Origin: Clostridiaceae bacterium
GTDB taxonomy: Bacteria; Bacillota; Clostridia; Saccharofermentanales; DTU023
Assembly: GCA_012839385.1 (NCBI GenBank)
Contig: DUNL01000158.1
Location: 1-32,748 of the forward strand
Direction of reading: 5' to 3'
DNA: 32,748 nt
Below, piece after piece: positions 1-32,748 of the stretch. Position 1 is the stretch's first letter. Every line of letters begins with the position of its first letter. The position numbers were made by a program, and so were the translations under genes. Below the pieces are notes generated by a model that was given only the letters and a program-made list of their open reading frames with translations, was not told the origin of the DNA and searched no databases.

Positions 1-110
1 CTCAACAGGAGCAGGCCGGTGGTCCGGATACACAAAATTATCAAGGTGGCTCAACAGAAGGTGGCACCTATGAGGCAGATTTTAAAGACGCGGGAGCAGA
101 TCCGCAGTAA
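1..110 (+). CDS. dnaK: DnaK C-terminal tail (partial, 5' end outside window)
   Basis: The open frame at the window start (codons from base 3) encodes about 35 residues and ends in TAA at 108-110. The tail is Gly/Gln-rich and finishes with an acidic stretch containing YEADFKDAG, which resembles the disordered end of the Hsp70 chaperone DnaK. The identity rests mainly on context, since dnaJ follows 90 bases downstream as in the usual hrcA-grpE-dnaK-dnaJ operon. The ATPase and substrate-binding domains lie outside the window. Confidence 0.75.
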   Translation, partial: QQEQAGGPDTQNYQGGSTEGGTYEADFKDAGADPQ

Positions 111-142
111 AACCGATTTATTTGTGGTATGATTTTGAAAAT

Positions 143-173
143 GATACCCGCCGCGCATTTGGCGGCGGGTATC
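143..173 (+). other. Perfect 12-bp hairpin between dnaK and dnaJ
   Basis: Bases 143-154 are the exact reverse complement of 162-173, with a 7-base loop. The stem is GC-rich and very stable as RNA. No run of T follows, so it is not a standard intrinsic terminator. It may be a partial terminator, or an mRNA-stabilising element that lowers dnaJ relative to dnaK; that role is inferred. Confidence 0.7.
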
Positions 174-200
174 GGCATGTAATTAAGTCTGGAGGCTCAG

Positions 201-1349
201 GTGGCAGAGAAAAGAGATTATTACGAAATTCTGGGTGTAGACAAAACAGCAGATGAGAATCAAATTAAGAAAGCCTATTGGAAACTGGCGAAAAAGTATC
301 ATCCTGATGTCAATCCTGACGATAAGGAAGCCGAGAATAAATTTAAGGAAGCGAATGAAGCTTATGAGGTTCTGAGTGACAAAGAGAAGCGCAGTCGCTA
401 TGACCAGTATGGGCATGCCGGAGTTGACCCCAACAGTTTTGCCGGGCATGGCTTCGGACATTTTGATCTCAACGATATTTTCAATACTATTTTTGGTGGT
501 TTTGGCGGCTTCGGTGGTTTCGCCGGTTTTGATACACATTCTGCCAGACACAGAGGTCCCGCTCGTGGCGCTAATTTGCGCTATCGTATGAATTTAGATT
601 TTCTAGAGGCTGCCTTTGGTGTTAAAAGAGAAATTACTATTAACAAGGATGATTTATGCGATTCCTGTGGTGGTAGTCGTACCAGCGATAATTCTAAACC
701 TAGAACATGCTCAGTATGTCAGGGAACAGGTCAAGTACAAATGGTTAGAGAAACTATGTTTGGTCAAATGATGACCAGCAGACCTTGTGAAACTTGTCAC
801 GGCAGTGGTGAAATAATTGATAATCCCTGTCCCGCCTGTAATGGAAGGGGTGTAAGAAGTAAAACTAAACGACTTGAAGTCAAGGTTCCCGCCGGTATAA
901 ATGAAGGAGAAATGCTCACTTTAAGAGGCGAAGGTGAACCGGGAGAAAACGGTGGATCATATGGAGACTTATATATTGAAATTAGGATAAGACCGCATCC
1001 GGTGTTTTCTCGCGAAGGGAATCAGACTTTCTGTGAGGTGCCGGTTACTTTCGCTCAAGCAGCTACCGGATCAGAGATCGAGGTACCTACAATTGACGGG
1101 ACTGTCAAATATAAGCTTAAAGAGGGCACTCAACCTGGAGAAGTCTATACTATAAGGGGGAAGGGTATACCATATATTAACAGGAACGAGCTGAGAGGTG
1201 ATCACAAATTCCGTGTTAAACTGGAGGTGCCTAGAAACCTGGATCAAAAACAAAAGGATTTACTTATCAACTTTGAAGAAAGTCTGAATGATCATAATTA
1301 TAAAGAAAGGAAGAGCTTTTTCGATAAAATTAAAAGTCTTTTCAACTGA
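201..1349 (+). CDS. dnaJ: Chaperone DnaJ (type I Hsp40)
   Basis: Cytoplasmic co-chaperone that delivers unfolded clients to DnaK and stimulates its ATPase. The 382-residue protein has the full type I layout: a J domain with HPD at residues 34-36, a Gly/Phe-rich linker (about 80-120), a zinc region with four CxxC pairs (CDSC, CSVC, CETC, CPAC; about 150-215) and C-terminal beta domains. The first zinc repeat ends in Arg where Gly is usual (CDSCGGSR), a mild deviation. The start is GTG at 201, preceded by GGAGG at 191-195. It follows dnaK after the 143-173 hairpin, and the exonuclease gene begins 5 bases after its stop. Confidence 0.97.
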
Positions 1350-1354
1350 TATTT

Positions 1355-1999
1355 GTGAACGGAGATGCCGAGTATATTGTATTTGATTTGGAGTGGAACA
1401 TTGTCGGCACTGAGAATAATGTGCCACTCAAAGAACAAAAAAAACTACCCTTTGAAATTATTGAGATCGGGGCTGTAAAGCTAGATCAAAATATGAGCGC
1501 AGTAGGTTCTTTTAGTACCTTAGTAAAGCCGGTTCTTTATCCTGTTATATCACGCTATATTTCCAGAGTCACAAATAGAGATCAACACAGTCTTTCGCAG
1601 GGTTTATTGTTCCCGGAAGCAGCTAACAAGTTCCTGGATTTTGTTGGCGGGAAGACTAAGATCTTTTGCAGCTGGTCTAAGTCTGATCCACCTGTTTTAA
1701 TTGATAATTTTAATTTCTATGGTATAGAGTTTTTTCAACCTTTAATCTGTCTAGACGTACAGGCGTTATTTTCCATACTAGCGGAGAAAGTCTCAGTGAC
1801 AACCCAGCGCTCTATAGAATATGCTCTTGATTTTCTTGAGATTCCCTGTAACAGGCCGCTACACTCGGCGCTAAATGACGCGTACTATACCGCGATGATT
1901 CTTAGTAAGATATGGCAACAGATCGAAGGAGACTTAAACAAAAAGTCTAGAATTTTGAAGTCTTTTCAATATCAGCCCTCATTGAAAAAAAGACGGTAA
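1355..1999 (+). CDS. DEDDh-type 3'-5' exonuclease family protein
   Basis: A 214-residue member of the DnaQ-like RNase H fold exonucleases. Visible motifs are FDLEW at residues 10-14 (the D-x-E metal ligands), an Asp in WSKSD in the middle, and HSALNDA near the C-terminus giving the h-D pair. All four DEDD acids and the His appear present, so it should be an active nuclease; whether it acts on DNA or RNA cannot be told. The GTG start at 1355 has no clear Shine-Dalgarno sequence and lies 5 bases after the dnaJ stop, suggesting translational coupling. The last 28 bases overlap the 3' end of tyrS on the opposite strand. The C-terminus is a basic tail. Confidence 0.8.
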   Translation: MNGDAEYIVFDLEWNIVGTENNVPLKEQKKLPFEIIEIGAVKLDQNMSAVGSFSTLVKPVLYPVISRYISRVTNRDQHSLSQGLLFPEAANKFLDFVGGKTKIFCSWSKSDPPVLIDNFNFYGIEFFQPLICLDVQALFSILAEKVSVTTQRSIEYALDFLEIPCNRPLHSALNDAYYTAMILSKIWQQIEGDLNKKSRILKSFQYQPSLKKRR

Positions 2000-3201
2000 T
2001 ATCGTTTCTTACCTTTTCTAACAATAGCCGCGCCATCTGTTAAATCAGCATCCTTTAAAACATAGTCATAGTCAGTTACCGGCTCATCATTAAGATAAAG
2101 ACCGCCTTGCGCCATCAAGCGCCGTCCTTCACTCTTGGAAGGAATTATCTTCGCCTCAGTAAGTAGTTCAAGCAGGGGAGTCTGTCGATCAGCATTAGTC
2201 AAAATAACTTCAGGCATATTCTCCGCCATTCCTGCTCCGGAAAAGATAGCTTTAGCAGATTTATAGGCTTCATTAGCGCTCTTTTCACCATGTACAGTTT
2301 TTGTAATTTCAAAAGCTAGAATTTCTTTTACCTTGTTTAATCCTTGACCTTCTAATTTCGCGTATTCATTAATCTGTTCCATAGGTATAAAGGTGAGTAG
2401 CTTTAGACAGCGGATGACGTCCGCGTCATCAATATTGCGCCAATATTGATAAAAGTCAAAGGGTTTAAATTTGTCAGCATCAAGCCAAACCGCTCCGCCC
2501 ACAGTTTTGCCCATTTTTTCACCTGCCGCGTTTGTCAACAGCGCTAAAGTTAATCCCCAGGCTTGGCCACGCTCTTTGCGTCTAATCAAGTCGGCTCCAG
2601 CAATAATATTTGACCATTGGTCGTTACCGCCAATTTGTAATTTGCAGTCATGGCGACGGTATAGTTCAAGGAAATCATAAGCTTGTAATAACATATAGTT
2701 GAACTCAAGGAAGGTGAGTCCGCGTTCTAAGCGTTGTTTGTATGATTCCGCGGTTAGCATGCGATTGACTGAAAACTGCGAACCGATCTCGCGAATGAAT
2801 TCGATATAATTCAAAGGAATTAGCCATTCCGCATTATCTAACATGAGGGCTCTGCCTTCAGAAAAATCCAATAAGATACCCATTTGCTTTTTGAAGCTTT
2901 CCACATTATGCCTGATCGTTTCAATATTCATCAGCTTTCTCATATCAGTCCGATCAGATGGATCACCAATCATCCCGGTACCACCTCCTAATAGGGCAAT
3001 AGGACGGTGTCCCGCTCTTTGTAAATGTGCCATAGCCATCATCTGGACAAAGTGACCGACATGTAAACTATCTGCTGTAGGATCAAAACCTACATAAAAC
3101 GTCGCTCCGGGTTTTGCCAAATAGTCTCTGACTTCCTCTTCATTGGTTACTTGTTCAATAAAACCGCGTTCTAGTAGCACATCATAAATAGAATCAGGCA
3201 T
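1972..3201 (-). CDS. tyrS: Tyrosyl-tRNA synthetase
   Basis: Charges tRNA-Tyr with tyrosine in the cytoplasm. The 409-residue protein has a class I Rossmann catalytic domain with HVGH (residues 47-50) as the HIGH motif and KMGKT (about 230) as the KMSKS loop, followed by a C-terminal S4 RNA-binding domain. The form matches the bacterial TyrS type with a xGKT loop. ATG start with GAGGTGAG about 7 bases upstream. It lies 53 bases downstream of tmcAL on the same strand. That gap is too short for a T-box leader, so expression probably comes from the tmcAL promoter. Its 3' end overlaps the convergent exonuclease gene. Confidence 0.96.
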   Translation of the reverse strand: MPDSIYDVLLERGFIEQVTNEEEVRDYLAKPGATFYVGFDPTADSLHVGHFVQMMAMAHLQRAGHRPIALLGGGTGMIGDPSDRTDMRKLMNIETIRHNVESFKKQMGILLDFSEGRALMLDNAEWLIPLNYIEFIREIGSQFSVNRMLTAESYKQRLERGLTFLEFNYMLLQAYDFLELYRRHDCKLQIGGNDQWSNIIAGADLIRRKERGQAWGLTLALLTNAAGEKMGKTVGGAVWLDADKFKPFDFYQYWRNIDDADVIRCLKLLTFIPMEQINEYAKLEGQGLNKVKEILAFEITKTVHGEKSANEAYKSAKAIFSGAGMAENMPEVILTNADRQTPLLELLTEAKIIPSKSEGRRLMAQGGLYLNDEPVTDYDYVLKDADLTDGAAIVRKGKKRYYRLFFNEG

Positions 3202-3254
3202 AACTCACCTCAAATATAATTTAATATCTATTCTAGACACTGAAAATGTCTTCG

Positions 3255-4511
3255 TCAAAGCTGGATCGGTTTTTTCTCGTAATAGATATTGATGTTCCGC
3301 TCAATTTGTTTAAACCATAATTTAGCAGCTCGTAGAGATATATTACTTTGTCGCTGAGCTCTGTTACTTTTGAGTTTCGCGTATTCGGAAGCAAGACTAA
3401 TTATGGGCAAGTGCCCATGTCTATTCATAAGACGCAAGAGATAACGTCCTTTTTTATTGAAACCCATTACCTTCAAATATTCCGGTTCTCTGAGTTCATA
3501 AAGATCAGATGTCCTCATTCCTAGTAGTAGAGAAAGTAGCGCCCTACGAACTCTGGAGGCAGGATGCGCCCTGGAGGAAGCTACTTGGACAAAATCTGTC
3601 ATACTGAGAGAAAGAAACTGAGGTTTTCCAGCTAAGTTGATTAATCTTAAACCTAACCCTTGTTGCATATGCGCGATATCCTGAATGGAGGAAGTATCCT
3701 GAGAGTAAAGAGCATAGAAGATATCGTCTTTAAGTTTTTCAAACAAAAGGGGGCCATTATTTAACTGCAGGGCAGTCAATATTTGTGATAGTGAATAAGG
3801 AGGTAGCTTGTCCTCAAGAGTTTTTATCAGTTGTAACAACTGATTAGATCCGGACATACTCTTATCGCTTACATCAATTGATGAAAGCGATACCTCTATA
3901 TGTTTCCGAATAGATCCGGAAGAAGTATCTATCAGGCGTGGATATAATTTGAGTTTGATATTGTGAGATTTATCCATAGAGTTGAGAGCTTTCATATACT
4001 CAATGGCTAAAATGTTATTAGGTTTGTTTATAAGAGAGGCTAATTCAGTATCTTGACTGACATTTGCCAAGGCTTGCTCGCGAGCGGCAGCAAAACCTAT
4101 TCCATTTTTAATCCCTTGTTGCAGCTCCCTTTGAAAACTGTAACTTTCCGTTGACAAATAATTACTGATTTGTTCAATTTTCGTTATGTCGGCATCTTCG
4201 GCGGAACATGCTATTTCGCTTATTAGGCCTGTGCTGGCCAGACTTTTAACACTACCTGCGGCAAATCCTTCAGCGCTTGAGAGAGCATAGACTTCCGGGA
4301 GAGATAGAACTAGATCCGCGCCGGCCACAAGGGCTGTTTGAGCACGTTGCCAGGGAGCAAGTAAGTTTGGAATACCACGTTGGCTGAAAAATTCAGGCAT
4401 GATCGTTATAATCCCACATTGTTCTGTCGTGGAATTTTTAATCTGTCGCAGAAGCCAAGCGTGCCCATAATGTAAGGGATTGAATTCAGCAATAACACCT
4501 ATTACTTTCAC
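3255..4511 (-). CDS. tmcAL: tRNA(Met) cytidine acetate ligase (TmcAL, YlbM family)
   Basis: In Bacillus, TmcAL uses ATP and acetate to place N4-acetylcytidine at the wobble position of elongator tRNA-Met. The 418-residue length fits the family. The N-terminal nucleotidyltransferase motif GVIAEFNPLHYGH is at residues 5-17, with the two His of the HxGH motif at 14 and 17. The start is GTG at 4511 with an AGAGG about 10 bases upstream. It is first in a two-gene unit with tyrS. It faces away from the 4605 gene and pta-ackA; YlbM genes commonly lie near ackA and rpmF in Clostridia, which supports the call. Confidence 0.92.
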   Translation of the reverse strand: MKVIGVIAEFNPLHYGHAWLLRQIKNSTTEQCGIITIMPEFFSQRGIPNLLAPWQRAQTALVAGADLVLSLPEVYALSSAEGFAAGSVKSLASTGLISEIACSAEDADITKIEQISNYLSTESYSFQRELQQGIKNGIGFAAAREQALANVSQDTELASLINKPNNILAIEYMKALNSMDKSHNIKLKLYPRLIDTSSGSIRKHIEVSLSSIDVSDKSMSGSNQLLQLIKTLEDKLPPYSLSQILTALQLNNGPLLFEKLKDDIFYALYSQDTSSIQDIAHMQQGLGLRLINLAGKPQFLSLSMTDFVQVASSRAHPASRVRRALLSLLLGMRTSDLYELREPEYLKVMGFNKKGRYLLRLMNRHGHLPIISLASEYAKLKSNRAQRQSNISLRAAKLWFKQIERNINIYYEKKPIQL

Positions 4512-4532
4512 TGTTGTGTTCCTCTCACAGTT

Positions 4533-4541
4533 ATTTTAGCA
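4533..4541 (-). promoter_or_regulatory. Extended -10 promoter of tmcAL
   Basis: On the minus strand the bases read TGC TAAAAT, a TGn-extended -10 with one mismatch to TATAAT. The start site would be near 4526, about 15 bases before the GTG. No good -35 box is visible. Confidence 0.45.
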
Positions 4542-4568
4542 GAGCTCTAGATTATTTTTCAGTTTACT

Positions 4569-4598
4569 TTGTTTTTGAAGAGAGAACTGGATTAATAT
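4569..4598 (+). promoter_or_regulatory. Possible promoter of the 4605 gene
   Basis: TTGTTT (4569-4574), an 18-base spacer and TAATAT (4593-4598). The -10 ends 6 bases before the ATG at 4605, so transcription would begin at or next to the start codon and give a leaderless mRNA. Both hexamers are only partial matches. Confidence 0.35.
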
Positions 4599-4604
4599 GT
4601 ACCT

Positions 4605-5912
4605 ATGCGGTTAAATTTGTCTGGCAGATTTTCCAAATTGCTTCCACTTCTAGCCATCCTTCTGGTAATTGGATTAGCGGTGTATTTTATTTGTGGCAAT
4701 CGGGCGGAGCTTGTAAAGCTACCTTCTGATGATTTACCTAGCCTTGAGTATGATAGCTCGGAAACTGATCCTGATCTCCTTGTTCCCGGCGTGTATAAAT
4801 TACTTGAGGATACTCTTCAACTTGATGTCGAGATCAAAGCCGAATCTGGTGATGATGAGTCTATTGAAGTCCAAAATTTATTGCTTGCTTGGCGAAAACT
4901 GCCGGATTTAGAATTTGATTATGATATTGAGGAGCAAGATCTTGTCGCAAGGGAAATCTTCGCTCTAGATCAATTATACCTTGGACAAGCGCTGGTAGAA
5001 TCAGGCCGCGGAAAACAATTCAAGAAGTGGCAGGATTCCTTTGAAAAAGCCTTTGGAGATGATGAGTCCGGATTACACGCTAGCTCTTTAATCAAAGATA
5101 TAGACGGATTCTACCGTCGGGATAATGCTAACTGGATAACTACTCAGGGCTATTTACGGGTATTATTGCAAGCCTATATGCTAAAACCCTCATCTGATTT
5201 AGAGAATAGTATCTCCGTTTTATCTGATACTTTGTTACCCATATTTAAAGCGGGACCGCCTCCACATACCGCTGGTTTAGGTCCTAATCTTCAGCATCCA
5301 CTTATTTCTACCATGGAGGGTTATCTCTTACCGCCTGATCAGGAAGAAGTGCCTTTGATAGCTCTGGAAAATATTGATTTTTGGCTTTTGCGTCAGCTTG
5401 GAGCATTTAATCCTGAATGGGAAGATATTTATAAAACTTGGCATAATCGTATTGAGGATTATCAATATGAGATAGGTATGCCCTTTCCTCCCGAGGGATG
5501 GAATACTACTGATGACACTGCTATGCCGCTAATATCATCAGATTTTCAGGTCGATACAAGGCGCCTGCTTAAAACCTCACTACATTTAGCTGAAATAAGG
5601 GTGAGCAATGATGATTTTATTGCCTTTATTCTTGATGAGATAAGTAACGGTCCCTTGGCCTTATCCTATCATTTGCTCAACGGAAGTGGTAATGACTATA
5701 CCGCTAATCCTGCCTTAGTAGCTTGGGCAGGCAGGTTAGGTAGAGCTGTAGACAATAGATCTTTATTTGAGGTAGCGATGAGACAATTACAACGCAACTA
5801 CATTTCCGATCAAGCTAGTCAATTTTTCGGTGGCTATGCCAGGCGCGATCAAGATAACAGGCTGACAATATATGCTCTTGATCAAGTGTTAGCTATCTTG
5901 GCCATGCAGTAG
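4605..5912 (+). CDS. Membrane-anchored protein, possible GH8-like six-hairpin fold
   Basis: A 435-residue protein with a short basic N-terminus, one hydrophobic segment (about 11-30) and an acidic extracytoplasmic domain. I do not recognise it firmly. The helical pattern with TTQGYLRVLL (179-188) and a later DTRRLLKTSL recalls the glycoside hydrolase family 8 / BcsZ six-hairpin fold, where SEG-x-GYG carries the catalytic acid and a D-x-R-x-P motif follows. If that alignment holds, the catalytic Glu is replaced, so the protein may be a non-catalytic relative. The Cys at 30 after the membrane segment does not fit a lipobox. No Shine-Dalgarno precedes the ATG. It sits between divergent tmcAL and the pta promoter. 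Confidence 0.4.
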   Translation: MRLNLSGRFSKLLPLLAILLVIGLAVYFICGNRAELVKLPSDDLPSLEYDSSETDPDLLVPGVYKLLEDTLQLDVEIKAESGDDESIEVQNLLLAWRKLPDLEFDYDIEEQDLVAREIFALDQLYLGQALVESGRGKQFKKWQDSFEKAFGDDESGLHASSLIKDIDGFYRRDNANWITTQGYLRVLLQAYMLKPSSDLENSISVLSDTLLPIFKAGPPPHTAGLGPNLQHPLISTMEGYLLPPDQEEVPLIALENIDFWLLRQLGAFNPEWEDIYKTWHNRIEDYQYEIGMPFPPEGWNTTDDTAMPLISSDFQVDTRRLLKTSLHLAEIRVSNDDFIAFILDEISNGPLALSYHLLNGSGNDYTANPALVAWAGRLGRAVDNRSLFEVAMRQLQRNYISDQASQFFGGYARRDQDNRLTIYALDQVLAILAMQ

Positions 5913-5999
5913 AATGCAGTCCCACGTACATATAGTTTGAGACTTTATTCGCGGTTCTTATTTTGCAGGCGTTCGCCCACTAATAGAGCAAAGTTATAT

Positions 6000-6028
6000 T
6001 TGAATCTATAAGGTTAATAACTTATACT
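6000..6028 (+). promoter_or_regulatory. Vegetative promoter of pta-ackA
   Basis: TTGAAT (6000-6005), a 17-base spacer and TATACT (6023-6028): four of six and five of six matches to the sigma-A consensus with ideal spacing. The start site would be near 6035, giving a leader of about 40 bases to pta. Confidence 0.65.
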
Positions 6029-6075
6029 AAGCAGTGGTATGTCTTATTTAAAATTTTAATAGATGGAGGACAAAC

Positions 6076-7068
6076 ATGAGTTTTTTGGACAATGTCAAGG
6101 CTGAAGCCCAAAAGGTGAAAAAAACAATTGTTTTACCTGAAAGTATGGATCCGCGTGTGGTAGAAGCTGCTTCTAAGATTATGCAAGAAAATCTGGCGCA
6201 AGTAGTTCTTATTGGTAAACAGGATGAGATCCAGGCACAAGCTCCGGAGTGGGATGTTTCTGCGGCTACTTTTGTTGATCCGGCTGAATATGAAGGTCTC
6301 GATGATTTCGTAGATACTTTTTATGAGATGCGTAAGAAAAAGGGGATGACAGCTGAAGTTGCCAGAGAAACTATGCTTCAACCTACACCGTTCGGTATCA
6401 TGATGGTTAAAAAAGATCTCGCGGACGGTCTGGTAGCAGGAGCGGTTGGGAGCACAGCAGATACCTTAAGACCCGCTCTTCAGATTCTTCGTACTAAGGC
6501 GGGTACAAATCTAGTTTCATCATTTTTTATGATGGTAGTTCCTGATTGTGAATACGGCGATAAGGGGACTTTCCTGTTTTCAGATTGTGGTCTGGTGGAA
6601 AATCCTGACGCTGAGCAGCTTTCAGAAATAGCGATTTCCTCAGCCGCTTCATTTAAAGCTTTAACCGGTGTTGAGCCTAAAGTGGCATTGTTATCTTACT
6701 CAAGCTTTGGTTCGGCCAAAAGTGAGTTAACGGAAAAAGTTGTTGAGGCTACTCGTCTGGCTAAAGAAAAAGCACCGCAGCTTGTACTGGATGGAGAACT
6801 ACAGGCTGACGCCGCTATTATTCCTTCTATAGGTAAATCTAAGGCCCCGGACAGTGTAATCCAAGGCGACGCTAATTGTTTGATCTTTCCCGATTTGAAT
6901 GCCGGTAATATTGGGTATAAATTAGTTCAGCGTCTGGCGAAGGCGGAAGCTTACGGCCCAATGCTCCAAGGTATTGCTAAGCCGGTTAACGACTTGTCTC
7001 GCGGTTGTAGCGCTGACGATATTGTCGGTGTTGTGGCCTTAACTGTTCTACAGTGTTCTCAGGACTAA
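6076..7068 (+). CDS. pta: Phosphate acetyltransferase
   Basis: Converts acetyl-CoA and phosphate to acetyl phosphate and CoA, the first step of acetate formation. The 330-residue single-domain form is typical of Gram-positive bacteria. Family stretches are visible: VLPESMDPRVVEAA near the N-terminus, GSTADTLRPALQ, FSDCGLVENPDAEQL and ALLSYSSFGSAKSE. ATG start with GGAGGA at 6064-6069. It has its own promoter at 6000-6028 and is followed 31 bases later by ackA, the standard two-gene unit. Confidence 0.97.
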   Translation: MSFLDNVKAEAQKVKKTIVLPESMDPRVVEAASKIMQENLAQVVLIGKQDEIQAQAPEWDVSAATFVDPAEYEGLDDFVDTFYEMRKKKGMTAEVARETMLQPTPFGIMMVKKDLADGLVAGAVGSTADTLRPALQILRTKAGTNLVSSFFMMVVPDCEYGDKGTFLFSDCGLVENPDAEQLSEIAISSAASFKALTGVEPKVALLSYSSFGSAKSELTEKVVEATRLAKEKAPQLVLDGELQADAAIIPSIGKSKAPDSVIQGDANCLIFPDLNAGNIGYKLVQRLAKAEAYGPMLQGIAKPVNDLSRGCSADDIVGVVALTVLQCSQD

Positions 7069-7099
7069 AATTATAAAATTTAATATAAAGGATGTTAAT

Positions 7100-8305
7100 A
7101 TGAAAATACTAGTTATTAATTCTGGCAGTTCTTCACTCAAGTATCAGGTCATTGCCTATGAAACTCGTGAGGTCCTCTGTGTTGGACTTTGCGAACGCAT
7201 CGGTATCGACGAGCCCCTCATGTCTCATAAGACTAATAATGGCAAAGAATATAAAGCTGTAAGAGATTTTAAGACTCACAAAGATGCTGTCTTCGCTATG
7301 GTTGAAATGATGACCTCAAAGGAATACGGGATAATCGATGATCTGAATGAAATTAAGGCCATCGGTCATCGCGTACTACATGGTGGCGAAGAATTCACAG
7401 CTCCAGCTCAAGTTACAGACGAAGTTAAACAAGCTATCCGTAGATGTTTCGCCTGGGGTCCCTTACATAATCCCGCTAATCTGACGGGCATTGAAGTTTG
7501 CGAAGAGATAATGCCCGGCATTCCACAGGTCACAATTTTTGATACCGCTTTCCATCAGACAATGCCTGCTAAGGCTTTCCTATATGCCTTGCCCTATAAG
7601 TATTATGAGGATCTAGGTATTCGTCGTTATGGTTTCCACGGGACTTCGCATATGTATGTATCTCAAGAGGCTATTAAGCTTCTAGGCAAAGAGCCGGAAG
7701 GCACTAAAATCGTAACTTGCCACTTGGGCAACGGTTCTTCTTTCGCCGCTGTAAAAGATGGTAAATGCGTAGATACTACGATGGGCTTAACTCCGTTAGC
7801 GGGAATACCTATGGGGACGCGTTGCGGAGATATAGATCCGGCAATTGTGCCTTATATTATGAAGGCAGAGAATTTAGATCCTGATCAGATAGACCATATT
7901 ATGAATAAAGAGTCAGGCATGCTCGGCATTTCAGGTGTAAGTTCTGATTTCCGTGATCTTGCCGCCACTGCTAAAGAAGGTAATGAGCGCTCTCAATTGG
8001 CGCTTGATATTTTTACCTATCAAGGTAAGAAAATAATTGCCAGTTATATTGCCGCTCTAGGTGGAGTTGACGCCTTGGTCTTTACCGCCGGAGTCGGTGA
8101 AAATGATGTGAATACTCGCGCGGAGATGCTAAAAGGCCTTGAGTTTATGGGTATTGAGATAGACCACGACAAAAACGCTAATTTGAGGGGTAAAGTGGGG
8201 GACATCTCTAAAGAAGGATCTAAAGTAAGAGTTTTCATAATTCCAACTAATGAAGAGTTGTCCATAGCCCTACAGACTGTTGAACTATTAGGTCTAGCTG
8301 ATTAA
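7100..8305 (+). CDS. ackA: Acetate kinase
   Basis: Converts acetyl phosphate and ADP to acetate and ATP, completing the substrate-level phosphorylation branch begun by Pta. The 401-residue ASKHA-fold protein shows the N-terminal LVINSGSSSLKYQ signature, HRVLHGG, FDTAFHQTMP (catalytic Asp), RRYGFHGTSH, CHLGNGSS and FTAGVGEN, all intact. An AAAGGA-type ribosome site precedes the ATG. The acetate it forms is also the substrate of TmcAL encoded nearby. It is followed by a long hairpin rather than a T-tailed terminator. Confidence 0.98.
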   Translation: MKILVINSGSSSLKYQVIAYETREVLCVGLCERIGIDEPLMSHKTNNGKEYKAVRDFKTHKDAVFAMVEMMTSKEYGIIDDLNEIKAIGHRVLHGGEEFTAPAQVTDEVKQAIRRCFAWGPLHNPANLTGIEVCEEIMPGIPQVTIFDTAFHQTMPAKAFLYALPYKYYEDLGIRRYGFHGTSHMYVSQEAIKLLGKEPEGTKIVTCHLGNGSSFAAVKDGKCVDTTMGLTPLAGIPMGTRCGDIDPAIVPYIMKAENLDPDQIDHIMNKESGMLGISGVSSDFRDLAATAKEGNERSQLALDIFTYQGKKIIASYIAALGGVDALVFTAGVGENDVNTRAEMLKGLEFMGIEIDHDKNANLRGKVGDISKEGSKVRVFIIPTNEELSIALQTVELLGLAD

Positions 8306-8319
8306 TAATTGATATATCT

Positions 8320-8371
8320 ATCCTGTCAAGACATTAATCTTGATTTTGTGCAGATTAATTCTTGACAGGAT
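8320..8371 (+). repeat. Long inverted repeat (20 paired bases per arm) after ackA
   Basis: Outer arms 8320-8331 and 8360-8371 are exact reverse complements (12 bp). After one bulged C at 8332, inner arms 8333-8340 and 8352-8359 match for another 8 bp, closing on an 11-base loop. There is no T-run afterwards. The right arm contains the TTGACA -35 box of the rpmF promoter, so the element may act as DNA (an operator) or as RNA (a 3' end of ackA mRNA). Confidence 0.85.
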
Positions 8372-8390
8372 GGAGAGGATAAGTAATAAT
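8362..8390 (+). promoter_or_regulatory. Near-consensus promoter of rpmF
   Basis: TTGACA (8362-8367), a 17-base spacer and AATAAT (8385-8390): perfect -35 and five of six in the -10. The start site would be near 8397, just before the structured leader at 8400. Confidence 0.65.
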
Positions 8391-8396
8391 ACATTT

Positions 8397-8485
8397 TGCG
8401 TCTCAACGGGAGTAGCCGTATAAAACCTACAACGGCTCGGAGACAAAGGGTCCGAGAGGACAGCAAATGGATGGAGGTGTTGACA
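8397..8485 (+). promoter_or_regulatory. Structured 5' leader of rpmF, possible regulatory RNA
   Basis: GTCTC (8400-8404) pairs with GAGAC (8440-8444), enclosing AGCCGT (8414-8419) paired with ACGGCT (8432-8437). GTCC (8450-8453) and GGAC (8458-8461) form a stem capped by a GAGA tetraloop. A competing stem, CTCGGA (8436-8441) with TCCGAG (8451-8456), excludes the others. Such alternatives are typical of attenuators, riboswitches and ribosomal-protein leaders. I do not match it to a known class. The rpmF ribosome site GGAGGT is at 8473-8478. Confidence 0.5.
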
Positions 8486-8668
8486 ATGGCAGTCCCGAAA
8501 CGCAAATGGTCAAAAGCCAGAAGTCGTAGAGCACGGTCAAATTGGAAAATCAGTACGCCTGTTCTGGTAGAATGTCCACGCTGCAAGTCACTAGCGGCCG
8601 CCCACAAAGTGTGTAAATCTTGTGGATATTATAAGGGTCGTGAGATTATCTCAATGGAAGATAATTAA
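8486..8668 (+). CDS. rpmF: Ribosomal protein L32
   Basis: A 60-residue component of the large ribosomal subunit. It starts with the family signature MAVPKRKWSKAR and carries a zinc ribbon with CPRC and CKSC, the C+ form. The start is ATG at 8486 with GGAGGT at 8473-8478; the frame is open further upstream but that sequence is not L32-like. In many bacteria yceD (DUF177) directly precedes rpmF. Here the 180-base space after ackA holds a hairpin, promoter and leader instead. A terminator follows at 8694-8726. Confidence 0.96.
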   Translation: MAVPKRKWSKARSRRARSNWKISTPVLVECPRCKSLAAAHKVCKSCGYYKGREIISMEDN

Positions 8669-8693
8669 GTCATCAGTTTAAACATATTGTATT

Positions 8694-8726
8694 AAAGCAA
8701 CGGCCCAATGGAACCGTTGCTTTTTT
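8694..8726 (+). terminator. Intrinsic terminator after rpmF
   Basis: A 10-bp stem (8694-8703 with 8714-8723) with a 10-base loop runs into a T6 tract at 8721-8726. It ends only 6 bases before the der ribosome binding site. Confidence 0.88.
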
Positions 8727-8745
8727 AGCTGTAAGGAGAAACTTT

Positions 8746-10077
8746 ATGAATAAGCCGACCGTGGCCATAGTAGGTCGCCCTAATGTGGGTAAATCCTCCC
8801 TTTTCAATATGTTAGTCGGTATGCGTTTATCAATAGTAGCTCCTACTCCCGGTGTTACCAGAGATAGAGTATTTGCCGACGCTGAATGGCAGGGGAGAGA
8901 GTTCACTCTGATTGACACCGGCGGTATTGAGCCGACCTCCTCTGATAATCTGTTGAGACAAATGCGCTTACAGGCGGAGATAGCGATTGAAGCTGCTGAT
9001 GTCATTATACTCATGATGGATATTCAAAGTGGTCTAACGGCCGCTGATGAGGATATAGCCAGGAAACTACATCGCAGTGGCAAACCGGTGGTAGTCGCTG
9101 TAAATAAAATTGATCAACCGGGAACTCCGCCCGCGACATTTTATGATTTTTATAAATTAGGATTCTCTGAAGTATATGCGATTTCAGCCAGCCATAAATT
9201 AGGTCTTAGTGAAGTACTAGACGCGATAATTCAACAGCTTCCAGAGCCAATTGAAGACATCAGCACTGACGATACGATTAGAGTAGCGGTAATTGGAAAA
9301 CCTAATACCGGAAAATCATCTCTTGTTAATCAGCTCCTGGGAGAAGAAAGAGTAATTGTCACTCCCATTGCGGGAACTACCAGAGATGCGACAGACACTT
9401 TTATTGGCAATGAATATGGAAATTTTATTTTGATAGACACTGCCGGCCTAAGACGTAAAGGCAGGGTGACTGACAGAATTGAAAGATATAGCGTGATACG
9501 GGCCAACCAAGCTATAGAGCGAGCCGATGTGTGTTTAATCATGCTTAACGCTGAAGAAGGTGTAACAGAACAGGATACTAAGATAGCCGGCCTGGCGTGG
9601 AATCTGGGCAAAACCTGTATTTTCGCGGTAAATAAATGGGATTTAATCGTGGATAAAGATATAGTCAGAAAAGAAAGGAATAGGCAGATACTGACACGTT
9701 TTCACTTTATGGCGGCGACTCCAATAATCTATATTTCCGCTTTAACAGGACTCAATTGTGGAAAATTATGGCCATTGATAAGAGAAACATATGAGGCGGG
9801 CGGTTTTAGAATTAGCACAGCTCAGATGAATGAATTTATCAGTGATGCCCTTATTATGCATCCGCCACCTCAGGATAAGGGTAAACATCTGAAAATATAT
9901 TATGCCACTCAAGTCGGCAATTATCCTGTAAAAATAATATTTTTTGTCAACGATACTAGACTTACACATTTTTCCTATGATCGCTATCTTGAGAATCGCC
10001 TACGTGAACTCTATGGTTTTGCGGGTAATCCTATACAAATTATCTGGAGAGGCCGCAAAGAAAAAGACATGTTATAA
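8746..10077 (+). CDS. der: Ribosome biogenesis GTPase Der (EngA)
   Basis: Essential GTPase with two tandem G domains that helps assemble the 50S subunit. The 443-residue protein has P-loops GRPNVGKS (10-17) and GKPNTGKS (184-191), with DTGG/DTAG G3 motifs, NKID and NKWD G4 motifs, and a C-terminal KH-like domain from about 355. ATG start with AAGGAG at 8733-8738. The intrinsic terminator just upstream leaves no room for a separate promoter after it, so transcription is by readthrough or from a promoter placed before the terminator. Extended -10 of mltG overlaps its stop codon. Confidence 0.97.
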   Translation: MNKPTVAIVGRPNVGKSSLFNMLVGMRLSIVAPTPGVTRDRVFADAEWQGREFTLIDTGGIEPTSSDNLLRQMRLQAEIAIEAADVIILMMDIQSGLTAADEDIARKLHRSGKPVVVAVNKIDQPGTPPATFYDFYKLGFSEVYAISASHKLGLSEVLDAIIQQLPEPIEDISTDDTIRVAVIGKPNTGKSSLVNQLLGEERVIVTPIAGTTRDATDTFIGNEYGNFILIDTAGLRRKGRVTDRIERYSVIRANQAIERADVCLIMLNAEEGVTEQDTKIAGLAWNLGKTCIFAVNKWDLIVDKDIVRKERNRQILTRFHFMAATPIIYISALTGLNCGKLWPLIRETYEAGGFRISTAQMNEFISDALIMHPPPQDKGKHLKIYYATQVGNYPVKIIFFVNDTRLTHFSYDRYLENRLRELYGFAGNPIQIIWRGRKEKDML

Positions 10078-10078
10078 T
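10070..10078 (+). promoter_or_regulatory. Extended -10 promoter of mltG
   Basis: TGT TATAAT, a perfect TGn-extended -10 overlapping the der stop codon (10075-10077). The start site would be near 10085, about 22 bases before the mltG start. No -35 box is recognisable. Confidence 0.5.
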
Positions 10079-10106
10079 TTAAAAAAATCCTAACGGGGGC
10101 AGAAAA

Positions 10107-11249
10107 TTGTCCAGAAAAATCAGTAAAACCATTATTATCCTAGGGTTAATTTTGATAATTATCGCGGTAGGTATCTTCGGATACTATACCGGTTATAATT
10201 TTGTTACCGCGCAAAATGAACGTCTATATAATTTAAGCCGTGTTATTGACGCTGAAGGAAAATCGCCCGTTACAGATTCAACTCCGAACTCGATTGAAAT
10301 ATATGTGCCCCGCAACTCTGATACCGATGATATAACCGATATTCTTCTTGAAAACGGTCTTATTAAGAACAAATTCGCTTTCAAAGTCATTTCTAAATTT
10401 AATGGTTTTGACGGCAACTATAGATCAGGAACTCACTATTTGCTTCCCGATATGAGTTATGATGAAATGATGCTTGTTCTAACCAGAAGGCCGAAGCCTG
10501 TAAAGATTACTTTCCCAGAAGGTTTGACATATTCAGAAGTTAAGGAGCGGTTACGCAAAGCAGGGCTACGTTTCAACGAAGATATTTTAGACGAAATGAT
10601 GAGAAGACCCAATCTATTCGTCGATTATGATTTTATCCAAGAGATTCAATATGATCCTAATCGAGAGTGGTTAATGCAAGGTTATCTCTGGCCTGACACC
10701 TATGAATTTGATATCAATGAATCTGAGGAATCAATACTGAGGAAATTCTTTAACAATACGGAAGCAAAATTAAAGAGTGGCAATTATCATGAACGCGTAG
10801 AAAAAATTGGTCTCAGCCTGGACCAAGCGATAACACTGGCCTCACTGGTACAAAAAGAAGGACCCATGTCTGAGATGCCAAAGATTGGTCGAGTTTTCCT
10901 TAACCGTTTGAAGCAGGAAATGCCCTTGCAATCATGTGCCACAATTAACTATCTACGTATCGAGGATAATCTTAAACCGGTTCTTTGGGTTACTAACGAT
11001 GACTTAACAAGATATCAAGATAATCCTTATAACACATATGATATCGATGCTCTGCCACCAGGCCCGATTAATTCTCCGGGAACAGTGGCTCTGGAAGGAG
11101 TGCTATGGCCGGCAACGGAAAGAAGTTGGAAAGGCGCCAACTCATATTTATATTTTGTAGCTAAAGGGGACGGCACAAACGATTTCTCTAAAACTTTGAA
11201 GGAGCATCAGAAGAAGGTAGAGAAGTATCGAGATATGCAAAAACCATAG
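10107..11249 (+). CDS. mltG: Endolytic murein transglycosylase MltG (YceG-like)
   Basis: Membrane-anchored lytic transglycosylase that cuts nascent glycan strands and so sets strand length. The 380-residue protein has one N-terminal transmembrane helix (about 8-28), a LysM-like segment and the YceG catalytic domain. ASLVQKEG contains the expected catalytic Glu at 251; the family usually has Glu where Gln 249 stands, which is a tolerated non-catalytic position. GYLWPDTYEF and LPPGPINSPG are strongly conserved family motifs. The start is TTG at 10107 after a GGGGG run, so translation may be weak. It is convergent with the AI-2E gene with only 9 bases between stops. Confidence 0.93.
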   Translation: MSRKISKTIIILGLILIIIAVGIFGYYTGYNFVTAQNERLYNLSRVIDAEGKSPVTDSTPNSIEIYVPRNSDTDDITDILLENGLIKNKFAFKVISKFNGFDGNYRSGTHYLLPDMSYDEMMLVLTRRPKPVKITFPEGLTYSEVKERLRKAGLRFNEDILDEMMRRPNLFVDYDFIQEIQYDPNREWLMQGYLWPDTYEFDINESEESILRKFFNNTEAKLKSGNYHERVEKIGLSLDQAITLASLVQKEGPMSEMPKIGRVFLNRLKQEMPLQSCATINYLRIEDNLKPVLWVTNDDLTRYQDNPYNTYDIDALPPGPINSPGTVALEGVLWPATERSWKGANSYLYFVAKGDGTNDFSKTLKEHQKKVEKYRDMQKP

Positions 11250-11258
11250 TAATTAAGA

Positions 11259-12440
11259 TCACTCTTTTTGGTTAGCCTTAGGCATAAGCCCCGCAAAGAA
11301 GCTTCTTACTTTACACTCCATCTCAAATTCAATAAAAAGTTCTCGCAAAATAACAAAAGCTAAAGGACCAAGTAATAACCCACCTAAACCATAAACCATG
11401 ATCCCTATAATCATACTTAACAAAGTTACTATCGGATGAAGTTGCATTGCGTTACCCAAGATAGCGGGCTCAATTAGTCGACGTATAACAATCATCAATA
11501 CCATCTGAATAAGAATACCTATGCCTTGCAGTGGAAAAGACTGGATAAAAAAATAGATGGAAATTGGTATTAATGTTGTTGTGATTCCTAGGATAGGAAG
11601 CAGATCTACAACTGCGGCCACAATGGCCCAGGTAAAAGGATTTGGCAAGCCGATGATAATAAAACCAAGTAATGATTCCAGGAAGGTAATAATCAACAGG
11701 ACAATATAACCACCTACGATACGAAATAGCGTTTTTGTAAGTCGGTCTGTAACTGTGAATAATTTGCGTACAAAAAAGCGATCCGGGATAAAGCGCAACA
11801 TTAAACGATAAAGACGGTCAGACTGAGTAATAAAATAGAATCCCGCCATCACAGTAATAACTAAGACTAGGATAAAATACGGCATCGCGGAGAGCATTTT
11901 ACTAATATATTGAAGAATATTAGCTAATACTTGCGGTAAGGCGGAAATAATCCTTTGAACAAAAGATATTATACTCTCCTCAATTCTAGAACTAAGTTCA
12001 GGATTAAGCTCGATTCCAAATGGTCCGCGTCCATTGCGGAACATCTCAGAAATTTTATTAATGATATCGGACTCACGAATTATATTAGGGAATTGCACAT
12101 ATACATAACGCAATATATTGACTAGGTAGTAGGTAATCCCTCCAATTAAAGCTAACAAAAGAAGCAGAATAATAATATAAATAAAGACTGATACGAGCCT
12201 CTGACGCCTAAAAGGATTTTTCAGTGAAGGTTGATCGGCAGGATCTTTCCTTCTCAATTTAAGTAATAGGCGACTTATGGTAACTGAAGCTTGAGATAAG
12301 ACAAGGGCGAATAGTATGGGAATCAAGATGACCAAAGCTTTAGAGCCAATTATTAAGGCCACTACGATTAAGGCCAGAACAAGAAAATGCTTAATGAAAG
12401 ATAAGATAAAGGATAAATCAGTCTTGGCTTTTTCGTCCAT
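11259..12440 (-). CDS. AI-2E family transporter (PF01594-type membrane protein)
   Basis: A 393-residue polytopic membrane protein with about eight hydrophobic segments and a long loop between residues 130 and 180. The central and C-terminal stretch, with GLPNPFTWAIVAAVVDLLPILG and LRELF near the end, is characteristic of the family that includes TqsA and Bacillus YtvI/YueF. Family members export diverse small molecules or act as Na+/H+ antiporters, so the substrate cannot be given. ATG start with AGGAGA 7 bases upstream. It lies 11 bases downstream of the CPBP-like gene on the same strand and is probably cotranscribed. Confidence 0.85.
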   Translation of the reverse strand: MDEKAKTDLSFILSFIKHFLVLALIVVALIIGSKALVILIPILFALVLSQASVTISRLLLKLRRKDPADQPSLKNPFRRQRLVSVFIYIIILLLLLALIGGITYYLVNILRYVYVQFPNIIRESDIINKISEMFRNGRGPFGIELNPELSSRIEESIISFVQRIISALPQVLANILQYISKMLSAMPYFILVLVITVMAGFYFITQSDRLYRLMLRFIPDRFFVRKLFTVTDRLTKTLFRIVGGYIVLLIITFLESLLGFIIIGLPNPFTWAIVAAVVDLLPILGITTTLIPISIYFFIQSFPLQGIGILIQMVLMIVIRRLIEPAILGNAMQLHPIVTLLSMIIGIMVYGLGGLLLGPLAFVILRELFIEFEMECKVRSFFAGLMPKANQKE

Positions 12441-12451
12441 ATAGTATTCTC

Positions 12452-13615
12452 CTAAGATAAGCTTCGGAAGAGCATGGCTACCATCATCACTACAGTTGCC
12501 GCCAGAAACAGATAATCTATTTTACGTTTAGGAAATAATTCCTCTTCTTGAAGAAAATGAATCTGTGCCTGTTCTTTGGCTTCAGCATGCAGACGATTTC
12601 TATTATTTGTATAATAAACTATTATAGGCAGTAAAGCCATTGCTGATAACAATATGATTGGCAGCACAAGTGTGATTATCTGTCTCGTTGAACCTGGTAA
12701 TTGTCCCCAAAAAATATCAGAGGTTAATTGAAATACAAGTGGATATATTATCCAGCCGAGATTAATACTAAAACTAGCTAATGCTGCCGGTAACAAATGA
12801 TCGCTATCCAGTCTCACTTTATTAATGAAGGCATAGAATAATATCAACAAGGGCAGGGCTCTTAATTGTAGACCAGACATAGCCGCAAAAACGGCGACTG
12901 TCAGAATAGCTCTGCCATAATTTCTACCTGTCGCGAGACCGGGTAGAATTAGTCCCTGAATTAACAAACTGAAGCTAATCGCAGGGATCAAACATGCTAT
13001 TACAATTGTGAGGCCTATCTGCGCAGGTGAGGAACGAAACAGCATTACTCCTTGATTTAGTAAATCCCACCCCGGAGTCAAATAAGTCGTTTCACCTGAT
13101 AATAAAGAGCTGATTAATTGATCAACGGCTAAACCTAAAAAGGCCAGTGGGAAACCGGATAAGAGAGCCAAAAATGATGAAATAATTCCGACCTTTTCTC
13201 CTAGAATAACTGCCTTAGCCGGGCGCTCTATAATTACTATTAAAACTGAGGCGAGAAGAGCGATGAAACCGTAAACTATCAGCATTTTTAATGCTTGGCC
13301 GCGAAAACTATGGGAGCTGGTATATACTGAAACTAGAGGAACAAATTCTTCAGTGATTGTGAATAAAACCAATAGAAGAGTGAACAAGGCTGCGGCTCGA
13401 CCGCTGATTCCCCGCAACCGCTTACTTTCTTGTCTTAAAGCCAGCAGTCTACGTTTTTGCAACTCAATAATGGATAACTTTGCTGATTTAAAGCTGTGTC
13501 CGGAAGAACGAACAGCGGAAGCTGCATTTGTATGCCCTATTTTAGAGTGGTCTACCTTTTTTTTCACCTGAGTCTTCTGGCTCCTATTCGACTTATAGAC
13601 AAAATTAGTATACAT
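12452..13615 (-). CDS. CPBP-like multi-pass membrane protein lacking protease residues
   Basis: A 387-residue protein if the ATG at 13613-13615 is used; the frame continues upstream but would run into the glgP control region. The first 65 or so residues are basic and soluble, followed by about eight membrane segments. Helices at 211-227, 243-249 and 280-286 follow the spacing of CPBP (Abi/CAAX) intramembrane proteases. The catalytic EExxxR is replaced (PAISFSLLIQG), the first His site reads FAAMSGL and the last His site reads ASFSINL. It is therefore probably a non-catalytic relative. No clear Shine-Dalgarno is present; GTG codon for residue 17 is an alternative start. Confidence 0.5.
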   Translation of the reverse strand: MYTNFVYKSNRSQKTQVKKKVDHSKIGHTNAASAVRSSGHSFKSAKLSIIELQKRRLLALRQESKRLRGISGRAAALFTLLLVLFTITEEFVPLVSVYTSSHSFRGQALKMLIVYGFIALLASVLIVIIERPAKAVILGEKVGIISSFLALLSGFPLAFLGLAVDQLISSLLSGETTYLTPGWDLLNQGVMLFRSSPAQIGLTIVIACLIPAISFSLLIQGLILPGLATGRNYGRAILTVAVFAAMSGLQLRALPLLILFYAFINKVRLDSDHLLPAALASFSINLGWIIYPLVFQLTSDIFWGQLPGSTRQIITLVLPIILLSAMALLPIIVYYTNNRNRLHAEAKEQAQIHFLQEEELFPKRKIDYLFLAATVVMMVAMLFRSLS

Positions 13616-13619
13616 TAAA

Positions 13620-13648
13620 TTGTCACAAGCGAAAGTTATATTTATAAT
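13620..13648 (+). promoter_or_regulatory. Vegetative promoter of glgP
   Basis: TTGTCA (13620-13625), a 17-base spacer and TATAAT (13643-13648), a strong sigma-A match. The start site would be near 13655. It interleaves with the divergent promoter of the CPBP-like gene. Confidence 0.7.
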
Positions 13649-13666
13649 ATTTGTGGTCTGTAGCTT

Positions 13667-13675
13667 ATTATAGCA
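13667..13675 (-). promoter_or_regulatory. Extended -10 promoter of the CPBP-like gene
   Basis: On the minus strand the bases read TGC TATAAT, a perfect extended -10. The start site would be near 13660, about 45 bases before the ATG at 13615. It lies downstream of the glgP -10, so the two transcripts would overlap at their 5' ends. Confidence 0.45.
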
Positions 13676-13686
13676 AGGAGTTAGTA

Positions 13687-16065
13687 ATGAATAAAAACGT
13701 TTTACATAATAAAATGCAAATCTTAGCACAGGCATCTTACGGTAAGGAATTTACTTCTCTGACGCCAAGAGAGTTTTGGCAGATTTTATCACGCGCGATC
13801 GTATCCGAGCTCGCCCCTAACTGGGAGAAAACACGTTGTAATTATCTACCGGAGCGTCAGGCGCATTATTTTTCCGCGGAATTCTTAGTAGGTAGAAGTC
13901 TGTTAAACAATCTGGTAAATCTAAACCTGTATGAAACTGTCTCAGAATTTGTTACAGAACTAGGATATGATCTGACAAATCTATTGGAAGAAGAGTCTGA
14001 TCCGGGGCTAGGGAACGGCGGCCTAGGGAGGCTTTCTGCTTGTTTCTTGGACTCGAGCGCTACCATGGGACTCCCTGTAACCGGATACGGGATCCTGTAT
14101 CATTTCGGTCTCTTTAGGCAGGAAATTGAAAATGGGTTTCAAAGAGAATATCCGGATAATTGGATTGGTAATGATGGTTACCCGTTTATGGTACCGAGAA
14201 GAGATGAAAAAGTATTAGTCCAATATGAAGATCTCACAGTATACGCTATTCCATACGATCTGCCGGTTACTGGTTTCGGAACCGACAATATCAATATGAT
14301 CAGGCTGTGGGACGCGGAACCGGCGCAAGATTTTGACTTTAACCTTTTCAACTCGCAAAGATTTGATGACGCGGTTATTGAACGTAATCGTGTCAGAGAT
14401 ATCTGCCGCGTCCTGTATCCTAATGACAGTACCTATGACGGCAAGGTTCTTCGCTTGAGACAGCAATATTTTTTCGTCTCCGCGTCATTGCAGTACATAG
14501 TTAATACTTTCAAGCGAGTTCACGGTACGGATTTCTCTAAATTCCCTCAGTTTAATACAATTCAGCTCAATGATACTCATCCCGTTCTAGCTATTCCGGA
14601 ATTAATGAGGCTCTTGATTGATGAGAATAGGCAGAGCTGGGATGAAGCATGGAGTATTGTGCAGAAGACTTTTGCCTTTACCAACCACACAATGATGGAG
14701 GAAGCCCTGGAGAAATGGGATATCAATATTTTTCAGTTTTTATTCCCGCGCATTTTGAATATTATCAAGCAAATTGATCTGCAATTTGAAGAAGAAATCG
14801 CTCATAAAAATTGGCCTGAAGATTTAATTCAGGAGTTGTCGCCAATACATGACGCGAAAGTACATATGGCTTTGTTAGCCTGTTATAGCTGTTATTCAAT
14901 CAATGGAGTCGCCGCTATACATACAAATTTACTGAAAAATGTACTCTTCAAAGATTTCTATAAATTGTGGCCGGAGAAATTTAACAACAAAACTAACGGA
15001 GTTACTCCCAGACGTTGGCTTAGAGCCTGCAACCCATTGCTGGCTGAATTGCTGACTGAAAGACTTGGCAATGAAGATTGGGTCACCGATCTGACACTTT
15101 TACAACCTTTAGAAAAAGAAAAGGAGAATACAAATTTAATTAGAAGTCTACTTGAAATTAAGACAGCTAATAAGAAACAACTGATAGATTTTATTAAGGA
15201 ACACGAGGGCATAGAGCTGGATAGTAACTTTTTGTTTGATGTCCAGATTAAGCGTCTACATGAATACAAGAGACAGTTTTTGAACGGACTATATATTCTA
15301 GATCGCTATTTTAAATTAAAAGATAATCCTCATCAAAATAACATTGTACCTGTAGCCTATATTTTCGGGGCTAAGGCCGCTCCCGGTTATTTTCGGGCTA
15401 AGGCGATTATAAAGTTTTTGACAGAGCTTGCTGAGTTAATTAATGAAGATTCAGATATCAACCAGCATATGAGAGTAGTCTTTTTACATAATTACAATGT
15501 CTCGCTGGCTGAGAAGATTTTTCCCGCCGCGGATCTATCTGAACAGATCTCAACAGTCGGGATGGAAGCATCCGGAACAGGCAATATGAAATTCATGATG
15601 AACGGAGCTCTTACTCTGGGCACATATGATGGAGCTAATCTTGAGATACTGGATCAGGTCGGCGCTGAGAACTGTTTCATGTTCGGACCGCAAATTGATG
15701 ATTTCCCCGCTACTATGAGTTATTACAATTCTCAGTGGCAATACAATAATGTTGAAGGTTTAAAACGTGTAGTAGACGCTCTGGTTGATGGCACAATTTC
15801 TGATAACCGCACCGGAATGTTCCAAGAATTATATAATTCTTTGTTAACCGGCTCACAATGGCAGGCAGGTGATCCATTCTATATCCTAGGTGATTTTGAG
15901 GCCTATAGAAATGCTCGTAATTATGCCCACGCTGCTTATCTGGATCAAATAGAATGGGGTAAGAAATGCTGGGTTAATATTGTCAATAGTGGTAGATTCA
16001 GCTCAGACCGTACTATCAAGGAATATGCGGCAGAGATTTGGGATATAAAGCCATCTTTTATATAG
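13687..16065 (+). CDS. glgP: Glycogen/maltodextrin phosphorylase
   Basis: Releases glucose-1-phosphate from the non-reducing ends of alpha-1,4-glucans using a pyridoxal phosphate cofactor (GT35 family). The 792-residue length fits bacterial phosphorylases. GLGNGGLGRLSACFLDS near residue 105 and QLNDTHP near 295 are family motifs; EASGTGNMKF carries the PLP-binding Lys at 635. The start is ATG at 13687, chosen because AAGGAG at 13675-13680 sits 6 bases upstream; an upstream in-frame ATG at 13651 has no ribosome site. No glycogen synthesis genes are in the window, so the substrate could be glycogen or imported maltodextrin. Confidence 0.95.
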   Translation: MNKNVLHNKMQILAQASYGKEFTSLTPREFWQILSRAIVSELAPNWEKTRCNYLPERQAHYFSAEFLVGRSLLNNLVNLNLYETVSEFVTELGYDLTNLLEEESDPGLGNGGLGRLSACFLDSSATMGLPVTGYGILYHFGLFRQEIENGFQREYPDNWIGNDGYPFMVPRRDEKVLVQYEDLTVYAIPYDLPVTGFGTDNINMIRLWDAEPAQDFDFNLFNSQRFDDAVIERNRVRDICRVLYPNDSTYDGKVLRLRQQYFFVSASLQYIVNTFKRVHGTDFSKFPQFNTIQLNDTHPVLAIPELMRLLIDENRQSWDEAWSIVQKTFAFTNHTMMEEALEKWDINIFQFLFPRILNIIKQIDLQFEEEIAHKNWPEDLIQELSPIHDAKVHMALLACYSCYSINGVAAIHTNLLKNVLFKDFYKLWPEKFNNKTNGVTPRRWLRACNPLLAELLTERLGNEDWVTDLTLLQPLEKEKENTNLIRSLLEIKTANKKQLIDFIKEHEGIELDSNFLFDVQIKRLHEYKRQFLNGLYILDRYFKLKDNPHQNNIVPVAYIFGAKAAPGYFRAKAIIKFLTELAELINEDSDINQHMRVVFLHNYNVSLAEKIFPAADLSEQISTVGMEASGTGNMKFMMNGALTLGTYDGANLEILDQVGAENCFMFGPQIDDFPATMSYYNSQWQYNNVEGLKRVVDALVDGTISDNRTGMFQELYNSLLTGSQWQAGDPFYILGDFEAYRNARNYAHAAYLDQIEWGKKCWVNIVNSGRFSSDRTIKEYAAEIWDIKPSFI

Positions 16066-16133
16066 GAAGTTTGACACTTCTTTAAGCATTTGGCAAAATG
16101 CACGATGAGTAAAAAAATTCGGAGGATAAGAAA

Positions 16134-16373
16134 ATGGCCGATTTCAAATACGAAATTAAGAAAAATATCGCAATTTTAAGTACCAGCAGATCAGGTTGGA
16201 ATCGAGAGCTCAATCTCGTAAGTTGGAATGAAGGCAAGCCAAAGCTTGATTTACGTGACTGGGCCCCTGACCACAATAAAATGAGCAAGGGAATTACCCT
16301 TAGTCGCGAGGAAGCCGCTATCTTGCGTGAGGTGCTTAATGAAGTATCATTAGACGAGCTAATGCCTGAATAG
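16134..16373 (+). CDS. YdbC/PC4-family single-stranded nucleic acid binding protein
   Basis: A 79-residue protein with a beta-rich N-terminal half, a central KLDLRDWAPD stretch and a C-terminal helix, the pattern of the bacterial YdbC proteins related to the PC4 transcription cofactor. Homologues bind single-stranded DNA. ATG start with GGAGGA at 16121-16126. It is 68 bases after glgP; TTGACA at 16071-16076 with CAAAAT at 16094-16099 (17-base spacer) may give it its own promoter. A terminator follows at 16397-16431. Confidence 0.8.
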   Translation: MADFKYEIKKNIAILSTSRSGWNRELNLVSWNEGKPKLDLRDWAPDHNKMSKGITLSREEAAILREVLNEVSLDELMPE

Positions 16374-16396
16374 AAAATAGATAGTTATTATGCAAT

Positions 16397-16431
16397 AAGC
16401 CCTGAATCAGAATCTTCTAATCAGGGCTTTT
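16397..16431 (+). terminator. Intrinsic terminator after the YdbC-like gene
   Basis: A 9-bp stem (16397-16405 with 16421-16429) and a 15-base loop followed by a short T-run. It lies between convergent genes; the opposite strand also has an A/T flank (AA before the stem), so it may partly serve the sortase gene, though with a weaker tail. Confidence 0.75.
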
Positions 16432-16466
16432 CTAGTTGACAAAATAGCTGTCCCTACCATGAAATA

Positions 16467-17201
16467 TTAGTTATTCTCAAATGGTATTGTTTCTTTGAGA
16501 TGACCGTAGACAAGAATACGTAGATCTCCCTGCTTTATTTCCTTCGTATCGCGAAGGGGAGTACAGCTGACAATAATAATTCTCTTATCATCAGTTGGCT
16601 CCGTGATTTTCTCCATTAACTGGGAAGGCTTAATATCAATACTTCTATCAAATTCGTAGATATAAGCGTTTTTACTGGAGATTACGATAATTTCATCTCC
16701 CTTTCTTAATTCACCAATATGATGCAGATACTGCTTTGTGCGAAAACCTCTATGTCCAAAGAGTACGAAATTACCTACTTCGCCCATCTGGGCTGAAGGT
16801 CTGTAATGGCCAACAGAGACACGCAGAGTATTAAGAGTCGCTTCGTCCGCGATAGGCATGGAAAGATTAATAGCCGGAATATCCAGACGTCCGTAAGTTC
16901 TAACTCTAACAAATTCTTTAGCGGAATCTTGTTCCTCAGAATCCGGTCTGGCAAATTCTTCCCAGGCCTCGCCTGATACCTTGTAAGCGTCAGGCGCGAA
17001 AGTAACTTCTATTTCTTTAACAGGCGCGAGCTGCCCATCTTTACCACTACCATTCATAGACATTTCGTCAAGAATATCACGCATTTTATTTCTCTGTAGA
17101 TAGTTTTGGTAATATGGCTTTATCAACAGGTAAAGACCGGACAAGAGGAGCGCCACAGCAACGATATTAAGGATTGTGTTGGCAGTTCGTTTTCTTTTCA
17201 T
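16467..17201 (-). CDS. Membrane-anchored sortase
   Basis: Transpeptidase that links surface proteins to the wall or to each other. The 244-residue protein has an N-terminal membrane helix (about 8-28), a linker and a sortase beta barrel. The active site is complete: His 150 in FGHRG, Cys 213 in IVSCTP and Arg 228 in DLRIL. GHYRPSAQMGEVGN resembles class D/E-type sortases. No substrate with an LPxTG-like signal appears in the window, so it may be a housekeeping enzyme or act on proteins encoded elsewhere. The ATG start has only a weak GGA upstream. It is convergent with the YdbC-like gene and divergent from the TPR gene. Confidence 0.88.
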   Translation of the reverse strand: MKRKRTANTILNIVAVALLLSGLYLLIKPYYQNYLQRNKMRDILDEMSMNGSGKDGQLAPVKEIEVTFAPDAYKVSGEAWEEFARPDSEEQDSAKEFVRVRTYGRLDIPAINLSMPIADEATLNTLRVSVGHYRPSAQMGEVGNFVLFGHRGFRTKQYLHHIGELRKGDEIIVISSKNAYIYEFDRSIDIKPSQLMEKITEPTDDKRIIIVSCTPLRDTKEIKQGDLRILVYGHLKETIPFENN

Positions 17202-17240
17202 TACTTTTTCCGCTACAGTTTCTATATTTTTACAGATATT

Positions 17241-17249
17241 ATTTTATCA
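17241..17249 (-). promoter_or_regulatory. Extended -10 promoter of the sortase gene
   Basis: On the minus strand the bases read TGA TAAAAT, one mismatch from the extended consensus. The start site would be near 17234, about 33 bases before the ATG at 17201. No clear -35. Confidence 0.4.
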
Positions 17250-17341
17250 TATATAGCATTTAATATGGCGATGCTTGCAAAAGTACAAATAGATTGTTAA
17301 TCTCTCTAACAAATAAAATGTTATAAGGAAAGGCTTACTAA

Positions 17342-18205
17342 ATGTCACCGGGTATTTCTTCTAAAAATGATGGAGTTAACGGGACACTGATGTCGGAGAT
17401 AGCGCAGACAGAAATGCTGTTGAGTTCCGGCAAATGGTATCAGGCTTTGGAAAAAACGGAGCAAGCGTTACAGACTTATCGAAATCAGACAGATCTGTTA
17501 TGGCTTCACGCCCGAGCTGCTGAAATAGGTGGTCTCACAGCCGTAGCGCTCAAGGATTATAGTAAGTTGCGAAGATTGTTACCTGATGATATGGATATTC
17601 TATATGATCTGGCCGACTTACAACTTTCGCTAGGCTATGTGGATGACTCATTACGCTTGATAGATCAGGGGCTGAGTCGTGTTGACAGTTCCATTGAGTG
17701 GATGGCGCTGAAGAGCATGGCTCTAAGTAAGTTGGGCAGACTAGAAGAAGCCTTGACATTGTTAGAGCAAGCTCTTGAGATTAAGCCTACAGATCCGTAT
17801 CTTCTCACTGAGGCCGCGGCTCTTTATTATTTACAAGGAGATACTGAAGGAGCTTTCAGCAGTGTCGAAGAAGCTCTAAGGGCAGATCCGCGCTACGCGG
17901 ACGCTTGGTGCCAACAAGCGTTGTTGTTCTTGTCCTCAGGTGATATGCGCGAAGCCGAGAATTCATTCCGCATCTCGACAAAATATAATCCTCAACTTAT
18001 CTCTGCCTGGATTGGTCTGGGACAAGTTTATTTATGCCTGGATGAGCCTGAATTGGCCAAATCATGTTTTAAGGAAGTAATATCGATTAACCCTTATGAT
18101 CTGGAAGCGTGCCAAGGCATGGCGGCTGTCTATCGCTATCTAGGCGAGTCCGCTGCCGAACTGGACTGGCTTGAGCGAGCGGCGCGTCTAGAGGCTCAGG
18201 ATTGA
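17342..18205 (+). CDS. Tetratricopeptide repeat protein
   Basis: A 287-residue soluble protein built of about seven helical TPR units from residue 20 to the end, seen in repeats such as ALTLLEQALEIKPTDPYL and AFSSVEEALRADPRYADAW. TPR proteins are protein-binding scaffolds; no catalytic domain or membrane segment is present, so no specific role can be assigned. The ATG at 17342 follows AAGGAAAGG. A possible promoter is TTGCAA (17275-17280), 17 bases, TAATCT (17298-17303) preceded by TGT. htpG starts 123 bases downstream, so a role in proteostasis is possible but unproven. Confidence 0.8.
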   Translation: MSPGISSKNDGVNGTLMSEIAQTEMLLSSGKWYQALEKTEQALQTYRNQTDLLWLHARAAEIGGLTAVALKDYSKLRRLLPDDMDILYDLADLQLSLGYVDDSLRLIDQGLSRVDSSIEWMALKSMALSKLGRLEEALTLLEQALEIKPTDPYLLTEAAALYYLQGDTEGAFSSVEEALRADPRYADAWCQQALLFLSSGDMREAENSFRISTKYNPQLISAWIGLGQVYLCLDEPELAKSCFKEVISINPYDLEACQGMAAVYRYLGESAAELDWLERAARLEAQD

Positions 18206-18289
18206 GACGATATTTAAAGAACAGTCTTGATTTTCAAAATAATATAATTTCTTTTGTTATTATGGTATATGTGATTCGCGAACAAAATG

Positions 18290-18318
18290 TTTCACTCACG
18301 ACATCTCTGTGATTGAAA
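18290..18318 (+). promoter_or_regulatory. Imperfect inverted repeat over the htpG ribosome site
   Basis: TTTCACTCA (18290-18298) and TGATTGAAA (18310-18318) pair at eight of nine positions around an 11-base loop. The right arm runs into the AAAGGA ribosome site of htpG, so as RNA it could partly hide the site. It is not a CIRCE element (different arms and spacing). Confidence 0.35.
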
Positions 18319-18328
18319 GGATGAAATA

Positions 18329-20197
18329 ATGGAGACAAAAAAAGGACAAATTCAAGTAAGTACCGAGAATATTTTCCCGATTATAAGACAATGGTTATAT
18401 TCTGATCGCGATATATTTCTCAGAGAATTAATCTCTAACGCCGCAGACGCTTTATCCAAGCTAAGACAGTTATCTCATATGGGGGAACTTGAGCTTAGTG
18501 AAGAAGAGGAGCTCAGGATCGAGATACGCCTCAATGAGAATGAGGGTAAGCTCATGATCTTAGACAATGGAATCGGCATGACATCTGAGGAAGTAGATAA
18601 ATATATTAACCAGATCGCTTATTCGGGCATGAACGATTTTGTGACCCAGTACCAAAAGCACGGAGCTGAAGATGCCGGCTTTATAGGTCATTTCGGTCTA
18701 GGATTTTATTCAGCTTTTATGGTTGCTGATAGCGTCGTGATTGATAGTCTGTCCTGGCAAGAGACGGCAAAGCCGGTCAAGTGGCATAGCGAGGAGGGTA
18801 TTGACTATCAAATGTCAGCAAGTCAAAAAGCCTCACGCGGAACCTCCATTACTCTGACCTTAACCGCAGAAGACAAAAGTTGGCTGACAGTGGACAAGTT
18901 GAAACAGATCATAGACAAATATGGACGTTTCCTCGCTTGGCCGATTTATTTTACTAAAGTTGATGAGACGAACGCTGAAGCATTAAGTACAGTAGACATG
19001 TCTACTGATAAGCCCACTCCAGGTGAGGCTGTAAACATAGTTGATCCGCTCTGGCTAGAAGTACCCAGCCAGGTCACAGATCAAGAGTATATTGATTTCT
19101 ATAAGGAAACATTCCACAGTGTCCAGGTACCTCTATTCTGGGTACATCTTAATATGGATTACCCCTTCAGATTAAAGGGTATTTTATATTTTCCTCAAGT
19201 AGGCAACCGCTTTCAGACACTGGGAGGCAGAATCCTGGTCTTTTACAATCAGGTCTTTGTATCCGACAATGTAAAAGAAATTATCCCGGAATATCTTTTC
19301 CTACTACAAGGAGTACTCGATTGTCCGGATCTCCCCCTTAATGTTTCAAGAAGTTTCCTCCAAAATGATCCCAATATGCGCAGATTGTCTCAACATATTG
19401 TTCGTAAAGTTGCTGACAGATTGAATAAACTATTTAAGGAAGATCGAGAATACTATGAACAGGTATGGCCAAAAATTAGCGTCTTTGTTAAATACGGCAT
19501 CCTGTCTGATCCTAAATTCTATGACAGCGTCAAGTCCTCGCTGATTTTCGCCACTACAGATAACAAATATATTTCAGAGCAAGAACTGGGAGAAGGTAAA
19601 GTTCTCTACACTCCTGCCGCAGACCAGTTAGCCCTATATACCAGGCTGGCGACAGAGCAAGGCCAGCCGGTACTGATCATGGATCAAGAAATTGATGTTC
19701 CCTTAATGTCTTTCTTGGAATATCATGGCTCCGGTCAACGAAGATTTGTCAGAGTAGACTCAGATTTTTCCGCAACTGAGGACAAAGAACTAAGCAAGTT
19801 AATTAAATTATTTCCTCTTGCAGGCGAACTGAAGATATCAGGTATAAAGATAGCGTCATTAGGTGAAGAAGCGCCACCCGCGGTTTTACATGAAGCTGAA
19901 GAGAAGCGGCGCATACGAGAGATTTCGCAACAGATGGGGTTGGAGCAACAAATGGCTGACGAGATTAAAGAAAAGCTAGAAACAGTTGAAATTGATCTTG
20001 TACTCAACGAGGATTCCAGGCTCACCAGTCGTTTCTTGCGGATAGCTGAGCTTCCTGACAGAGAGGATACCGCGAAGACCCTGGCCGCGTATATTTTTGA
20101 CCTGACCAAACTGGCTCAAGGAGTCTTGTCCGGGAATGAGCTGGCGGATTTTATTGATAAATCTGCTCGACTTGCCGAACAAGCTCTCAGTGAATAA
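18329..20197 (+). CDS. htpG: Molecular chaperone HtpG (Hsp90)
   Basis: Cytoplasmic ATP-dependent Hsp90 chaperone acting late in client folding, often with DnaK/DnaJ. The 622-residue protein has the GHKL ATPase motifs ELISNAADAL (near 33), DNGIGMT (near 80) and GHFGLGFYSAFMVA (near 115), then middle and dimerisation domains; the length is normal. ATG at 18329 with AAAGGA 7 bases upstream. The upstream region contains an A/T-rich stretch with TATAAT at 18243-18248 but no well-spaced -35. purL follows 29 bases later on the same strand with no terminator between. Confidence 0.97.
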   Translation: METKKGQIQVSTENIFPIIRQWLYSDRDIFLRELISNAADALSKLRQLSHMGELELSEEEELRIEIRLNENEGKLMILDNGIGMTSEEVDKYINQIAYSGMNDFVTQYQKHGAEDAGFIGHFGLGFYSAFMVADSVVIDSLSWQETAKPVKWHSEEGIDYQMSASQKASRGTSITLTLTAEDKSWLTVDKLKQIIDKYGRFLAWPIYFTKVDETNAEALSTVDMSTDKPTPGEAVNIVDPLWLEVPSQVTDQEYIDFYKETFHSVQVPLFWVHLNMDYPFRLKGILYFPQVGNRFQTLGGRILVFYNQVFVSDNVKEIIPEYLFLLQGVLDCPDLPLNVSRSFLQNDPNMRRLSQHIVRKVADRLNKLFKEDREYYEQVWPKISVFVKYGILSDPKFYDSVKSSLIFATTDNKYISEQELGEGKVLYTPAADQLALYTRLATEQGQPVLIMDQEIDVPLMSFLEYHGSGQRRFVRVDSDFSATEDKELSKLIKLFPLAGELKISGIKIASLGEEAPPAVLHEAEEKRRIREISQQMGLEQQMADEIKEKLETVEIDLVLNEDSRLTSRFLRIAELPDREDTAKTLAAYIFDLTKLAQGVLSGNELADFIDKSARLAEQALSE

Positions 20198-20226
20198 GAT
20201 GTCACATTATTATTTAGGAGATAAAA

Positions 20227-23200
20227 ATGGATAACGGAAACGGATCTGTCTCTCTACGACGCTTTTATATTACCAAGCGGCCTGATCTTGATACTTGTGA
20301 GCAGTCGCTAAAGAATGATCTTACTGATTTTGTGAATATTAAAGGACTACAAAATATTGTCGCCCTTCTTCGCGCAGATTTTGATCAGCTTACGGATTAT
20401 GAAGCCGAGCGGATATTATCTTTACTGGTTGATCCTGCTCAAGATCTCCATATAAGAACTCTTGCCTCGGGCGGCCCCGATCTGGTAGCAGCTAAACTTG
20501 ACTTTCCCTCTTATGAGTTGGTTGTAGAACCTGTCGCCGGGCAATACGATCAGCGAGCGGATATGGCAACCCAGATGGCACAAATTGTCTTAGAAAAGGA
20601 TATTGTACCTGTTAGAACAGCGGTTCACTACTTGTTCTACGGTGACTTGACAGATATTGATAGAGAAAGAATTAAGAGATGGCTAATCAATCCGGTAGAA
20701 AGTGAAGAGGGGGTAGTCGATCTACCAGAGACCACACAACGTGTTTTTGATAAGGTATCTGATATTACGGTTTATAACGGCTTTATAGAGCTCTCGCCGC
20801 AAGAATTGATGTCTTTCTTAAGTAAGCAACAACTGGCTATGACTATAGATGACCTAAGTCATATACAAGAATATTTTCGTTCTCTCAGACGCGATCCTAC
20901 TGAAACGGAGATAAAAGTACTCGATACCTATTGGTCAGATCACTGTCGCCATACTACCTTTAACACTGAACTGAACACAGTGTCTTTTCCCCCAGATATA
21001 GATAATGAATTTAAGTCTCATCTGGCGAATAGTTGGCAGAGATATTTAGACTGGCATAGGCATTTTGATCAATTAAAGCAACAAGAGAGTGCCCCGACAT
21101 TAATGGATATTGCTACCATAGCCACTAAGATTTTGCAGGAAAAAATCGGCTTGTCCGATTTGGATCAATCTGAAGAAATAAATGCCTGTAGTATTAAAGT
21201 CCCTGTAGAACTTCAAGGAAATGAGAGCGAAGTCCTCCTGATGTTCAAGAATGAGACTCACAATCACCCTACAGAAATTGAACCTTTCGGTGGTGCAGGA
21301 ACATGTCTGGGTGGAGCGATTAGAGATCCCTTGTCCGGTAGAGCATATGCCTACCAGGCCATGAGAGTATCCGGGGGAGCAGATCCCAGACAAGATTATG
21401 ACCGGACACTGCCGGGCAAACTTCCCCAGAGACAAATCGCCAGACTAGCTAGTTTGGGCTATAGTTCATATGGTAATGAAATAGGTATCGCGGCAGGTCA
21501 TGTGGCTGAATTTTATCATCCCGGTTTCGCGGCTAAGAGATTGGAAGCCGGAGCAATTCTGGCGGCGGTCCCTTCCGAACAAGTTAGGCGCTACCGTCCT
21601 CGTCCGAATGATGTTGTAATTCTGGTCGGCGGCAAAACCGGTAGAGATGGTATTGGTGGGGCCACAGGTTCTTCACAAAGCCATCATCAGACCTCGCATA
21701 AACAGAGCGCGGCAGAAGTGCAGAAGGGGAATCCGGCGTTAGAAAGGAATTTGCAACGTCTTTTTAGGAATCCAGAACTGTCCAGACTCATTCGACGTTG
21801 TAACGACTTTGGCGCCGGCGGTGTAGCGGTAGCTATAGGAGAGTTATCCGAGGGGCTTTTAATTAATTTAGACTTAGTGCCTTTAAAATATGAGGGCTTA
21901 AACGGCACTGAGATCGCTCTTTCAGAATCTCAGGAGCGGATGGCAGTAGTAGTATCTAAACAGGATGCTGACAGTTTCCTAGCCCATGCTGCCGAAGAGA
22001 ATCTGGAAGCTACTATTGTGGCCACCGTTACCGAGGAGCCTGTATTAAAGATGATTTGGCGTGGTCAAACTATTGTTGAGCTAGAACGTTCATTCCTAGA
22101 TACCAACGGAGCCACCCAAAGAGCGGATGCCTTTTTTAGTCCATCACGAGCCGCGGACTGGTTCGTGAGTCCAGCCTCCCACGGTAGCTTTACCGAACAG
22201 CTTCTAGCAGTCCTGTCTGATCTTAATAATTGCTCGCGGAAAGGGCTAATAGAGCGTTTTGACAGCACGATTGGTTCGGGGACTGTCTTGCTACCTTTGG
22301 GTGGCAAAACTCAACTAACACCGGAAATGGGTATGGCTTCTTTAATCCCGGTAGCCGCGGGTGAAAGCTCAGAAACAGCTTCTCTGATGACCTGCGGTTA
22401 TGATCCTTATCTGGCGGAAGCAAGTCCCTATCATGGTGGTTACTTCGCGGTGTTAACAGCCTTGAGCAAGATCCTCAGCATGGGTGGTGATCCCTTTTCC
22501 GCTCGTCTCAGCCTGCAGGAATACTTTGGTAAGGTAACGAACCGGGAAACCTGGGGCAAGCCTCTGACCGCATTATTAGGCGCCTTCGACGCTATATTGG
22601 ACTTCGGCACGCCGGCTATCGGAGGCAAGGACAGTATGTCCGGCACTTATGAGGATTTACATGTACCGCCCTCACTAATCGCCTTTGCCGTAGCTACTAC
22701 TTCCGCGCGTAAAGTAGTTTCCGCTACTTTCCGTCATGCAAATATGAAAGTTTACAGTTTCTCAGTGCCGCTTAACAGCTCTTATCTGGTAAATATTGAG
22801 GCTTGGCGGCAACGGCTAGTCTTTATCCGCGATCTAATGCGGGAAAATAAAGTCATTAATGCCGCGACTGTTGATGGTGGGGGACTCGCTGTCGCGATAT
22901 TGAAATCTCTGTGGGGAGAAGCTTTAGGTTTCAAATTCGCGTCGGAGCCTATGCCTGATTTATTTGCCCCGGCGCCGGGCAGTCTCTTAGTAAGTTTCAC
23001 AGAAGATGTGCTGGAAAAAGATATCGTTGAGGCTGGTGGAGTTCTCTTAGGACTAACTACGAATGACAAAATGGTTGTAAAAGATGATGAGGGTATCAGT
23101 CTGGGAGAGCTTCTCGAGGCCTGGATTATGCCTTTAGATGAGATTTATCCTTTATCCACTTATAAGACGAAGGCGTTCGCTCTTCTTGCTGATAGTGACT

Positions 23201-24024
23201 TGGAACCTAAGTCATGTACCACCGGACCGGCGATTGTTCTTGGAGATAAAAAACCTCAAGTCTTGATTCCGGTATTACCGGGTACCAATAGTGAAGATGA
23301 TTTAGCACAGGCCTTCCGCCAGGCCGGAGCTGAGACAGAGCTGTTAATCTTTAAAAATCGTAATTCCGATGATATTAAGCACAGTCTCCAACAGCTGGCT
23401 AAGAGGATAGTAGATTCACAGATTTTGGTGTTCGCGGGGGCCTCTCCGGGTATAGCTCATTCCGTCTTCAGCACTGAGCAGGTCGCTGAGGCCGTAATGA
23501 ACATGTTAAATGACTCACAAAAATTGATACTTGGTACAGGTAGAGGTTTCGCGGAATTGTTACAACTGGGTTTACTTCCACATGGGGAAATTAGAGCGAG
23601 AAAAATTTCTGATCCAACTTTGGCTTTGAATGCCAGGGGTGACTTCATATCAAGAACTGTTACTACCAAATACATGAACGCGAAATCCCCCTGGCTACAA
23701 TTATTTATGCCGGATCAACTAGACAGAGTACCAATAGCAGGTAACAAGGGGAGACTAGTTATTCCTTTAGACACATTGGATCACCTCATGTCTCAAGAGC
23801 AGATAGCATTTTGTTATGCAGATAATCAAGGGCAACCGACCGGATTTGAGCCTTGGAATCCAACGGGTTCTGTTTTAGGAATTGAGGGTTTGATTAGTCC
23901 CGATGGTAGGATTTTAGGAAAATTCGGGTTGAGTGAGCGCTATCGACACATGATTTCCCAAAATGATGCCACTATTCACGGCCAACCACTATTCCTAAGT
24001 GCTGTTAAATGGCTAGTGGATTGA
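20227..24024 (+). CDS. purL: FGAM synthase PurL, single-chain clostridial type, with a degenerate glutaminase domain
   Basis: Makes FGAM from FGAR, ATP and an amide nitrogen in purine synthesis. The 1265-residue protein is the fused form of Clostridia and bifidobacteria. The synthetase is intact: DTYWSDHCRHTTF (233-245), NETHNHPTEIEPFGG (from 342), GRDGIGGATGSS, RCNDFGAGGVAV and GGKDSMSG (799). The C-terminal class I glutaminase domain (about 1010-1265) keeps the fold landmarks PGTN, LGLLP and NPTGS, but the Cys of LGICNGFQ is Gly 1105 (LGTGRGFA), HGEGR is GNKGR (1172-1176), and the GHSER His is Leu 1235 (GLSER). It thus probably cannot hydrolyse glutamine itself. The ATG has AGGAG upstream. 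No other pur gene is nearby. Confidence 0.95.
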   Translation: MDNGNGSVSLRRFYITKRPDLDTCEQSLKNDLTDFVNIKGLQNIVALLRADFDQLTDYEAERILSLLVDPAQDLHIRTLASGGPDLVAAKLDFPSYELVVEPVAGQYDQRADMATQMAQIVLEKDIVPVRTAVHYLFYGDLTDIDRERIKRWLINPVESEEGVVDLPETTQRVFDKVSDITVYNGFIELSPQELMSFLSKQQLAMTIDDLSHIQEYFRSLRRDPTETEIKVLDTYWSDHCRHTTFNTELNTVSFPPDIDNEFKSHLANSWQRYLDWHRHFDQLKQQESAPTLMDIATIATKILQEKIGLSDLDQSEEINACSIKVPVELQGNESEVLLMFKNETHNHPTEIEPFGGAGTCLGGAIRDPLSGRAYAYQAMRVSGGADPRQDYDRTLPGKLPQRQIARLASLGYSSYGNEIGIAAGHVAEFYHPGFAAKRLEAGAILAAVPSEQVRRYRPRPNDVVILVGGKTGRDGIGGATGSSQSHHQTSHKQSAAEVQKGNPALERNLQRLFRNPELSRLIRRCNDFGAGGVAVAIGELSEGLLINLDLVPLKYEGLNGTEIALSESQERMAVVVSKQDADSFLAHAAEENLEATIVATVTEEPVLKMIWRGQTIVELERSFLDTNGATQRADAFFSPSRAADWFVSPASHGSFTEQLLAVLSDLNNCSRKGLIERFDSTIGSGTVLLPLGGKTQLTPEMGMASLIPVAAGESSETASLMTCGYDPYLAEASPYHGGYFAVLTALSKILSMGGDPFSARLSLQEYFGKVTNRETWGKPLTALLGAFDAILDFGTPAIGGKDSMSGTYEDLHVPPSLIAFAVATTSARKVVSATFRHANMKVYSFSVPLNSSYLVNIEAWRQRLVFIRDLMRENKVINAATVDGGGLAVAILKSLWGEALGFKFASEPMPDLFAPAPGSLLVSFTEDVLEKDIVEAGGVLLGLTTNDKMVVKDDEGISLGELLEAWIMPLDEIYPLSTYKTKAFALLADSDLEPKSCTTGPAIVLGDKKPQVLIPVLPGTNSEDDLAQAFRQAGAETELLIFKNRNSDDIKHSLQQLAKRIVDSQILVFAGASPGIAHSVFSTEQVAEAVMNMLNDSQKLILGTGRGFAELLQLGLLPHGEIRARKISDPTLALNARGDFISRTVTTKYMNAKSPWLQLFMPDQLDRVPIAGNKGRLVIPLDTLDHLMSQEQIAFCYADNQGQPTGFEPWNPTGSVLGIEGLISPDGRILGKFGLSERYRHMISQNDATIHGQPLFLSAVKWLVD

Positions 24025-24049
24025 CATTATTTCCGCCCTCGGATAAAAT
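24021..24049 (+). promoter_or_regulatory. Strong promoter of the SH3-3D gene
   Basis: TTGACA (24021-24026) overlapping the purL stop codon, a 17-base spacer and TAAAAT (24044-24049). The start site would be near 24056, leaving a leader of about 74 bases. Confidence 0.65.
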
Positions 24050-24129
24050 ATATAAACTCATTAACTAATCCATGGATAATAATTTGTTATTAGGCCATGT
24101 TTTAGAGAAGAGGGTTAAACAAACTTATT

Positions 24130-25887
24130 ATGTTAAAAACTAAATTCGATAAACTGCTGGTAGCGGTTGCGGTAATACTATGCCTAATTGTAGTAGCAGT
24201 ATTCATTAGCGACCGCTTAAATCAATTGGCCCCGGCTCAGAACTTTGAACGCAAGCCTGTTCAAAATGATCAGAATGAAGAACATGTTTATCCAGAGTTG
24301 CAAGGAAGAAGAGGCTTACCTGATCTGACCGGTACTAAACAGAATGAAGATGATTTTGACGACAACGCGGATAGCAATGTGACCGAATCAGCTCCTGAGG
24401 CAGAAGATCAAGATGAAACGGTAACTGTATCAGAGGCGGAAACAGAGACAGCACCCCAAAATACCGATGAGCCGGTAGCGGTAGCGCCGGACACTGAAGT
24501 AAGTATGGAAATGTCTGACTGGAAAGATTGTGACCTGATTCGTTATACCGCTATGAATACCAGGCTTAGAGCCGCCCCCAGTTCTGATTACAATACCGGT
24601 ATTATTGACGTTCTACCCAGCGGTAGTAAGCTTAGAGTTAAAGCCCAAAATGACAGTTGGTCAAAAGTTGTTGACGAAAAGGGACGAGAAGGGTTCATGC
24701 TCTCGGAACTTCTGGTTAAGCGTTCTCCTGAAACATCAGCGAAGACAGAAAAAGTTAACCGTAGCAGATATGTCTCTACTAACTTGAGGATGCGCAAAAG
24801 TCCAAAACTGGATGGCGAATATATTCTGACTATTGATGCCGGCTCAGAGGTCAAGGAAATTTCTGTGCAGGGCGATTGGTCACTGGTGAGATACCTGGAT
24901 ATTGAAGGTTATGTCAATAATGAATACCTTACCTCGAAAAAACCTCAGGCAGCGCCTACAAGTCCTACCACTACAACAACAAAAGTTACAGCTAAAACTA
25001 CTAAGACTGTAGTTGCGAAGGAAACGAGCAAGGACCCCGCTCCAACGAAAACTACTGCCGACAATAAAGTACAATGGACTAACAAAAATAAGACTCTCTA
25101 TACTACAGTCAATCTAATAGTACGTTCAGGAGCCGGCACTAATTATTCGAAGCAAACAACATTGAACACCGGCGTGAAAGTTACACAGATCGCCTACAAT
25201 GGTACATGGTCTAAAATTACGCTCGCGGATGGTAGTGAAGGTTATGTGATGTCAAAATATCTATCACCTGATAAACCGGCTACACCAACCTCACCGCCAG
25301 TAACGGACGCTCCCGCTGAGGAAACGAAAAAAGAGAGCAAACCAGCTCCTAAAGCTCCTAAAATTACTGATCTGAAACTGATAAAACCTCGTGGTGGCTT
25401 TAACACCAAGGAATTCAGCTCAAAGTTCAATAAAAACGCGGCCAGAGCAAATATTAAAAAGTTACAGCCATTAATTAACAGGAATACCGGAAAAGCGGGT
25501 CGCACTTACAATAAATTCTCAATTGATTCCCAAGCCGGAACCATAACAATTGATGGCGTAACCTTGAAATTAAAAAGCGCGCAAGCGCAAACCCGCAGGA
25601 ATACCTGGTATGGATATGAACCGAATAACGGTCTGAAGAAGAGTACCGCCAGCGGTACACCTACTCAATTAGGTGTTATTGCTACACATCTCTGGGGCTA
25701 CGGTGAGAATATCCCCTTTGGAACTGTTCTCTTTGTTGAAGGCTACGGGATTGGCGTAGTAGCCGATGTAGGACGCCTGTCCAGCTGTGATATTGACCTA
25801 TGTGTTGATAACAATACCATTAATTCTCTCCTGGCCGGCGGTAAGTTGCGCAACAAAAGTCGTCGTGTCTGGTTTATTGAACCATAA
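24130..25887 (+). CDS. Membrane-anchored protein with three SH3 domains and a C-terminal 3D domain
   Basis: A 585-residue cell-envelope protein: a membrane anchor (8-27), an acidic linker, bacterial SH3 domains at about 138-198, 212-271 and 321-382, Thr/Lys- and Pro-rich linkers between them, and a 3D (MltA-like) domain at about 470-585. 3D domains occur in RpfB/YabE muralytic proteins. Two Asp are visible (546 in VADVG and 556 in CDID), but the first (AVDP in the family) is replaced by THLW at 519-522. Its position just before rsmA is that of yabE in Bacillus, with SH3 domains in place of the G5 domain. The nearest ribosome site, GAGGG, lies 15 bases before the ATG, which is loose spacing. 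Confidence 0.8.
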   Translation: MLKTKFDKLLVAVAVILCLIVVAVFISDRLNQLAPAQNFERKPVQNDQNEEHVYPELQGRRGLPDLTGTKQNEDDFDDNADSNVTESAPEAEDQDETVTVSEAETETAPQNTDEPVAVAPDTEVSMEMSDWKDCDLIRYTAMNTRLRAAPSSDYNTGIIDVLPSGSKLRVKAQNDSWSKVVDEKGREGFMLSELLVKRSPETSAKTEKVNRSRYVSTNLRMRKSPKLDGEYILTIDAGSEVKEISVQGDWSLVRYLDIEGYVNNEYLTSKKPQAAPTSPTTTTTKVTAKTTKTVVAKETSKDPAPTKTTADNKVQWTNKNKTLYTTVNLIVRSGAGTNYSKQTTLNTGVKVTQIAYNGTWSKITLADGSEGYVMSKYLSPDKPATPTSPPVTDAPAEETKKESKPAPKAPKITDLKLIKPRGGFNTKEFSSKFNKNAARANIKKLQPLINRNTGKAGRTYNKFSIDSQAGTITIDGVTLKLKSAQAQTRRNTWYGYEPNNGLKKSTASGTPTQLGVIATHLWGYGENIPFGTVLFVEGYGIGVVADVGRLSSCDIDLCVDNNTINSLLAGGKLRNKSRRVWFIEP

Positions 25888-25888
25888 G

Positions 25889-26785
25889 ATGCCTGATCAG
25901 GATTGCTCCGCTACACTTAATTGTTTTAAACCGAACCGCGCGTTGGGACAGAATTTCCTAGTTTCCCAACGCGCGCTTCTTCTAATTACGGATTCTTTAC
26001 GGCTTGGTCCGGAGGATGTGGTCGTGGAGATTGGACCGGGAACGGGTAACCTGACTTATCATTTGGCTAAAAAGATTAAGTATTTAGTAGCAATTGAAAT
26101 AGATCAAAGACTGAAACCTATTTTAGAAAATAAGTTACAAGAATATTTGTGTCCCGGAGCGGCGCCCAAAGTAGAAATCATCTGGGAAGACGCTCTTAAA
26201 GTTGATTTAATGAATTTAAAAAACGAATTATCTCAATACGGATCAACTCTTAAAGTTGCCGCTAATCTACCATATTACGTTACCACCGATCTCATGCTCA
26301 AACTGTTATCTGAATTATATGACGCGCATTCAATGGTGTTTACAGTTCAACATGAAGTCGTATCCAGAATAATGGCCAAGCCTGGAACCAGACAATATAG
26401 CCCACTATCTGTACTAGCCTCGCTGTATGGAGATGTAAAATCTATCGCCCAGTTATCCCCGGATAATTTTCAACCGCGACCTACAGTAAGATCAACTGTT
26501 CTACTTTTCTCAGCCCATGTAAGAAGCCCTTTAGCCGAATTAGCTTCCGGAATTGATTTTATGAATTTTCTGCGCTTCGCTTTTACCCTTAGACGCAAAC
26601 AATTTTTAGGTAGATTAAGGCGGGAAGGATACTTGGAACGCTATCCGTGTCTTCAGGCGGTAATTTCTGATTTTATCGAAGAAGAGGGCCTGAAGCAGGA
26701 CTTCCGAATTGAGGAGCTAAGTCCACTGACCTTGTTCAGGCTGTATAATCAGTTAACTAACCAGTCAATAATATTGAAAAATTAG
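25889..26785 (+). CDS. rsmA: 16S rRNA (adenine1518/1519-N6)-dimethyltransferase
   Basis: Dimethylates two adjacent adenines in the 3' hairpin of 16S rRNA during 30S maturation. With the ATG at 25889 the protein is 298 residues. It shows LGQNFLVSQ near 19-27, the SAM-binding EIGPGTGN at 47-54 and the NLPY motif at 126-129. The frame is open for 34 more codons upstream, but those lie inside the SH3-3D gene and are not RsmA-like. The start is one base after that gene's stop and lacks a clear ribosome site, so it is probably translationally coupled. Confidence 0.95.
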   Translation: MPDQDCSATLNCFKPNRALGQNFLVSQRALLLITDSLRLGPEDVVVEIGPGTGNLTYHLAKKIKYLVAIEIDQRLKPILENKLQEYLCPGAAPKVEIIWEDALKVDLMNLKNELSQYGSTLKVAANLPYYVTTDLMLKLLSELYDAHSMVFTVQHEVVSRIMAKPGTRQYSPLSVLASLYGDVKSIAQLSPDNFQPRPTVRSTVLLFSAHVRSPLAELASGIDFMNFLRFAFTLRRKQFLGRLRREGYLERYPCLQAVISDFIEEEGLKQDFRIEELSPLTLFRLYNQLTNQSIILKN

Positions 26786-26801
26786 CTTAATTTATCTTAT
26801 T

Positions 26802-26810
26802 TGATATAAT
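26802..26810 (+). promoter_or_regulatory. Extended -10 promoter of zapA-dut
   Basis: TGA TATAAT, a perfect TGn-extended -10, about 17 bases after the rsmA stop. The start site would be near 26817. The -35 region is poor. Confidence 0.5.
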
Positions 26811-26843
26811 ATATTACGCCATATTTGTAACAAGGAGCTCAGT

Positions 26844-27353
26844 ATGAGTGACGAAGTAAAAAGAATACAGGTGCGTATAGGTAGTATGGTCTATCAACTA
26901 TCAGCCAGCGAGGATCCAACTTATATTCAAGAAACCGCCGAGATCGCTAATGAGTTGATCGCTAAGATAGCCAGACATTATCCCAGTATGAACACTTCCT
27001 CGACTCAAGTTTTAGCTCTGGTTAACGCGGTAGACGCTATGCGGCAAGCACAGGCTGATCTAAAAGTAGCCATGGCGGACAAAGACAATGCTGTCCAAAA
27101 CGAAGGGGAGCTGAAGGCTGAATTAGCTAGGCTGAGAGAGCAGTTTTGGGAGCTTAAAAAAGACCTGCTCTATTATAAGAATCTTTGTAATATCCATGAA
27201 CAAAGATTGGCTGAATTAACCAATTTACAGGCCGGTAAGATTAGGCAAATCAGGCCGAGAAAAACTACTGTTCCTAAAGAGTATTCTCTTGAGGGCCGTC
27301 AAACCAGTATTGATGATCTGCCCGATTATAAACAGGAAAAAATAGATGACTAA
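26844..27353 (+). CDS. zapA: Cell division protein ZapA
   Basis: Binds and crosslinks FtsZ filaments at the division ring. The first 95 or so residues match ZapA: a short beta segment (RIQVRIGSMVYQL), the EIANELIAKIA helix and the VLALVNAVDA motif, then a long coiled coil. At 169 residues it is longer than the usual 85-100, with an extra coiled coil (about 95-140) and a basic tail, an extension seen in some Clostridia. ATG with AAGGAG at 26832-26837. Its last 8 bases overlap dut. Confidence 0.88.
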   Translation: MSDEVKRIQVRIGSMVYQLSASEDPTYIQETAEIANELIAKIARHYPSMNTSSTQVLALVNAVDAMRQAQADLKVAMADKDNAVQNEGELKAELARLREQFWELKKDLLYYKNLCNIHEQRLAELTNLQAGKIRQIRPRKTTVPKEYSLEGRQTSIDDLPDYKQEKIDD

Positions 27354-27978
27354 AGAAGAAAGACACTCAGTGCCTAAAATATTCATTGAGATTTTGGATA
27401 ACGGCACCTTGCCCCAACGCGCGTCTGAACAGGCAGCGGGCTATGATCTCGCGGCAGCGGCACCTTGTCGTATTATGCCGGGTATGACCGGTTTAGTTCC
27501 CACAGGACTAAAGATCGCGCTGCCGCTCGGTTATGAAGCCCAAATCAGGCCTCGCAGCGGGCTCTCTCTTCGCACCAGTGTGCGAATTCCTAACAGTCCG
27601 GGTACTATTGATGCCGATTACAGAGATGAGATTAAAGTTATTATTTATAACAGTTTTCATTTCACTGACTTGCCGGAATTAATTTTACAAAAACCGGAAT
27701 TAGTTGAATATTTACAAAACAAGTGCCGCAAAGTCAATTTTTCTAACTTTCTCACGGCAACGTCAGGACTTAACATTGGTTCAGGTTTAATAGGGGAGAG
27801 AGAAATTTGGTTAGAAGAAGACGGTCTACCCTTCGGTACAATAAGAATTGAGGCAGGAGATCGCATCGCGCAAATGATAATTGCTCGTAGTTATGCCGCT
27901 ACTTTTGAGATCTGTGACAATGTGTCAAAGCTTGGTTCTGACAGAGGCGGCGGTTTTGGATCTACAGGTAATAATTGA
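27346..27978 (+). CDS. dut: dUTPase with an internal insertion
   Basis: Trimeric enzyme that hydrolyses dUTP to dUMP and pyrophosphate, keeping uracil out of DNA. All five motifs are present: AGYDLAA (31-37), RPRSGLS (68-74), SPGTIDADYRDE (84-95), GDRIAQMI (171-178) and GSDRGGGFGSTG (197-208). The usual length is about 145-150 residues; this one has 210 because about 65 residues (103-168) sit between motifs 3 and 4. The insert contains a predicted helix-rich part and a hydrophilic strand region. The ATG overlaps zapA by 8 bases. The stop is only 2 bases from that of the convergent hydrolase-like gene. Confidence 0.93.
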   Translation: MTKEERHSVPKIFIEILDNGTLPQRASEQAAGYDLAAAAPCRIMPGMTGLVPTGLKIALPLGYEAQIRPRSGLSLRTSVRIPNSPGTIDADYRDEIKVIIYNSFHFTDLPELILQKPELVEYLQNKCRKVNFSNFLTATSGLNIGSGLIGEREIWLEEDGLPFGTIRIEAGDRIAQMIIARSYAATFEICDNVSKLGSDRGGGFGSTGNN

Positions 27979-27980
27979 AG

Positions 27981-28973
27981 CTAATTACCGAACCATTGTT
28001 GAAGAAATTTTCCCAGTTCGTCTTTATAGGCACCTTGTTGGTCAAGCCAGCCTGTGACATGGCCTTGACCTTCTGTCTCAAAAATAGTAGCTGTACTTGA
28101 CCTCAAACGCGCCACTTCACTAAACAAAGAATTGATGTTCTCCGGCGGATAGACTTCGTCAAATTTATTTCTTGTCATATATATCGGACAGGGCGCGTCG
28201 AGAATTAGATTGAGAAAATCCAGATCCGCGGAATTACTGGTTGAGAGACGAATAGCCAGAGGGATGGACCAGTAAAAAAGTTTTCGCAAGGGAAGACGAG
28301 TCGCGTCAATATCAGACTTGATACAATCTTCAGTTGATTTAGCGGGTGTGTCCATGATGATGCCGCTGATATCATTTCTGCTCAGATTAATTTCGTCAGC
28401 GTTCGCGGTCTCGACCTGTTCGTCCAAGCTTGACGGCAAGCTATTCCAAGCGTGCCAGATCGCGCTGTTACCGGCTCCGTAACCCATGAGAATTAGGGGA
28501 AGGCTCGGAGTTTTCCCTTTAGCGTATTTAATAGCGGCCAGCACGTCCTCATAAACATTGTAACCATAGGCATGGAGTCCTGAGGATGAGTCGCCGCAAC
28601 CTCTTTGATCAAAGGCCAGTACATTAAATCCGGAATCAGTAAAAAAACTATAAAGATGATGAGTATCTAAACTGAATTGCAGTCTGTTAGCGCCTCGATC
28701 GTGGATTAAGATAACAGTACCTTTAGGATCTTTTGTGGTATGCGGTAACCACCAACCTTTGAGCGTATATTGATCTTCCGCTGATCTGAAGGACACGTTC
28801 TGATGTTTACCGATGACATTGGTCGCGAATGGATCAAGAGGCGAGGGAGCGATATTCATAATGCGGTCAGCTCTGACAAAGGAAATAATGGTAACCGCAA
28901 TGATAATTACCAGGAAAAGTATAAAGACTAAGGCCATTAATCTTGGAACGCTAAAGCTTTTTTTACGACGCAT
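27981..28973 (-). CDS. Membrane-anchored alpha/beta-hydrolase fold protein without nucleophile Ser
   Basis: A 330-residue protein with an N-terminal membrane helix (about 11-32) and an extracytoplasmic alpha/beta-hydrolase domain. HDRGANR (91-97) is the oxyanion-hole region and FDQRGCGDS (121-129) a family landmark. Asp 272 (NKFDE) and His 305 (GQGHV) match the acid and base of the triad. The nucleophile elbow reads GYGAG (164-168) instead of GxSxG, with Gly 166 where Ser is expected. The protein may be non-catalytic or use a different residue. The start ATG has no strong ribosome site. It is divergent from tsaD. Confidence 0.75.
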   Translation of the reverse strand: MRRKKSFSVPRLMALVFILFLVIIIAVTIISFVRADRIMNIAPSPLDPFATNVIGKHQNVSFRSAEDQYTLKGWWLPHTTKDPKGTVILIHDRGANRLQFSLDTHHLYSFFTDSGFNVLAFDQRGCGDSSSGLHAYGYNVYEDVLAAIKYAKGKTPSLPLILMGYGAGNSAIWHAWNSLPSSLDEQVETANADEINLSRNDISGIIMDTPAKSTEDCIKSDIDATRLPLRKLFYWSIPLAIRLSTSNSADLDFLNLILDAPCPIYMTRNKFDEVYPPENINSLFSEVARLRSSTATIFETEGQGHVTGWLDQQGAYKDELGKFLQQWFGN

Positions 28974-29003
28974 ATTGTCAATGTCTTTCTAAAGTATTAA
29001 TTT

Positions 29004-29012
29004 ATTGTAACA
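29004..29012 (-). promoter_or_regulatory. Extended -10 promoter of the hydrolase-like gene
   Basis: On the minus strand the bases read TGT TACAAT, one mismatch from the extended consensus. The start site would be near 28997, about 24 bases before the ATG. Confidence 0.4.
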
Positions 29013-29043
29013 CGAGTAAAGTTACTTTAGACACCGCTGCTTA

Positions 29044-29052
29044 TGCTAGAAT
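29044..29052 (+). promoter_or_regulatory. Extended -10 promoter of tsaD, predicting a leaderless mRNA
   Basis: TGC TAGAAT ends 6 bases before the tsaD ATG at 29059, so transcription should start at or next to the A of the ATG. No Shine-Dalgarno sequence is present upstream, which fits a leaderless transcript. Confidence 0.45.
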
Positions 29053-29058
29053 AAGCGC

Positions 29059-30132
29059 ATGTCAAATGTAATTATTAGTAATAATCTAAGTCAAGAGGAA
29101 ACCCTAATTCTGGGTATTGAAACATCATGTGATGAAACTGCCGCCGCGATCGTAGCCAATGGTCGCCGCATAGTCTCGAATGTAGTTTCTTCACAGATAG
29201 ATATACACAGCCTGTACGGTGGAGTCGTACCTGAACTAGCTTCAAGACATCATGTTGAGACTATTTTACCTGTTCTGGATAGGTCGTTGGCCTTAGCCGG
29301 GCTTAGTTTGTCCGATCTTGACGCGATAGCGGTTACTTCCGGGCCCGGACTTATCGGAGCCTTATTGGTTGGGGTAGCGGCAGCTAAATCATTGGCCTTC
29401 GCTATTGACAAACCGTTGCTGGCAGTACATCATTTGTCCGGACATATCGCTGCTAATTATCTAACTGATCCGGAGCTAACGCCTCCTTTTCTATCGCTAA
29501 TAGTATCCGGAGCTCACGCTCATATAGTATATGTCGAGGACTACACTAAAATTAAGCTCTTAGCCCAAACTAAAGATGACGCGGCCGGGGAAGTTTTTGA
29601 CAAGCTGGCGCGAGCAGTAGGTCTTGGTTATCCAGGTGGTCCTAAAATTGAAAAGGCCGCGCGGGGAGGAAATACAAAAGCCTTTCCATTGCCCCACCCC
29701 GAGATCAAGGACAGCTTGGATTTTTCATTCAGCGGAGTTAAAACCGCCGCGCTCAATGTGCTTAACCAGGCTGAACAAAAGGCAGCTAGTACTAAGAGTA
29801 AGCGATGTGAGATTTTAAGCGATCAAGACTTTGCCGCCACGGTGCAGGAAACAATTGTCGAAATTTTGACCGACCATCTGGCTCAAGCGCAAGAAACAAC
29901 CGGCGCTAAAATAATCGCTTTAGCTGGTGGAGTGTCCGCTAATAAGAGATTAAGGAAGTCTGTGCAAAAGCTTGCTAACAGACTAGATGTAAAATTAGTG
30001 GTACCTGACATCAGATTATGCACTGATAACGCAGCCATGATCGCCGCGGCAGGCTATTATATCTGGTTGGAGCAGAAATTTTCCGCTCTCGACCTTAATG
30101 CTTCAGCTCTTTGGCAAATAGATGAAACATGA
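29059..30132 (+). CDS. tsaD: tRNA threonylcarbamoyladenosine synthase subunit TsaD
   Basis: Transfers the threonylcarbamoyl group to A37 of ANN-reading tRNAs, working with TsaB, TsaE and TsaC. The 357-residue ASKHA-fold protein has LGIETSCDETAAAIV at the N-terminus, the metal-binding HHLSGH (near 126), DDAAGEVFDKLAR, YPGGP and the C-terminal LAGGVSANKRLR and CTDNAAMIA motifs, all intact. tsaB and tsaE, often adjacent in Bacillota, are not here. The ATG has no ribosome site. A space of 178 bases separates it from smpB. Confidence 0.96.
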   Translation: MSNVIISNNLSQEETLILGIETSCDETAAAIVANGRRIVSNVVSSQIDIHSLYGGVVPELASRHHVETILPVLDRSLALAGLSLSDLDAIAVTSGPGLIGALLVGVAAAKSLAFAIDKPLLAVHHLSGHIAANYLTDPELTPPFLSLIVSGAHAHIVYVEDYTKIKLLAQTKDDAAGEVFDKLARAVGLGYPGGPKIEKAARGGNTKAFPLPHPEIKDSLDFSFSGVKTAALNVLNQAEQKAASTKSKRCEILSDQDFAATVQETIVEILTDHLAQAQETTGAKIIALAGGVSANKRLRKSVQKLANRLDVKLVVPDIRLCTDNAAMIAAAGYYIWLEQKFSALDLNASALWQIDET

Positions 30133-30253
30133 TTGTCACACAAATCACATTGTCTTGTTATGCATTATGTTAATAATGTTGACAACTCTGATAATAAGCT
30201 ACTAAATAGAGGAAATACGGTCAGATTAAATCAGATTTTATGCACATTAAGGC

Positions 30254-30268
30254 TTAACAAATTGTTAA
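30254..30268 (+). promoter_or_regulatory. Perfect 7-1-7 inverted repeat over the smpB -35 region
   Basis: TTAACAA (30254-30260), A, TTGTTAA (30262-30268) is a perfect dyad whose right arm is the proposed -35 of smpB. The position suits a repressor site; the binding protein is unknown. Confidence 0.5.
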
Positions 30269-30289
30269 TAGTAATAAAAACGCGATAAT
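30262..30289 (+). promoter_or_regulatory. Likely promoter of smpB
   Basis: TTGTTA (30262-30267), a 16-base spacer and GATAAT (30284-30289). The start site would be near 30296, just ahead of the ribosome site at 30300. Confidence 0.5.
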
Positions 30290-30310
30290 TAATTCTTGTA
30301 AGGAAAAGTA

Positions 30311-30784
30311 TTGAACGACACTAACGAAATAAAATTAATTGCTCGCAACCGCAGGGCATTCTATGAATACGAGATCTTATCTACCTTGGAGGCCGGTATC
30401 GTCTTATCCGGCACTGAGGTTAAATCCTTGCGCCAAAATCATCTGTCATTCGCTGATTCTTGGGTAACAATTCGCGACAATGAGGCGTATCTGATTGGAA
30501 TGCATATCACTCCATATGAGCAAGGCAATCGATTTAATGTCGACCCTGTTAGAGATAGAAAATTATTATTGAATAAACACGAGATAAGAAGGCTCGAGGC
30601 TGATATAATGCAAAAAGGCCTGACCATAGTTCCAACAAAGATTTACTTCCGCAAGGGTTTTGTTAAACTTGAAATTGGTCTAGCTAAGGGCAAAAAGCTT
30701 CATGATAAGAGAAGAAGCCAACAAGATAGAGAAGTTAAAAGGGCTATTGAGTCCAAATTAAAAGAACAGAGGAAAGGTTATTAG
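30311..30784 (+). CDS. smpB: SsrA-binding protein SmpB
   Basis: Binds tmRNA and brings it to stalled ribosomes for trans-translation. The 157-residue protein has the family start IARNRRAFYEYEIL, GTEVKSLR, the EAYLIGMHI strand and the basic C-terminal tail with KGKKLHDKRRS that enters the mRNA channel. The start is TTG at 30311 with AAGGA 6 bases upstream. The PP2C-like gene starts 6 bases after its stop and tmRNA follows about 1.3 kb downstream, placing both partners together. Confidence 0.97.
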   Translation: MNDTNEIKLIARNRRAFYEYEILSTLEAGIVLSGTEVKSLRQNHLSFADSWVTIRDNEAYLIGMHITPYEQGNRFNVDPVRDRKLLLNKHEIRRLEADIMQKGLTIVPTKIYFRKGFVKLEIGLAKGKKLHDKRRSQQDREVKRAIESKLKEQRKGY

Positions 30785-30790
30785 CGCGAT

Positions 30791-31945
30791 ATGGCAAAGA
30801 TGTTAATGATCGGACTGACTGACTCAGGCAGAGACAGCAAGGTAAATGAAGATACGTTCTCCTATCTGGGTAGAATTTATCCCGATATGATATCCGGGCA
30901 TGAGGAGAAAAGTGTCACTACTTCTGAATATAGTCAGCTCTATATAGTCACGGAGGGGTTCGGTGGCCCGGCCATTGGCGATCTCTCAGGTCGAGTCGCT
31001 CAGGCATTGTCCCTAGAGATGTCGGGAAGATTGGAGCAATATAGAGGAAATACTTTTGATTTTATGAGCTTTGGTCAGGATTTTCTCACCGAAGCAGATA
31101 AAAGAATTAAAGTCCAAATCTGTAACAAGACGGATCAACCGGCCGGCATTTCCATTTGCTTATTGCTGATTGAGGGCAATGACGCTTATGTACTCAATAT
31201 AGGTAATACAGCTTCCTTCTTGTTCAGGGACCATGAATTATTGAGACTTACCAAACCCAATCTACGGCAAGATGGCCAACCTACTGTCTGGTTGGGACAG
31301 GGAAGTCCAATCAATATCGCAGAATATGAGCCGACAACTAAGCATGTTGTTCTAACTCCGGGCGATATCATAATGTTGGCTACCTATAGTGTACATAGCG
31401 CCTATACCGCTTCAGAGATGAAGAACGCCTTTATGTCACCAAATGCCTTCGCGGGCACAATACGCTCCATTCACAACAACAGTATCTTAAATAAAGAAAC
31501 TGAAAACCACACAACATTGGCGGTAAAGGTACAAAGTCTTGAGCTATCGGCAGTACAAGCCCCGATACCGGATCAGTTAGCGAACCAACCGGTCGTACCC
31601 AATCCTTACCAGAGACCTCAGCGCGATCAACAACAAGTTAACAACAATAATTTTGAGACCGTCTCCTGGGAACATGAACCTACCAAAAAGATGTATAATA
31701 ATATTGATTATCAGTCTGCTCAACAGGCAGCAGCCGCTGCTAAAGATTACTCACGTCAAGTAAGAAGAGAAGAAGAGCTTAACAATCAACGGGGGAGGGA
31801 CAGAATGTACGATAGTTACGATTATCTTGGAACTGACGGTAGAGGTAAAGAAAATCCATTCGCGACCTTTTTCCGTTTTCTTCTACTGGGTTTTTTAATC
31901 GGCTTAGTAATACTTCTGATTATTTGGTTTTTTGTCTTAAGTTAA
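30791..31945 (+). CDS. Tail-anchored PP2C-like protein, probably a pseudophosphatase
   Basis: A 384-residue protein: a PP2C/SpoIIE-fold domain (about 1-250), a Gln/Asn- and charge-rich linker (about 255-355) and one C-terminal membrane helix (about 358-383), so the domain faces the cytoplasm. NED at 19-21 and the general order of motifs match PP2C, but the metal-binding acids are altered: DGMGG is EGFGG (Glu 55), GDS is GNT (Asn 139), SDGL is TYSV (Tyr 199) and the last DN is EN (Glu 238). It may sense or bind phosphoproteins or ligands rather than dephosphorylate. The start ATG is 6 bases after smpB with no strong ribosome site. The fold call is fairly confident, the loss of activity inferred. 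Confidence 0.65.
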   Translation: MAKMLMIGLTDSGRDSKVNEDTFSYLGRIYPDMISGHEEKSVTTSEYSQLYIVTEGFGGPAIGDLSGRVAQALSLEMSGRLEQYRGNTFDFMSFGQDFLTEADKRIKVQICNKTDQPAGISICLLLIEGNDAYVLNIGNTASFLFRDHELLRLTKPNLRQDGQPTVWLGQGSPINIAEYEPTTKHVVLTPGDIIMLATYSVHSAYTASEMKNAFMSPNAFAGTIRSIHNNSILNKETENHTTLAVKVQSLELSAVQAPIPDQLANQPVVPNPYQRPQRDQQQVNNNNFETVSWEHEPTKKMYNNIDYQSAQQAAAAAKDYSRQVRREEELNNQRGRDRMYDSYDYLGTDGRGKENPFATFFRFLLLGFLIGLVILLIIWFFVLS

Positions 31946-32030
31946 TCTGTATTGACATAGCCGAAATCAACACGAGAGAGAGTCTAAAGGTTACCGTCGC
32001 GGGATTTTATTAGATGAACGCGACTATAAA

Positions 32031-32039
32031 TGCTATAAT
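32031..32039 (+). promoter_or_regulatory. Extended -10 promoter of ssrA
   Basis: TGC TATAAT, a perfect extended -10. The start site would be near 32046, leaving a 5' extension of about 16 bases before the mature tmRNA end, as expected for RNase P processing. Confidence 0.6.
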
Positions 32040-32061
32040 AATGTAGCATATCGTTGGATCC

Positions 32062-32438
32062 GGGAGCGTACTGGTTTCGACGAGGTTATTGAACTTTGAG
32101 AAGCGGGTAGAGGATTCTCGTTGGCCTCTTTAAAAAACGAGAAACTTGATAATTGCCAATAAACCGGCACTTGCCGCTGCATAGATTGCCGCGGCCGTCA
32201 CCTCTGATTATCTGCCAGCAGATAAAGTGACGTCATGAGGCAGACCTTATCCGTGGGAGGTAAAACGGAGCACCGTTCCAACCCTTGCTTGGAGGTTGGA
32301 ATGTAATTACAAGCTACCGGACCGTCAAGTTTGTTAGTAGACTGAGCGGAAGGGGAATACTCCAAATACTGACTGCACCCGGAGAAGCTCTTAGGAATAT
32401 GATTTCGGACAGGGGTTCGACTCCCCTCGCTTCCACCA
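32062..32438 (+). ncRNA. ssrA: Transfer-messenger RNA (tmRNA)
   Basis: Rescues stalled ribosomes with SmpB and adds a degradation tag. The 5' end GGGAGCG pairs with CGCTTCC (32428-32434) as the acceptor stem with one G-U, followed by A and an encoded CCA (32436-32438). A TTCGACGAGG segment follows the 5' arm and GGGGTTCGACTCCCC forms the T arm (32412-32426). Pseudoknot PK1 begins with TTCTCGTT (32115-32122) pairing with AACGAGAA (32136-32143). The total length of 377 bases is normal for the one-piece form. Confidence 0.95.
32155..32184 (+). other. tmRNA tag reading frame
   Basis: The frame GCC to TAG encodes ANKPALAAA. The resume codon GCC lies 11 bases after the PK1 strand ending at 32143, the same spacing as in the E. 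coli molecule as I recall it. The LAA-type hydrophobic end is what ClpXP-like proteases recognise. In other frames this stretch has no LAA-type end. Confidence 0.8.
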
Positions 32439-32470
32439 AATAGAAAATCGGAATCACAGGAATATGTACA

Positions 32471-32500
32471 GGACGGTCAGATGACCGTTCTCTATTTTTT
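32471..32500 (+). terminator. Probable terminator after tmRNA
   Basis: ACGGTC (32473-32478) pairs with GACCGT (32483-32488) around AGAT. A T6 tract (32495-32500) follows after a few bases. Confidence 0.65.
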
Positions 32501-32608
32501 ACCGGGAATATCGTCTAGGCATAATGGAATTCCGCTGACGTCCAGAAAGTTGAACAGAATAACACTTAAAAGTATTGGTATTGCATAAGATTTTTCCTGT
32601 GGATCTCG

Positions 32609-32624
32609 TGTCATAATTATGACA
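32609..32624 (+). promoter_or_regulatory. Perfect 16-bp palindrome upstream of the last gene
   Basis: TGTCATAATTATGACA reads the same on both strands. It lies in the 229-base space between the tmRNA terminator and the gene starting at 32730, about 105 bases before that start, and looks like a dimeric repressor site. I cannot assign a regulator. The rest of this space shows nothing clear. Confidence 0.5.
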
Positions 32625-32729
32625 ACGGCAGATAGTAACGATGAATACTGGTTTTAAGCCCTCTACTCGAGAAAATGAATCTAAAATATTAGTGCAATTT
32701 AGATGAAAATATAATTTTAGGAGCTTTAA

Positions 32730-32748
32730 ATGAGTAAATGGAAAGAAA
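32730..32748 (+). CDS. Start of an unidentified gene (partial)
   Basis: ATG at 32730 with AGGAG at 32719-32723, a good ribosome site. Only six residues (MSKWKE) are inside the window, too few to identify the product. Confidence 0.6.

Follow-up and report, generated by a model that had tools for sequence, protein, structure and literature searches.

The window, which is the whole 32,748-nucleotide stretch analysed here, is contig C199 of a MAG (1.96 Mb, 88.9% complete) from an uncultured family of the class Clostridia (family f1, genus g1), and it encodes between smpB and ssrA a PP2C-fold protein that has lost its metal-binding aspartates and is very likely a dead enzyme. The favoured reading, held with about even confidence, is that of a tail-anchored PP2C-type pseudophosphatase which would probably act as a binding scaffold in an envelope or Ser/Thr-kinase pathway; membership of the envelope pathway as such is put forward somewhat more tentatively. 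The open reading frame lies where the first-pass annotation had placed it, 6 nt after the end of smpB and 116 nt before the start of ssrA. The features are as follows.

30311 to 30784, plus strand: smpB (PF01668 9.2e-58, TIGR00086)
30791 to 31945, plus strand: pseudo-PP2C open reading frame (PPL), 384 aa plus stop (ORF listing)
30791 to 31540, plus strand: predicted PP2C-fold domain, residues 1-250 (AlphaFold2, Foldseek PDB, NF033484 1.1e-6)
30953 to 30955, plus strand: codon 55, Glu replacing the M1/M2 Asp of the DGxGG motif (Stp alignment)
31205 to 31207, plus strand: codon 139, Asn replacing the M3 Asp of the GD[ST] motif (Stp alignment)
31385 to 31387, plus strand: codon 199, Tyr replacing the Asp of the SDG motif (Stp alignment)
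31502 to 31504, plus strand: codon 238, Glu replacing the last metal Asp of the DN motif (Stp alignment)
31541 to 31855, plus strand: linker, modelled with low confidence (pLDDT), Q/N-rich in this genus and fast evolving (pN/pS 0.59)
31856 to 31939, plus strand: C-terminal transmembrane helix (tail anchor), residues 356-383 (AlphaFold2 model, conserved, pN/pS 0.12)
32031 to 32039, plus strand: extended -10 promoter-like box TGCTATAAT directly before ssrA (read by eye)
32062 to 32438, plus strand: ssrA (tmRNA), tag ANKPALAAA (ARAGORN)
32470 to 32491, plus strand: terminator-like hairpin after ssrA (promoter/terminator scan)

PP2C fold and metal site

In single-sequence searches the NF033484 (Stp1) profile matched residues 43-155 at 1.1e-6 with 28 bits against a curated cut-off of 230, SpoIIE was the only Pfam match and stayed under its threshold (E 0.063, 13.6 against 25), and the closest PDB sequence was PstP 1txo (E=0.013). 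Despite this weak evidence, the PP2C beta-sandwich fold of the modelled domain is regarded as settled, since a Foldseek search of the PDB with the AlphaFold2 model, for which 26 relatives were used (pLDDT 80.6 on average, ten-residue blocks from 1 to 250 scoring about 80-97), gave PP2C phosphatases as its best hits, with 2pk0 at 8.6e-14, PstP 2cm1 at 1.0e-13 and tPphA 2j86 at 4.7e-13 (TM 0.82 by target). This comparison with PrpC/Stp-type structures bears out the PP2C assignment first made from motif order. The NED element (residues 19-21) and G56, G58 and G59 are unchanged in 26 sequences.

Metal-site geometry was assessed from a sequence alignment that included Stp proteins from this genome and from related ones, and all 18 Stp sequences have Asp where the window protein has E55, N139, Y199 and E238. 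The substitutions initially read from the letters alone, including the final EN (E238-N239), thus fall exactly on the DG, GDS, SDG and DN positions, and profile alignment recovered no conserved site, with 0/4 Asp in the window protein. The four Asp do not occur together in any of the 31 members of the window's family, and with the PP2C fold this supports the pseudophosphatase assignment well at the level of sequence. Within the genus the pattern is E-N/S-Y/Q/R/H-E/T, and since position 199 may be Y, Q, R or H and position 238 E or T, the sites drift with no new ligand set.

In the rest of the family and its sister families the site is found at several stages of loss. The sister family f2 has D-D-D-D in 6/6 members. 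D-x-D-D, in which only the third-metal Asp is missing, was found in 11 members of f1 (in genera g4, g5 and g7 and one member of g3) and in 2 of f4, whose patterns also include D-N-D-D and D-N-N-D, while f3 has S-N-x-x. The M3 Asp is missing from most members of f1, f4 and f3, the exceptions including three in g6 and one in f4. Since the tree requires at minimum 4-7 changes per metal site, ligands have been lost repeatedly, and as read from these alignments the loss is stepwise as well. Mutational analysis of PP2Cs found all three Asp-coordinated metals essential (PMC3375153), while a 2025 review describes M3 as supportive and not indispensable (PMC12088040); because the two differ on M3, D-x-D-D members may keep some or weak activity with two bound metals. 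The window protein itself very probably retains none.

Two readings would leave a role to the altered site. The first is a phospho-protein trap or decoy, which at the membrane would bind the substrates phosphorylated by the PASTA kinase and shield them from Stp. It would agree with the kept PP2C fold and the presence of Stp and PASTA proteins throughout the family, and D-x-D-D members could hold phosphate through M1/M2 without turnover; in the window's genus, however, the M1/M2 ligands are gone and a conserved substitute was not seen, so that phosphate binding should be lost there, which makes this reading unlikely. Less probable again is a still-active phosphatase with a divergent metal site of Glu and Asn ligands. 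Both residues are able to bind metal, the fold and the NED and glycine positions are intact, and D-x-D-D relatives keep the M1/M2 ligands, but the complete absence of the four Asp, the drift of sites 199 and 238 within the genus and the reported need for three Asp-coordinated metals all argue against it.

Gene order, LCP neighbours and origin

The first-pass annotation had suggested a link to trans-translation from the position of the gene. The order dUTPase, hydrolase (reverse strand), tsaD, smpB, pseudo-PP2C gene, ssrA is found in g1, g4, g5 and one of the two g3 genomes (G010), the other (G011) having three genes inserted between the pseudo-PP2C gene and ssrA; with the order kept in these genera, the idea is not refuted by gene order on its own. 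In g7 the adjacency to smpB is kept and ssrA is not nearby. In g2 and g6 the gene has been relocated, smpB and (where seen) ssrA lie without it between them, and the relocated gene remains conserved, its active site dead here too. It stands 28 nt downstream of a NYN/OST-HTH (LOTUS) gene in g2 (L092, L097) and beside or near a NYN/LOTUS gene in g6 (L093-L096, L107, L108), a single relocation being the simplest explanation, since the tree unites the two genera (98/98).

A membrane-tethered ribosome-rescue factor, cotranscribed with smpB and either localising or regulating SmpB/tmRNA or sensing stalled ribosomes, would account for the persistence of smpB-gene-ssrA (smpB-gene in g7) among proteins with 22-30% identity to the window protein, for a gap to smpB of just 3-6 nt in the genus, for the f4 homologues L133 and L134, which also lie, together with other genes, between smpB and ssrA, and for the putatively RNA-acting NYN/LOTUS neighbour. 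The adjacency carries little functional weight, however, because synteny extends over the whole block and keeps unrelated flanking genes equally well, even one on the opposite strand. Moreover, the protein is kept both where its gene has moved away (g2 and g6) and where the locus lacks ssrA (g7); the NYN neighbourhood counts as a single event, no RNA-binding feature was found in the protein, ssrA is preceded by its own extended -10 box, and an LCP cell-wall gene is the usual partner in the sister families, neighbouring most homologues of the three. The proposed link to trans-translation is therefore not upheld, and a rescue factor is considered most improbable; its extension, in which a membrane-tethered pseudo-PP2C would link the membrane to ribosome rescue or to RNA quality control, with expression tied to smpB and, in sister genera, also gated by an AUU start that would respond to initiation fidelity, is slightly less credible still. 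As read from the loci compared, the position between smpB and ssrA is probably inherited gene order and not a pointer to the protein's job, and the smpB neighbourhood should be treated as a poor guide to function. A literature search on PP2C proteins with smpB/ssrA found nothing relevant.

The tree, its root put on Stp by assumption, separates canonical Stp as a clade with 100/100 support at the end of a long branch. Across that branch lie the anchored proteins from each of the four families, f2 (whose members do not resolve into one clade) closest to Stp and f1 furthest. Homologues directly after an LCP (LytR-CpsA-Psr) gene were found in f2 (L140, L142, L143, L147), f3 (L162, L163, L164, L166, L168) and f4 (L133, L135, L138, L139, L146), and they make up the majority of those examined in f2 and in f3 and several of those in f4; L141, L144, L165, L134 and L136 are without an LCP neighbour. 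The upstream LCP gene was not found in the window's family, and in the window's own genome the LCP genes lie on contigs C4 and C157, away from the pseudo-PP2C gene; as LCP is no longer adjacent there, it is the relatives that supply the envelope link. A literature search on LCP with pseudophosphatases found nothing relevant. Under the simplest history, an active, LCP-linked, membrane-anchored PP2C would have been the ancestor, the LCP-PP2C pair would then have been inserted near smpB-ssrA, and LCP would later have been lost from the f1 locus while the metal ligands were lost stepwise. The place beside the rescue genes is probably a leftover, because the relatives show descent from a working, often LCP-adjacent phosphatase.

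The f3 homologues extend past the membrane into an extracytoplasmic SH3_3 domain. Those at L162, L163, L164, L166 and L168 consist of a very degenerate pseudo-PP2C, a transmembrane helix, an SH3-like domain and a Thr/Ser-rich tail, SH3_3 being matched in L166 and slightly under cut-off in L163; by its architecture, the f3 protein is a candidate envelope receptor of its own. A class-wide search returned more anchored PP2C-like proteins with extracytoplasmic tails, and a recognised LCP neighbour was found at 0/13 loci examined from outside the order, so that the LCP link is claimed for this order only. Proteins of other Clostridia families (L174, L175, L176, L177, L182, L183, L186) join a PP2C-like domain to a membrane segment and a Pro/Thr/Glu-rich tail, with no LCP neighbour and several apparently without PP2C motifs; they are possibly further pseudophosphatases.

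Membrane anchor, selection and proposed role

The protein has a single transmembrane helix at residues 356-383 of 384, with LLLGFLIGL..I.WF conserved across genera, and the membrane anchor read initially from the C-terminus holds both in the model and in this conservation. The linker before it falls below pLDDT 50 at residues 265-303 and 338-352. Its reported Gln/Asn richness was recovered in the window protein (24% Q+N against 9% in the window's proteins); with 8-21% in relatives and a pN/pS of 0.59, it was rejected as a conserved or defining trait. As for the layout described as inverted, the order domain, linker, membrane is indeed present and is not unique, since the intact PP2Cs of f2 share it.

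Orthologs were found in 33/38 genomes of the family, including 20/20 of those of good quality, and the reading frame is without internal stops in every matched genome. Carriers in a contig scan with seven sister-genus protein queries were MAGs named Clostridiaceae, Eubacteriales, Clostridiales, Bacillota and Mageeibacillus sp., the last of class Clostridia; a scan of genome contigs with the single protein found no relatives. Pooled pN/pS for g1, g7 and g2 respectively was 0.25, 0.23 and 0.11 in the PP2C domain, 0.12, 0.26 and 0.15 in the transmembrane helix and 0.59, 0.48 and 0.42 in the linker, the ratios being rough because synonymous sites in g1 are near saturation. The domain and anchor are thus constrained by purifying selection, the linker much less. 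A pseudogene decaying towards loss, which the drifting active-site residues and fast-evolving linker might suggest, is rejected as hardly conceivable given this selection (0.11-0.25 in the domain, 0.12-0.26 in the helix), the open frames and the presence of the gene in all good genomes. Ligand loss, purifying selection and catalytically intact relatives are therefore found together, as expected of a pseudophosphatase. The canonical Stp model matched in 36/38 family genomes (31 above cut-off) and PASTA repeats occurred in 32/32 tested, both being on one contig, C283, in the window's own genome; the pseudo-PP2C, retained family-wide alongside complete Stp and PASTA proteins, is hence a second, separate protein.

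Under the preferred scaffold reading, a tail anchor would fix a dead PP2C-type (PPM) domain to the cytoplasmic side of the membrane, the protein having descended from a working membrane-anchored PP2C of an envelope Ser/Thr phosphorylation branch that is still present in f2. It would hold a partner at the membrane, such as the PASTA kinase, its substrate or soluble Stp, and might work by binding in the manner of the pseudo-PP2C TAB1.

PP2C pseudophosphatases are documented mainly in eukaryotes, and no bacterial one was found within open-licence papers. The eukaryotic TAB1 and PHLPP2 likewise combine the PP2C fold with lost metal ligands, phylogeny having shown an active ancestor for PHLPP2 (PMC12002173); the window protein differs in being bacterial and tail-anchored, and the kinship seen is that of the fold. 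With Stp1/PrpC/PstP (NF033484; 2pk0, 1txo, 2cm1, tPphA 2j86) it shares the fold, motif order and NED and GxGG elements, but it has E/N/Y/E in place of the metal Asp, carries a linker and tail anchor, and is encoded separately from the genuine Stp of the same genomes; mycobacterial PstP, by contrast, is membrane-bound yet catalytic. The LCP-linked f2 proteins (L140-L144, L147) have the same order of domain, linker and C-terminal helix and lie on the same side of the Stp branch, whereas their DDDD set is complete, their linkers are longer (giving proteins of 540-650 aa) and the gene before theirs is mostly LCP, not smpB. In the SpoIIE/RsbU group, SpoIIE likewise joins membrane association to a PP2C-superfamily domain, its ten membrane segments being N-terminal and its catalytic domain C-terminal (PMC12088040); in the window protein this order is reversed and the site appears dead. 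Within a single bacterial order the anchored protein thus occurs in intact, half-lost and fully dead form, alongside a working Stp and PASTA proteins, and such a series makes it possible to test which of the metal sites can be given up earliest and how an inactive phosphatase takes part in envelope signalling.

Expression and start codons

Given the gap of 3-6 nt within the genus, cotranscription with smpB is plausible and translational coupling may perhaps occur, which is no evidence of shared function. The extended -10 box suggests a promoter of its own for ssrA, and a scan requiring a -35 does not list it. The smpB start in the window is a TTG at 30311, which agrees in frame and register with the PF01668 match.

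The pseudo-PP2C gene starts with ATT in five g7 genomes (L022, L024, L027, L028, L029) and in L026 of g5, and with ATA in L030 of g7. These starts follow a good Shine-Dalgarno, and an in-frame stop lies a few codons upstream of them; the g7 Shine-Dalgarno is AGAGGTGA (its GTGA partly varied), with an in-frame TGA inside it in most. Codons 2-25 in g7 show 62 synonymous against 16 nonsynonymous differences, a strong constraint which indicates that they are translated, and a non-AUG start thus appears conserved across at least six genomes. Unusual starts repressed by IF3 are known, as for the GTC of Streptomyces sigR (PMC5472188). Most TsaD and Stp genes of g7 have ATG or GTG near the expected start. 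In G031 (g7) the start of the pseudo-PP2C gene is ambiguous, with an in-frame TTG, and its tsaD (L109) has no ATG or GTG near the conserved start and only a TTG 20 codons upstream, a possible further unusual start.
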